From: Deuterostichococcus epilithicus
Lineage: Eukaryota; Chlorophyta; Trebouxiophyceae; Prasiolales; Stichococcaceae
Reading direction: 5' to 3'
Assembly (NCBI GenBank): GCA_033439295.1
Contig: JAVTLE010000014.1
Span: forward strand, 248,001 to 312,000
Length of the DNA stretch: 64,000 nt
A program made the position numbers and the translations under genes. The notes under the pieces are model-generated. The model saw nothing but the letters and a program-made list of their open reading frames with translations, ran no database searches and had not been told where the DNA came from. This document shows, piece by piece, positions 1 to 64,000 of the stretch. Numbering within the stretch: position 1 is the first letter of the stretch; every line of letters begins with the position of its first letter.

Positions 1-94
1 AACGCCGTGGAACGAGACAAGCACATGATGCAGCGCGACGTCACACTCTGATCTCGTTGTGCACTCAGGGTTTGATTCCTCATGGTTCCCGCAG

Positions 95-1659
95 GGCGCG
101 GTCGCGGAAGCGGGCTTCATGACGGGGCTGGAGCGCAACTCGCGGGTCGTGGAGATGGCTGCGTACGCGCCGCTGCTGGTGCACACCCACGCCTACGGCT
201 GGCCCACCAACCTTATCGTGTTCGACAACCACAGGTGTTTCCCCCAGCCCCCTCCTGGTTCCGAGTCTCGCCCGCAGGCGTTCTGCCCAGTCGCCTCCTG
301 GTTCCGAGTCCCACCCACTGTCGCTGGCCGCACAGGCTGGCGCGAGAGTGCGCCGGCAGATCCGAACCTGTGACGACGCGGCCGCCACTGCGTCGTGTGC
401 CTGATAATGGCCACGAGATGTGGGTATGGCTCCCCAGCCAGGAGACATTTTGACGGGCGGGGAATGCAGAATGCTTTCTTGCTTGATCAGGAGGTGACAG
501 GTGACAAGCTCTGCAAGGGCAGAGCCAGGTTTATGTCGCTGCATTCTTTGCGCCCTTGCATCTGCAGGGCCTTCGGCATTCCGTCGTACCACGTGCAGCG
601 GCTGTTTGCAGAGCACCAGGGCTCTTGGACGGTCAACACCACAGTCACAGACCCGCAGCCGCTGGCGCTGGTGGCCGCGTCCACGACCTGCGACACCGAC
701 GCCTGCGCCCGGCTGGCCGTCAAGGTGGTCACCTCTCGAGACAAAACAAGTCGTATCGGCGATGCCACCTGGACACCGAGTGTTACGGCTGTCAAGAGGG
801 TGAGAAGCGGACACATTTTGGTGGGCGGGTCGGCGCGGCGTGGCAGATCTTGAAGCCTGTGCGTGCGGCATCACGACACCTGGTCCCCGATCCGCAAGGC
901 TCTAATGGGCCCCAAGCGCTAGCCTGGGTGCCAGTTGCGAAATTCGCCTGCCGCCTCACCGGCAAAGGCTTCAGCAAAGATTCCATCGTGACGCCGCTGC
1001 AGGTGGTCAACCTGGGTCTCCTGGCGCAAAGCGTCACAGTGTCGTTCTCCGGCAGCAGCGCCGGCGGCGGAGCCGGCATGGCAGCAGCCAACGGCAGCCT
1101 GACGGTGCTGACAGGCGACCCGCTGGCCGAGAACAGCTTCGAGGAGCCGCTCAAGGTCAGGGCGGCTACTGGTGCTTGTGCTTGTTAGATGCGTCGTCAT
1201 ATTGCATCCGTTTCCGTGCGACCTTCAGCCAGTGCTAATGCACAGAAATTGCTGTGCTTGGTCCCTCGTGCGACTGCTGCGCGCCTAAGGCCGGCTCCAG
1301 GTCGCTTTGAACCGCCTCAGGTACCGGCTGGGCGTATTGCATGTCGATCCGCTGCACCACAGCCCTGGATCAAGCAAGCATGCAGGCAGGCGATGAACGA
1401 ACTGCTGGTCGCGTGACAATGCCTCGACCGTCTGCTGAATTGGACGCAGGTGGCGCCGCAGACGGTTGCGCTGCACGGCCTGACTAATGGCAGCAGCTTC
1501 CCGCTGGAGGTGCCGCCGCTGTCGCTGAGCGTCGTGGTGTTGGACTTGGGAGACAGCAGCGCGGCGGCAGGGCCGGTTGCTGCCGGACACAGCGTCCGGG
1601 GCGGCGGCGGCGGAAATGACTCTGTCGGCGGTCACATGCGGCCTGTAGATAAGGAGTGA
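95..1659 (+). CDS. alpha-L-arabinofuranosidase, GH51 family, 3' part
   Basis: C-terminal part of a GH51 alpha-L-arabinofuranosidase, which removes arabinofuranosyl side chains from arabinans and arabinoxylans in walls or secreted polysaccharides. Exact exons, checked for phase: 95-234, 568-724, 1003-1155, 1450-1659 (TGA/TAG-terminated frame ending at 1659). The first exon reads AEAGFMTGLERNS then VVEMAAYAPLL, the hallmark block after the GH51 catalytic barrel. The next begins AFGIPSYHVQRLF, matching the plant 'YGTPSYWVQ' segment. The third and fourth exons give the C-terminal beta-sandwich (ENSFEEPLKV, then an LSVVVLDL end). The catalytic Glu residues and signal peptide lie upstream of the window. 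The first 94 bases are read as intron, ending in CCCGCAG. The C-terminal 25 or so residues are Gly/Ala-rich and extend beyond the usual family end. Family assignment is secure; substrate preference is inferred. Confidence 0.88.
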
Positions 1660-2195
1660 ATTCAAATCAGTTCCGCCTCCTTCGGGAGTTGTCGAGCGAG
1701 GTGCTCAGGAGACTGCGCCAAGGCAGTGCAAAGCGCTATCTGGAGCTCAGAACCTCAGGTTCGAACATTGCAGAAAAGCTGAGCGTATACATCGAACCCA
1801 CTTAGCCTCTCAGCAGCGCCCTGTACCTATGGATCGTTGCATTTCAAGTTGGTTGTCTGAACTTGTCCACGATTGATGCTGCACAGTCGGCAAGTGTCTT
1901 TACAAGACGATAGGCAGGCAGTCCCTGTCCTGGCATTTCCTATACGGAAGTGAGCGGAAAGTGGGCCGGAAGGTCCGAGATTATGCTTGACGATACACAC
2001 GGTCCAGCGTTCAAGTACAACACTCACAGGGAACAGCAGGAAAGTGACTGCGTTTCGGTTTCCTCTGGGCCAGCTACTCTGTGCGCGATTCAGATAGGCA
2101 CCGTCACGTCCACAAGTTCATCGCAGACCTGGCAGCTCCGGCGTGCCGCACGCGCAAAAACCACAAAGCAATTCTGTCCGGCCTGATTAGGCGGA
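1660..2195. other. intergenic, convergent 3' ends
   Basis: Between the stop of the arabinofuranosidase gene and the stop of the minus-strand KNL1 gene. AT content is higher than in the flanking exons. It should hold both 3' untranslated regions. No coding block with splice-site support was seen on either strand. Confidence 0.5.
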
Positions 2196-5100
2196 TCACG
2201 ACCGGTGGCGGCTCGAGTACAGCGGGTTGCTGATGACAGACATGGTCGCATACGGCGTCTTGCCCGTCTGTGACGCCAAATTCGTGCTGCGGCTCCCCTG
2301 CACCGCCGCCTCTTCCACTGCCGCCGGTGAGGCCGCTTCTGCAGCTTCCTCGCCGTCCTGTGTCGGCGGCTCTGCCCGCGCTGCAGGCTCGCCGATGGCA
2401 GGCTCCGACGCCACTTGCGCAGCGGCCTCGTCGTCAGTGTGTGTGGGAAGCGGCCCCGGTATGGCGGCATCCACTGCCCTGCCTGCCGTCGCCTCCACGG
2501 CCTCTGCCGCTGGAAGCTGCGCCGCCTGCTCACCAGCCTCTGCAGCAGCCTGCAGCGGCTGCGAGGCGGCTGGCGAAGCTGGCGGCAGAGCCTCGCCGCC
2601 GGGCGCGCAGGCCGGCAAGTCTGGTGCCGCCTCATCCACCGCCTCAGCCGCCTGGGCTGCGCCAGCGATGTCAGCCGCCGCCGCCGCCGCCGCCGCACCT
2701 TCCTCTACCTCCACATCAACCTCAGCTTCCACGACAGCTGTGACTGCGGCATCCACCGCCTCCGACGCGTCCGCAGCGCCGGCCGCCACCGGTCCGGGCG
2801 ACGCCTTCGGCGACGGCAGCTGCGCCGCGGGCAGCGCGGCGGCGGCTGCAGGCCAGGACGGCCACTCAGCGGCGGCAACCGGCGGCGCGGCGTCGGCTGG
2901 TGGCGCTGCCGCAACCAGGTCCGACACCGCGGCGACGATGCGCGTGAGGCGGTTGGCGCCCCACGGCACAGACGTTGCGGCTGCGGCCACCGCGGCTGGC
3001 GACAGGCGTCCTGCGCCTGCCGGGTGATGGAGGCGCGGCGTCAGCCAAAATCTACCGTCGGCGCATCCTGATAGCCCGGGCTGGGCCGCGCGACAGCTGT
3101 CTGGGCCCGTGCAAAGCCAGGCGCATGCGTGTTTGTGGGTGCCAGTCCACTGCTGCGGCGCCTGCTACACAGGCATGTCCCAAGGAGGCCCGGGAGTCGG
3201 CAGCAATTGTATGACGATGCTCGGCAGTGGCAGTGGGACTGCCCGATGTAGAAGGCGCTCACCTGGCAGTGTCACCTCCGCGCGACAGTCCAGGGGGCCA
3301 TGGTTGAAGTCTGGACCTGCGGCAGCGGCGCAGCCTCGTCGGGGGCACCTTTCAGATGGGACCGGCATCGTTGGCCTGATGGCTGACGCTGCCTCCAGGG
3401 TCGACTCGGTGCACAGCTGGCCCAAAAGTTGGCAGAATGCTCAGCGGCGCCGCCACCGGGCCGAGCTGCCGACACCCGTGTCGCTCGCAGGACCCGCAGC
3501 AGGCAGCAAGCCGAGGAGACAGCACATGCCAAGCCTGAGACGCACCGACGGCCAGGTCCACGCACAGCCGCGCGCCGCTCTGCAGGCACGACAGCCCCAG
3601 CCGCAGTGCCGGCCGCACAGCATCCTGCTGCTCGCCTCCGGCGTGTGACCCGCCCGCCCCGTCCGCCGCCGCCGGCAGCCAGCGCAGCATGGACAGCTTC
3701 GGGAACCTGAGCCGCAGCGCGGCGGCCTCCGCCAGCAGGGCGGCGGCGCGGCCGGCGAGTGCGGCCGCGGCATCCAGCCGGCGGGCGGCGTTGGCGCGGC
3801 TCGCATTGCGCAGCGGCTGCTCGCCTGCAGCACGGGGTTCAGGTTGAGAAGCAGTGCGAGTCTGGCTGCTTGTGACCAGCGCTGAGCCGCAAGGTGGAGT
3901 CCAAACCTGTTGATGCAGCGCGAGAGGTGTGGCGTAACAAGGCGTCCAACAGCAGCAACACGGAATGTCGACTGCTGCGTGGCGGCGGTGCAGCGGGTCT
4001 GCAGCAGGAATGCGGGGGTTCGCGGGAGCGTGGGCGCACCCATGAGGCTCGGGCCCAGCACCGCGGCGGCCAGCCCGCGCAGAGCCTCTGGGACCCCCTG
4101 CTCGTCCACCTCCAGCACGCTGGCGCAGTCGCCGCCGCCGCCCGGCGGCCGCAGCGCCAGCGTCAGGCGCGCGAGGCCGCCGGCCAGCTGGAAGGCCAGG
4201 GCGCACCCGGCGTCCGGCGCGGCGACGTCGAGCGGGCCAGCGGAGTCGAGGCGCCAGCCCGCCAGGCCGCGGGTGATGTCCAGCAGGTCCCACTGCAGGG
4301 TGGGAGCATGCTGGAGAGGTGTGTGACATATCAGAGACTGGTCTGGCTGCCAGCAGGCGGTGGGTCACAGATCGCAGCAGGTGGGCAGGTGCACATGGAA
4401 TCGAGCAGCCACGCCACGTTGGATGCTGGCAGCCGGGGGTGCAGGCTCTACAGTTCGTCAGCCATTGCGCAGCAGCCGCCCGAGGCTGGCGGACACCAGA
4501 ACATCAACCCCCTACCTTCTCCAGGACTTCCTCCGCCTCCACTGCCAGCGCCGCCCGCGCCGCCTCGTCTTGGATGCCCTCTTTGCCGCCGGCCGCCCGC
4601 AGCGCCGCCACGCGGGCGGCGGCCGCCTGCAGCGCTGCCACTGCCACGGCCCGGTCGGCCGCCAGGCAGTCTCGCGCCTCCCGCGCCGCCGCCAGCCGCG
4701 CAGCACGATCCGCATTGTCCGACGCGGCCGCCGCCGCCCGGCCCGCATCCCGGCCAGCCTGGCGCGCCGGGCGGCCTCCGCCTGTGCAGCAGGGTTTGGA
4801 TGCGGCGGTTTGGGTGTGGCAGGTGGGGAGGCGGCCGTCAGCTCACCCGACCGGCGTCCGCGTTGGGCGGCGAGACAGCAGACTGATTTCGGGCCTGAAC
4901 CATTCCCAAACGGACAATCACGGGCAGGCTCCGTTGGCTTGGCCTGCAGCGTCGTGGTGCCAGGGCGTATCGCCTCTGCAGCTCTCAGCTCGTGGTCCGT
5001 TCCAGCGTGTAGCCCCTTTCATGGGAAAGGCGACACCTTGTGGCGGGCGCCGTGCGTGTCGAGCTCCGCGGCGGCCCGCTGCGCGTGCGCCGCCACGGCA

Positions 5101-8100
5101 GCATGCTCATGCGCCAGTCGCTCGTTCAGCTCGCTCGCCTTCGCCCAGTGCCCCTCCATCGCCGCCTTGAGGCCCTGCGGCAGCATACCAAGGTGTTGGG
5201 GTTCCAACGCTGAACCCCAAGGCTCAGAGTTGGCGACTGTACAGCCCCTCCAGGTCAGCTCGGAAGTGGCTGCGGACGGTGTCCGGACAGGGCGGGCCTC
5301 GCACATGTAGCCCTGAGATCGGTGCAGGGCTTCTTGGACACGCTGCAGAGCGGAGGTGCTGCAGGGCAGCTGATTGCAGGCACATGGTCGACGGTTCGCT
5401 CGTGGCTCGAACGTCTGACGGCAGGAGCAGCGCCCGGCGCCAGCACCTGTGCGATGCGCATGCCGAGGCGGGGCACCGGCACCGAGGCACACAGGACAGC
5501 GGTTATTGAACCAGGGTGGAATGAATGTAGGGCCAAGGTTCAGGTTTTGGCGCGCACCACAAGGCGTGGCGTGAGCTCTGCCGCCCGCTGCCCAGCCCAC
5601 TCCTTCCACGTTGCCTGCGCGCCCGACTTGAGCATGGCCCACAGGCTGCCGCAATGCGCTTTGACGTTCTGCACCAGCACAGGCGGCAGCGGCAGTCAGT
5701 GGCAGGGCGAGGTCCACCTGGCCAGGGTCCTAAGCTAGGACCTGCCTGCGTGGCAGTCCTTGCACGTCTTCCCTGATGTCTTGCCAGCTTGCAAGAGAGG
5801 CGGCGCCGATCAGTTGCAGCAGATGTGAAACGCAGGTGGGAAGGGCGTAAGGTGCAACCGCCCTGCTGGCATGCACTTGGACGTGCGGCAAGCAGGCCGG
5901 CACGATTCAATGCCTCGCAGCTGCCGTGAACTGCTGGTGAAGTCGGCAAAGGAGACCACAGTGCAGGAATGCAGCGTGGCCAAGATCCCCCAAAAGGCTG
6001 GAAACCCCCAAGAGACGGCCAGCAGTTGCAGCGCTCGCCTCCAGGTCGGCGGCTGCCGCGGCCGACACCGCGTCCGGAGCAGCGGCAGCGGCTGCCGAAG
6101 GCTGAAGGCGGAGGACGGCAGCCTTCAGGGGATGCAGGGCAGCCCACAGCTGGGCGGGGCCGCCCTCCGTCGCCTGCGCAGGGCAGTCTCAGGCTGGTGC
6201 CAGGGCAGCCGGGCGAAGGGGGAGCATGTTTCGGATCGTTGGTGCAAGCGGCTTGCTGGCAACTGACGGAGTACGGGCACGCTGACAGGTACGGGCAAAT
6301 TCGCATGTGCCAGTGCCGAATCGCGCGCGGAAGCCTGTGACCATGCATGATGCAGGTGCGAGCAGCAAAAAACACAACAGAAGATGCATCGCACCGTCAG
6401 CTCGTGGCTGAAGGCGTCAGGATACACCACCAGCAGGCGGCCGAACAGCGCCGGCTCCGCCCGGAGCGCCTCCGCAAGCTGCAGGCAGAATCAGCGAATC
6501 CAGGACAGAATATAGAGCCCTGAGGGTCTGCTTGATCTGGTGCACGCGCTGCTGGGCATGCCTGCTCACACCCAGAGTCAGAAGGGACGGTTCCGACCCT
6601 CTGAAGCACGAAGGCCGCAGTAGATCACAGTGCACCAGCCTCAGCATGGCATCGCTCACAGCTGCGGCAGCACCATGGGCAAGGCCGCGGCATGCCTGCA
6701 ATCCACACACGGGTGCTGGCGGCGCAGCCGGCTGGGCAGCACCCCCCGCGACATAGCTGCTCCTCAAGTGTGGCTTTAGGGTTTGATGGCTGCCCCACAG
6801 TGACGGTCCGCATTGCAGCGACGGGAGGGAAACCCTCGAGAGCCGGACCTGCAGGTCGCGCACAAGCGCCGGCGGCGCGGCCAGCGCGGCGGCGTCCTTG
6901 GCAGCGAGCGACTCGCGCAGGCGGGCGGCCACACCCTCCAGGATCCCCCGGCTCTCCTCCGCGTGCGCAATGTCCACCTCCCGCGCCTTTTGCTGCAGGG
7001 CCTCCTGTGCGGGGCAGGGGCAGCGATGACGCGTGAAGGGGTCCTCGCAATGTTAGGAAAGATCAGAACATGGAATCGTGGTTGTGCAGCAGACTCAGCG
7101 ATAGTGTGAGTCGAGGCGTGACAAGCAGCAAGAGCTGTCAGGCTGTCAGCCGCTGCAGCGGGCCGAGCGGAAAGGCCGACGAAGGAGTGGTCGAAGAGGG
7201 TGTTCGGGGCTGCCATCCAGGCCTGCACTGCTTGGGGCCTTTCCTTTTCGACAAGCTTTTTGACATTCAAGGGAACGCAGGCGCACCTGCAGGTTGGCGG
7301 GCGGCGGGTCGATGCCAAGGTTGCCGCCCAGCGACGGCCGCGGCACCCGCATGTGCTCGTGCAGCTGGATGTCGACCTTGGCGCAAATTTCCTGCAGATG
7401 GGAGATCAAGGTCCTCAAACTTGTCCTACCACCATCGTGAAAGCAGTGACGGGAGTTCGTCAAGCAGTCGACTTTATCGAAGTTGGCTGGACGGCTTACA
7501 CCTCTCCCTGAAATCGACTGCTGTCTGCATCCAACACCGGTGGCGCCTGTCCCGAATCGGTGCTGGACATCAGCGTCGCACGAAGAACAAAGTCGCACCG
7601 CAAGGGCCAGCGGCCGCGTCAGGGCGGCGCCGCTGCCGACGGCGCTCGGACGTGGCGCCAGGCCGCGTCGCAGCACGNNGCNCGGCGTCGCCGGCGGCCG
7701 GTTGCGGGCGCTGCGCGGTGTGGGCGCGCACTGCGGCGCCTGCTTCAGCGGCGTACGTGCCAGCCGGCTGCCGCCTGCGAGCAGATGATCACAGGAGCCT
7801 CTGGGACATCCGGGAGTGTCGATTGCAGTCGCCAACCCCAGATCCATTGATGCATGCAGCACTGGCTGTCCCTGGGACAGAAACCGCTGCGCGTGTGTCC
7901 ATCATCAAAAGCACTTGCCCTCAGGCTTCTGACAGTGCATCTGATGAAGCTGCGTGCGGTCATGCTGGATTGCAAGCCAAAGTAAAGCAGGCCTGAATGT
8001 AAACCCTAAAGCAAGGCGCACCGGCACCGGGCAGCTCGTTGGTGTTGGTGGTGTCAGCCAGCGGCAGGAAGGGGTCCAGTCGGGCGCCGCCCCCCGGGCT

Positions 8101-11100
8101 GGCGTCCATAAGAGACAGGCCAAGGCCTGTGAAGGACAGATTGCCCGCGGTTAACTTTCGACACAGGATTGGTCTGCAAGCCCTGCAGAGCTGTGCAGCA
8201 AGGCGCTCGGTGACGACAGCGCCCTTTTCGCTTCGAGCCTGCTGTTGCAGCCCCGTGTCACGCAGCCATGCGGATGGCGACTGCCAGCGAGGTGGGGCTG
8301 CTAGACCGGGACCTGCATTCGTGCCAGGGTGGTAGCATGTGCATCAGCAGGCTCACCCTGGCGGCCGCCCGCGGGGGCGGCGGACGGCGGCGTCGGGAAC
8401 GCGATGGCCATGAGCGGCGGGCAGCCGTCGGCGCCGCCGCCGCGGCGGTGGCTGGCGACGCTGCGTGGCGCCGACGCCGGCGTCTGCAACATGTCGAGCA
8501 TGGGCGCCGTCGCCAGCGGGCGCATGGGTGTGGGATCCTCAGCCGCGGCGGGCGGCTGCTGCGGCGCAGGCTGCGCCATGGGGCCAGGGCCCGGCAGTGC
8601 CGACGGCTCCAGCTGCAGCGACCGCACCGGCGTGCGCTCCAGCAGGTCCCCGCCTGCGGTGCCAGCGACGTCAGTGGCGGGTTGCGCGGACTTGGGCAGT
8701 GGCTGAATCGCCGATGAGGCGGTCAAAGATCCACGATGCGCGTCTCGTTGCAACACACACATGTCGATGTGGGTGGAAACAGTCGCGAGGCTTTGATGGT
8801 GCTGCCAGTCAAAAAGGGTGTTGTCACGCATCAGCTGTCTGGAAGATTCACCTGGGAAGACGGAGCCACCGGCAGGGAGAGCTTGCTGCGGCGAGGGTTG
8901 CGCATCAGGCGGCACCCAGTAGGGGCTCTGCTCCTGCGCCTGCGCATATGCGTGCGCACATCACCAACGCTCACAACCCCCGGCCCTGATTTCGGACTGT
9001 GCAGACCCCACTCGTCAGGCCACCAGCCATGCATGCGGCAACAGTTGCCACTGTCTAATGGCCGACCCTCACCGTCGCCTCTCGGCTCACACTGCATTTT
9101 CGCAATGTGCTGAGCCTACTCTCTAAACCTTTAACCCTCGTGCCTGCAGCTCCAGGTGGGCGCCCGGCGGTGGCGGGCCTGCGGCGGCGAGGCGCCTGCT
9201 GGCCACCGACCCCGGCGCCTGCTGCTGTTGCACCTCCTCGGACGCAGCCTGAAGCCCCTGCTGCCGCTCGGGGTTGTCCTGGCCAGACAGCAGGCTGGCG
9301 GCGGGGCGCCCAGCGGTCGGCTGCCGCCCGGACGGCGCCGGCGCGGCAGGCTCGACCATCTCGGTGAGCTGCGGGACACCACCGTGCCATTGAGTTGGGT
9401 GTCAGTGATGGCAGGTCTCAGGCTCGACAGGATGGCCGGCTGTGCAGCCGCATGCAGGCAGCCTTCGTCATTCGCTAGCAAGTGTCGGACCCTCAAGTGC
9501 CACATGGAGGTTGTCATCATGTTGATGCCGCAGGCACTCTTTCGAGAGACTGGGCATTCCTCTGGCTTGTAGTGAAGCAGCCACCTGCATGTCGTCGTCC
9601 ATCAGGCTGCCGGTGGCGGGACTCCTCGCGGCAGCGGCGGCAGCGGCCCCAAATTGGCCGCCCGCGAACTGGCCGCCAAGGTGGTTTGCGGACGCCGCCG
9701 TAAAGTCCAGCAGGTGCGCTGTGGTGCCGCCCGTCTTGTGGCCTGTGGCTGTTGGCGATGAAACAGCAGCAGAGTCAGTGACAGACCGACATGTGCAGTG
9801 CGTCTCGTGGCCTGTGGCTGTCTGCTGCCTGGGCGTTGGCGTCATTAACGCCTGACAGGAAAAGGCAGCATGCTGTAGGGTGGGTGGCTTCTCTGGAAAC
9901 CAGCATCCAGGCAGGCTGCTGTTTCTGACAGGACCCATGCGGAGGCAAACAGCAATGATGCTGTTGCGCTGAAGAACGGCAGCCTCCCGGATGGGGTAGA
10001 AGCGGCGGAATCGCTGTCGAGGGCATTTGGGAAGGCCTCTCCTGTTGAAGGCATGGCGACTGTGTCGCAGGAGCGCACCTGGCGTGCGGGCAGCACCCAT
10101 CGGCGTTGCCAAAAGGTCCCCGGTCGGCCGGTTTGGCTGCAGCAGGGCGGCCGTGGCGTCGCCACCGCCGGTGGATGCCGTGCGCCCGAGGCCGCCATCG
10201 TCCCGCTGTGCGCTTGTGGGGTTCGGGCCGCCGCCCAAAGCCGCAAGCTGCAGCGGCGCCTCGGGGACACCCATGTCGAGCAGCCGGCCCGTCGGGCTGC
10301 CCTGCAGAGTCGTGGCGGCAGAGAGGCCGGTGATGCCCGAGCATGGCTTCACATGTGATGAGTATCGGCAGCGGTTTCCGCAGCATGACTCGTGAAGAAA
10401 GCAACCTTCAATCTTGACGACGAGGCTGCGCAGTGGGTGAGAAACGCGATGCTGCATGTGTGACAAGGCATGGCTGTCGATCTGAAGAGACAAAACCAAG
10501 ATATCAGAGCACTTCAGGGTTGCCGCCCACCTGCTGCGTGTTCTGCAGCCGCTGCATGGCCTGGCGCAAGTGGGCCAGGCCGCCGCCGCTGCCGCCGGCA
10601 AAGGTTCCGCCAAAGCCGGGCCCCATCGCCAGCAGGTCGCCGGTGTTGCCGTCGGCGCCCGCCGGCACGCCCGGCGACGGGAAGTGGTCCGCCGCCGCCC
10701 CTGGGGACACGCCCTGCACGGCCAGAGTACAGTATGAGACAAGCTCGCCACCCAGAAGATGAACATACCCTTCACGGCAGAAGACGAACAGGACTTTCCT
10801 GGGCCAGTCCCCTAGCTGCTTCGAGCAAGGCACGGCGGCTCTGGTGCTGCAGACTTGCCGGGAAGTCAAGCGCATCGAGGTCGACGTCCGCGTCGAGCAG
10901 GTGGCCGGTGATGTCGGCGCCAAAGCTGGAGCGCCGGCTGTTGACGCTGTCGCGGCGGCCGCCGCCCCAGTTGCTTGTTGCGCCTATTGCAGCGGCGGGT
11001 GGCGGGGGTCAGGGGCGCTGCTGCAGGTTCGCAGGAAGCACGTGCAGAAGACATGCTGGGCGGATGTGCGTGATGATGAGCAACGAACCTATCTGGAGCC

Positions 11101-14100
11101 AGTATCAAAAACCTTGTTCAGAGGAGGTGCGAGTGGTGCCGGCACAAGCGCTCAGTAACTTTCCCGAGCCCTGCTACCCCTGCCAATCTGCAGCCTGTGT
11201 CAGGGGCTGCGCCAGGCCACACAATCCACACAACCCGCAATGCATGAGGGTCTGAGGAACCTCGTCTACAGGGGGGTTTCCTGCACCTGAGGGCGTATCG
11301 CCGCCGGGCGCCAGGTCGGCGAGCGGCAGACGGTTGGCGCGCATCGCACCGTCCAGCTCGTCAGGTGACCCAAGCGGCAGCGGCGAATTCAAGCCAGCGC
11401 CCGCGGCCGCCCCGCCAGCCGCCGCGGGGCCCGTCACCGAGTCCTCGGCGTCAGAGGCGCCGTAGACGTCGTTGAAGGTTCGGTCCCGCATCATGCCCCG
11501 CGCTGCGGGTGGCAAACGAGGCAGCCATTTCAGAGGCTTCACGCCAGAGGTTGCAGGAGACATCAACTCTAGCTGCCTGTGCGGCCGTAGGGCAAGCTGC
11601 CCTACGGTGCCGACCCAAGGGCTGACCATGATAGGAAAGTGTGCTGTGGGGCGAGCTGCCTGCGGCTGGACGCAGCATTTCTGCAAGCCTGCAGTGGATC
11701 CCCGGACAGATTCGAGCCCAGGGAGTGCACAGCAGACAATCCCGATGCGGGCAACGCACGCACTTGCCACAGCTGCAGGCTGGCCTGGCCCTGCCTGGCT
11801 ATGGAGGCGCTGAAGGATTGTGGTGCAGAGCCTGAGATACAGTGCAGGGATCAACTGCCGCACCGTTGGCGGCGATGTCTAGGTCCACAGTGTATTCTGC
11901 GCCGGGGACGCAGCCCCACTTGCTGCGCTGCTCCATCATCGCCGGCGACAGGCTCCCAAGGCGTTCCGGCAGCTCGCTGCTGGCGCCCGGGGAGCCGCTG
12001 CGCAGCGAGGCGGGCTGCTGCGGCGAGTCTGGGATCCAGGGCAGGCCCAGGGGGGCGGCTGGCGGCGGGGTCCCGGCGGCGATCTGGGAGTCCTCTGCCG
12101 CCGCCACGGGAGCGCCCATGTCCAGCTGCTGTGGCTGAAGCTCCAGCTCTGCTCTGGGCTCATGCTGGCCAGGGTGTTCGTGGAGCTCGGACAGCGGCGG
12201 CGGGCCCGCTGCCGGCACGGGCGCAAGTACGGAGACGGCGGCACCGGCTTCCAGCGGGCTCCCCAGAAGGTTGGCTGGCACCGGTGACTGCTCAGCGGCG
12301 GCATCGTGGCTGGCGTCAAACTGCAGCAGCGGCGCCGGGGACGCCGCCTGTGCTGCTGTCACCGGGGAGGCCGCCTCTCCCTCCACGGCGGCTGCTGGAC
12401 TGCCCTGCGCTGCCGGCGAGGCCGCCGCCTGTGCACCCGGCTGCGCCTCTGCTACGGCAGGCGCCCCAGCATCCAGCCGCCGCTGCGGCTCGGCGGGCGG
12501 CGGCGCGGGCGCCGCCTCTGTGGCGTGCACATCGGTCAGCTCCATGGAGACGTCGCCCTCCCTTGGGCTGGCCGGGCGGTGCACTGTGGTGTCCTCGCCT
12601 GGGACGCGGTGACCTGAAAGTATGAGCAGCTGTGTTGGGCCGGCGAGACGACAAAGTTGGTAGAGCTGCAAGACGACTAACCTCGACAGTGTCATTAGAC
12701 TCCACGGGTGAGAGAGACCATTGTGCAAAGAACATCACCATGAAGATACTGTCGGGCGAGGGAAATGGCTGGAACAGCGATTAGGAAACTGCGACACCTT
12801 AAAGGAGCGGCTAGACGGCCAGGAAGATGAAACGTGACCTAGAGCTCAGGATGCTGACAGGAAGGAGCGGCGCGGCACCTGGCGAGACCGTGCGAGAGCG
12901 GCTGCTGGACTGCCACTCTTCGTCTTCCTCCAGCAGCGTCGACAGCCCACCCAGGGCCGCCGTGATGTTGTGCGTCAGGTCGCGCGTCGGCGTATCCGCC
13001 CCCGGCGCCATGCTAGCACCGCCACCACCATCAGGGCTGCCAGACAGCCGGCGGCCGCCTGCAACGGCGCCGAAGGCGGCGTCTAGCGCGGCAACGGAGT
13101 CTGTCGCGGCCCCCAGCCCTCCCAGCGCGCCGGCTGCCAGCGCGGCGGGCGGCAATGCCGCTGCTGCTGGCGGCCCGCCCTCTGCCGCCTCATCAAGCTG
13201 CTGCGGTACCTGCGCAACAGCTGGCGGCGCCGCCACGGCGGCAGCTGCAGCGGCGAGCGCACCGGTGTCGTCGCCGAGGATGCCGCACGATGCCCACTGG
13301 CTGGCGGCGGCCGCCGTTATGTCTGTGCCTCCCCACTGCGCGGTGGCGTCGCCGTCCACGGCGGCGCCAGTCACTGCGGTGTCGGCCGCTGAGAATTTGG
13401 GCAGCGGCCCGCTCATCTCCCCGGCGCCATAGTCGCTGACGCCTGTGAAACAAGTCTCGGACTTCAGGACCCATGCAAACGATCGGGCCAGCCGCACCTG
13501 CTTCGGGCCAGCCGCACCTGCTGTAAATGTGAAGATCGTTATCATGCAAGCACTGGTGCATGCTCGACTGTGCGGCTCAGGTCGCACCATGCGGCCCATT
13601 TGACTTGCTGCATATCTGTCAAGACAGCGTCTGCAGGTGCAGTCGCATGCCTGTGAGGTCCATGTCGACGCCGGGGCTGCTGGGCGCAGGGCTTGCCGGC
13701 TGCGGTGCCTGCGCCGGCACGCCGTCGGCGGCACCGCCCGACTGCTGGCCCTCGCCCAGCTGCAGCTGCGGCTCCGCTGCCTCGATACCGTTGACTCGCG
13801 CCGCCATTGCCTCAAGGTCCTTGTACGCCAGCGGGCTCGGCGCCGCCTCCTGCATGGGACATGCAAAGTGTCAACCTTCCTGCGGCACATCCGCAGAGGT
13901 GCCCTGTTGCTGCTGGAGCGCAGCGCGCCGCCAGCGCCAGGCAGCTTGCGTGTCACCACAAGCCCTGGCAACGCTCAGATTCCCCTTTTCTGGCCAATTT
14001 GCCGGTGTATTCTGTCCAGGTTGGACCGGAGCGCCGCACCCGCTCATAGAAGTGTGTCTGCTCAAGACGCTGGTCGGGCGCGAAGCTGACTCGGCGCCCC

Positions 14101-14500
14101 ATCGACTTGCGCGCCCGCTTCGCAGGCTTCTGCTTGGCCGCGCTTCCGCCCAGGAAGCCGAGCGGCCGGCGCTTTGCGTTCTGCGGCAGGCAGCATCCGT
14201 TCAGTGTCGTGCGTCAGCCACACAACACCCTCAGCAGAGCAGCCGAGTGGAGGTGCGTGGAGTTCCTTGATATCGACAAGGTCTGCAGACAGCAGGGTCT
14301 CGCTGCGCAGACTGAAGTTGTGTCCAGACGCAGCCAACGACACTCACCGACGCGGGTGACTTGGCAGCGTCGCCTGCTGCGGCACGTTTTGACGGCGTGC
14401 CAGTGTTCTCCTTCTCGGTGTCCATTGCGTTGGCGGTCTTCCAGGGGTCCGCGTCCCGCATGCCCGGCAGCGCCACCGGGCGGCCCCCGAACGTCGACAT
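2196..14500 (-). CDS. KNL1: kinetochore scaffold KNL1/Spc105/Spc7
   Basis: Outer-kinetochore scaffold of the KMN network, which recruits PP1 phosphatase and, through MELT repeats, the Bub1/Bub3 checkpoint. Exact exons: 14348-14500 (ATG), 14040-14180, 7287-7391. Others are approximate: 13640-13849, 12830-13440, 11850-12620, 11270-11490, 10860-10990, 10520-10720, 10040-10345, 9590-9740, 9140-9390, 8330-8710, 6850-6980, 6393-6485, 6000-6185, 5570-5690, 5040-5195, 4515-4790, 4040-4300, 3540-3840, 2196-3020. Exon 2 has MGRRVSFAPDQR, the PP1 docking motif (RVSF codons 14082-14093). MELT occurs at 12534-12545 and MDLT at 13652-13663; TDIT, RDLT and ADIT variants lie between 10.9 and 13.4 kb. Exon 7287-7391 (VDIQLHEHMRVPRPSL) matches the start of the Spc7 domain. 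Ala-rich coiled coil follows to about 4.5 kb, including TWKEWAGQRAAEL. RWD-type segments follow at about 4.3-3.5 kb (GLAGWRLDS; RFPKLSMLRWL). The last exon opens with VPWGANRLTRIVAAV and then runs about 230 residues of Ala-rich tail. Confidence 0.85.
7678..7682. other. undetermined bases (N) in a KNL1 intron/exon margin
   Basis: Three N bases lie in a very GC-rich stretch of the KNL1 locus. The neighbouring minus-strand frame cannot be read through them. This is an assembly uncertainty rather than a biological feature. Confidence 0.9.
13484..13523. repeat. 20-bp direct tandem repeat, two units
   Basis: Two units beginning CGGGCCAGCCGCACCTGCT, differing only at the last base, lie in a KNL1 intron just upstream of a CAG acceptor on the minus strand. 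Confidence 0.85.
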
Positions 14501-14802
14501 CGGGTGGTGTCACTGAGATGGCTCCGCCTCAGGCGTCAGCGCCTGGCTGTCACGGCGACATGAAAACACGCTTCACAGTCCCGAGAAGCAGACAGCTTGT
14601 GCTATGCGCCCCTGTTTGCTGGTCACTCATCGCTGCTCGCGCTGACGCAGCTGCGTCATGGCTGTTTGAATGGCAGTAGGTCAGTCAATCGTTTAGTTCT
14701 AGAACACCGCGGTCCCAGTCAGGTTGGCTGGCCGGCAGTCAAATCACGGAGCGCCTGCTTGCCTGCAGTCACACTTGCGCTCAGGCCCGCACGCACGCAG
14801 CC
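14501..14802. promoter_or_regulatory. divergent promoter region between KNL1 and the 14.8-kb gene
   Basis: The 302 bp between the KNL1 ATG (minus) and the ATG at 14803 (plus) must hold both 5' untranslated regions and core promoters. It has an AT-richer patch around 14670-14705. No TATA box or other named element could be assigned with confidence. Confidence 0.5.
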
Positions 14803-17800
14803 ATGAGCGCTGACGCCGCGCTGGCCGTGGACGCGCTGACGACCGGGCCGACAGGTAAGGGCCGCGTCACCACATCCCCTCCTTCCTGCAGGCCTCGTGC
14901 TTCCCAACTTCCTGCTTGCAGGGTTGGCCCGTCCGCTGCTGCTGCCGGTCTGGAGCTCAAATTGCGAACTGCATCGTCCTCGGCAGACTGCCTACAGTTT
15001 ACAGGCCGGCAATTTTGCCTGCGTCCCTCTTGACCCACGGTCTCCTTGGTTGCAGAGCCGACACCGCCACAGCCGTTGCCTGAGCCGGAGCCCGTGGAAG
15101 AGACCGCGGAGCAGCCGACGCCGACACCGGGCAAGCGGGAACGCAAGTCGGGGCACAAGGAAGCGCCCAAGAAGATCTACTTCTGCGCCAAGCCCCTATG
15201 CCAGCACAGCTTCGAGGGCAGCATTGGGCGGCGCCCCTGCTACGTGCAGAATGGCTCCTTCTCCAAGGGTGCACACAAACGCTCCTGCGGCGGCGGCTAC
15301 CGCTGGCTCGAGGTGTGTGCAGCTGCTGGGCATGAAGGCGGACGTCGCAATGGCGCGGAACGTTGCAGCGCACTCTGTTTGCGGAACATGTTTGGAGAAC
15401 CCAGCATGTCGCTGATGTACCACAACACACTGACGAATCCAAGGAGTCGCTCAAATCGTTGTCAATCAAAAATGAAACTTCTTCCTGCAGCTTCGGGATG
15501 TGGAGCTGGAACCGCACGTGCAGCTGGAGCAGAGCGGCCAGCAGTTCTTCCTGAACATCTCGGGGCCGCACAACCTGGAGCCGCGGCAGGGGCGTGCTGG
15601 GCACTCCCCCCACATGGTGCGCAGCACCACCCCAGAGCCTTGCTTTGTGTTTGTGCCAGCTGTGCTGTGACGCCAGGTCAGGAGGCAGGGCGGGTCACGG
15701 CCACGGTGGGTGTGCTGCGCCCGGTCACCCTCAATGGATTGTTCTGTGGTGCTCCTGCCTGTCACAGAATCACGCTGCATGCAAGTCAGCAGCCAGACGC
15801 TGTCGGCACACGATGCACGCTGCATTGGGGTGTCAGGGACAAGTCGAAGGAATGTTGCAAGCCGTGGCGCACAGCAAACCTGGGCAGTCTGCCCTTCAGA
15901 CTTGGTTCTTGGACGGCGGCGCCTGGCGGCGCGCTGTCTGTTGCCCTTGCGTAACAGTCGGCCCGTGTCCTTGACAGTTGGCACTTGGCAAGCTGCAGCG
16001 CGGTGAGGCGGTCGTCGTGGCCCCCCACCCCGACAATGAGCCTGGCAATGTGGTCATCACCGCCGACGACGCCCAGGCTGCCTACGACGGCACTTCAGAG
16101 GCCGCCCTGGCCCAGGCAAGATCACGATTCAGGGTTGCCTTGTTCAGAGACACGTGGAGAACACCCACGCCTCTTAGTCTCGCTCTGGCTTTGGTATCCT
16201 GATGCGCCAGCAGGCGTGGGGGCCCTGTCGCATTTGGCTGCGGCCGCCGCCTCACCGGTGAATCGCACTGCTCGTCTCGACGCCGCCGGCAGGGCGATAC
16301 ACTTGCTCCTGCGCAGGGCCACCCTGAATGTAAACTAATAAAATGAATTTTTATTTTTGTACATGCTGGTCGGCCTCGATGCGCCCTTGCCTCAACCCCG
16401 CCTGTCTGAAAGAGCCGCCCCTCCCGCCGGCCACACCGTCAGCCTCTGCCTCGCAAACGGCACCCCCCAGACCGCCGAGCGCGAGCGGCGGCGCATGCGC
16501 TGCACCATCAACACACTGCAGCTCCGACTCGGCAACCTGTTTCTACGGTGTTGATCGTGACATTTGCGCACCCTCTCAGGCGGCGCTGACGGCGGGGCAG
16601 CACCACCAGGCGTCGCAGGTCCCCGCGGGGCCGCCGGCGGACGTGCAGGCGGCCATGGCCGGCGTCTCATCCGACATCCAGGCTGTGGTGCGTAAAACAC
16701 ACTTGTAAGAGTCATTGGACGTTTGATGAATTTATTGTAAGTCTGTAATTCTAGAGGCATTCTGTGCGTCTGGTATCTCCAGATCAGAAGGGTCGACTGC
16801 CCTCTTGAGGACAGTAACTCCATTCGCTGCTGAGGTTGTTTGGGTGCTAGGGTGTTCCAGGATCATCAGGGAACCTTCCAGCACGCTGGCAGTGCTCCCT
16901 GCCTGCACCCGCAGTGCTCCCTGCCTGCACCCCGTCGCCACATCTGCGCAGCACCGAAGGGTTGCACACTGGCGCGGACTCGCACCGCCGCCGCTGCCTG
17001 TGCAGGTGCCAGGCAGAAGGTGGCAGAACGTTGCAGAAGGTGGTGGAGCTGCACTCTTGAAGCCCTGAATGGTGAAATGCAATTAAAGCTCCTTCTCGCT
17101 GCGTCCTTGCCGCCGTTTCACAGGTGTGCCAGCAGTGGCGGGGTCGTGCTGGAGCCGCAGCAACTGCAGTCGGAGGTTCCACCTCGTAAGCTCCGATGTG
17201 ATATTCCGGTCGAATTCAAGTGGCACATCGCCGCAGGTGGGCTGGCCAGGTGGCGCAAGATGGCGGAACTGCAGAAACCGCGCTCCTTCAGTGCGCTTCT
17301 TTCAGGTTCAGATTTTTCGATCAGGGCTTTTGCAACGCTTTTCTTGCGACGCTTCTCTGCCGTCGCCGCAGGTGGGCCAGCTGTGGCGGGAGGTGGCAGA
17401 GCTGCAGAAGCTGCAGGCGGAACTGAACCACCGGACCAGCGCCGCGGAGCAGGCGGCACAGCTGCTGGTGGGCGCCGCGCAGCGCGAGCGCGCGGCATCG
17501 GCCGCCGCTGCTGCAGAGGTGTGTTCCTCCACCTCTGACAAATAAAATCAGTTCGAAACAATGCCAAGGTGGTGGGCGCCTCGCAGCGCGAGCGCGCAGC
17601 ATCGGCCGCCGCTGCCGCAGAGGTGTTCTTCCGCCTTTGTCAAACGGGATCACTTCGAAGCGATGCGCATGCGGCAGCTGGTGGTGGGTGCTGCGCAGTG
17701 CGGCCGCTTCGCACCTGCCGCTGCCGCAGCAGGGGTGGTGTCCTTTGTCAACATGAAGGTCATCCTGAAGGCCCATGCCATCTTGATGTGGAAGCACTGC

Positions 17801-18898
17801 GTCTAATGCTGCCTCGGCCGCCGTCGCTGCGGTGTGTGCACCGGCAGCGTGCATGTCAGGGGCCAAGCAAACGGGCCGGATCGGGTTGCTTTGAGTGAAC
17901 TGGACTGCATTGCCGAGGCACTGGCCATGCACGCCGGCACCACTCTTGCTGCTGAGGCGGGCGTGCAGCGCATCCGCTACACAAATCCGGGCACACCAAT
18001 GGGCTGGGCTGCTCCAAGCCCAGCTGCTCCAAGTCACGTCATCAGCGCCAGACAGTTGTCAGAGCCTCCTTCCCGAGTAGGGACCGCTGCCTGGCTCGGC
18101 TCCGCGAATCAGGTGGTAACCTGTACGTTTGCTTGTCCTCGCAGAGCAAGCAGATCCGCGCCGAACTGGCGGCGCTGAAGCACTCGGTGGCGCATCTCGC
18201 GGAGCGCTTTGGCGATGGCGCCGCGCCAGCGGCGCCGGCACCCACCGATGCCGCTGACGGCGCCGCCGCGGCAGGCCCCACGACAGCGGCGCAAGGTGCA
18301 GTCGAGCACGACGCCGCGGCGGCGGCGGCGGCGGCGGCCGAGCACGACCATGCGTCGGCGGCGGCGGCCGACCATGTGGCGGCGGCGGAGGCGCCACTGG
18401 ACGTCGTCGGCGACGGCGATGGCGACGGCGGGGTGGATCCCGCGCATGCGCCCATCCCGGGCCTGGAGCCTGTCGAAGGCGACGCTGCCGAGCACGAAGC
18501 GCCGCTGGTGCGCATCAATGCGATCTTCGCTTGGTGTTGCTTCGAAGAGCGCTTTGTGTGTTTCCCGTGCTCGAACTTTGATCTCGACATCGGGCAATTT
18601 AAGCGTGTTGCGGTTTTCCATGCCTAACTTTCAGCTGGGTGTTGTTGATGGACCAAGGCGATCCACAGGGCCGCGGCAAGCTTGTGGGTGGCGCCTGTGC
18701 AGCTGCTCACGCCACGAGTGGATGTGCCGTCAGGGTGCGGCGGCCAGACTGTGTGATGTGTCTTGTGACGATTGCATTGTGTATCAAGCACTGATGTGTT
18801 TGATCGTGAACATGCAGGTGGGCAAGACAGGGCGGGCAGACGAGGAGCTGCCGCCAGCAAAGCGGCTGCGTGCCACAGCCGGCACGGCATTGAAATGA
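14803..18898 (+). CDS. uncharacterised Cys-motif and coiled-coil protein
   Basis: Product not recognised. Exact exons: 14803-14854 (ATG), 15056-15312, 15491-15616, about 15977-16128, 16580-16687, 17372-17518, 18145-18507, 18818-18898 (TGA). The phases agree across the first three introns, and across the introns joining 16580-16687, 17372-17518, 18145-18507 and 18818-18898. The join between 16128 and 16580 is unresolved: it may use a GC donor after 16128, and an exon near 16430-16550 (ERERRRMRCTINTLQLRL) may be included. After a Pro/Glu-rich start, a basic segment (KRERKSGHKE) leads into a compact block with FCAKPLCQHSF, then CYVQNGSF and SCGGGYRWLE, a possible metal-binding or nucleic-acid-binding module. 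The middle is acidic/Ala-rich. About 17372-18230 is a clear heptad region (LWREVAELQKLQAEL; IRAELAALKHSVAHLAERF), followed by an Ala/Asp-rich linker and a C-terminal ELPPAKRLRA patch that looks like a nuclear localisation signal. A nuclear role is inferred, weakly. Confidence 0.68.
16889..16932. repeat. 22-bp direct tandem repeat, two units
   Basis: Two identical adjacent units starting GCAGTGCTCCCTGCCTGCAC lie in an intron of the 14.8-18.9 kb gene. Confidence 0.85.
16980..17290. repeat. intronic exon-like copies of the coiled-coil exon
   Basis: Three degenerate segments, near 16998-17055, 17120-17165 and 17225-17280, resemble the start of the exon at 17372 (CAG, then GTGGGCCAGCTGTGGCGGGA and a following AGAGCTGCAGAA). 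The last preserves a CAG acceptor followed by GTGGGC...GTGGCG...GCGGAACTGCAGAA. They are not read as exons because the neighbouring phase-consistent junctions skip them. Confidence 0.6.
17560..17760. repeat. intronic copies of the 3' end of exon 17372-17518
   Basis: The block at 17565-17640 repeats the exon end at 17466-17530 (GTGGTGGGCGCC..GCAGCGCGAGCGCGCAGCATCGGCCGCCGCTG..GCAGAGGTGT) including the splice donor and following intron bases. A more decayed third copy lies at 17680-17755. They look like tandem duplications that captured the exon-intron junction. Confidence 0.7.
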
Positions 18899-19316
18899 TG
18901 ACGAGGCAGTGTACTGGCACAGCGGGAGCGCCGCGCCCGCTGACGAGCTCACCGGGGGCGGTGTGCGCTGGGGCTTTGAAGAGTGGGCCAACCAGTCGGA
19001 GGCAATATACCCACACCATTCGATTTGCGGTGGTTTCGGGAGCATAGTAAATTTCAGAGCAGAACAGGTCGAAAGCGGAAGGAAGTTGCAGTGATGACCT
19101 TGGCTTTCAATTTCTAGTGACATGAAACGTGTAGGTAAGTATGTAGAGGCACGGCTCGGATGATCAAATTGAACTGCCTTCTGCATCGTCAGTGCACCAG
19201 CAGATCCGAATTTAAGGGTTCACTTCGGCCCTTGGCGCCATCATCCCACCGCATGAGCTCCCGCGTCCATTGCGCAGCCAACGAAATGCACATTGCTGTG
19301 TGCCGCCGCCGTCTGT
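18899..19316. other. intergenic, convergent 3' ends
   Basis: Lies between two convergent stop codons. AT-richer than the exons; no supported coding block. Confidence 0.45.
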
Positions 19317-20267
19317 CTACGCCGCGCTGGCCAAGTTTCGCCGTGCCGCATGCCCATCAAGCGCGTGCGCCTGCAGGAGGTTATGCAAACATGGTCAGCA
19401 AGGTGCTATGCTGCGCTGCCTGGCGAAATTATCGCAGTCATGGCGTGACAGGCATGCAGATGAGGGCGGCAAGAGAGCGGACGAGTGGAGCAGACAGAAA
19501 CACAATTGCCCCAGTGCGAGGGACGGACGGTCAGGCGCCACAAAACAGTCCTAACACATAGCCCTATCGAACAGCCCGACGAGAACTCGTCATTGTTGCC
19601 TCTGGCCTGTTGCGGAGCCAGACATGTATGGCAGTTGGCGCTCACCTCTCGCAGCAGGTCGCTGACCCTGTACTGGCAATCCAACGCACATACACCCCCA
19701 GTCGAAAACAGGACTGAGGGAAAGGCAGAAAAAATTCATTGCACCTCCTGCTGCAGGCTGTCGCCGCTGAGCTGGCCCTCAAGGGAGCATGATGCGCCGC
19801 ATGACATCGTTATGAGCGTGGACACCGCCAGCGGCACAGTGCCTGTTCGCGCCAGAACCACCCTTCAGATCGTATGCAGAACTTGGTGTGTTGTATGATG
19901 ACGAAGCCGTCCTGACTGCAATGCTGCTTGGGTATCCCCTGCGGCAATAAGTCACCCGTTACCACCAGAACAACCCAGCGCAGCGCCAGTGGTATCAATG
20001 CATGAGCGCACATGACATAAAATATGCTGCAGGAGGCTTGAGTGGGGTGAAGGCGCCCGACAGATGTGCCGCCTCTCCCGGTCACAATCACCCATAGTTG
20101 GCACTCATATGATGCTAGAGGACATATCGGTGCTGCTAACATCACCACACAGTGCATGCTACCATAGCAAACCTGTCGGAGAACATCGTCATGTGGCGAC
20201 GTGCACGCTGAAGCGCCGCCAGCAGGGCGGCAGGCCGGGGCACCTCGCCTACTGCTAGCGCCGCCGC
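19317..20267 (-). CDS. uncharacterised protein, 3' four exons
   Basis: Product not recognised. Four minus-strand exons join without phase conflict: 20207-20267, 19745-19842, 19646-19672 and 19317-19370 (TAG stop). All use CAG acceptors and GT donors (GTGCAC, GTGCAA, GTGAGC). The spliced peptide begins AAALAVGEVPRPAALLAALQ and continues TVPLAVSTLITMSCGASC, SLEGQLSGDSLQQE and YRVSDLLRE. It ends in a short basic tail, RRNLASAA. It is predicted mostly helical and could be the end of a larger helical-repeat protein. Candidate upstream exons on the same strand near 20490-20580, 20880-20930, 21040-21095, 21810-21880 and 22280-22355 could not be joined in phase, so the 5' end is unresolved. The 27-bp exon is the weakest link. 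Confidence 0.45.
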
Positions 20268-22809
20268 CTGCACCACGAACGGGACATAAGTGAGTGTTTA
20301 CTGAGCTTGTCACTGCAAGGGGCCGATCTGCAAGCATACGCTGGCTGGCAAACACTTCTGCTGCTGCTCTTTCATTCACACGTTTCACCATAATCATGAT
20401 CACATCATCGTCATCGAACATCCAACATGCAAGGCCCTACTGCAAGAAGCCATTTGTAGGGTAGGGGCAATGTAACTTCGCTTCTGCAGCTCGCCTGCCC
20501 CTCCAATGGCACAGTCGCTGTCCTGCTGCGACTCCCAAGAGTTCCCGGAGTCCTGCAGCAATTGCGCGCCGCTGCCGCGCGCGGCAGTGTCAGTCAGGCG
20601 CCGGCTGTGGCCCCAGTACGTAGTCTCTGAGTCTGGGCCTGCTGGATGGCGCAAGCCCCGACCGCAGTTGTGCGGTGGCACGACGCTTGCATCAGTTTCC
20701 CGAGCGGCGCATTGTTATTATGCATAGCTGCCTGCCAGTGGGCCGGCGGCGACTGATGCCGGCAGCTTGGCGCTTCAGGGCAGCTTCGTGAGCGATGCGC
20801 TAGCAGGCTGATGATCCGAGCGTATGTGCAATGCCCTCGTGAGGATGAAGTGCGGCGCCTCTGAGTGCAGAAATTCGCTGGACAGCACTTCCCACAAGGC
20901 AACTTCATTCGCGGCAGGCAACATGCCGCACATACATCAGTTATTCAGGCCGCCCCAGCATCCCAAAGCCGCCACTAGCAACGCCTGTGTCACAACCAGT
21001 TCCGGTGCCGTGTGCGCGGCATCAACCCTCAGAGTTCTGCGTGAGGCACGGCATGACAATGGCTAGGCGCAGCGGCCCGACCATGGCCGCCTGCAGCTCG
21101 TAACCCTGTGCTGCCCCCCTGTCGGGGCACGCACTGGTAGATGTCAGTTTACAGATGCGTGCGGTTTTGAGGGTTTTGCTCTCAGGGTGCGTGGCGGTCC
21201 AGCTCGCTCTCGGGTTGTTGTATATGTCGATGGTGAAGACATGCTGGGCAAACTTGCATACGGATGTGGGTTTCGTGTCCGGTTCATGGTAAGTAGTGCC
21301 AGTGATGAATTCGCCGAGGTCCTGGCGGCCCATTCATGATGCAGGCAAACGCTGATTGCCCCAACGGAAGCGGATCAAGCAACGAAGAGAGGCACTCACC
21401 AACAACAGCTCTGCTTGCTGCACAGCGTGTTGAAGAGCCTACCTGCGACAGGTCGACCAGGGCTCCGGTGAGGACAAAGCGCCAGCACCGCCGGCAGCTT
21501 GACGCACAGGGTGCTGCCGCCGTCATCGGGTGGCTGCTGTTGCTGATGCTGGCATGCGGCTGCCGCCATTCAGGCTGTCGCACTCCACGCTGCAGGCGTC
21601 GTTGCCGCTGATGCTTCAGGTGCCGCTGCCGCAGCCATTGCTGTCCGCATTTTAGCCTGGCAGGGCTGGGGTGTGTCCCCTGCCAGACGAATTTGGGCCA
21701 TTGAGCGAGAATGTTGCCACATGTGCGTGGCTGCCGCACATCAGACAGACCACAGCAGCATCTGACACCCACTTGAGGTAACCACAGCCTCCAGCTTCCA
21801 GGAGAGCATGAGATCGATACCTGCAGCGCATTGCGCTCACTAGCGGTGTTGCGGAGGTCCAGCTCAATGGTGGCGTGCGCAGCTTATCTGCGGCCGCAGC
21901 GCCCCAACTTTGTCCTGCAGCACCGCGTGTGCGTGGCGCAGCACTGAAGCTGTTGTATATCCTGTCAGATAACTTCATTGAGCTGATGCAACAGCCAAGG
22001 CACACATGACGGCAGGGTCACAGCACCGGGACGGCGGTTGGCATTGCCAAGATACGGCGTATAATATCGGCGTCTGGATCGTGACACCTGGTAGTTAGTC
22101 CATGTTTGCACATGTAAGCGCTTCGTAGGCTCAGAACACTCGAAGCTGCTGGCCTCATCAGGTTGCCCACTGCTGCGCATGTGCGCTGGACCAAACTTTT
22201 GGGGCAGATGTGACCCAGTATCCTGGCCGGGCGGGGAACGTCCCTCTAGGCGAGCCTCTGCACTCTGAACTAGACTGCGTACCCAGTTGGCGATCTTCCG
22301 CCAACCTCGGGCAGCGTCTGCATGCGGTGGTCAACCACCCGTGCCAATTTGAGACCTGCAGACGGCACTTGATAAATAACATTTGATGTCACAGGACAGA
22401 CAAACTCTGCCGTTTGCATCTCAATGTTCGGCGCTGCTCAGTCGCAATGTGCAGTTTCAGCTTGTCTCGGACTGCCCAACAACAGCAGTAGACACGTTGT
22501 TAGGTCCCAGTTGTCCTAATCATGCGTGTCCCAACTCCAGCGATTCCACCGGGACCGCACAGCGCCGCTTGCAGAAGGTCGTTGCTGCCAACAAACCTGT
22601 AGAACATTTGCACTGTCTTGCGCGCTGCCTTCTGTCCACACCTGTGCCTCGAGCCGAACCCTCAAACCACATCTGGCCCTGTCCTGGGCATCATCCCCAG
22701 CTTGTGGCCTGCAGCTTGCCCCGAAGAGGCTACGCTACTTTGCTGAATCTGATAACCTGCCATCGCGCATGGTGCCAGATACTTGACTGTGGCAGCAGCT
22801 GCCTCGAAG
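20268..22809. other. unresolved region with candidate minus-strand exons
   Basis: No gene could be modelled with confidence. Minus-strand blocks that read like protein and sit next to plausible splice sites include one near 22281-22353 (ARVVDHRMQTLPEV, donor GTACGC), one near 21813-21885 (ATIELDLRNTASERNALQ, donor GTATCG) and one near 20880-20930 (ANEVALWE, donor GTGCTG). They may be 5' exons of the gene ending at 19317. The rightmost few hundred bases should contain the promoter of the TspO-like gene at 22810. Confidence 0.35.
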
Positions 22810-24996
22810 ATGGACAGCACCGTGGGCTCCGCCAACCGGCCGCCCAAGCAGCTGCTGATAGCGAACGCAGTCGGTTATGTGCTTCTCATCGTCGTCAACG
22901 CAGCGACCCAGACGGGACTGCTAGGCGACACGAATGCCGACATCAGCGCACGATACCCCACGCTGCTGACGCCGGCAGGCTGGGCGTTCTCCATATGGGG
23001 TATAATCTTCCTGTTACAAGGCTTCGGCGTCGTGTACCAGCTGCTTCCCTACGGCTATGACGACCCGTGGAAGGCCCGAATCATCAACACGATTGGTGCG
23101 GCTTCCGCCATGCGGCTTCTCGGCATGCACAAGACTGGACATGGCACTGCATTAGGGGGTCCGTGGCTACCGATGCGAATTCCTCTTAGGTGCACAATGC
23201 ACATGCACACGCAGCACACCAAGCAGTGTCCATGGTGTACAGACCCGCCCTGCACCCCACAAGTGATGTTTTCAAGCGCCGACTCCCGTCTCCGGTTGGC
23301 CGCAGGCTACTCCTGGGTGGCAGGCTGGGCCTTCGAGATGGCGTGGCAGCTCTTCTTCCAGCTGCAGTCGCCGCTGGGCATGTGGATCTGCCTGGCGCTC
23401 ATCCTGGGCGCCCTCTCGTGCTTCGGCCGCGCCCTTCTGCGCCTGTACAGGTGCTGCAGCTGCTGTCTCGCTACTTGCTCTGTGCAGTGACACGCCAGTC
23501 GCAGCCACCGGCTGGCCCGAAGCCGCCGCTGCCAAGTTTCATGCGCTCTGCGCCTTCTGAACCGGACGGTGCCCAGGCGTCAAGCCACAGCTGAGCGTCA
23601 ACACCATGGTGGAAATTCTGCCACTGTGGTTCCCCAACCCAGACGCGGACGCCTTCTCGTGACCGGCAGGTTCTGTCCGCCTCGCAGGCTGAAGGATTCC
23701 CAGGGGCCCATGTCCAGCCTGCTGCTGTTCACCGCTTACTGGCTGCCTACGAGGTGCGCGCCCTGGAGGTTCAGGTTTTTCACCGCAGACCTGCAGGAGG
23801 TCTCATCTGCACAGTCTGACATTTTTCGACTGCGAGCTAATTGCTGCTGTTGTCCGCCTGCCGGGGTGCATGCATGTGTCGAGCACCTGCAGAGCGCCCC
23901 TGTCTCGGTCCATCCGCCCTGACATTGTTGCCCCTGCCCTGCTGGCAACTCCACGAATATCAATACTGCAGCCAGCCCTCGCTCCCCACAGCGCCCCAAG
24001 CAGGGCGTGCCCGCTCTGTGACTCGCCTGCATGCTCTTCAGACGGCTCCTGCTGACATGCGCCTCTCCCTATGGACCGCAGCATCAACACCGCCTGGCTG
24101 TCGGTCGCGTCCAGCGTGGCAGTCCTGGTGGTGCCGTCTGCACTGCACGTGCACGCGGGCACGGAGGTGGCCGCCGTCTCCCTCGCCGCCCTGGTCACCG
24201 TCTTCGGTGCGTTGCGTGTGGAATGGCAGAGCATATCGTGTGACCCCCCCCCAAAAAACACCCCCCCAGCGTGACTCAACTGTGATATCTCCTCCGGGGG
24301 ATGCTCTGCCTTCAGACCGTGCCTCTGCCTGCATTCTCGATGGCAGGAGCAGCTGCACTTCCGCCCGCAGATGCACTTCTGGGTTCTCCACGGTGCATTG
24401 AGACTCGATGCTCCAACGCAGGCGCGACAGCAATGATTCGGGAGAAGGACACGGTTTATGGCATGACGCTGGTGTGGTCGCTCGCGGCCGTTTTTGGCGG
24501 TCAGGTGAGCGCTGAAAGGACTTGACCGTTCTGATGTCTCGCACAATCTTGGACATCAGGCTTGTGGCATGCACTGCACATGGAACCTCGGGATGCTATG
24601 GACTCCCGAGCGGCCGCATGGACCACCCGCGGCCCAATCCTGATTAGGAGCCGTTCAGGATGCCTGCAGCTCTGCCCCTAGTCACTGACCCCGGCCTGTT
24701 CGTCGGCTGGGACTGCGCCAGCGCTGTGGTGGCATTGCGCGCTCAGCACCACAGTATGCCGAGTACTGCGATATGGCTCACATGCGCCTGGCGTGTACCG
24801 CCCTGAAAGTCAAAACCCTGCCGTCCAGGATGCGGTGCTGGTGCGGGTCGCGGCGCTGGTGTGCATCACGCTGCTGCTGGCGGTCGCGCTGGCGAGCGTG
24901 CTGCGCCGCAACAGCGGCTCCCAGGCGGGAGTCATGGACGCGGAGACCGTGCGGCAGGCGCTCGTGCCGCCTGGCGAGTCGGCGCGCGACTCGTGA
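22810..24996 (+). CDS. TspO/MBR-like tryptophan-rich sensory membrane protein
   Basis: Complete six-exon gene, 304 residues. Exact exons: 22810-23095, 23264-23450, 23688-23753, 24082-24206, 24422-24504, 24829-24996. The exon lengths sum to 915 and all junction phases agree. The product is an integral membrane protein with about six or seven hydrophobic segments. Exon 1 carries the signature block RYPTLLTPAGWAFSIWGIIF, typical of the tryptophan-rich sensory/TspO-MBR-related family. Exon 2 gives YSWVAGWAFEMAWQLFFQ. Exons 3-4 join as YWLPTSINTAWLSVASS, equivalent to the family's 'LPFSLYLGWITVA'. Exon 5 has the VYGMTLVWSLAAVFG helix and the last exon a further helix before a hydrophilic tail. The start is the first ATG in frame. 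TspO relatives bind porphyrins or other lipophilic ligands; whether this divergent branch does is unknown. Confidence 0.85.
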
Positions 24997-27283
24997 ACGT
25001 CACGAAAGCTCAAGCGCGCAAAAACCAACCCGTGAGCGGCATGGGGCGGGCGGGGAGGTCTGTGTGGATCGTGGGAGGGCATGAGTCTATGCTTGGCAGC
25101 CGCATGTCCGGGCTGGCGGCGCCAGGAGGTGGCGGTCTGCGGTCCGGGGCCTAGCAGCGGCAGCCGTCGTTGCGGTCGCCTTTGGAAGTATGCAGTACGG
25201 GACAGCGGCGGCAGGCGGGCTGCCGTCCAGCAGCAACTGATGCGCGGTGCGCTGCTGCCGCGGCCAGCAGGCCAGTACACACACCAGGGAATGAGCAGGG
25301 CTAGTACTGCTGCGCCAGTGGCCTGGGCACTTTGTTGTCGCGACACCTCGGGCTGCACAAGCTAGGGTCTGCCTGACACTCGACAGTGGCTGCTCGGCAC
25401 TGCACGCAACTCTATTGATCTCGTCAATTGTTGGACACTGTAGACTGACAAATCCTGTCAACCTTGCAAGTGACCCAGACGCTCTATTGGTGTGGCATGC
25501 GAGCGTGGTCACAACGGCAACGGAGCTTCCTCTCTCTGCTGAACGCTGCTGTGGCTCCATGACTTGCACCACTGATCGTGTCTCTACAGACCGTACCTGA
25601 ATACTGCACTACTGATCGTGCCTCTATTTTGGCACGATGCCGCCAGCGGGCATCGATGTCGACGGGCAGGCTGCAAGGCTGTGCAGGCCTTCAGTGTGAA
25701 CAATCCATTGTTCAGCGACGCAGAGCGTGCTGCTGAGGTGACACGGCGGCTGATCGCTACTGTGTCATGACCATCCTGATGGTACATGACAGACAGCCGA
25801 TCCGGCTGCACGTTGCCGCTGCGCTGTTACAGCACGGACTTCTGCCCTTTCAGCGGCTCGGTGGCTCACTCACATCGCAACTGCACGGTCGCAGCTGCAG
25901 GATGGCCAAGGCGATTACCGCAAGGTGTACAGTAGGCTCGCACATGACGGCGGCAGTCGCCGCTTATCATAGTGACGAGTGCGTCCAGATCCATGCACCC
26001 GCCGCTACTGCTGCTGGGCATCGATCGAGACGCGCCACGAATGCTCGAGGTCGCATGCGACGTCGCCGTTACTACACGGCCTGCGTCAGCCGATCATGAC
26101 GATCATGATCCCAACAGCTCGTATGTTAGCTACGGCTACCGTACCGTACTCGCCCAGGAGTCACACAATAGGTGCCCGACCACCTCAGCACCTGCGGCTT
26201 GACGTACCCAAGGCTGAACGCTGCTGTTCAGCCTACTGATAACCTGGCGCTAGGCCCGTATAGAGGGGGGCGAGCCGTACCTTGCTGGAGTCTCAGATGA
26301 CAAAGCTAATAGGTTGTCGTAGGGGTTTCTGACGTCAGCATAGGGCCATCATCTTAGCAAACTGCACGTGCTTCAGATCTTCAGTACGATCCAACGAGGA
26401 TCAGCCCCTCAAAACCTCCATCCTTCAACCTGCTGCACCACAATTCCGACTTGCAGTGCCTCATTCTGCCAGACCCTCCTCACCGACAATCGCAGCCGAC
26501 CGGCACTCAACAGCGGAGGACCGTGCAGCGCCCCGGCATTCACACCCAGTCGCACCGACGAAGCAGGACTGAGGTGCGTTGAACAGCTTTGCGCCGCTGG
26601 TCCGGCATGCGGACGTTCATGCATGACTGCTAATGCGGGTGCCTGCCCCTCCCGGCTCGCGAGTCGGGCTGCTGCATGTCTGCTGGTTGTCTGCAGTGCG
26701 TCCTGCTGGCGTGCATGCCCGACGTGTTTGCCCGCGACTTGGGTGGTCACGAATTTTCAAAGAAGCCTTCTTTACTGCTGTATGCGATGTCAGTACTGCG
26801 CTGGGCTGAGTTGCTGCATGATCTGCAGGTGTCAGCCGAACTGCCCTACGGACACAACGCACTGCTGACGGCTCCTCGGGCGCGGCCTCGACTCATCTAC
26901 CCAGCGACCTGCCTCCTGCTACCTGTCTACTGCGCTTGAGGTGGGTCTACGCGGCCATAAGTCGCCGCGGCCTCCGCCCTTTCAGATCGTCCTGTCTTAT
27001 GCCCCGTGCATCGTCCTGCTGCGCACCGCTCACCCCTGCGAGCGTGCACCCTGGCGGGCTGCATCCGCCCGGGATGCAACTTAGATGCTTGACCTGCGAA
27101 GTTTCCATCTGAATCCGCCAACGCCGCAAGGCGGGCTGGCCCTGACTTACCGCGCCTGCGTGTATGTTACGACGCATCACAGTGGTCACAGGACCCATGA
27201 TGCTGTCGCATTCTCGCAATATTCTTCAGACAGACTGCCTGCACCCCTCTGAAGCGTTGGTCCATGCTGCTGTGCAGGCCACA
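24997..27283. other. gene-poor region
   Basis: About 2.3 kb with no supported gene on either strand. Base composition is closer to balanced than in the flanking genes, and open frames are short, lack splice-site support and have no protein-like character. It should include the 3' end of the TspO-like gene and the promoter of the secreted-protein gene. A decayed mobile element or an unrecognised non-coding RNA cannot be excluded. Confidence 0.45.
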
Positions 27284-30200
27284 ATGGCGCGCATTGCGCA
27301 CGCCCTCGTGCTGGCCGCCCTGCTGCTGGCAGCGGGCGCGCATGGCCAAACGCAAAGCGCCAAGGATCAGGCCGGCCCTACTGGAACCGGTACCGTCCTG
27401 AAGGACAACAACGACCACCCCGACGACCCAGCCATCATCATCTCCGGCCTGGAGCTGGACGTGTCTTCGGACGGTGTTGGCACCTTCACTGGCCGCGTGC
27501 TGTCCACCACCGCCGCAGCCTCTGGTACCGACAGCCTGATCGACGACCACACCGAGGACGGCTGGAGCGACACGTTCGAGTGCGTCTCTGCCGCATCTGG
27601 CTTGTGCTTTACACCTGTAAGACCTGGCCTGCCGGAGTTATATATTATGTGAGCTGCCGCCCATCTATGCAAGGACGCCGCTGTGTGATCTGTTGAGTGC
27701 CTCCTTGCTGTGCCAGACGCTGCCTCGCCATTGCTGCTCGCCACCCCGCGAAGAAGCACTGCACCATTCTCTGGCATCGCTGGCATCCAGGCTTACGCTG
27801 GCCCTTTTCCGTTCTGCGCAGTGTCACCAACCTGCGGCGCGACCCCTTGAACGGCATTTCCAACGCGCTGTCCATCGCCAGCCGCGTGCCCGATGCCATC
27901 ATGCAGAAGTACATGTGGCTGGCCGACACCGTCAAAAACAAAGTGTACAAGGTCGACACCACCGCCGGCACCGGTGCCGGTGCCGGCGCCGTGGTCGCCA
28001 GCTACTTCTCAAAACCCGCCGCTGCCGCCGGCAACCCTGTCGCTTTCGCCGTGCTATCAAACGGCGACGCCTTCGTGCGTCCCTCCTCCTCATCGTTTGC
28101 GATACTTGCACAAGCCCGCTTGCCGGTTCCGACTCAAGCGCACTGCCGGCTTCCTGCTGATGCGCTGCCGCAGCACCCTCCTCAACAGAAACCCTGTTGC
28201 TGAACCGCCGGTACCGCCTGCTACAGGTCGGCAACGCCTTCACCTTCGACAACACCGACGTCGGCACACTGACCAAGTTCCAGGCCGACTCCGCAAACGG
28301 CGCCTGCGGCGCCGGCGCCACCTCCAGCAGTTTGACCGACGTCAAAGACTGGGTATCGAACCCCGATGACCCGTGCATCAAGGCCTCGGCCAGCCTGGCC
28401 GCCAACGATGCTGATCCCGCCACCGGCGCCAGCAGCGTTTCCATTGCCGCGGTCGGTGCCGACGGCTTCGACAACGTGTTCACGCTGGCCGTGAACGAGA
28501 AGGTCCGCTTCAGCGGCTTCCTCAAGATCTACCAGAGCCCCCCCAGCGGCGGCGCACCGGTGAGCCCACGCACTGAAGGCTTCGTGTGGTTTGTGCTTGC
28601 CTCTGACCCTGGCTGTCAGCTGTTGATCGTGCAGCCGTCGTGACCTTGACAGCAACAACAGCAACATTGGCAGCGGCGGCGGCGGCGGGGACCGTTGCAG
28701 CATAGCGTAAAGACCGAGAACAAGAGTCGCCTGACCATGCTGTCCTCGTACCACCTGCAGACAGTGTTCCTGGACACCTACGCGGACCCCGCCAAGATCA
28801 CGAACATCAACTCCACCACCGGCGCCGTCATCACCGCCACAAGCGATGGCCCCGGCGCCCCCGGCGGCTCCGGCCTTGGTGCGCGCCCCTGAACTGGCAT
28901 CGCGTTGCCTGAATGCCCCTCGCCCCCCAACCAGCCCCGCAACGCTTCCGTCCGTCCGGTCGTGCGGTGCCTGTCAGACGGGCCGTCTTGGAACGATAGA
29001 GCATTTTCTTCGACCGCGGACTGACCGCTGCTGCCTCCCCGGATGCGTGCAGTTGTTGACAAGTGGGGTTACCTGTGGAGCGGTGGCGGCACATACATCA
29101 AGGGCGTCGGCCGCAACCACATCGTCATCCGCATGGACACCACCAACGCCGGCAAGGGCATCCAGTACTTCTACCTCGACCACGAAACAAACGTGCGTTG
29201 AGGGTTAAGAAACCAAGTCGTGGACACAGCCGCTGATAAGCGCGTCGGTCTTGATTGCAGCCGTGCCTGGCATGATGGCGGTGGTCCCTGACTGGCGGCG
29301 TATGCTCGCTTCCCGTGAAGTTGGCATGAGCTCAACCCGCCCCTGCTGTGTCCAGGCCCTGGCCCTCGACAACAACGGCAACCTATGGGTCTCCGGCGGC
29401 GGCAGCATGTCGCACATGAAGATCGACCCCTTCACTATCGGCAAGACCTGGACCGCCGACGCTGTCGGCACCACCGTACTCCTCGACCTTAACGGCGACA
29501 CCGGCGGCGCCAAGATCAACCTTCTCACAAGCCAGGTGCCTTGCAGCCTCCATGCAGACCTCCCCTGCGCCTCCAGGACACTGTTTGCCCAGTCTGCCTG
29601 TGCAAGGTCGCAGGGTACCTGCTTGCGCGCAGTCGGAGCGACGCCCGCTGAGGTACCTGCGCGTCCGCCTGTTGACAGCTGCTTAGGAGTGACGTGCGTG
29701 CTGAGTTGGTGACTGCTGGATGTGCCACAGGGCGACTGCGGCGACGACAACTGCTGCGAGGCAGGCGGCTACAACACAGGCATCGCTGTCGCCCGCAGAA
29801 CCGGCGAGGTGTACGTCGCCAACGAGTGCCCAACCGGCAAGGTCCTGCACTTGGAGCCCAACGGCCGCTTCATTGCGGCCATTGACGCCGGCACCTACCC
29901 CTCCTCCATTCAGGTGCGCGCCATCCCCGCCCGGCTTTGCAGCGCTGACGCATTGGAGCCATCAACACAGCGGCAGCTGGCCGCCGTCAGCACCTTCGTG
30001 GCCAACTGCATCCCGGTCCTCTGCTTCCAGCAGTTTCTGATGCGCGCTGCGTTGCGGGTGCCAGCAGGCGACTCGATGCTGATACCGCTGCCAGCACTGA
30101 CTCCGCGCTGCTGCCGCCCCCGCAGGTCGACCCCCTTGACAAGATCTGGGTGCCCACCCTGGTGACCACCGGCGTCAACGAAACTGAGGCGCGCAGCACC

Positions 30201-32809
30201 GTGCTGCTGACCATTGCGCCCAACGCCGCCGCAACTGCCACTGTGGCCGACCTCACCGGCTTCCCTTTCCTGGGCGGTGTTGGCGACCAGACAGGCCGGT
30301 ACACTGCGCAGCCACCCGCCTCCGGCACCTGGAGCTGGGTGCACGACACCAACTATCCTGGTGCGTGCCGGCCAGGCCTTCCAGACCCTTTGATCACTCA
30401 TGTCCAGGTGTCTAATGCGAACTGCGATCAAGCATTCAGGATGTGCCCTCGCTTGCCTGCTGGGTGTCCGTCCACCAGTGCCAGCCTTCTTCGCCAGGTC
30501 CCATGACAAACTGCTGACCTCTGTGCTGCTACCCTGCTGCAGCCTACGACAAGTGGGACATCGCCACCTCCTTCGCCGGCACCAACTACACCGACTTCTC
30601 TTCCCTCCCACTACCGCCTGCAAACCCCCGTGGCGTCGCCGACCCCAAGATCACCATCACCGCCCGCACCTCTGACACTAGCGCCACTGGCCCGTGGTCA
30701 GGTACCTTAGAGGTCACCGACGCCACCACCACGCTGTCGCTGACCGCCGGCCAATGGATCCAGGTGCGCATGTGCATCTGATCGCCTGTTGACACTTCGT
30801 TCACTTTGGCACTGCTGGCAGCGCCGTCTGTAGTGGCACTGCCGAGTTCGCTGTCTCGAACGTCGCTGAATAATCAGTTTCGAGACGTTTCCGCCATGCA
30901 GCTGGCGGATGTGCCCTGCTGACACGCTGACGTCCCTGTGCCACAGTTCACGGCCACCTTCGACCGCAGCGAGAAGCTGGAGCCCGAGATCGGCCCCCAG
31001 GCCTTCGGAATCACGCCCTTCCTGCAGACGGTCTCGCTGAAACCGCGCAACAACTTCCCCCACGCCCTCTGCCAGCCCAAGACGGTCACCGCCGACAACC
31101 CGGCTGGCCAGGTGACTGCTGCTTGCAGATGCTATCCGTGTCAGGCTGCCCGAGTGCTTTCTCCCCCTATGTGCGCAGCCGCTTCTACTACCTTTCAGAT
31201 TGCTGACATGCACCTGCACCATGTCATGCGCAGTCCGACACCACATATACCGCCAATGAACACGGCCGTATCTGCGGCGCGCCGCTGAGCGCCGCCACCG
31301 CCGTTGACTACGGCTCCCACGACCCCGACACGGCTGAGCACGATACCCTCCTGCCCATCCAGCTGACATCTGCCTTCTACACCCCCACCGAGTACATACT
31401 GGTGCGCCTCTGCAAACTCTCTCTGACTGCATCCGACTGGACTGTACGCTTCACAACAGGACTTGCCCCAATCGGTACCTGCCTGCGCATCCCTGCCAGC
31501 GCAACTCCCCACCGCCAGCAGGTCGTTGACGCTTTCGGGCTACCTCTCTGCAGACGTCGCCCACAGAGCGCTACACGACGGCCACGCTGAAGGTGAAGGA
31601 CGCCCACGGCGGCACCAACGAGTGCACCGAGCATGTCAACATCGAAGACAGGCACCCGCCCGTCTGGAAGTCGCAGTTCGCCAAGAACAACGTCACGGCT
31701 AGCCGCGACCCGACCGACATCGACACCCTGTGCATCTGGCCGCCGAACTTCAAGTACTACTGCTGGCTGGACGTCACCTCCGACGCCAACGACCAGGTGC
31801 GCATCAGCAGAAGCATACCTGTCTTGCGGTCCTGCGGTCCTGCAACTGTTGTCCAGGCACATCCCGGGAGCTGCGTCGTGCTGTGCAGCACGCTGTGTGG
31901 AGTCGCTGCACCACATCCCATGGTTGGGTTCCCTTGGTGGTGCCCTGACGACGCTTCGGACGCTCTGGCGCCAGGTGTCCTACGTGCTGACTCACTGCTT
32001 CCAACCGCGCGCAGGTGATCCCGCTGTACGACAACTGCGGCGGCTCCGTGCCCCTGGGCAAGCTGGTGGCTCCAGGGTCGGGCTTCAGATGCGAAGACTC
32101 CGACCCCCGTTCTGTCGAGGGCGACTGCGTGCTGTGGGAGGACGGCTCCAAGTTCAACCTGTGCGTCAAGGCGCAGCGCAGGTGGGCAGCTCTCTCGACA
32201 CAACCCTTGCTGCCCGCCCCTACACAACGCTGCTCGTGTCTTTGTGCGTGCGCCACCACCTGCACCGCACATATGTTGCCGGCTTGCCCCCCGACTACAC
32301 GGTGTGCAGCAACCCCGGACAGGAAGCTGGTGCATGTGACATTGCTGATGTCCTGAACATCCTGCTGATCTTTTCCCGTAGGACCGTGTACACGAACTCA
32401 GCGCGTGTGTACTCAGTGACCTTCCCGGTCACAGATGGTTCAACCGCAATTACAGACGTCCCCAACGGACTCACCGGCAACCCAGTAGAATTTACGCGGT
32501 CAATCAAAATCCCGCCGCTGTGGAACTTCCAGACGTCCGGCGAGTGCCCCCGCCCGTCAAATAAGGCGCCAGTTGGCACCGGCACATTAGCCTACTACAC
32601 CAACGTGAGCCCTGGATCCCTCGGAACCCAATCCTCTGCCTTGCGCTTATCGCTTGTGGAGTGCCCTGCATACAAGCAGTGTCTTGGCGCCAGTTTCTGC
32701 TCGGCCTTCCCCTTTGACGCCTTGCTGTCACTGTGATGCCATGATCTCTGTCTGCTAATGCTCTATGCTGACCATTTCGCATGTCTGCCCGCAGGCTGCT
32801 CGCAAGTAG
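27284..32809 (+). CDS. secreted propeller-like protein with HYR-like C-terminus
   Basis: Complete 15-exon gene, 979 residues. Exact exons: 27284-27579, 27822-28074, 28227-28559, 28761-28878, 29053-29192, 29356-29535, 29731-29913, 30126-30360, 30543-30763, 30947-31111, 31234-31401, 31554-31796, 32015-32181, 32382-32604, 32795-32809. All phases agree. A signal peptide (MARIAHALVLAALLLAAGAH) starts the protein. Residues of about 100-480 hold blade-like segments resembling NHL/SMP-30/YVTN propellers (KYMWLADTVKNKVYKVD; ALDNNGNLWVSGGGSM; GEVYVANECPTGKVL). The C-terminal third has a hyalin-repeat-like block: CIWPPNFKYYCW, then a YDNCGG segment, as in bacterial 'LWPPNHK...DNCG' domains. No membrane anchor is seen after the signal peptide, so secretion to the wall or medium is inferred. 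Third positions are strongly C-biased, which suggests high expression. Exact function unknown. Confidence 0.85.
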
Positions 32810-34156
32810 ACTACGGCTTTCACGGCTTGGCCATGGCGCAGCAGAAGACTGCTGCCACCATGCTTGATGAATGCAATCTTCATGTACGAAAGCTTACATG
32901 ACCGCGCGGTCATGTCGAACCAGAGTGATGTCAGTAGAATAGAGCCATGGCTGATTGCCGTCATCAGCCATCATTCCTCGGTTGTAGTGTGGCAGGTGAT
33001 CCCAGCACTTGGTTTACTGTCTGCAGCCTACAGTTTGCGATACCACGCACAAACCAGGAGCTTAATATTTTGTCGGTCAGATCTGCTGCCTCGATTCGCA
33101 GCCGTTGCGGGCAATGTCTTGTCCAAATGTTTACCTTCACTTGATGCTCTGTAATAATCTAGATTTTTCCCAACAAATTTGCCAACCCCACGTTTGGCAA
33201 CCGCCGACCCTGCTGGACTGTCCCTCCCTCCGCCTCCCCCTGCTGCTGGCTGAGTCAGACTCACCAGGCGTTGTCTGCATGTTAATTCCACTTCTTTTGA
33301 AACTGAACTTCCAACTACTCCTGAAAGAAGCCATCGTTGCCGCGACAGCTCAGCGGCAGCAAGAGGGCACGCTTCGGCCTGTGCTGGAAAAGACCCGGGC
33401 GACAGCAACTCCCCTGCAGAGCACCGTGCCGAACTCCCCCTCTCCTTTGCAGAGCTGCCTCAGAGATCAGCAGCCCCCTATGGCGACGCCGCTCCTTCCC
33501 CTGGCGGGGATAGTCGTGGCGGTAGGCGGGGAGCCCCCCCATGAGATAAGCACTGTAGGGACATTCACCGCCTCCTGCGTTGGAGGGCCAGCACCGGTTG
33601 GGGGAGGTCGCGTATAGAAATTTGGCGTCGTTACACCTCGCGATAGCCTGATGGACGCGGTATTCCATGGTGGCGGCCGGTTGGATCTATGGCGGAGGCG
33701 TCATTGGCAGCTGGCACTGCATCGCCGCTGCCGAGGCAGCGCTGCCGTGCCAAGCTGAAGCTGACGTTGCGGCCAGCCCTGGCGTGCCCGCGTCCTGTCC
33801 TCCACGCTCCTGCAGCAGATGGTTGCTGCTTCTGCCTCCGGATTTTCCCTCCAACTGATTGTTGCAGAACAGCACCCAGTGCAGAGCAGGTTCGTTGCTC
33901 GTCGAGGCAAGTGGGCCACGAGTAAACCCTCGAGTCGACGAGTCCCCCCCCCCACTGGATCTCCTGGCTTTTGCGCTGGCTGCTGCGGCAACCTCGTCTA
34001 TTGCATCGCAGCAAGTCCAGGCGTCACCCCAACTACAACATGAGGCAGAAGCTCTGACACGCCGCGGCGCTGCAGTCTTGTTCTTGCAGCACCCACCCTC
34101 ACTTTCTACACCAGTGCGACCTTTGTCTGGCAGCCTGCGGCAGGCTCCCTGCCGCC
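32810..34156. other. intergenic region
   Basis: About 1.3 kb between two plus-strand genes, noticeably AT-richer in its first 400 bp (3' end of the secreted-protein gene). Open frames on both strands at 33100-33670 lack splice or homology support. The last few hundred bases should carry the promoter of the WD40 gene. Confidence 0.45.
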
Positions 34157-37100
34157 ATGAGGATCAACATCACGTTGGACATTGAGCCAGCTGAGATACC
34201 ACTCGCAAACGAGGTTATCGCGACGCTCAGGTGCACGATCTCAACGCTACCGCAGCGCGTTTTTGCATCAGCACTCTTCGTTTGATAGGTTTGCACTCGT
34301 CACAACAAACGCTCTGCAAGAATCACATGTATCAATCAAACGCCGCGGAGGCCAATCATGTCGTTAGTGGTCGGAGACTGCACCGGAGGATAGCACAATC
34401 AGCTATTGCATGTCGCGCTGGCAGAGGCTATCAGACTTGATAAATGAAACCTTGCACGGCGGCTATCGCTCAAACAGTGAGCGCATGGCATCATCCGTCT
34501 GCAGGTCCTGCCATGGCAATACATTGTGCCCTGGTGCAGCATGCTCAGCATGCCCAGCCTCGAGTTTGCCACATCCAGTTTCAGCCCTCTGAATCATCCA
34601 CCCCCAAACCCTTCTCGCCTCGCTAACCGCAGGTCGCTGACTGCCAACGTCAGCATCAACCAGAAGGGCGGCGCCTCTAGCAGCCCGGCGGCGGAGAAGC
34701 CGCAGCAGCCGCAACAGCCGCAGCCGCCGCAGCGCCAGCCGTCTGCCTCCAGCCAGCCGCCGGTCGCGGCGCAGCCGTCGGTGTCAGTGCCACTCCCGCA
34801 GCCGCAGCCGGCGCCGGTGCCGCAGCCTCAGCAGCAGGCCCCGACGCCGACGCACGCAGCCGTCCCGCCGCAACAGCCACCGCAGCCGAACGGCAGGGCC
34901 AGCACTGTGGACGCCAGCCAGGCGGCATTTGCCAGCCTCGTACGGCGTCTCGGCGATGAGGGCGCAGACGCAGAGGTGCGCTGACAATTTCTAGTGAAAG
35001 AGGTGCAGGGTCTCGGCAAAGCGCGCAGGCGGGGCAGGCATGGCACAAGCTCATAAGTCGTTGCACGATCACAATCTGTCCAGACGCAGACAGTGTGGCA
35101 GCCAAGGGCTGGAGGGCGCATCCTGGCTGGCCTCGGGACCCCGCCGCCGCGCCTTGCAAGCCGTGTCCCGCCTGGAGAGCTGTGCCTTGACGATGGCAGC
35201 GTCCCCTGCCGCTGGGTACCGAGCGGAGGTCAGCCAGCCGCAGGCGTCTGCGTCAAATGCGCCTACAGCAGCTTCCCGGACAGCTTGCATGTCCACGGGC
35301 GGCGCCTGAAGCCAGCAAAGTACGACACCTGGAGCAGGGTATCATGGCGGGGAGGTCAGCCGGCTGCCACCGACGCCGCCCTTCCCGGCTTCCTGGGTAG
35401 CTCTGAATGCCCGCATTCTGCGCACGAAGCCAGAGGTTCTGCTGGCCGACGCAGGGCATCATGGCAGAGGTCAGTCGGCTGCTGGCGTCCGGCGGCGACG
35501 CCGCGTTCCCCAACTTCCAGGAGGCCTTCATGGGCGGCGTCTTCAACCAGGCCAACAGGGACAACCGCGTCTCGGTGGTGGGTCGTTGAGTCCAGAGGCT
35601 GTGCGATGGTCAACGTCCATGCCCAACTGCCAACCGCGCCGTTCCCAGTTTGGAATTCAGGTGGAAAAGACGCTTTGGCTGGTTCTGGCAGCAAAAGCCC
35701 CAAGTCTGCCCGCCAGGCATGTGCCGGCAGCCAGGGTGGCGACATGACGACAACGAGCCCCAGTTGCAGGGCGGCTGTTGTCCATCCACCGATGGTCACT
35801 GCTGCAGCAGCCACCGCTCGGGGTATAGTGCACGGAGCGGCGGGCCTGCTGCTGCAGTCGGAGTCGGAGTTGCAGGAGAGTGGCATGCCCTCCGTCGCAC
35901 AGGCACGATGTGTGGCACCATCGTGGAGCGATGCGACTGAGCCTCGGGTCCGCTGGCTTGCAGGTTCCCTTTGTGGAGGCGATTAGCGGCCTGCGGGACC
36001 CGTGGAAGAACAAGACGCGCGATAAGGTCATCCCCAATGTGCGTCCCTCATCTACGCTGTGGTCCCTTCCGGATGCCCAGCCCAGCGGGCGCATGCTGCA
36101 TCGGTGACACAGCCGCGGTCAGCCTGCAACAGCTGTGTGGGTCGGCAGCACGACTCAGTGCTGGCAGCCTGATGGGATGATGCGCTCCTGTGCCCACCCC
36201 GTGGCAGAGCGCATTCGCTCGGCGTGCAAAGGCTGCGAACACGCCACTAGGATGCCTGGAACAGCGCAACAACTGGTCGGGCGGCACAAGGAGGCGGACA
36301 GGAAGATCCCTCTGACGCACAGGTTCTGAAGCACCTCACCGTCAAGCGGCCGATGGAGTGCGACCGGATGGACTTCTTCCCACAGGTCCGCTCGTCTGCC
36401 AGGCCCCGCTGAAGCTGTCCCGGGTGTGCAGCCGGTCCCCTCCCTGTGTGCAATCAGGGCGTGCAGCCCGGATGTGCACCCTCTGCAGCTGCGTTGGGTT
36501 GTGTTCCGTGTCAGCTGTGTGAGGAGCACACCATGTCCCTGCATGCCATGGACGGCGCGCTCGTCATCTGGCACGTCTACATCCGCTCTGCGCCTGCCCC
36601 CTGCACAGGCGGAGGCGTTCGCGGCGCTGGTCAACAGCGGGCTGATCGGCATCGAGGGCGCGGTCAAGACCATCGTGGCGCTGCTGAAGAAGCCGGACAA
36701 CCGCAGCGCCGCCGTCACCATGATGGGCAAGACCGCTGAGTTGTGCGTCGACCAGGCGCGCCGAATCTATTCTTTTTTCTCATATATGAAAGGCAGCATG
36801 AGCATAGTTGCCAGCGGAAGCTCCTGCAGGCCCCTGTCGCGATGCGGAGGTGGCCGCAGCGCCGCGGGCATCATGATGGGCGGGATCGCTGAGCTGGGCG
36901 TCATGCAGGAGCAGGGTTGGCAGCAGCAGTAGGAGCACTGCTGTCAGGCATCACCCCCTTGCTGCAGCACTCCTGCTCTCCTGCACGACTCGTCATCTCG
37001 GACACGACCACGGCGCTGTGGTCTCTGTGGTGGGCAGGGCTACCGAGCTGTGCGTGGAGCAGGTGTGGGGGTTGACCGGCACCTGCTCAGCAGGTGTCAT

Positions 37101-40100
37101 GCGGGGCGCAAGAGCATGTCGTGGTGGGGCTGCTGCTGTTGCCGTAGACAGACCTTGCAACGGCCCGCAGCCTGCAGAGCAGAGCAGACTGCTGGATGTT
37201 ACTGGGATATGGCGGTATATGTTTGGGCATTGACGGGATGTGCCGGAATCGGCATGCTGGAGCAGTGGTAACACTGTGCCGAAACTGGCCTTGCCTGTTT
37301 CACCACATTTGCTGGACTCTTCGACTTGGCTCGATTAAAGGTGCTCACTTTCCATGCTGCAGCTCACGGAGTGCGACCCCGCCATGCTGGAGCAGCTGCG
37401 TACGACGCTGGGGCTGTGCGGCGAGCAGCTGTTCCAGTACGACCTGGACTACATCAATGACATCATGGGCTGGCCGCCCTCAGGCTACACAGCGCTCGCC
37501 GCGCCACAGGTGCCTTGTTGCCTGGTTTCTCAAAGCTGGAGGTCTCTCCCCACACGCCTCCCCCCGCCAAACCTTGAAACCTTATTAGGCATCGCATCAT
37601 GGACTGGCCGCCCGGCGGCCACCTCCTCCGCGCCGCAGTGACCCCGCCCGAACCTCGCTCACTCTCGAGGCAAGGGACTCTGCCCTGTCCCCGACCTGCA
37701 CTAGCTGCGTGATGGGCTGGCCGCTCAGCGGTTACACCGCGCTCATCACGCCGCAGACGCCCCCGTGCCCTGCCCACCAGCCCGTCTTCTCAAAACCCAA
37801 ATGCCATGCTGGCACATCTGCAGTGCGCAGGCGCCCACGTCTCGACCTGCTGGACGAACCGCCATGGGGGTGTTTTGATCCCGAAGGCAACCTCTTTGCA
37901 GATGTTGTGCAGGAGCTGCTCCTTGAATCACAGCGGCTGTGCTGCATGCGGTTGCTGTTTGCAAAGTGAGGAGCCACGGCGCACAAGCGGTTGCGGCTGC
38001 ATGCCAGTCGGCTGCACGATGTGCTTGCTTCGCCCCCGACGAAGGTTGCCGCCCCCCAACACCGCCTGCACGCCTGCGCGCAGGTGCTGCGGCGGCTGGC
38101 GGCCTGGGAGGGCCACGGCGACACCATCTTCGCGCTGGCGTATGACGCGAGCCGCCGGCGCCTCATCTCTGGCGCCAAGGACTCTCAGGTCTGCCCATCT
38201 AAGCCCTGAGTGGTGCCTTCCCTTCCACGGTCGTCCAGGGTGGAGCCAACGCTGCCTGAGCATGCGGCCAGGGCTGTGCCGTCGCGCTCGTGCGAGCTTG
38301 CAGTCTTACAGCAGGCTGCCGTGGTGTCCGGTGCTCCCCAGCAGGCTGCAGGGCTCAGGCATCGTGGCAGCCGCCCGTGCCGCCTCGGTGAAATCTGCAG
38401 TCCTGGTTGCTGGGCAGGCCCTGCGTAGCGAGCGCTGTGGCGGTGCCCAGCAGCTGCCGTGGGAAGCTTTTCACGAACCCTGTGTGTGTTTGCCATCGCC
38501 GAATGGCGTGTTCAAACATGAGGGCCCCGCCCCTCCAGGTGCTGATGTGGGACGAGGCGGGCCAGCGGGTGGGCTCCCCCATCACGCTGACCGGCTGCTT
38601 CATCTGCGCCATGGACCTGCAGCCGCGCGCCGACCTGCTGCTCGTCGGCGGGGCGCCCCCGGGGCACATATGAGTGCCCCCTTTCCGCCGCATTGGTGGT
38701 GCCAGCTGCTGCCACTTCAAGGAGCAGGCAGCGCCATGGACCTGCAGTTGCGCGCAAGAGAAACCCAAAACCCTAAAAGTTGCTGCTCATCGGCGGTCTG
38801 CCTTCGACAGCCTTCAAACTTCATCTTACAATTGCTGGAGGGTCTGACACATCTTCGCCTTGGACAACAAAGTGGCAGCGCTGTGCAGCTCTCGAGAATA
38901 GCGTAATTCTTGCCAGCTGTGCCGTTCGTCTTGCTCCACAGCTGTGCCGCCCTTGGTTCCGGCGCACTTGTCGGCAAATCACCAGTTGAGTTCATATGCA
39001 GCTGACGCCTGCATCCCGCACCCCAGCACAGCACGGCCTGGTGGCCGCGGATCAGCGCACCCACGAGCAGCGGCTCTCGCGCGCCGACCCCCGCCACGTC
39101 AGCTCCCGGCACGCAGATGTGCCTCCTGCGGGTTCCCATGACAAACACGCCCGTTCAAGCACAGGCGTGCCGCGGGGCAAGAGCGCCACGAGCGCCTCGT
39201 GCGTGGCTGCGTACCGGCTGAGCGGCGATGGCGCTGCGCCGGCGGGCATGCTGGTGCCGCCGCGCAACCGGCTCAAGGTGCTGTCGGTCGTGCGCGCGCT
39301 GCCCGACGCCAACGGCTTCATCACTGGTGGGTTGGCCCGCCTCTAGCCCTGAGGCTGCCCTAGCGGAATTGGTTGAGGTGACGTTTGCACAGCTCGGCGC
39401 GGCCGCCAGAAGGTGGGTTCGTGTGCGCTGCGCGATGCGGCCTCTGAGAAGCGCTTTCGTTTGCGCGGCTCGGTGTGGCCTTCGAAAGGTGCTGTGGAGA
39501 CACGCCTGTCGTTGTGTGCCCCGCAGACACGGGTGGCTTTGCTGGCTGCTGTGCAATAAAGCCTCTGAGGGAAGGTGCTACTGGCAAGTTTGAGGAATGT
39601 CGTCCGGTGCGAACAAAGCGATTTGATGCTGTCGTTTGCACTGGATGACATGCCAGAACTTCGCCCATAGCACCTTTCCCCAGAGGCTCTATCGAAGCGA
39701 TTCGGTTTGTATGTCCGGCTTGACAACCAAACGCGTCTGCCGTTTGCTGATCTGCATGAGCGCTGCCCTGCCACTGCTCTGCAGGCGAGACAATGCAGAA
39801 GAACGCAGCGGGCGTGGAAGAGAACGTGGTGCGATTCTACAGCACATCGAGCGGTGCCAGCTTCGACAGCCTGCAGCCAACTTCTGCCTTCCGGGTGAGG
39901 CGCCGACGAGAAACCAACGCTTTATCTCCTGTATCAGGCTGGCAGCCGAACTGTTCTCAGAACCGTCCAATTGCGGTCGTCCGCACTGTATGACTGAGGA
40001 AGCTCAAGCAGGACGTGCGGTGTTCGATACTGCAGGGCTTGAACATTTGCACTTTGGTGCTGCCAGTCGCCGGAAGCAGCAGGTAGAGCGACGACTCCAT

Positions 40101-41945
40101 GTCTGCCGCAGGGGCACACCGACATGGTCACGGCGGCGGTGCCGTTCCCAGGACAGCCACCCCTGTTCGTTTCCGGCTCAAAGGACGGCCAGGTAACGCT
40201 CAGCAGCCTCAAGCGCAGCTGCCTTGCATTCCTCCCGTGCCTGTCGGATGCCGTGCCTGTCGGATGCCGTGCCTGTCAGATGTCATGCCTGCCAGGTGTC
40301 CGACAGGCGGCATTGGCCTCGTGAGCGGCGGCGCCCCAGCTCGCGAGGGTGGCTGCTTGTGCAGCACCTCGCAGCTGCATGCTTGTGGCGTGAAACCGCA
40401 GACCCTGGGAACGGACGGGACGCGCGCACGGGCAGCCAGCACTTCTCGTCCAGGCGTCCCCCGCACAACACCCGCCCGCAGGCACTGCATCATGCTGCGC
40501 CAGTACTGCGCCATGCTGTATAAAGCTTGCTGACCCCCCGCTGCCGCCGCAGGTGCTGCTGTGGGACCACCGGACGGCAGTGTCAGGCGCCGCGGGCCGC
40601 TTCAATGTGCCGGCGTCGGCGGGCGGCCCCAACATGGTGACCTGCCTGGACGCCGCTGGCCACATGCTGCTGTGCGGCGGCACCAACAAGCACGTCACGC
40701 AGTGGGACCTCAGGTGTGTGTTGTGCCTCCCCCGTCCACCGCCCTTACCCAGCAGAGCCTGGCCAGGATCCATGTCCCAGCCTTGCCAGGGTCCATGCCG
40801 GGCTGTGCGGCGGCACCGACGGGCACATCGCGCAGTCGGACCTCGGGTTCGTCCGCTCTCATACCCGAAGGCTCTGATTGTGAGCTCAGCCTGACCAACC
40901 GCATGCTGCTGCTGTACGGCGCAAAGAATCACGCAGCGCAGTGGGACTGATAGGGCAGAAGACGCTGCACCTGTCGACGCTTCTCCGCCACACATGCTTG
41001 CCGGCTCCGCTTTCTTCTCCACAAGCGTCTGTCTCCCACCTTGCAGGTCGCTGCAGCAGGGCTCCGCCACAGAGTCGGTGCGCGCGCTGTGCGTCGACGA
41101 CTACACGGTGCTCAAGCTGGTCATTGGCGCTTGTACATGGTTATTAATTCTGACAGCACTCACCTTGCCTCCCCCGCAGGTCGCTGCAGCAGGGCGGCGC
41201 GACAGAGTCGGTGCGCGCGCTGTGCGTCGACGACTACACGGTGCTCAAGCTGGCCATCGGCGCGACGCCGTCGCAGGTCGCCATCACCACGTTCGACGGG
41301 CTGTACCTTGCCGACTTCAGCGTCGAGGGCCAGCAGCCGGGTGCGCAAAGCCCTAATATTACCGACCAGAATTGTTTCTCAGCTGTGCCTCTCGAACCTT
41401 CGAGGGAGGTTGCCCTAGAGGATAATGTAACTCACATGCGGCACGGGCATCTTCGAGCTGTCACCGGGAACCCATGCATGGTTTGTATCAGGGTTTTGCA
41501 GCTGCCGCCCTCCGGACAGTCACGGGGATGCGCGACCACACGCCCCCCGATGGGCCGTCACGGGGCAGCAGCAGCACCAGGACGCTGGCGCACCTGCAGA
41601 CGTTTTCGCGGGATGCGCTGTCGCCGTCACAGCCGTGGTGCAGTGTCCAAGCGTGCACCCGACACCCTCCGTGCCTCACGGGCCGCAGGCATGGAGAAGA
41701 TGGGCATCTCACGAGATGCGCTGTTGCCAGTCCACAGTCGCGGTTCAGACTTCCAGACTTCGAGCTGCACCCGACACCCCCGTGCCGCACGGACCGCAGG
41801 CATGGAGAAGATGGGCATGGAGAAGGCGCCGGACGGCAAAGTGCGGCACTACCACGACGTCAAGTGGGCGGCGGACCGCGGCACGCTGTTCGCCGGCGGC
41901 ATCAGCCGCCGCGTCGACACCTTCCAGCTCGGGCCCGCCGCCTAG
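34157..41945 (+). CDS. WD40-repeat protein with helical N-terminal half
   Basis: Exact, phase-checked exons: 34157-34230 (ATG), 34633-34975, 35455-35574, 35964-36038, 36323-36385, 36609-36755, 37363-37509, 38084-38188, 38539 to about 38640, about 39170-39326, 39785-39894, 40112-40192, 40553-40713, 41180-41340, 41800-41945. The join between the 38539 and 39170 exons is unresolved. The N-terminus is MRINITLDIEPAEIPLANEV. A Pro/Gln-rich linker follows, then about 150 residues of helices (VPFVEAISGLRDPWKNKTRD; GAVKTIVALLKKPDNRSAAV) that look ARM- or MIF4G-like by pattern only. From about residue 250 come WD40-type blades: EGHGDTIFALAYD, then LISGAKDSQVLMWDEAGQ; LFVSGSKDGQVLLWDHR; LLCGGTNKHVTQWDLR. 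The intron after 36755 begins GC rather than GT in this model. A scaffold role is inferred; no named family is recognised. Confidence 0.75.
35335..35400. repeat. decayed copy of exon 35455-35574
   Basis: Reads GTATCATGGCGGGGAGGTCA then GCCGGCTGCCACCGACGCCG, paralleling GGCATCATGGCAGAGGTCAG and TCGGCTGCTGGCGTCCGGCG at the start of the exon 100 bp downstream. It carries several indels and no longer encodes a continuous exon. Confidence 0.65.
36860..37070. repeat. two intronic copies of the end of exon 36609-36755
   Basis: Copies at 36867-36920 (ATGATGGGCGGGATCGCTGA, then GCTGGGCGTCATGCAGG) and 37020-37067 (GTGGTGGGCAGGGCTACCGA, then GCTGTGCGTGGAGCAGGTGT) match the real exon end at 36718-36756 (ATGATGGGCAAGACCGCTGA, then GTTGTGCGTCGACCAGGCG). 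The second copy has a canonical GT donor at the position where the exon itself has GC. Confidence 0.75.
37510..37800. repeat. two intronic copies of the end of exon 37363-37509
   Basis: The block at 37709-37800 (GATGGGCTGGCCGCTCAGCG, then GTTACACCGCGCTCATCACG, followed by intron-like TTCTCAAAACC) matches 37467-37535 (CATGGGCTGGCCGCCCTCAG, then GCTACACAGCGCTCGCCGCG, TTTCTCAAAG). A shorter copy lies at 37595-37640. The duplicated unit spans the exon end and the start of the intron. Confidence 0.75.
38715..38815. repeat. decayed copy of part of exon starting 38539
   Basis: GCGCCATGGACCTGCAGTTG, then CGCGC and later TTGCTGCTCATCGGCGG, parallels GCGCCATGGACCTGCAGCCG, CGCGC and CTGCTGCTCGTCGGCGG at 38606-38655. 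Confidence 0.65.
40237..40300. repeat. 16-bp minisatellite, four units
   Basis: Four consecutive 16-bp units of GTGCCTGTCGGATGCC. The first two are identical and the last two carry substitutions. They lie in an intron of the WD40 gene just after the exon ending 40192. Confidence 0.85.
40790..40955. repeat. two intronic copies of the end of exon 40553-40713
   Basis: 40800-40858 (GGGCTGTGCGGCGGCACCGA, then CGGGCACATCGCGCAGTCGG) and 40898-40955 (CGCATGCTGCTGCTGTACGG, then CGCAAAGAATCACGCAGCGC) parallel the exon end at 40662-40715 (ATGCTGCTGTGCGGCGGCAC, CAACAAGCACGTCACGCAGT). Confidence 0.7.
41047..41132. repeat. near-identical upstream copy of exon 41180-41340
   Basis: About 86 bp starting GTCGCTGCAGCAGGGCTCCG, preceded by its own TTGCAG acceptor, repeats 41180-41265 with only a handful of differences and keeps the reading frame. 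The copy then diverges and lacks the second half of the exon. It is either a recent partial duplication or a cryptic alternative acceptor exon. Confidence 0.85.
41590..41706. repeat. tandem copy of the acceptor region of the last WD40-gene exon
   Basis: The 117-bp unit ending CCGCAGGCATGGAGAAGATG parallels the next unit (41707-41818), which contains the true acceptor of the exon at 41800. Both share GATGCGCTGT, GCACCCGACACCC and the CGGNCCGCAGGCATGGAGAA junction. Confidence 0.8.
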
Positions 41946-42676
41946 GGGAGGCGGCACCAGGGGCTCAGTGCAAAGGAGGCTCGCGGGGTTTCGCATCTTC
42001 AGAGGATGGGGGGCTGCCCTCGCGCAGAGAACATTTCGGCGCCGCGCCCGCGGATGCAGCAGTTTGATGAAACGGGAGCAGGCAGGGGTTGAACGGCTCA
42101 GATGGAGGTACGTGCTGTCGCGTTTGGCGGGGGTGGCGATGAGGCAAGCTGAGGTGTCAGAAGACTTTACTACGTGGAGTGGAGCGTTTCTTTGTTTAGC
42201 GTCGGTAGTTACAGGGTCTACTTGAAGTGGCAAGACAGATTCAATCACTGATATACCTACCTAATCGGGCACAAAGAATCCTGACGGCGCAGCACCCGTC
42301 TCCACTGCCACTGCTGGATAAGCTGCAGGACCTGCCCCTGCTCTCGCTGCTGCAGGACTGAAGCAGACCCTGTGTCTGAAGAGTGACGGCGTCTGGAAAA
42401 CCATGGATGATAAGGCCGCAGCAGCTACCTGCGGCGTGATTGCGGCCTGGTCGGCAATGTCTGTCACAGCGGCATGGTGCCCGCAGCCACGGCCGGGGGA
42501 CGGTTCGCCACCGCTGCAGTGAGGAATGACCCGATTGGGTGCTACCGCTGCAGCCCCCCGGCAGCAGCACGACGGCAATTGGGTAGACACCCAGGGCCAC
42601 GACTGGCTGTGCCGCCACACGACGAGTCGACACGGCGCCACCGACGCAGCGCGGCGCTGTCGAGGAACGGACCCGA
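41946..42676. other. intergenic, convergent 3' ends
   Basis: Between the WD40 stop and the DnaJ stop, which face each other. No supported coding block was seen; it should contain both 3' untranslated regions. Confidence 0.45.
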
Positions 42677-45600
42677 CTACTGCTGGGCGCACTGCACGCG
42701 GCCTGGCCCGGGGCCATCTTCGTCGTCTGACTCGTCGTAGGCTGATGTGTGGTGCCGCCTCTGGAACTCACGCCTGCACACGCCCCGATGGTATTAAATT
42801 GAAATGTACAGAGTTTGATGGAGTTCAGCCTGTTGAAAGGCGCTCCAAGCATCCACACATCCCAGACAGCCAGCCAAGGTGCTTAGACTTCTCAGATGAA
42901 GTGCGGTGTGGATGTTGCCCCAAGTGATCCGCGGAGTGGCACAGGGGGGGACCGCGGCAGCTGCAGCTGCGGCGAGGTCCAGCGCCTTGGGCAATCGAGC
43001 CGAGTTTGCGGAGCATCCAGGCAACAGCCTGCGGGCGCACCGCTGCTTGAGCTCCTGCTCGAAGTCGCTGACGGCGCGCATGAAGCACTCCTCTGCCTCG
43101 TCCACCTGCATCGCGGCGCCGTTCTCCGAGGGCCCCTTGGGCAGTATCTGTGGCAGTGGAAGTACGGGAGTCAGGGAGAAGTCGCCACTCAGCGTGGGAC
43201 TCGAACACAGATGGAGGGTTGCCAGCGACTCTGGCTCCATGGGCGCACTTCCCCGGCAGCGAACGTCACCGTGGCGCTCCCACTCAAAGTGATGACGATG
43301 CACACTGCAGCAGCTGGAGGGCAGGACGCGAGGGGACACGAGGAAATGCGAAGGTGAAGACTCACCTGCGTGAGCGCCTGCACTTGCTCCGGCTGCAGGC
43401 TGTCGGGGAACTTGACGTCGAACTGGATGTACAGGTTGCCCTTCTCGTAGGGGGCGCCCTCAATGGGCATCCCTTCCCCATCCAGCACCTTCCAGCTGTC
43501 TGGCTTAATGACCTCGCCCGGCTGCGTCGACACCTGTAGGCGGCAGGGGCCGGCAGTCCATGGTAAGTCACAGGCACAGGCACAGGCACAGGCACAAGCA
43601 CAGGCACAGGCACAGGCACATACACAGGAGGCACAACGCTTTCGAGACACAGTGCGTGCTGTCACATGTTGACGTTGCCTCAGTGCAGACGGCGGAGTAA
43701 GGTAGAGGTGGGACCATTGTCAGGAGACGGCAGGACAGGCAAAGAGACCCCGCTTGATCCATGCCACAGTGAGCCCAGCACAACATCAGGAAGGTGCGCT
43801 CTGTGGCTTTGCGCAGTCATTGCAGCTGTAGTGGTGCGACAGGCAGCCATGCCGCCGAGGCGCTGCCTCAGAAGCTGTGGACACCCGATCAGGCAACACA
43901 CACTCAGGCAACATCCCTGGCGCAGCCTTCCTGGAGGCACTTCCTGACGAGTCTGCAGTAAACGATTCGAGGACATGGGGCAGCTTGAGGGGCAAATCAT
44001 GTCGCACCTGCAGCACGCGGCCATCGAGGTGGCGCACATGGAAGTTGAGCCCGGTGAGTGCCTCCGACAGGCTGATCGACTTCGACAGGATGAGGTCGCT
44101 GGGCGCCTGCGGCGGCAGGATGGCAGCATCAGTCAATGTGTGCCCGACCTTACCGGCCGACACCAACTGATGCGCCGCAGGCAGGCTCCCGACCACTGGC
44201 CCCTCTCAGCTTGTGTGGGCGTGTGCTGCCGCGGTTTGTTAAGTGGCCTGCCCGACTGGAGCCATCCCAACTGTGGTCGCTCTCTGCTGGGTGCAGGCGG
44301 CACAAGGCAGCCACGAGGGAGATCCACGACAAGGAGGCGTCTCCGCATTCGAGTTGGCTCCGTGTCTTGTGCCTGCCCTCGCTGCCTTGTGCGGCTTGCA
44401 GCATCCTGCCAGGCCAGCACCTGCCGGCGTGTGTCTGTGGCAGACTCTGGCCCTTTTGACCCGGAAGTTCAGCCGTTGTGCAGCATCTGACCCGCCTGCT
44501 TGACCCGCCTTTCCCCAGCCCAGACACCGCCATGTTCACGCCCTGGCTGATTTGTGCCCGCATCAAGGCAGCAAACCCACCTGAACCTGGTCAGCGCACC
44601 GAAGATGCGGCGCTTTTCCTGCTCAAGGCCAAGCACACAACGAAGACGGGCAGATATGTCGAGAAACCGGGTGTTGTGTTCTATGAAGACGCGCACCTGG
44701 TTGATGCGCTTGAAGAAGCGGTGCTCCTTCTGCTCCAGGACGAAGACCACGTCTCCAGGCTGCACTGTAGGGTCGCTGCATCCCGCCTCCCCCCGCAGCA
44801 CGATTTTTGCACCGTGCTTCTGCCCCTGCAATTGCGAGGGACAACGGCGCCTGAGGTGGTCCGCAACCTCTTGTGTGACTCCCAGGGCACAGCAAACATT
44901 GGTAGCCGCGCGGCCGCAGCAGCTGCAGCGGCTGCAGGCTCGTTGAGTCTGCGCCCGAGCGCACGCGCGGAGCGGCGCTCCCAAAAAGCGTGTCGTCACC
45001 CCCTGAGCTGCCAATGCCCGCCGCCGGTCGCATCACAGGCCCACATGGAAACAAGAACCTGAAAGCAGTGCACATTAAGACCGTGTGCACATCGAACACC
45101 TTCTCCTCCGGCAGGCTCTTGCCTTGCTACCCTCACTTGCAAACCAAGTGGAAAGAGGAGGGAGGAGACATCAAGGTGAAGCGCATCCCACCTTGGCGAT
45201 GTGCACATCGAACACCTTCTTCTCTGGGAGCAGGCCCTTGCCGGCGCAGGCGCCGCACTTGTCGCTGGCGGGCACGCTGTAGCCGGTCTGTTGGCAGGCG
45301 CTGCAGGGCTGCTGGATCTGCTGCATCATGCCCGGGCCGAGCGCCCGCAGCGAGACCTGCGACACACGTATGTGCGGCCCAGCTCCTTGGCTCAATCTTC
45401 ATCACCCTTGCATCAGGTGCCGGCCCTGGGGGTCCGGTGACCCACTTCCAGGTAAGGGTGTGCCAGACACATTGATAGGGAAGCACCAGGGGAGCAGCAG
45501 CAGGAGCAAGAAAACAGGAAAAAACGAGACGGTGTGTCACATCAGGGTGCACTGCCCATGGACCCGAAGAATGCGCTATCGGCTTGACTGCAAGAAGAGG

Positions 45601-47341
45601 GGGGAGTGCAGAAGACGCACTGTGACTCCTGAGCCGTGGCACTGCTCGCATTGGTAGCGGCGGCCCGACTTGGTGCCGCTGCCGGCGCACGTGCTGCACT
45701 TGATGTTGCGCGATAGTGACAACTTCCTGCGGGCCAGGGCAGGACAGGCATCGCGGCATGTCGCAAGTGGCGAGGGCGGCCTCGAGAGCGGTGCCATGGC
45801 TGCAGGACATTGGCCAGAGGCGCCGCGCCGGCGCGTCTCTGCAGAAACGACTTGCTGGTTTCGCAGGGACACATCGCACCGACCAGTGCCTAAACCAGGG
45901 CAGACAGCTACAAGGGATGTGGCGGCCTGGGCCGGGAGGCTGAAGCAGCATCGCCAGCCTGGCGAGCAGTACCCCTTCTGATGATCCACTCATGCTGCAC
46001 TATGTACGCTGCTGTTTGCTTGCTGTGAAGTGCCTTTCGTGTGACAGGAAATCATGTCGTGGTGCACCTGGAGCTGCCATTGTAGAGCTCCTCCAGCGTG
46101 ACTTTGAGGCGGTGCACCACGTCCTCGCCGCGGCGCTCGCGCTGCTGGCGGCGCCCACCGCCGCCACCGAAGAGGTCGAAGATGTCTGCCATGCCGCCGC
46201 CGCCGCCGCCAGCGCCGCCCTCCTTGACCGCGTCCTCGCCAAACTGCATGGGGAGCAGCTCTGCCTGTCAGCAACGAGCTGACCTGCCGCCTGCTTCCGT
46301 CCAGCTCTGCTGACCAAGGCTGGATGCGATGCATCTGCTGCTGTGGCGTGCGCCTGCGCTGCCACTGAGAGGGAGGCGCTGGTACGCAGATGTCAGGTTG
46401 CATTCACAGGCAAACGGCTAAAACTCGCCTGGCTTGTGGCTGAAAGTCACCTGGTCATAGATGCGGCGCTTCTCTGGGTCCCGCAGTACGTCGTACGCCT
46501 CGTTGATCTCCTTGAACTTTGCCTCGTCACCGCCTGCGGCGTGTACAGCTCGGTCTGAACCACGGTCGGAAAGCCGGCAGTTCGCTGCCAAATGGCCCGC
46601 CTTGTGCCGCTGGTGCATGGCTGCTCTTGATCCAGCCGAGCGTCTGTGGAGTTGAAGCTTTCGCGCAGCTGCTGCTCATTGTCAGCCACCACCAACATGG
46701 CGGCAGCGGGGAATTACGGAGCCCTGCATGCCGTAGGCTTGACCATGGCGCCGGCGGAGGCCGCGCATGCCACGCATCCACACGTCTTGATTTCAGCCAT
46801 GTGTCATCGGCAACAGTCAACATCGGTATTGGTATTGAGGACCCATGTGCTCATATGTGCTCAAGTTCGAAACGTGCGCTCCTGACATGCCTGAATCGAA
46901 GTGTCAAGGATGAGAGCAACTCGTCGACAGAAGCACAATGCATTGCAGCATGATACTGAGTCACTACGGATGACATTCTTGCATCTGCATCCGCCATACG
47001 CGCCTCGAAAGCTGCTGGTGGAACCTTCGACCTGATCGGAAAGTCAAAGAGCAAGCCCGCGCCACCCCCAGCGGGGCGTTGCTACTGAGCTGCTCCAAGC
47101 CACCAGATACACCACAAGATTCTACTTTTAAACTAGAAAGCGCACCCTTGTCAGGGTGATGCTTCAGGGCGAGCTTGCGATGAGCCTTTTTCATGTCGGC
47201 TTCACTGGCTGACTTGTCGACGCCCAGCAGGTTGTAGTATCTGGTGCTGTCCGTGTTGCCGCCTCCCCGTCCTCCGGGCATGCCTCCAGGCATGCCGCCA
47301 AAAGGGTGCCCTCCGCCCCCAAAGAAGCCCCCACCAAACAT
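42677..47341 (-). CDS. type I DnaJ/Hsp40 co-chaperone, CaaX-terminated
   Basis: Cytosolic J-protein partner of Hsp70. Exact exons: 47146-47341 (ATG), 46451-46533, 46068-46243, 45621-45726, 45192-45356, 44697-44825, 44008-44106, 43366-43533, 43041-43147, 42677-42773 (TAG). Domains in order: a Gly-rich N-terminus ([20 protein letters not shown]); a J domain ([20 protein letters not shown], with the HPD triad in HHPDKG); a G/F-type region ([19 protein letters not shown]); and four Cys pairs ([32 protein letters not shown]). C-terminal substrate domains follow ([34 protein letters not shown]). The end is acidic, [11 protein letters not shown], and then VQCAQQ, a CaaX farnesylation box as in plant ANJ1/AtJ2/AtJ3. 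The third Cys pair has Gln in place of the usual Gly. A few residues expected between VHIAK and GQKHGAKI are missing, so a micro-exon may lie in 44826-45191. Confidence 0.93.
43570..43620. repeat. (ACAGGC)n microsatellite
   Basis: About eight to nine near-perfect hexamer units of ACAGGC/CACAGG in a DnaJ intron, with one A interruption near the middle. Confidence 0.9.
45070..45130. repeat. intronic copy of the end of DnaJ exon 45192-45356
   Basis: GTGCACATCGAACACCTTCT, followed by CCTCCGGCAGG and CTCTTGCC, repeats the plus-strand text at 45200-45243 (GTGCACATCGAACACCTTCT, TCTCTGGGAGCAGG, CCCTTGCC). On the coding strand this is a copy of the [12 protein letters not shown]-encoding exon end, placed within the next intron. 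Confidence 0.8.
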
Positions 47342-48166
47342 GACTGCTGTGCTCAACGATCAGGAATTCTCGCACTACTACCGAGTGATCCTTGCAACTA
47401 TTCAGCTCGATGTATGGTACGTTGACGACAGCGCGCTGCGTCGTGCACCGTGCAGGAGGCTGTTGGACCGCAGCCGAGAGGTCAGAGAGCGCTAGAAGGT
47501 CTGACGCCACTCCCTCCTTGGACCGGCCTATAGGTTCCCCGTTGGCCACGTGCAATGTCAGACACAACAAATGGAAGGGTTCCACCTCCAGCACCAGCAG
47601 AGCCGCCGAGGCGAGACTAACTGACGTTATGAGTGCTGCTCACACGCTGTTACAGCTCCGATCATTTGCCAGGCCGGCCTCGCACAAGGCGTTGCGCATC
47701 ATGCTCATCCGAAAGTGCTTTCAAATTTTGCTGCCGCAGCGTTGCACAGCACACACTGGATGCAGTCAAAGGCTTCTGCCGCTAGCGTGGCGACACAAGC
47801 ACACCCGCATCAGTTGCAGACTGCATAGGGAGTGCCTGTTCGTCGCACATGCATGTCCTTCCATGCACTGGAGCTCACTTTCGTGACAACACCGATCTAT
47901 CGCTCAACCGCAGGCACATCATGCCGCTAGTGGTGATCCTCGGCAGGCGCGCCCGCCAAACGAGCATCATCAAAAGACCTGGCCTGGCGCAAAAGGGCGC
48001 GCGGGGCCGCACTTCCTCGGTCGCCTCGGCTGCAAATTTCGCCCTCGAGGACCCCTGCACTCCCCCATCTGCCACTAGCTTGAAGACCTTCCTCTGGTAT
48101 TCCAGACACAGGCGTCGTGCCGTGCGCAGGCCACCGCCGAACTGTGCCAGGGCTGGCGCCCTCCGC
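47342..48166. promoter_or_regulatory. intergenic region upstream of DnaJ
   Basis: 825 bp between the stop of the PRRC2-like gene and the start of DnaJ, both on the minus strand. It must contain the DnaJ promoter. No clear heat-shock element array (three alternating nGAAn units) was found by eye. No coding block was supported. Confidence 0.4.
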
Positions 48167-49250
48167 TCAGCTGTCGCCCATCTGATGTGGCGGCTGCTGG
48201 CCGCTGTGGCCGCCGGGCGGCGGCGGTGCCTTGCCGCCGCCGGCATAGGCGGGCTTCATGGTGACCGGCGCCCTGGTGCCGCGCCCACCGCGGCCGGCGC
48301 CTCGGCTGGCCCGNCCCANCATGTCGCCGCCCCGGCCTTCGCCCCTGCCGCCCGGCGCGCGGCCGCCGCCACCCCTGTTGGAATGCACGGACACCGTGGC
48401 ATGACTGCTGCCGCTACCTGATACTGACTGTGAGATTGACGTGTGGAAGCCACCAGCACAAGCACCCTGACCCACCTCACAGGTAGCAGGCCGAATGACG
48501 ACAGGTGGCCACATCCATCGCAGTGCCTGGGCAGTGACCGACACATGCACGCGTGACACTTGAACCGCGTGACTCAGACTCCCACCTGCCGGGAGGCGCG
48601 CCACGGGGCTGGCCCCGCGGGCCGCCGCGCATCGGCAGGCCGCCAAACTGGTGCTGCAGCGGCTGCTGCGGCTGCAGCTGCAGGGGTCCGCCGCGGGCGC
48701 CGCGCCCGGCCTTGCCGCCTCCGCGCCCCTGCTGCAGGCCGCCGCCAGGCCGCTGCTGGCGGAGCCCGCCATCGTCGCCGCCGCCCATCAGATCATCCAG
48801 CAGCGCCGCCTCCAGGTGGCCCGAGCCGAGGGCGCCGCCGCCAAAGGCACCGGGCAGGCCCAGCGAGTTGTGCGTTGTGTGCGGCGGCTGCGCAGCATCA
48901 GAGCAGGGGAGCGTCAGAAGTCGCAGATGCGGCAGGGGCGGCACATGCATTGTACGATGGCTCATGAACAAGCCGCACTGGTGAGCTTTCGGGTTGGATG
49001 CATACGGTTGGAGATCGGTTCCAGTCCACTGCCTGATGCCTCGTCAGGCCAAATTGCCCAGTGCCACTTCCTCCTCGTGAACCTGAGGTCGCAGCAAAGC
49101 AGGGCAGCAACGCGGCAGGTGCCGACTCCTACAAGGAGTCCGAGCTGCACCTGGTGGAAGAATGCATGGCTGCCCGACTGCTGTGCCGGGCCGCCAAACC
49201 CAGCGTGCTGGCTGCCGCCCAGCGCTCCCGGGAAGCCGCCGCCGTTGCCG

Positions 49251-49304
<54 letters not shown>

Positions 49305-49866
49305 GCCAGCGGGCCGCCGCCCAGCACCACGTTGTTCATGAGTCCGCCGCCGGCGCTGCCGGGGCGGCCGCCGGGGGCGGAAAACGCCTTGCTGGCCGCC
49401 ACCAAGCCCGGCTGCAGGCTGCCAGAGCTGCTCGAGCCGCCCCCCATGGACGGCACGCTCCAGTCGGGCTGCTTGCCCGTCGGCACGAAGGCCGTTTGGC
49501 CAAAGCCGCCGAATGCGGCCTCCTGGCTGCCGCCGAGACCGCTGGCGCTGCCGAAGGAGCCGAACTGCGGCATCTGCAGGCCGCCGTGGTGGCCCATTTG
49601 CTGCGGCGGCGGCGGCTGCTGTTGCTGCTGCTGCGGCGGCGGCCCTTGCGGGTGGTGCTGCTGCTGCTGCTGCTGCGGGTTGTGACCGAAGCCGCCAAAG
49701 CCGCCAGCCTGGCCACCCCCGTAAAAGGCATCCAGCTGCTGCGCGGCCATGTGCGCGGGGGGCGGCGATGGACGCTGCTGTTGCTGCTGCTGCGGAGGCT
49801 GCTGGTGCTGCACGTGCTGCTGCTGATGGTGGTGAGCCTGTTGCTGCGCCAGGTGCTGCTGTGCCA

Positions 49867-49898
<32 letters not shown>

Positions 49899-52800
49899 AG
49901 CGGCGGCACAAAGGGTGGCGGCTGCAGCGGCGCCGACGGCGGCTGGTGCCACAGATTTGCGGCCGTCACCGGCACGCCACCAAAGCCAAAGCCGCCAAAG
50001 CCAAAGCCGCTGCCGCCAAAGGCATTGGGCAGGCCCTGCGCATGCGGTGGGGGCACGCCAGGTGCCGTGGTGGGGGCAAAGCCACCAAAGCCACTGGGGC
50101 CACCCGGCGGCGGTGCGAGCATGCCACTGCCGGAGCGGCTGCCGCCGCCGCCCGCTGGCGGCAGGCCTGAGGCGTCCAGGGAGAGGTCCGCCGGCAGCGC
50201 GGGGATGCCATTGGCCAACACGCCGCTCGAGAGCGTGCTGTCGAGCGCGAGCGCCGAGCGCGGCCGCGCGATGGGCGCCGCGCCGGCCGCCGCAGGAACC
50301 ACAGGGTCCAGCACCGCTGGGGCGCCGGCCTCGGGCCGCTGCGGCGGCCCTGACAGGACGAGGTCCGCAAGCGCGCTGCCGACGGCGGAGGCATCGTGTG
50401 CCGGCGCGGCGGCGCCCCTGCTAAGCGGCGGCGGCTGGAACGGCTGCGTCGCCAACGCGTCCGCAGGGTGNTGCGGCGGCACCGCCTGCTGTGGCGCCTG
50501 CTGGGGCAAGGGCGCAGCCAGCTGCGGCACGGCCGCAGGCGGCAGCGAGGCGGCGGCCGGAGCGCCTGGCGATGCGGTTCCGGGAGGCGACGCCGAAGGG
50601 CCCGCCTGCGGAGAAGCACCCTCTGCTGCTGCAGCAGCCTTGTCTGCATCCGCCTTCGCGGTTGGCAACGGCAGCGTGCGCCCTGGCGGCTTGTTGCCGC
50701 CACGGTTGCGCTTGCGGCCCGGGCCATCCTTGGGTGACGCGCCCTTGGGCGGCTGCTGCTGCTGCGGCGGCGGCCTGTGCGAGTGCATTGACAAGTCAGT
50801 ACAGCAAGGCTGTACGCTTTTTATCACCTCAGTGGCTGCCCGCAAACACACGGCACAGGTGTCTTGTGCCCGCAATGCTGCAACAGAATTCCAGCGGAAA
50901 ACCCCTTGCTTTCTGCACAGTCTCCTCTAGGATGTGATGAGCCCACACCTGTCTGCACCAGTGGGAGCGGGCGCGATGTCGCGGGGAGCTGCACGCTCGC
51001 CTCGGGCGCGGCCACGGCCGCCACGGCCGCGACTGCCCGCGGCCGAGGTGTCCGCAGCGGCCGCCGGCTCATCAAAGGCGTCAGGGACCTTGTGCAGCTG
51101 CGGGCCGGGCGCGGCGTCGCCCTGGCGGCTCGCGCTGTCCGCACGCTTGCCGAGTGCTGTGGTCCCGCCGCCCGCGGCGGCTGTCGACCCTGGCGCCGCA
51201 GGTGGCAGCGCGTCAGGGGCCGGCGCAGTGCCCGCTTCCGGCGCCTGTGCCGCCTGCTGCTGCGCCAGCGGCGGCGGAGCATCCCGCATCAGCGTCAGCG
51301 GCTTGGCCCAGGCGTTGACGATGGGCGGCGGCGACGGCGTGTGCATCAAGGCTGGCGGCGCTGGGTCTGCAGAAGCCGCGGCGCTGAGCAGCGGCGTGGT
51401 CTCGGCCTCGGNNNNCGGNNGNGGNGNCGCCGCAGCCCTGGCGGCCTCGGCGGTGGCCGCCTCAGTGGCAGCTTCCCGGGCAGCCTCCTCCACGGCGGCG
51501 TTTGCCTCGGCCTCCGCCACTGCGCGGGCCTCCGCAGCCGCCGCTACCTCGGCCGCCTCCTTGTCGGCCGCGGCCTTGGCCTCGGCCTCGCGGGCAGCGA
51601 TGCGCGCGTTGATCTCTTCCAGCTTGGCCTGGTGAGCAGCTCAAAGCACGTCAGCAGGGCGCCTAGCATGACGTCCGACAGCTTGAAGCAGCTGCGCATG
51701 ATGTTGAGCTGCTAAACCGGATACTCGTGGCAGCTCGATGAAGCTATGCAACTCAGGCGCCTTCTCAAGGCCAGCTCGCCGGCCTTGCTGATGGCTTGAG
51801 ACAAGCCATCAGCCTACGCGGCCGTGCTGGCATGAGCATCATGAACAAACCAGCTGCGGCGGCGGTCCAGACAACAACTGTCGAGACCCTGAACCCTGAA
51901 CCCCACCTGTGCAGCAGCCTTCCGGCGCTCCTCCGCCTCTGCTTCGGCACGCAGCGCATCGGCGCGTGCCTGTGGCAGGCTGCGGTTCTTGCCCTGATAC
52001 GACAAATCCTCAGGATTGAGCATAGAAACGGAGTGAAGCGACAAGCATGCTGAAGCCGGCCACAGCAGAGGGCGTCAGATCATCCGGGCAGCACGGGTGC
52101 CGCCCAGGGTGGCAGGCGCAGCGCAGCACAATCACATAGCAGCAATGCGAGCAGCAACTCGACTGTGCGCATGTATCTCTCACAGTTTTGGATGTGACGC
52201 ATGTTCTGCAGCTGTGAAACGCTGCGGCCAGATAGTGCATTAAGCACGTTGGCTGCGCCATCTGCCTGCGCAGTGGTGGCCCTGTAACACAACCATCAGG
52301 CACGGCCAAGCACTGGCGCTGATTATGGGGCGGCACCTCTGCCTGTTCGATGCGGCGCGCTTCCTCTGCGCGGGCGGTGGCAATTGCTGCAGCTTCCTCC
52401 GCCTCTCGTGCCTCAATGGCAGCAGCCGCGGCGAGCGCCGCCTCAGCTGCTTTGGCCCGCTTCCTCTGCGTTGCATTAGAAGCGGTGACTCAGTTAAGCA
52501 CTGTCGGTTGACAGGAACCCCTAGCGAGCCTGCACCGCCTCTTGTGACGACTGGATCTGTTAGCGTCGCTCAAATCCGTGTTCCACTTCAAAGCACGCTG
52601 CCAATCTGCCTCGAATGCCGCCTGCACCTCTCTCAAGGCAGGAACAAAACGGGGGCCGGGTTGCCAGGCCACAGCCATCCGGCCACAGCCACGAAGCAGA
52701 GCCTCACCTCCTCTTTCTCGGCCGCAATACGATCCAGCTCCGCCATGAAGGCGGCGCTGTCGTCCATAGGCTCCTCCTGTGGCGGCGGCGGCTGCNGCTG

Positions 52801-55249
52801 CTGGGCCGCCTCCGCCGCAGCTGCCGTCGTCTCCGCCGCATGCAGCGCCGGCTGCGAGGCCGGCCGCGGCGGCGGCTCCCGGGCCGGCGGCGCGGCGCTG
52901 GCGCTGCCGCGGCCGCCGGCCTCCGCCGCGCTGGCGGTAGCCGGGCGGCGCTCGAGGATGGGGGCGGCGTCCGCCGACGGTCCCGTGAGCGCCGAGCGAA
53001 TCGGCGCGCGGCGGTCTTCGCCAGAAAGGCCAGGCCCTTGCAGCCGGGGGCCCGGCGGCCCTCCCNCCAGAGCGCTGCGCTGCGGCCCCGGCGGCGGCCC
53101 GGAGATGAGCGCCGAACGAGGCGGCCCATCCGTCAGGCGCGAACGGCTGGGCGTGCCGCCGTAGTGCCCGCCGCCGCCGCCGCCGAATGTCCGGCGGCCG
53201 GNGGGCCGNCAAAGCCGCTGCCGCCACTACCGCGCGGCGGCGGGCCGCGTGCGTCGTCATAGCGCAGCGGCCGGCGTGGCTCATCGTCCCAGCTGCGGCG
53301 CGGCCTGTCCTCAAATTGCCGCCTGTCATCATGGCCGCGCGGCGGGGGCCGCTCGTCCGAGCCTCGGCGTTCATAGCCGCCTGGATCTATTGGGCCGCCG
53401 AGCCGCGGCGGCTGCTCGTCAGGCTCGTCCGCCAGCGCCGGCGCGGCGGCGGCCGGCCATTGGCGGGCAGCTGGGAGCGCCGCCCGCCAGCGGTCGCCGT
53501 GTGGCTCCGCAGGGCGCGGCGGCAGCTCGCTGACAAGCCCAGCCTCCCCTTGCGGCTGCGGAGGACGCTCCTCCAGAGAAGTGCGCTTGGCGTCCCTGTC
53601 ATCTGCTGTCGGCACCGGCAGTGCTCGCTCCCGCTCGCGGGTCAGGCCGGCGGCCGATTCGGGGTCCCACAAGTGCTGCCGCGGCGGCGGCGGTGGCGGC
53701 TGCTCCTCTGCGGGCGGCGGCCGCTGGAACGACTGCCGCTCCTCGACCTGCCTGCCGAAGGACGGCTGAGCGGCGTCAGGGCGGCCGTAAGGCGGCCGCT
53801 CCTCGTCCTGCCGGCCATAGCCGCGCCGCTCATCCTGGTAGCGCTCGCTGCCATACCTGCAATGCAACAGCAGTACGCACTGAGAAACCAGCTTCCTGGA
53901 ATCTCGGCATCCACGCACGATAGCGACAGTGCTGCAGTACCAGACGTCAGTCCAGCAGCGGTCGAGCATGCCATCAGGATGACGTTAACTGTCTATGAAA
54001 TTCGACACCGCTCTGTAAAAGCATTGCAAATATGTCATCATGCCCAAGGTGACGGCTGTGCTGACTGTGGCTTCGCAGTCCACCCACCAGTCTGCCGAAG
54101 GCGGGCGGGCCGGGGCTATCCGGTCCTCATCGTCCCAGTTGCGGCCGCTGACGTCCTGCACAAGAAAAGCGCAGTAGTGTTCCAAGCCCAGTCCACTGAA
54201 TGGCCCGGTACTGTCGTGCCAGCAACTTGTGCCCGATGAACACGGTTGATGAGGTTTCACTCGCATCCAATGCACTTTGCAGCTATTTGCTTAAGCCAAA
54301 ACCGAAGGTTGCCATCACATCGTGTCGGGGCTCGCACCAAGCCAGTGGGCGAGCCGAGCAGCGCCGACGTGGGCGCTTTGTTGAGCGCGAGCTGCGCGAC
54401 GAGCGCCGATTTCTTGCCGGCCGCCTCGAGGCTGGGGTATTCCGACGGGTTGAGTCGTCGCCTGTCGAAGCCGGACCGGAGTTTGAAGGGCACGACCGCG
54501 GCTGCAGGTGCCGCGGGGTCCGCGGGAGGCTGCCACGGCGCAGCTGCAGATCGCGACTGTGCCGAGCCCCAGGTGGACCCGGCGGTGAGCGGGCTTGCAC
54601 TATCTGCGGGCGCTTCAGGCGGAGGGGGCGGCTCCTCCGGCTTGCTCCAGCCTCCGCCGGCGGTCGGCACGAGCTGGGTGTTGGGATCGAGCCCCGCGTT
54701 CTCCTGCAGTCGCAGCATGATCAAACGGCTGCTGGGTCCCCGGCGGACGAGAGGCTTCGCTCTGGCATCGCAGTGGAGACAGGGTGCAGGCTCTGCCAAG
54801 ATCGCTCCGGATGGCATCGCAGATCGGCAAGAAGGTGAATCGACTGCACCAAATCGTATGAGCATCGGCAGGCACCTTCTTGAGCGAGGGTAGGTTGACT
54901 GGCTTTGGGATGGCAAGCTTTGAAGGTGGCGCTGGGCTTGGCGCCCCTCCTGGACCTCTCCCACCACGCTGCGCATGGCAGCGTGCATGATCAGCATGAA
55001 TGTGGCGCGCATGGCAATTGATATCGAGCCTCTGGATCCAACATACAGCATTGCCGCCATGTTTTGTTTGACAAGCAGTAAAGGCTTTGGAGAGCCCACA
55101 AGGCAGCTTAGGCCGCCTGGGGCGCATGCAAAACATAGTTTCACCTTTACACCGCCGAGAGGTACGAGACCAGAGCGCTGGGGCTGTGCGCCTCCACGGC
55201 CTGCTGGGCCTGCATTGCTTTGGTATCGCTGCTGGTCACGCTGTGACAT
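48167..55249 (-). CDS. BAT2_N/PRRC2 (MOS1-like) protein
   Basis: Plant homologues include MODIFIER OF SNC1 (MOS1), a nuclear regulator of gene expression; animal PRRC2 proteins associate with RNA granules. Exact exons: 55151-55249 (ATG, MSQRDQQRYQSN), 54876-54968, 54338-54703, 54088-54155, 52708-53856. Later exons are approximate: 52340-52467, 51905-52020, 50940-51640, 49155-50772, 48590-48890, 48167-48460. The second exon has SKLAIPKPVNLPSLKK and the third ENAGLDPNTQLVP, then RRLNPSEYPSLEAAGK, which together form the BAT2_N signature. Next comes an Arg/Asp/Tyr-rich segment (YGSERYQDERRGYGR), then charged Ala-rich helices including KLEEINARIAAREAEAKAAA, resembling the 'KALAKLEELNRR' region of MOS1. 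The C-terminal half is low complexity: Q tracts up to 17, FGGFG repeats, and an RG/GG-rich end. Several N bases interrupt the reading frame (see separate entries). Confidence 0.82.
49251..49303. repeat. (CTG)17 run encoding poly-Gln on the minus strand
   Basis: An uninterrupted CTG run in the plus strand, read as CAG on the coding strand of the PRRC2-like gene, giving about 17 consecutive Gln residues. Length polymorphism is likely. Confidence 0.95.
49868..49898. repeat. (CTG)10 run encoding poly-Gln on the minus strand
   Basis: Second long Gln tract of the PRRC2-like protein, coded by uninterrupted CAG on the minus strand, within a Q/H-rich stretch. Confidence 0.9.
51411..51427. other. cluster of undetermined bases in a coding exon
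   Basis: Nine Ns in 17 bases interrupt an Ala/Glu-rich coding segment of the PRRC2-like gene. Single Ns at 48314, 48319, 50471, 52797, 53066, 53202 and 53209 lie in other exons of the same gene. The frame changes across 53202-53209 and 53066, so bases have probably been lost or added there. Confidence 0.85.
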
Positions 55250-55675
55250 GCTGGCGGTGGCGCACAGCACCTGCCGACATGGAGGCCGGCTGTCAGCTGT
55301 GGGTAATCTAGGGGCACAGGCCGGCCTGTCTGTGCTGCAGCACTATGCTGCTGCAAATCTCCACGATGCTAATGCAGCGGCAGTATTGATAACCTCATCC
55401 ACCCTTGCTTGCCGTAAACACTTCACGAAAGGCTAATTTGCGATATATGGGGCCCATGACGAGACGGGAAGTCACGGGCCCTCGCAGGAGCAGGACGTTC
55501 TGCGACTCGCGGTGCAACTCGGCATGCCATCCGCTGCATAATCGTCTGTCACGCACGTTCAGCCTGGTTGGCGACGGCACAAGCCTGTTTTGCAGGTGCA
55601 CAGCTGTCGGAACAGGAATCAGGCTCACCACCCTGTGTCCCGAGCAGCTCAGTGCGTCAGGGAGTCTGAGCTGCC
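55250..55675. promoter_or_regulatory. divergent promoter region between PRRC2-like and YccF genes
   Basis: 426 bp between two divergent start codons. AT-richer than the exons, with an AATTTGCGATATATGG stretch at 55435-55450. It should contain both promoters; no specific element can be named. Confidence 0.45.
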
Positions 55676-57037
55676 ATGGGCTGGTTTATGGACCAAATCA
55701 ACCGGTTCATCTGTTACACGAACAGGGAACCCATTCTGAAGGCAAGTTTACTGGCTCGTGCACTCACCACTTGGTAACAGTCAGCTGATGGCGACCTGAA
55801 TATGCACAGAGACCATCGACGAGTGTACACCGCCGCGATGCATGGCTTAGTGGGTGCGCCACACATGTCGCACTCGAGTCAGTGTGTGATCTGGCTGTAC
55901 GGCCTGCTGCAGATTCGACGCATCGTCTGGATGGTAACAGCGGGCTGGTGGCTGGCACTGCTGTACCTCATTTCCGCTGTCGGCTTCTGCATGACGCTGG
56001 TCTTCATCCCGCTGGGCATCAAGGCGTTCTCATTCGCGCTGTAAGTGCCGGCGCTTTCCTCCTGCAAACTGTACATGCTGTGCACCCTGTCGAGACGCTG
56101 GCAACCTCGAACGACCAGATTCACTGACAGTCACGCCGCAAAGCGTGCAGTTACTGCTTCATGCTGCTCCATCTCACCAATCTTCCAGCGTTGCACCTCC
56201 CTGGCTCAACAGCAGAACCCTTGCACAACAGGTTCGCTTTCGACCCCGTCACAAAGGAGGCGTTTAAGGAGGGTCAGCTGGACGGCAGCTTCAAGAACCC
56301 AGTGAACGGGGTGTGGTACTACTACCGCATCGCTGCCAACGTCGTGTGGCTGGTGCTCGTTGGCTGGGCGCTTGCAATGGGGCACCTCATGGCTGCCATC
56401 GTCTCGGTGCGCTTTCAAAACGCTTCTGCTTCCTACCGCTTAGCTGGGCAGTCACAGCAGAGGCCACCCTGAACCTCCGATCAGTGTTGCATGCGGAGGT
56501 CTGCCATGGGTACTATGGGCATGGCTGGGTCCATGCTGAGCCTTCAGATGCACGTACATGCATGCAGGAAGGGTCGGTGCAGCAGCTCCTGCTCACTCAA
56601 CAGGCAAAGCAGCCAGCTTTATAAGTCGAACATGCTTGCAGGCGCTGACGATCATCGGCCTTGGCACAGCTTATACTAACATCCGACTCATGCTCTTCGC
56701 TATCTGGCCGTTTGGCCAGAGTATCCGCGAGCAGGTGAGGCTGCGGTTCTGCTCGAAGCATCGAAAAGTTCATCAATTCGTGTCAGCCAGCACAGCCTGC
56801 ATCAGCATTGACTCGCTGTCGCGATAGTGGCCGTCATACCATGATGTTATTGGGTGCTTCATCAGTGATATGTCGCTACTATCACGAGCTTCGCTTCTGA
56901 CCGTAAGAAACGCTGCTGTCGCGCAGTACCTGCCGACGACGCTGGAGGAGTACAAGCGGCATGAAGACACAATGCAGGAGATGGCTCGGCGCTCGGACAT
57001 CCAAAAGGGCCGGCCGCAGTATGGCGCAGACGTCTGA
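55676..57037 (+). CDS. YccF-domain membrane protein
   Basis: Complete five-exon gene, 190 residues. Exact exons: 55676-55741, 55913-56040, 56232-56406, 56642-56734, 56927-57037 (TGA), summing to 573 with agreeing phases. The protein starts MGWFMDQINRF. It has a first YccF unit (RRIVWMVTAGWWLALLYLIS, then TLVFIPLGIKAFSFAL), a hydrophilic loop (FDPVTKEAFKEGQLDGSF), and a second unit (RIAANVVWLVLVGWALAMGH, then TIIGLGTAYTNIRLMLFAIW) with the family's WPFG motif. A cytosolic charged tail ends it (EEYKRHEDTMQEMARRS). YccF domains are best known as small bacterial inner-membrane proteins of unknown role; two copies per protein is usual. The first intron begins GCAAGT (AAG|GCAAGT), the classic GC-AG donor. 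Cellular membrane unknown. Confidence 0.87.
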
Positions 57038-57739
57038 GGGCCTCTGATGCGCCGGTCGCTCGCCAGAAGTCAGCTGGGGGCACATGAGGCATGCAGGCCG
57101 GGGCACTAGCGACCAGCCGCAGATGTGCAGGAGCCACGGTGAACGCCTGCAGGATGTTGAGTGGCAGGGTGTCACTTGGGCTAGAATAAGTGCGCACTCG
57201 CACTGCGCCATGGGCGTGCCGCGAGTTGACATCGTCCGCATGCATGTCTCTCCTCAAGATCAGCAGCTGTATTCGACGAGAGGCACGTCCTGAGCTTCCC
57301 CGGCTTTTGATGCCAGCGACATTTTTGGTCCATTTGGCAGGACCTGGTCGTGACAGCGGTAGGCAGCTGGAGACGGATGTTCAACTTGCTAAAAATTTCA
57401 ATATGTCGAAAGCACAAGACCTATCAATGCGTGTCAACCCTTTTGCCAGCCTCGGTCGCAGTGCTGCCAGCTGCTCAACTTCCTGCTGCCGAGACAGCTG
57501 TGCTCGGGACATTTCGAATTCGTATTCTCATTGCTGGCGCTCACGCGCGGGATGCAATTGGAGCAACAGTAACATGTGTGGGATGTAGCCTACCTCATCT
57601 CATTGCTCTGTGAAGCAGCCAAAAGCCTCGCAGCCATCAGCCCCCGACCTGCACGCAAGTATCTGAGTGATCGAAAGCACAAAGCCCACACAACACAGGA
57701 CGCGTCTTCCGAGTGCGCAATGGTGTGAATTCGTTAGAA
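57038..57739. other. intergenic region
   Basis: Between the YccF stop and the start of the next plus-strand gene. No supported exon; presumably a 3' untranslated region followed by a promoter. The ATG at 57740 is the first in the frame that becomes coding. Confidence 0.45.
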
Positions 57740-60700
57740 ATGCCTTGCGCGGAAGGAGCGGAAAACATGGCATTGGCGCCCGACGACATGGTCATTGATG
57801 CCATGCTATCGGCGCCAACCTGGTGCCGCGGCGGACTCCAGCGGCTGACTGCCGGATCGAGCAATCGGCCACCCGGCAGCAGCATCCTGTATCAGCGGCA
57901 AGAGGCGACGCAGCGCAGCGTGCCGCAGGCGCAGCGGTACGCGGCGGCGGCAGTGCCCAAGGCGCCGCATGGCCGGCAGAGGCAGGCGCCCAAGCGTCCG
58001 GACCAACGGATGCTGCAGCGCAGGCAGCTCGTGTCGCTGCTTGACGCGGCGCAGAGCAGCGGCTCAGCTGGTCTTCCAGCAGCACAGCCAGGCACTGCCG
58101 TCGCCACAGGCCTTGGCACGGATGCAGCCGGTGACCCCGCCGGTGCCCTGCCAGCAGCCGTCATTCGACCGCCTGCAGACGCGCGCAAGCGCAATCTCAG
58201 CTTGCGGCTGCATCGGCGCGCGCCGAAGAAGACGGCCAGCAGCCTGCCTGACTTTACGGGTCCGGTAGCAGCGCCGAGGCGGGGCGCACAAGCAGAATTA
58301 CAAGCATCAGGAAGGCGACCAGCCGACGCAGTCCCGGCCCCGGCGCCGTTCCTGAAGCAGCAGCAGCAGCAGCAGCCACCAGCGCCAATGCCCCCACGAG
58401 ACGGGGCAGCAGCGCAGAAGCCAGGGCAGGACACACAGCCCGCCTTGGCAGCTGGGCCCCCATCCGCAATGGCGGAGGATGACGCACGCGTTTGGCCGTC
58501 GCTTCCCCAGAGGCAGTCCCCCACCCTGGAGGCGTTCCTTCAGCGTGCGCCGTCCGCAAGCACGGCAGCAGCAGTGTCGGCGCGTCCGCTCCGGCGGCCC
58601 CTGACACAGAAGTTGGTGCTCAGGTATGCAGTCAGCGACCTCACCTGCAGCTGCAGCTCACACTGTGTGTGCCGAAGTCAAATCGAACCCCGAGTGCTCT
58701 GCTGTCTCTGCACAGTGTGCGTCCCGCTATCCTCTTCCTGCTTCCTCGCCGTGCATACCTGCGGCTGCTGACGGTGTGTGTTTCGACATTTGTGGCAACA
58801 GGCACGCGCGCGACAGCGCCACCTCAGGCCGCACATCGTCCACCGCCCGCGCCTACCTGCAGCACCGCATGTGGGAGTCATATGAGCGGGCAAGGCGGAC
58901 CTTCATCACCTTGAACGCCCATCTTCTGTCCTTGTCTTGCGTAGCTTGATGTAGGACCAGCACCGCCATATCCGGCTGCTGGTGGTGTGGTAATGAAAGG
59001 ACCATGTATGCTTAGATCCCGACTGCGCGGAGGCATGAAGCAAAGCTGTCAAGACGCGCCCAGCAGCAGGGCAACTCGATGCGCGCCAGGTGCCCTTGGC
59101 TGCATCGCGCTGCTGCCTGCGAGACATCGCCCTAGCCCGATGGCACACCCTGCTCAGTGCATGGTGCGCAGCGCAGGTGGCGCAGGTAGACCCGTTCGAC
59201 CTCGACAGGGTGCCGCTCGTCGGCAGCAGGTGCGCGGCACTGCATCAACGACATGGGGGATTGCTGGTGGCGCAGGCCAGATTGCGGGTCGCAGCCTGCC
59301 ATCCCCTGTCGACACAGAACCCTGGCCAATTTTTTGTGCAGCTTTGCAACCGCTGCAAGGGTGGCGCCGGTGCATGCAGCTCAGGGTTGACGGGCAACCG
59401 CTGCTGCTTACTACCATTCCTATCATCATCTGCGACTCAGCGCAACGGGACTGCATAATGCGATGCCGCAGGTCACTAGGCTGGCCGCAGATGGGGGCCC
59501 TGGAGTGCATGCAGCTGAGCGGTGATGGGGCGCTGCTCGCCTGCTGCTCCGACGACGGCGTGCTGTCGCTGCTGGAGGCAGGCGCCCTTGCGCGGGCGCA
59601 TGGCACGCCCCGGATGTGCGCGCTTCACGGCACCTGGTCTCTGTCGCAGTTGCTGGGTGCTGTATGTGGTGATGCTGTTGGAAGCCCCGGCAAGCCGTCT
59701 ATCGCTGGGGCAGCTTCCAAGTGCGTGAGGCTTAGCTAGAGACAGTCAGTACGAGGATTAAACCACGAGCATGCAACATCGGCAGCGCCGGAGCCGTTGG
59801 CGCCTCACAGCTCGGCGACCGCGCCGGCACAGCCAGACTGCCAGGCAGTGCAACGAGTCCGTGAGCATAGTCAGTGTGCAGAACCTTAGTTTGCCGCTTT
59901 GGCTTGCAGGGGCGCCGGCAGCAGCGCGCTGCTGCTGCTGCAGCTGGAACGCTGCTGCGCCAGCCTGGCGTGGAACCCTGCGCTCGGCAGTGAGCTTGCT
60001 GGCACATCGCCGAATAGCGCGCAAGTGCACATCTACGACCTTGAGGCCACACACGTGAGGAGCGAGAAACCCTCTTTCAGCAACCCCTTGAGCACGAGCT
60101 CATTCCCAGCGTCGAGCCTGGGTCAGCAGGGCACAGTGACGGCGCACCTGGCAGGGGAAGGCACCGAATGCTGGGCTGCGAATGGTCGTTCAGTGTCAAA
60201 AGCACTACCGAGTGCAGCACGGAAATGTCTGCTCGGGCGGCCTGAAGATGGTGCCTCGTCGTCTCAGGGCAAGCCGTCGGCACGCTTCTGCCAGCAGCGG
60301 CCGCCGCCGCATCTGCTGGCGGCGGGCGCCGCGACCGGCGGCCTGGGTCCGGTGGCCTACCTGCCCGGCGGCCCGCACCACATCGCGGCGGCCGGCGCCA
60401 GTGGCATGGTGCGGCAGCAGTGCTACTCATCGCGCCTCAGCCAGGAGCTAGTGGCACTTGCAAGACGAGCTAGCGGCACTTGCGGCCTTTCACCTGTGAT
60501 GAGCTTTCCACCCGCCGCTGCCTGCACACATGCTGACAGAGCGACCCGGCAAAGATGCGGCATCACTGTTTTGATCACTGTGGGGTATCGAATGCATCGA
60601 TCCCATGCACAGGTTCTGCTGTGGGACGCCCGCCAGCGGCCGGCGCCCGTCGCGGTGTTGACGCCCGGCGCGCCCGTCGGCGCTATCACTTCCGCGCCGC

Positions 60701-62182
60701 AGCCGCAGCCAGACGGCGTCGCTCTCACCGTCGGCACTCGCAGCGGCGAGGTGCTCTTTTGCAGAGCACAGAGTCAAATGCTTTGGCAAGGCTCGTTCGG
60801 CTCGTCCAACCCCAGCCGTTGCTCATGCAGGCTGTCTCGCATCCACCCAGGCTTCTTTTGCGGCTGACCCTGCGGTGCAGCAGACGTGCTCCTGCAATTG
60901 CAATTGGAGGAGGCCGTTGCGTGCACAGCCGGATCTTTGTCAAGCAGTCGAGCGTACGGCTAACCGTCCGCTCATGCACCAGGTGCTGACGTGGGACCTG
61001 CGGGGGGGCCGCGCCGCGGCGCTGTGCTTTGGCGCCGCCGGCCCCTGCGGCANCGTACTCCTCCACCGCACGCCCCTGCGGCCGCTGCTGGGCTCGCTGC
61101 CGGGCCTCGCGGCGGAGGCGGGGCTGGCCCGCTGGCCCATGCGCTGCCTGGCCCTGGACCCGGCCGACTCCCGCCGCGCCGCCTTCGTTCTCTCCAACGG
61201 CTGGGCGGGTGCGGCCGGTGGACCCCACTCGAGTCTTCGTTCAGAAACATGGACTGACAAACCCGCCTTCACTTTCTCAGTGTCAGCCAGCAGCAGGTAC
61301 TGCACTCGGAACACGAGTGCACACGCCCTTGCCGCAGGTGCCTCGACAGCATGGGAGCCAGTGGCTGTGCCTGTGGGTTCTGTCCGGCGTCCTACATGCC
61401 TTGTCTGAGGCCCAATGAAGTGGCACTCCACGTGCCCTGCAGGCGTGCTGGACATGGGTGAAGAGGCGGTCACGCACCTGCACTGCGGCGGCTTTGCTGC
61501 CGGCTCGACGGCCGGCACCGGGCGGCAGGCCGGCTGGACTGCCGACGGGCGGTCCTTTGCCGTTGCTGGGGGCGGCAGTGACGGCTGCGTCCGCGTGCTG
61601 GACTTTAGTCCTGGCGGCGCCTCGCGCTGCGCTGTGGGTGCGGCACAACAGAACGTCCCCTTCTGCATGCCACCAGATGGTCAGGGGTGCCAGACGTCAT
61701 CGGTCCCATTGGCGAGGCGCGAGGCGTTCGAAACCGGGAGCCGCAAGGCTTGCAGGAACGGACGCGGAGTGCAGTTGCATTGCAAGTTGCACCTGTCATG
61801 CATGCTGCATGGTGGTGTTGCTTGCCAGACCGTCGGGTGCATCGGCAGGGGATAAACGCATGCACATGCCTGTGCAGGGAGGCGCGCCGAGGAAGGGGCC
61901 CAGCTGCCGACGGCGGCCACCATCTTCACGGCCAGGCTGGGGCGGGACGTGCTCGTGCACCCGGGCACGCAGGGCATCTTTGTCGGGGGGCCCGGCCGAG
62001 CGCTGTGCGTGCTGGGGCCGGCCGTCAAGAGCATGACGCGGGCGCAGCAGGAGGCTGGAGCCAGCTCGGCCAAGGAGCAGCTGCAGCTGGAGATGCAGGA
62101 TGCGGAGCGCCTTCTGCAGAGGGCCGAGGACCGGGCGCGGCGCCTGCGAGACCCGGTCGATTACCCCGGCGTGCCGGAGTAG
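57740..62182 (+). CDS. WD40-type protein with basic, Q/P-rich N-terminus
   Basis: No named family recognised. Exact exons: 57740-58623 (ATG), an exon starting 58802, 59177-59229. Approximate: 59493-59614, 59909-60054, 60297-60407, 60615-60751, 60983-61207, 61442-61640, 61879-62182 (TAG). The join 58802 to 59177 to 59493 is unresolved. Residues 1-295 are low complexity and basic (PKAPHGRQRQAPKRPDQRM; a Q7 tract). A helical segment follows (RAYLQHRMWESYERARRTFI). Next come propeller blades: ECMQLSGDGALLACCSDDGV, then LSLLEAG; SLAWNP with VHIYDLEATH; VLLWDARQRP, then TVGTRSGE; VLTWDLRGGRAAALCFGA; GRSFAVAGGGSDGCVRVLDF. The C-terminus is a helix (SSAKEQLQLEMQDAERLLQR). A propeller scaffold is inferred from the blade pattern. 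One N at 61053 lies in a coding exon. Confidence 0.7.
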
Positions 62183-62599
62183 GCGGAGCCAGCGGGCAGG
62201 GCCGGCACTGGCGGCAGCCGGAGGCGCGGGCGTGCAGGAGCCGACGTCCGATGGCATGGCGGCGTCGGGCGGGTCAGACAACTCTGACAACTTGCCCGCA
62301 TGCTGGATGTAATGGGTAAGCTGCTTCAAAGGTGTCCTGCGGATATGGAGTGTGATTGGCTCTTAAATTCCGCCTCGTGTTGGTGGGAACTTTGGCGGTG
62401 ATTAGGATGACTAACAGCCGATTCCATTCAGCTTCCTCAATTGCACATTTGGATGTGTTTGATGTGCAATAGCTAGCCCTAGCCCAGCCCCGTTTTGGTT
62501 CCTGCCATCATCTCTCAATTCCGGATAGATAAAACAGCATTTTCCCGTGTCGACGTTCCAGTACAGTTCCAAGGCCAATCCACTCCGAGCAGAGGCACC
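62183..62599. promoter_or_regulatory. intergenic region upstream of caleosin
   Basis: 417 bp, clearly AT-richer than the flanking coding sequence, between the WD40-type gene and the caleosin start. Presumed 3' untranslated region plus caleosin promoter. No specific element assigned. Confidence 0.45.
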
Positions 62600-63472
62600 A
62601 TGTACAAAGACGTCGAGAGCATCGTGCCGGAGGTGCCCATCACAAAGCAGCGCCCGCCGCCCCCAGTGAATGTCCTTGAAGAAAATCTCGGAGATGCCGG
62701 ACAGCCTCGCGCCAACCGAGCAGCCACCGTGGACCGGCCCGAGGGCAGCCCGGACAGGTCAGACGGCAAAGGGATGGAATCGTTGCGAGAAATGTAGCCT
62801 TGTTCACTGATCGAGCTTTGTAGGCAATTTGACCCTCAAATATGTCTTCATTGCGTTCTGTCAACTGATGGTTGTTCAGGTAAGCATCGGGGATGTGGAG
62901 CCGCTGCCGCTGGCATGCAAGACGCCGGCTTCACATGCACATACTGCCACTGATCTGATGGTGTCATACTGTCAAGTGATTTTGCATAACACTATTGGCT
63001 ACATCGTAACAGGCCGCGCAACCGGACGGTACTGCAGCAGCATGTGGACTTCTTCGACCGAGGCGGAGGCATCATCTACCCGTTGGACACCTACGCAGGT
63101 CCACACTGGAACGATCTCCATAGTGGTCTCCTACTGCCGTGGCTTATGGGGTCGACCAGGGCCTGCATGCAAATGAAGTTGCATGTGTATGGCTCCGGAT
63201 CAGGTCCTGACCGCAGGGTGGGCAATCCCTGCAGAGGCTCTGGTAGCCGAGAATGTCGACTCTTGTGTGCTAAACGTGCCGCAGGCTTCCGGAAGATCGG
63301 CTTCAACCCCATCGTCTCCTTCCTGGCGATGCCCGTCATTCACGGCCCCTTCTCCTGGCTGACGCAGAGCAGCTGGCTGCCAGACCCGTGGTTCGGCATC
63401 AACACGAACAACATCCACCAGTGGGCCCTTGCAGCTGCCGAAATGTTCTTGAAAGTTGCTGTGCACCTGAAT

Positions 63473-63519
<47 letters not shown>

Positions 63520-63897
63520 CACTGCTGTTTGAGCAGGTGCCGCCATGCGGCGCGGCGCCGTTCCAGCCGTCGGTGGCGCAAGGCCAATGCGAGGGTGCAT
63601 GCTGCTCGTCACCGATCGTGCAGGAGTCGTCCAGCCAAGGGAAAAATGACAGTGCATGGTGCGTCTAGGCGATGCACATGCATACGACCTACCCAGCCGA
63701 GCTCACATGTGCACCACCTCGGCTGGGTTCACAGGCGGGCAGGCACATTCAGCACTGCAGGGTCACCGCTCACGGCTGCTCCCTCCACTCATGACGGCAG
63801 GTTTGCCTGCGCGCAGGAGCAAGCATGGCAGCGACAGCGAGACATATGACACGGAGGGCCGCATGGTGCCGCAGAAGCTGGAGGAGTTCTTCAGCAA
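62600..63897 (+). CDS. CLO: caleosin (lipid-droplet peroxygenase), 3' end missing
   Basis: Caleosins are heme-containing lipid-droplet proteins with one EF-hand, many with peroxygenase activity. Exact exons: 62600-62757 (ATG), 63013-63098, 63285-63420, 63817-63897, all in agreeing phase. The first exon has VPITKQRPPPPVNVLEENL and the second RTVLQQHVDFFDR followed by a shortened EF-hand loop. The third reads FRKIGFNPIVSFLA, followed by the hydrophobic hairpin with Pro residues. The junction of exons 3 and 4 gives NNIHQSKHGSDSETYDTEGR, the conserved distal heme-His/KHGSDS motif. The last visible exon ends EEFFSK at a GTGAGC donor. The usual C-terminal region should follow past position 64000, so the in-frame TGA just after the donor is taken as intronic. 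The EF-hand is one residue short and lacks the usual acidic ligands (see findings). Confidence 0.93.
63473..63518. repeat. (CAG)n microsatellite in a caleosin intron
   Basis: About 15 uninterrupted CAG units within the intron between caleosin exons 3 and 4. It could supply cryptic CAG acceptor sites. Confidence 0.93.
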
Positions 63898-64000
63898 GTG
63901 AGCGCACCGCATCCCTGTGCTGCCTCCGCCCTGCCCCGGTACCCTTGTCTCTGTTGAGATCCGTCACCGTGGGCACGACAAGCAGCAAACTCTGAAACGA

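Follow-up and report, generated by a model that had tools for sequence, protein, structure and literature searches.

Degenerate copies of exon edges lie in the adjoining introns of a WD40 gene and of other genes of the green alga Deuterostichococcus epilithicus

The window analysed here, a stretch of 64,000 nucleotides, corresponds to C12:248001-312000 of the D. epilithicus genome, which comprises 46.8 Mb in 21 contigs (labelled C1-C21). It harbours a WD40 gene of 15 exons, for which a model was built by hand (Table 1). The spliced frame of this model encodes 668 amino acids, has no internal stop and ends with a stop codon, and a WD40 domain was found in the gene product (Pfam, 4.3e-15). The model, made from sequence alone, requires GC donors at exons 6 and 9 (36755-36760 and 38647-38652, respectively); by eye, one intronic copy of each of these edges (see below) shows GT there. 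The gene region was single-copy in the genome at E 1e-5, bar three short low-complexity matches of exon 2. Intron 10 carries a 137-base hairpin (39556-39692; inverted repeat 73%, RNA fold -84 kcal/mol), which had no second genomic copy at E 1e-5 and is possibly a lone foldback element. A search of the window with Rfam gave zero matches at gathering scores. The window also contains 20 N bases, some of them clustered (7678-7682, 51412-51427 and others), which are perhaps masked or ambiguous positions of the assembly.

Table 1. Features of the window (scores are alignment scores against the exon edge; in brackets, the highest score of the shuffled null)
Feature	Position	Strand	Remarks
WD40 gene, 15 exons	34157..41945	+	hand model
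WD40 gene, exons 1-5	34157-34230, 34633-34975, 35455-35577, 35964-36038, 36323-36385	+	hand model
WD40 gene, exons 6-10	36609-36755, 37363-37509, 38084-38188, 38539-38647, 39165-39326	+	hand model
WD40 gene, exons 11-15	39785-39894, 40112-40192, 40553-40713, 41180-41340, 41800-41945	+	hand model
Copy of exon 3 start (35450-35550), intron 2, farther from exon	35210..35315	+	score 52 (41)
Copy of exon 3 start (35451-35521), intron 2	35334..35396	+	score 48 (41)
Copy of exon 6 end (36701-36759), intron 6	36854..36912	+	score 70 (35); blastn 84% over 49 bp
Second copy of exon 6 end (36694-36756), intron 6	36999..37063	+	score 51 (35)
Copy of exon 7 end (37461-37509), intron 7	37595..37638	+	score 41 (37)
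Second copy of exon 7 end (37440-37514), intron 7	37692..37761	+	score 57 (37)
Copy of exon 9 end (38606-38651), intron 9	38731..38796	+	gapped score 54.6 (33.6, 1000 shuffles)
Copy of exon 13 end (40663-40715), intron 13	40794..40848	+	score 67 (37)
Second copy of exon 13 end (40634-40708), intron 13	40877..40947	+	score 49 (37)
Copy of exon 14 start (41176-41263), intron 13	41043..41130	+	94% over 88 bp, E 5.7e-34
Spacer, 49 bp, between copy 41043-41130 and exon 14	41131..41179	+	resembles a working intron 3' end, by eye
Tandem repeat 41606-41707 / 41709-41818, period ~105	41606..41818	+	80%
Copy of exon 15 start in upstream unit of tandem repeat	41663..41707	+	score 75 (35)
Second cluster of exon-edge copies with tandem repeat	17121..17751	+	
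Copy of exon end 45200-45242 in adjoining intron, other gene	45084..45123	-	86%, 50 bits

Degenerate copies of adjoining exon edges had been noticed by eye in a first-pass annotation of this gene. Each of the seven places named there was aligned to the adjoining exon edge and compared with a null of 200 shuffles per edge, and copies were confirmed at all seven. Altogether, 11 exon-edge copies were identified in six of the 14 introns (2, 6, 7, 9, 13 and 14). Self-comparison revealed direct repeats at six of the seven places, and the seventh (35334/35451) was recovered at 37 bits in the local-repeat search. The copy at 35335-35400 was borne out, but the further copy in intron 2 (35210-35315) had been overlooked. 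A candidate third copy of the exon 6 end (37101-37199) scored 34, just under the null maximum of 35, and was left out of the count. The intron 9 copy is split by a telomere-like insert at 38768, and when long gaps were disallowed the remaining match (38731-38755) scored 42, equal to the null maximum of 200 shuffles. In the copy of the exon 14 start, ungapped similarity begins at the acceptor CAG, and a less strict alignment with gaps extends ~14 bp deeper into the intron; the source exon was the sole match when the genome was searched with this copy. The tandem repeat near the end of the gene lies in intron 14 and takes in 19 bp of exon 15. Introns 2, 6, 7 and 13 carry two to three copies each, at steps of ~105-155 bp. 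The copy nearer the exon scored higher in introns 6 and 13, whereas introns 2 and 7 had the better score in the farther copy; on another contig, the farthest of three copies in an array (C9:716548) was the closest match. Thus, there was no clear age order along the arrays. An assembly artefact is an unlikely source of the copies, since they diverge by 5-25% from the exon.

Exon-edge copying proved to be a property of several genes and not of the WD40 gene alone. We studied a non-random sample of 334 kb (0.7% of the genome), made up of the window, 100 kb each of C19 and C7, 50 kb of C9 and 10 kb each of C18 and C5. Exons in the sample were called by an ab initio gene finder, trained on the same sample, compared with the WD40 hand model only and prone to fuse neighbouring genes. 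For the 579 predicted introns, comparison of each exon edge with its own intron in sense orientation gave a Smith-Waterman score of at least 30 in 28 of 1158 cases. This score was reached in 1/1158 antisense comparisons, and in none of those with another intron of the same gene (0/974), with an intron of another gene (0/1140) or with shuffled sequence (0/1158). The claim that introns resemble their adjacent exons better than they resemble random exons was therefore upheld, and the presence of dead exon copies in adjoining introns, far above chance, extends to other genes.

Local repeats in the whole sample told the same orientation and scale: direct pairs cluster at 60-180 bp spacing and inverted pairs are nearly absent. 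At 60-300 bp spacing and at least 31 bits, 52 direct and 0 inverted pairs were detected in the 334 kb, a density of about one event per 6.4 kb; at 600-2000 bp spacing there were 15 direct pairs. Exact 10-mers shared by exon and intron at a lag of 100-140 bp numbered 192, as compared to 9 in one intron shuffle. They came from the window (100), C19 (47), C7 (18), C9 (26) and the two 10-kb stretches (0 and 1), and the lag peak was present separately in each of the four regions of at least 50 kb. Per million position pairs, exon-intron 10-mers amounted to 36-41 at lag 100-140 and ~3-5 past lag 160, and were also elevated (18-21) at lags 20-60. With the WD40 gene left out, the window still gave 20 matches, against 4 at lag 180-220. 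Exon-exon 10-mers were elevated at several lags, and intron-intron 10-mers weakly and at 120-140 alone. The events are clumped: 41 of the 66 bins of 5 kb had none and four bins had four or five (variance 1.6, mean 0.8). Event density per bin was unrelated to median intron length (rho -0.01) and weakly related to GC (rho 0.24, p 0.05).

Some individual loci deserve mention. A full tandem repeat, 17466/17570, lies in the second cluster of the window. A dense stretch on C19 (1041000-1052500, L013-L014) holds 12 local repeat pairs in 11 kb; by eye, one of its exons resembles histidinol dehydrogenase, and 106 bases of it (L013:9350-9455) have an 85% match on the minus strand at C21:89326-89432. At C19:1099165-1099329, the 3' flank carries, 115 bp off, a copy of the terminal part of a predicted last exon, stop codon included, so an intron is perhaps not required by the process. 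Perfect tandem repeats of 20 and 22 bases occur in the window (13483 and 16889), and short duplications of another size are therefore recent.

The local-repeat search, from which low-complexity pairs were filtered out, yielded 77 direct pairs (at least 28 bits, within 400 bp), of which 50 were exon-intron, 22 exon-exon by call, including copies miscalled as exons by the gene finder, and 5 mainly noncoding, two of the latter sitting in multi-copy loci. Tabulation was confined to 39 exon-intron pairs of at least 31 bits, up to 150 bp aligned and less than 400 bp apart, omitting exon-exon and noncoding-only pairs. In 21 of these the copy lies downstream of the exon and in 18 upstream. The distance from source to copy had a median of 132 bp (quartiles 114-154, for pairs under 400 bp only), well inside the 5 kb that delimits repair-mediated proximal duplication, and the gap from junction to copy had a median of 85 bp (n=39). 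By blastn ends, 37/39 pairs had an aligned stretch that stopped no earlier than 43 bp before the junction and no later than 12 bp past it, both exceptions belonging to one locus with a doubtful gene model. The copied exon span was 12-84 bp, from source exons of 87-213 bp (18 bp at one locus), and the full-exon copy that defines tandem whole-exon duplication was not seen. Past the aligned end, extension into the exon interior showed no overall excess (p 0.34; a score of 12 in 19% vs 4%). As judged by eye from the 39-pair table, distance was unrelated to exon length and the step showed no preference for multiples of three.

On the intron side of the junction the similarity fades quickly. The ungapped match was 0.46-0.49 at 2-6 bp past the junction (control 0.32-0.42) and had fallen to control level at 12-20 bp (donor 0.30 vs 0.29, acceptor 0.23 vs 0.24); at 20-30 bp it was 0.34 vs 0.27 for donors and 0.29 vs 0.25 for acceptors, and at 30-45 bp 0.26 vs 0.24 and 0.24 vs 0.25, respectively. 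Gapped extension beside the junction scored at least 8 in 34% of pairs as compared to 10% of controls (p 0.001), and the spacer resembled the stretch beyond the copy (score of at least 26) in 8/39 pairs against 2.6% of controls, although at seven of the eight loci the stretch used for comparison contains additional copies. In the young pair C9:714764/714865, likeness also covers ~24 bp of the intron end by eye. Short intron stretches were therefore copied in some cases, but a full intron half, diverged like the exon half, is absent in most pairs. Fast decay of introns is no general explanation, because wholly duplicated exon-intron blocks keep introns 67-88% alike (exons 69-100%). Among 64 comparisons of spacer strands with the surrounding 5 kb, the one strong match was itself an extra copy, and two introns searched across the 46.8 Mb genome had no outside relative. 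A shared element in the spacers was rejected, there being no family among these two introns and the 5-kb surroundings. A paralogue that might serve as an empty site was also sought with 9-kb queries against the genome, and none was near enough.

The copies are dead, free of coding constraint, because codon positions change about equally and most gaps break the frame: in the 39 pairs, differences at codon positions 1, 2 and 3 were 17.4, 13.9 and 16.8%, and 15 of the 19 gaps were frame-breaking. Changed codons were 190 nonsynonymous and 71 synonymous (50 pairs, including two long ones later excluded). The donor GT was retained in 5/21 donor-side copies and the acceptor AG in 10/18 acceptor-side copies. 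The first-pass annotation had taken the spread from near-identical to heavily decayed copies for a continuous process, which the divergences do not support. They averaged 15.2% with a best identity of 95% and were homogeneous (chi-square 43.2, 38 df, p 0.26), though detection, which cuts the low-identity end only, also narrows the spread. Steady birth with neutral decay, if pairs are assumed to be spread evenly over divergences up to 25%, expects about one-sixth of pairs above 96%, where 0/39 were seen (probability ~0.001). These figures point to a past burst, to selection acting against new copies or to copies that are diverged from birth, and a past burst seems to fit better than a continuous process. 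With decay over time, third positions should differ more, since the exon also changes silently; the third-position ratio was 1.08 (0.80-1.39, 39 pairs), which leans towards the same three readings, though codon bias could hold it down. Gene conversion that keeps old copies alike was rejected, mismatches being unclustered (mean z -0.07, n 26, one pair at p 0.02). Repeat-induced or CpG mutation was likewise rejected, as transitions were balanced for base composition and CpG sites differed in 16.6% vs 15.1%, in a test that still included two long pairs (one self-aligned), later excluded.

Telomere-like sequence was found at the boundaries of some copies (C9:716580-716677, 38768 and C19:1010704), and at the first of these telomere-like sites flank an extra copy on both sides. 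The telomere repeat of the present genome is CCCTAAA. Telomere-type 9-mers occurred at 23 sites in the 334 kb sample, and 19 permuted motifs at no more than 17. Five of the 23 sites, at four loci, fell in copy neighbourhoods, which make up 3.5% of noncoding sequence, as compared to 4/158 for the permuted motifs (22% vs 2.5%; Fisher p 0.002 by sites, 0.009 by loci); 18/23 sites had no detected copy. The 13-mer CCCTAAACCCTAA occurred 695 times genome-wide on both strands and its backward reading 0 times. Among the matches listed, many are telomere ends, and at least 13 on C1 and at least 12 on C3 are contig-internal; such interstitial motifs are dispersed along C1, C3 and other contigs.

Any mechanism faces four constraints, namely a single orientation, a step of 100-140 bp, sources that mostly end near the junction, and spacers mostly without relatives. 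We tentatively propose, with a probability of about 0.45, that the copies are short same-strand templated insertions from break or replication repair, filtered by splicing. During repair or replication in a gene, the growing strand would jump back ~100-140 bases on the same strand, copy 20-90 bases and be rejoined within the intron. Filler, including telomeric repeats, may sometimes be added at the insertion, and a longer copying run would give a full tandem duplication. A copy that brought in an entire second splice site would do harm and be lost, and most survivors would comprise exon with at most ~12 intron bases. Copies of intron sequence would also arise, but with selection on neither member of the pair they would become unrecognisable about twice as fast. 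The outcome would be longer introns holding dead exon edges. The copies, their direction, distance and adjoining position, their lack of coding constraint and their occurrence in several genes were observed; the strand jump, the repair setting and the selection filter are the parts of this scheme that we infer. Backward switching of the polymerase on the same strand meets orientation, step and spacer, and selection against complete splice sites can trim the source. Templated insertion is favoured by the 52 direct against 0 inverted pairs, the lag peak at 100-140, the junction limit in 37/39 pairs, the mostly unrelated spacers and the dead state of the copies. It is favoured also by the enrichment of telomere-type 9-mers at copies, which points to a break-repair setting, and by the precedents of vertebrate proximal duplications (PMC2671141) and of telomeric insertions (PMC7215372). 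The absence of inverted copies argues against templated insertion of the polymerase-theta type. Templated insertion has further evidence against it: the residual intron-side similarity (at 20-30 bp on the donor side, in gapped extension and in spacer scores), the 18/23 telomere-like sites without a copy, the small share of noncoding-only pairs (5/77) and, if copies decay with time, a third-position ratio that is not raised. The step of 100-140 bp also differs from the 1.2 kb average given for proximal duplications in the excerpted text of PMC2671141.

The first-pass annotation had read the copies as short tandem duplications spanning exon-intron junctions. If these were head-to-tail units of ~130 bp whose intron half has decayed beyond recognition, spacing of mostly ~100-150 bp in all classes and similar steps in arrays of two or three copies would be expected, as seen, and exon span plus spacer is slightly less variable than when shuffled (SD 25.2 vs 29.2, p 0.066). 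Full-length repeats are known here (41606/41709 and 17466/17570), and near-junction residual similarity (p 0.001), on the donor side at 20-30 bp too, agrees with this account. However, homology over the whole unit was present in a few pairs, such as 41606/41709, and absent from most, the intron halves being at control level at 12-20 bp. Moreover, the alignments of 41043/41176 (94%) and C7:1249129 (93%) end at the junction, and truly duplicated blocks keep their introns alike. Because clear homology in most pairs ends within ~12 bp of the junction and the ~85-bp spacers are mostly unrelated, most copies are not plain junction-spanning tandem duplications; the earlier reading holds for the few full repeats and the residual similarity. 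As a general account it fits junction-limited sources and relative-less spacers badly, and we consider it doubtful. Spacers that are mostly unrelated and unique, and telomere-like sequence at copy boundaries, would also follow from staggered double-strand breaks, in which overhangs of 20-90 bases are filled in to give two copies with 40-110 bases of filler between them; the part of PMC8355091 drawn on here describes 3' overhangs of 43-50 bases that yield small tandem duplications in cells. On the acceptor side, however, the dead copy would retain the 3' splice signals of the original, and new ones would have to come from the filler, and ~85 bp of filler seems long beside the 1-68 nt of primate proximal duplications excerpted from PMC2671141, so that staggered breaks are an unlikely source.

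An error-prone copying process linked to splice junctions or transcription, favouring a step of 100-140 bases and giving copies that are mutated from birth, would account for the uniform divergence of ~15%, the lack of a third-position excess, the best identity of 95% and the end of the copied stretch mostly within ~12 bases of the junction; we regard this, too, as improbable. Use of the copies as alternative or extra exons is suggested by the gene finder, which calls several of them exons (both members in 22/77 pairs), and by 41047-41133, by eye an in-frame exon of 87 bases if used. Against such use, codon positions change about equally, gaps break the frame, and GT and AG are kept in 5/21 and 10/18 copies, respectively, which makes a coding role very unlikely. 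Direct repeats around a spacer of similar size in many genes are what an introner-like mobile element, inserted with long target duplications, would leave. Neither of the two introns searched had relatives elsewhere in the 46.8 Mb genome, nor did the WD40 gene region apart from the low-complexity exon 2 matches, and such an element is very unlikely.

With templated insertion as the preferred reading, the earlier suggestion that the process makes introns grow or creates them holds for growth, as we infer from the extra sequence that introns became longer. Creation found no support: no new intron bounded by duplicated splice sites was seen, and all 39 copies lie at least 101 bp from the far noncoding end in the ab initio models. 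If the sample is typical, extrapolation gives several thousand events genome-wide. Many introns of this nuclear genome carry datable pieces of their own exons, which bears on intron growth and on the origin of intron sequence, and the step, the single orientation and the junction stop could expose a repair pathway that lengthens introns. In agreement with the first-pass annotation, no description of this in green algae was found in literature weighted towards open access, most subscription papers being outside its scope; the passages on introns, exons and repeats in the Coccomyxa genome paper make no mention of exon-edge copies.

Introner elements alter many introns across a genome, and many introns are altered here as well, but no shared element was found in the introns searched and no created intron was seen. 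Proximal repair-mediated duplications were found as insertions in transposons. In the excerpts of PMC2671141, vertebrate duplications of this kind lie on average 1.2 kb apart and reach 619 bp, with a median of 147. They have filler at their breakpoints, and they resemble the present copies in being short and local, with exons and splice sites copied and two duplicated exons unconstrained. The present copies differ from those excerpts in being 20-90 bp long, mostly 100-150 bp apart and in one orientation, and in bringing exon edges into adjoining introns, densely along genes. Tandem-duplication intron gain in the potato RdRp gene, as given in part of PMC4974935, similarly leaves a former exon inside an intron through boundary duplication, but here no new intron was seen, and most duplicates do not clearly extend more than ~12 bp into the intron side. 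The intronic matches of tandem exon duplication that Exonize reports (sections of PMC12343006) are likewise decayed exon copies within introns of their own gene; Exonize requires a set share of the exon to be covered, whereas here exon edges only are copied, at a preferred spacing and several per gene. In the horse, telomeric repeats inserted during break repair are accompanied by direct duplication or by random filler (PMC7215372); the present copies share direct duplication and, in a minority of events, telomere-like sequence, and would share random filler if they too arose at breaks. Local repair-mediated duplication is known, and the spacing of 100-140 bp together with the junction rule, undescribed in the literature found, is what the present genome would add to it.
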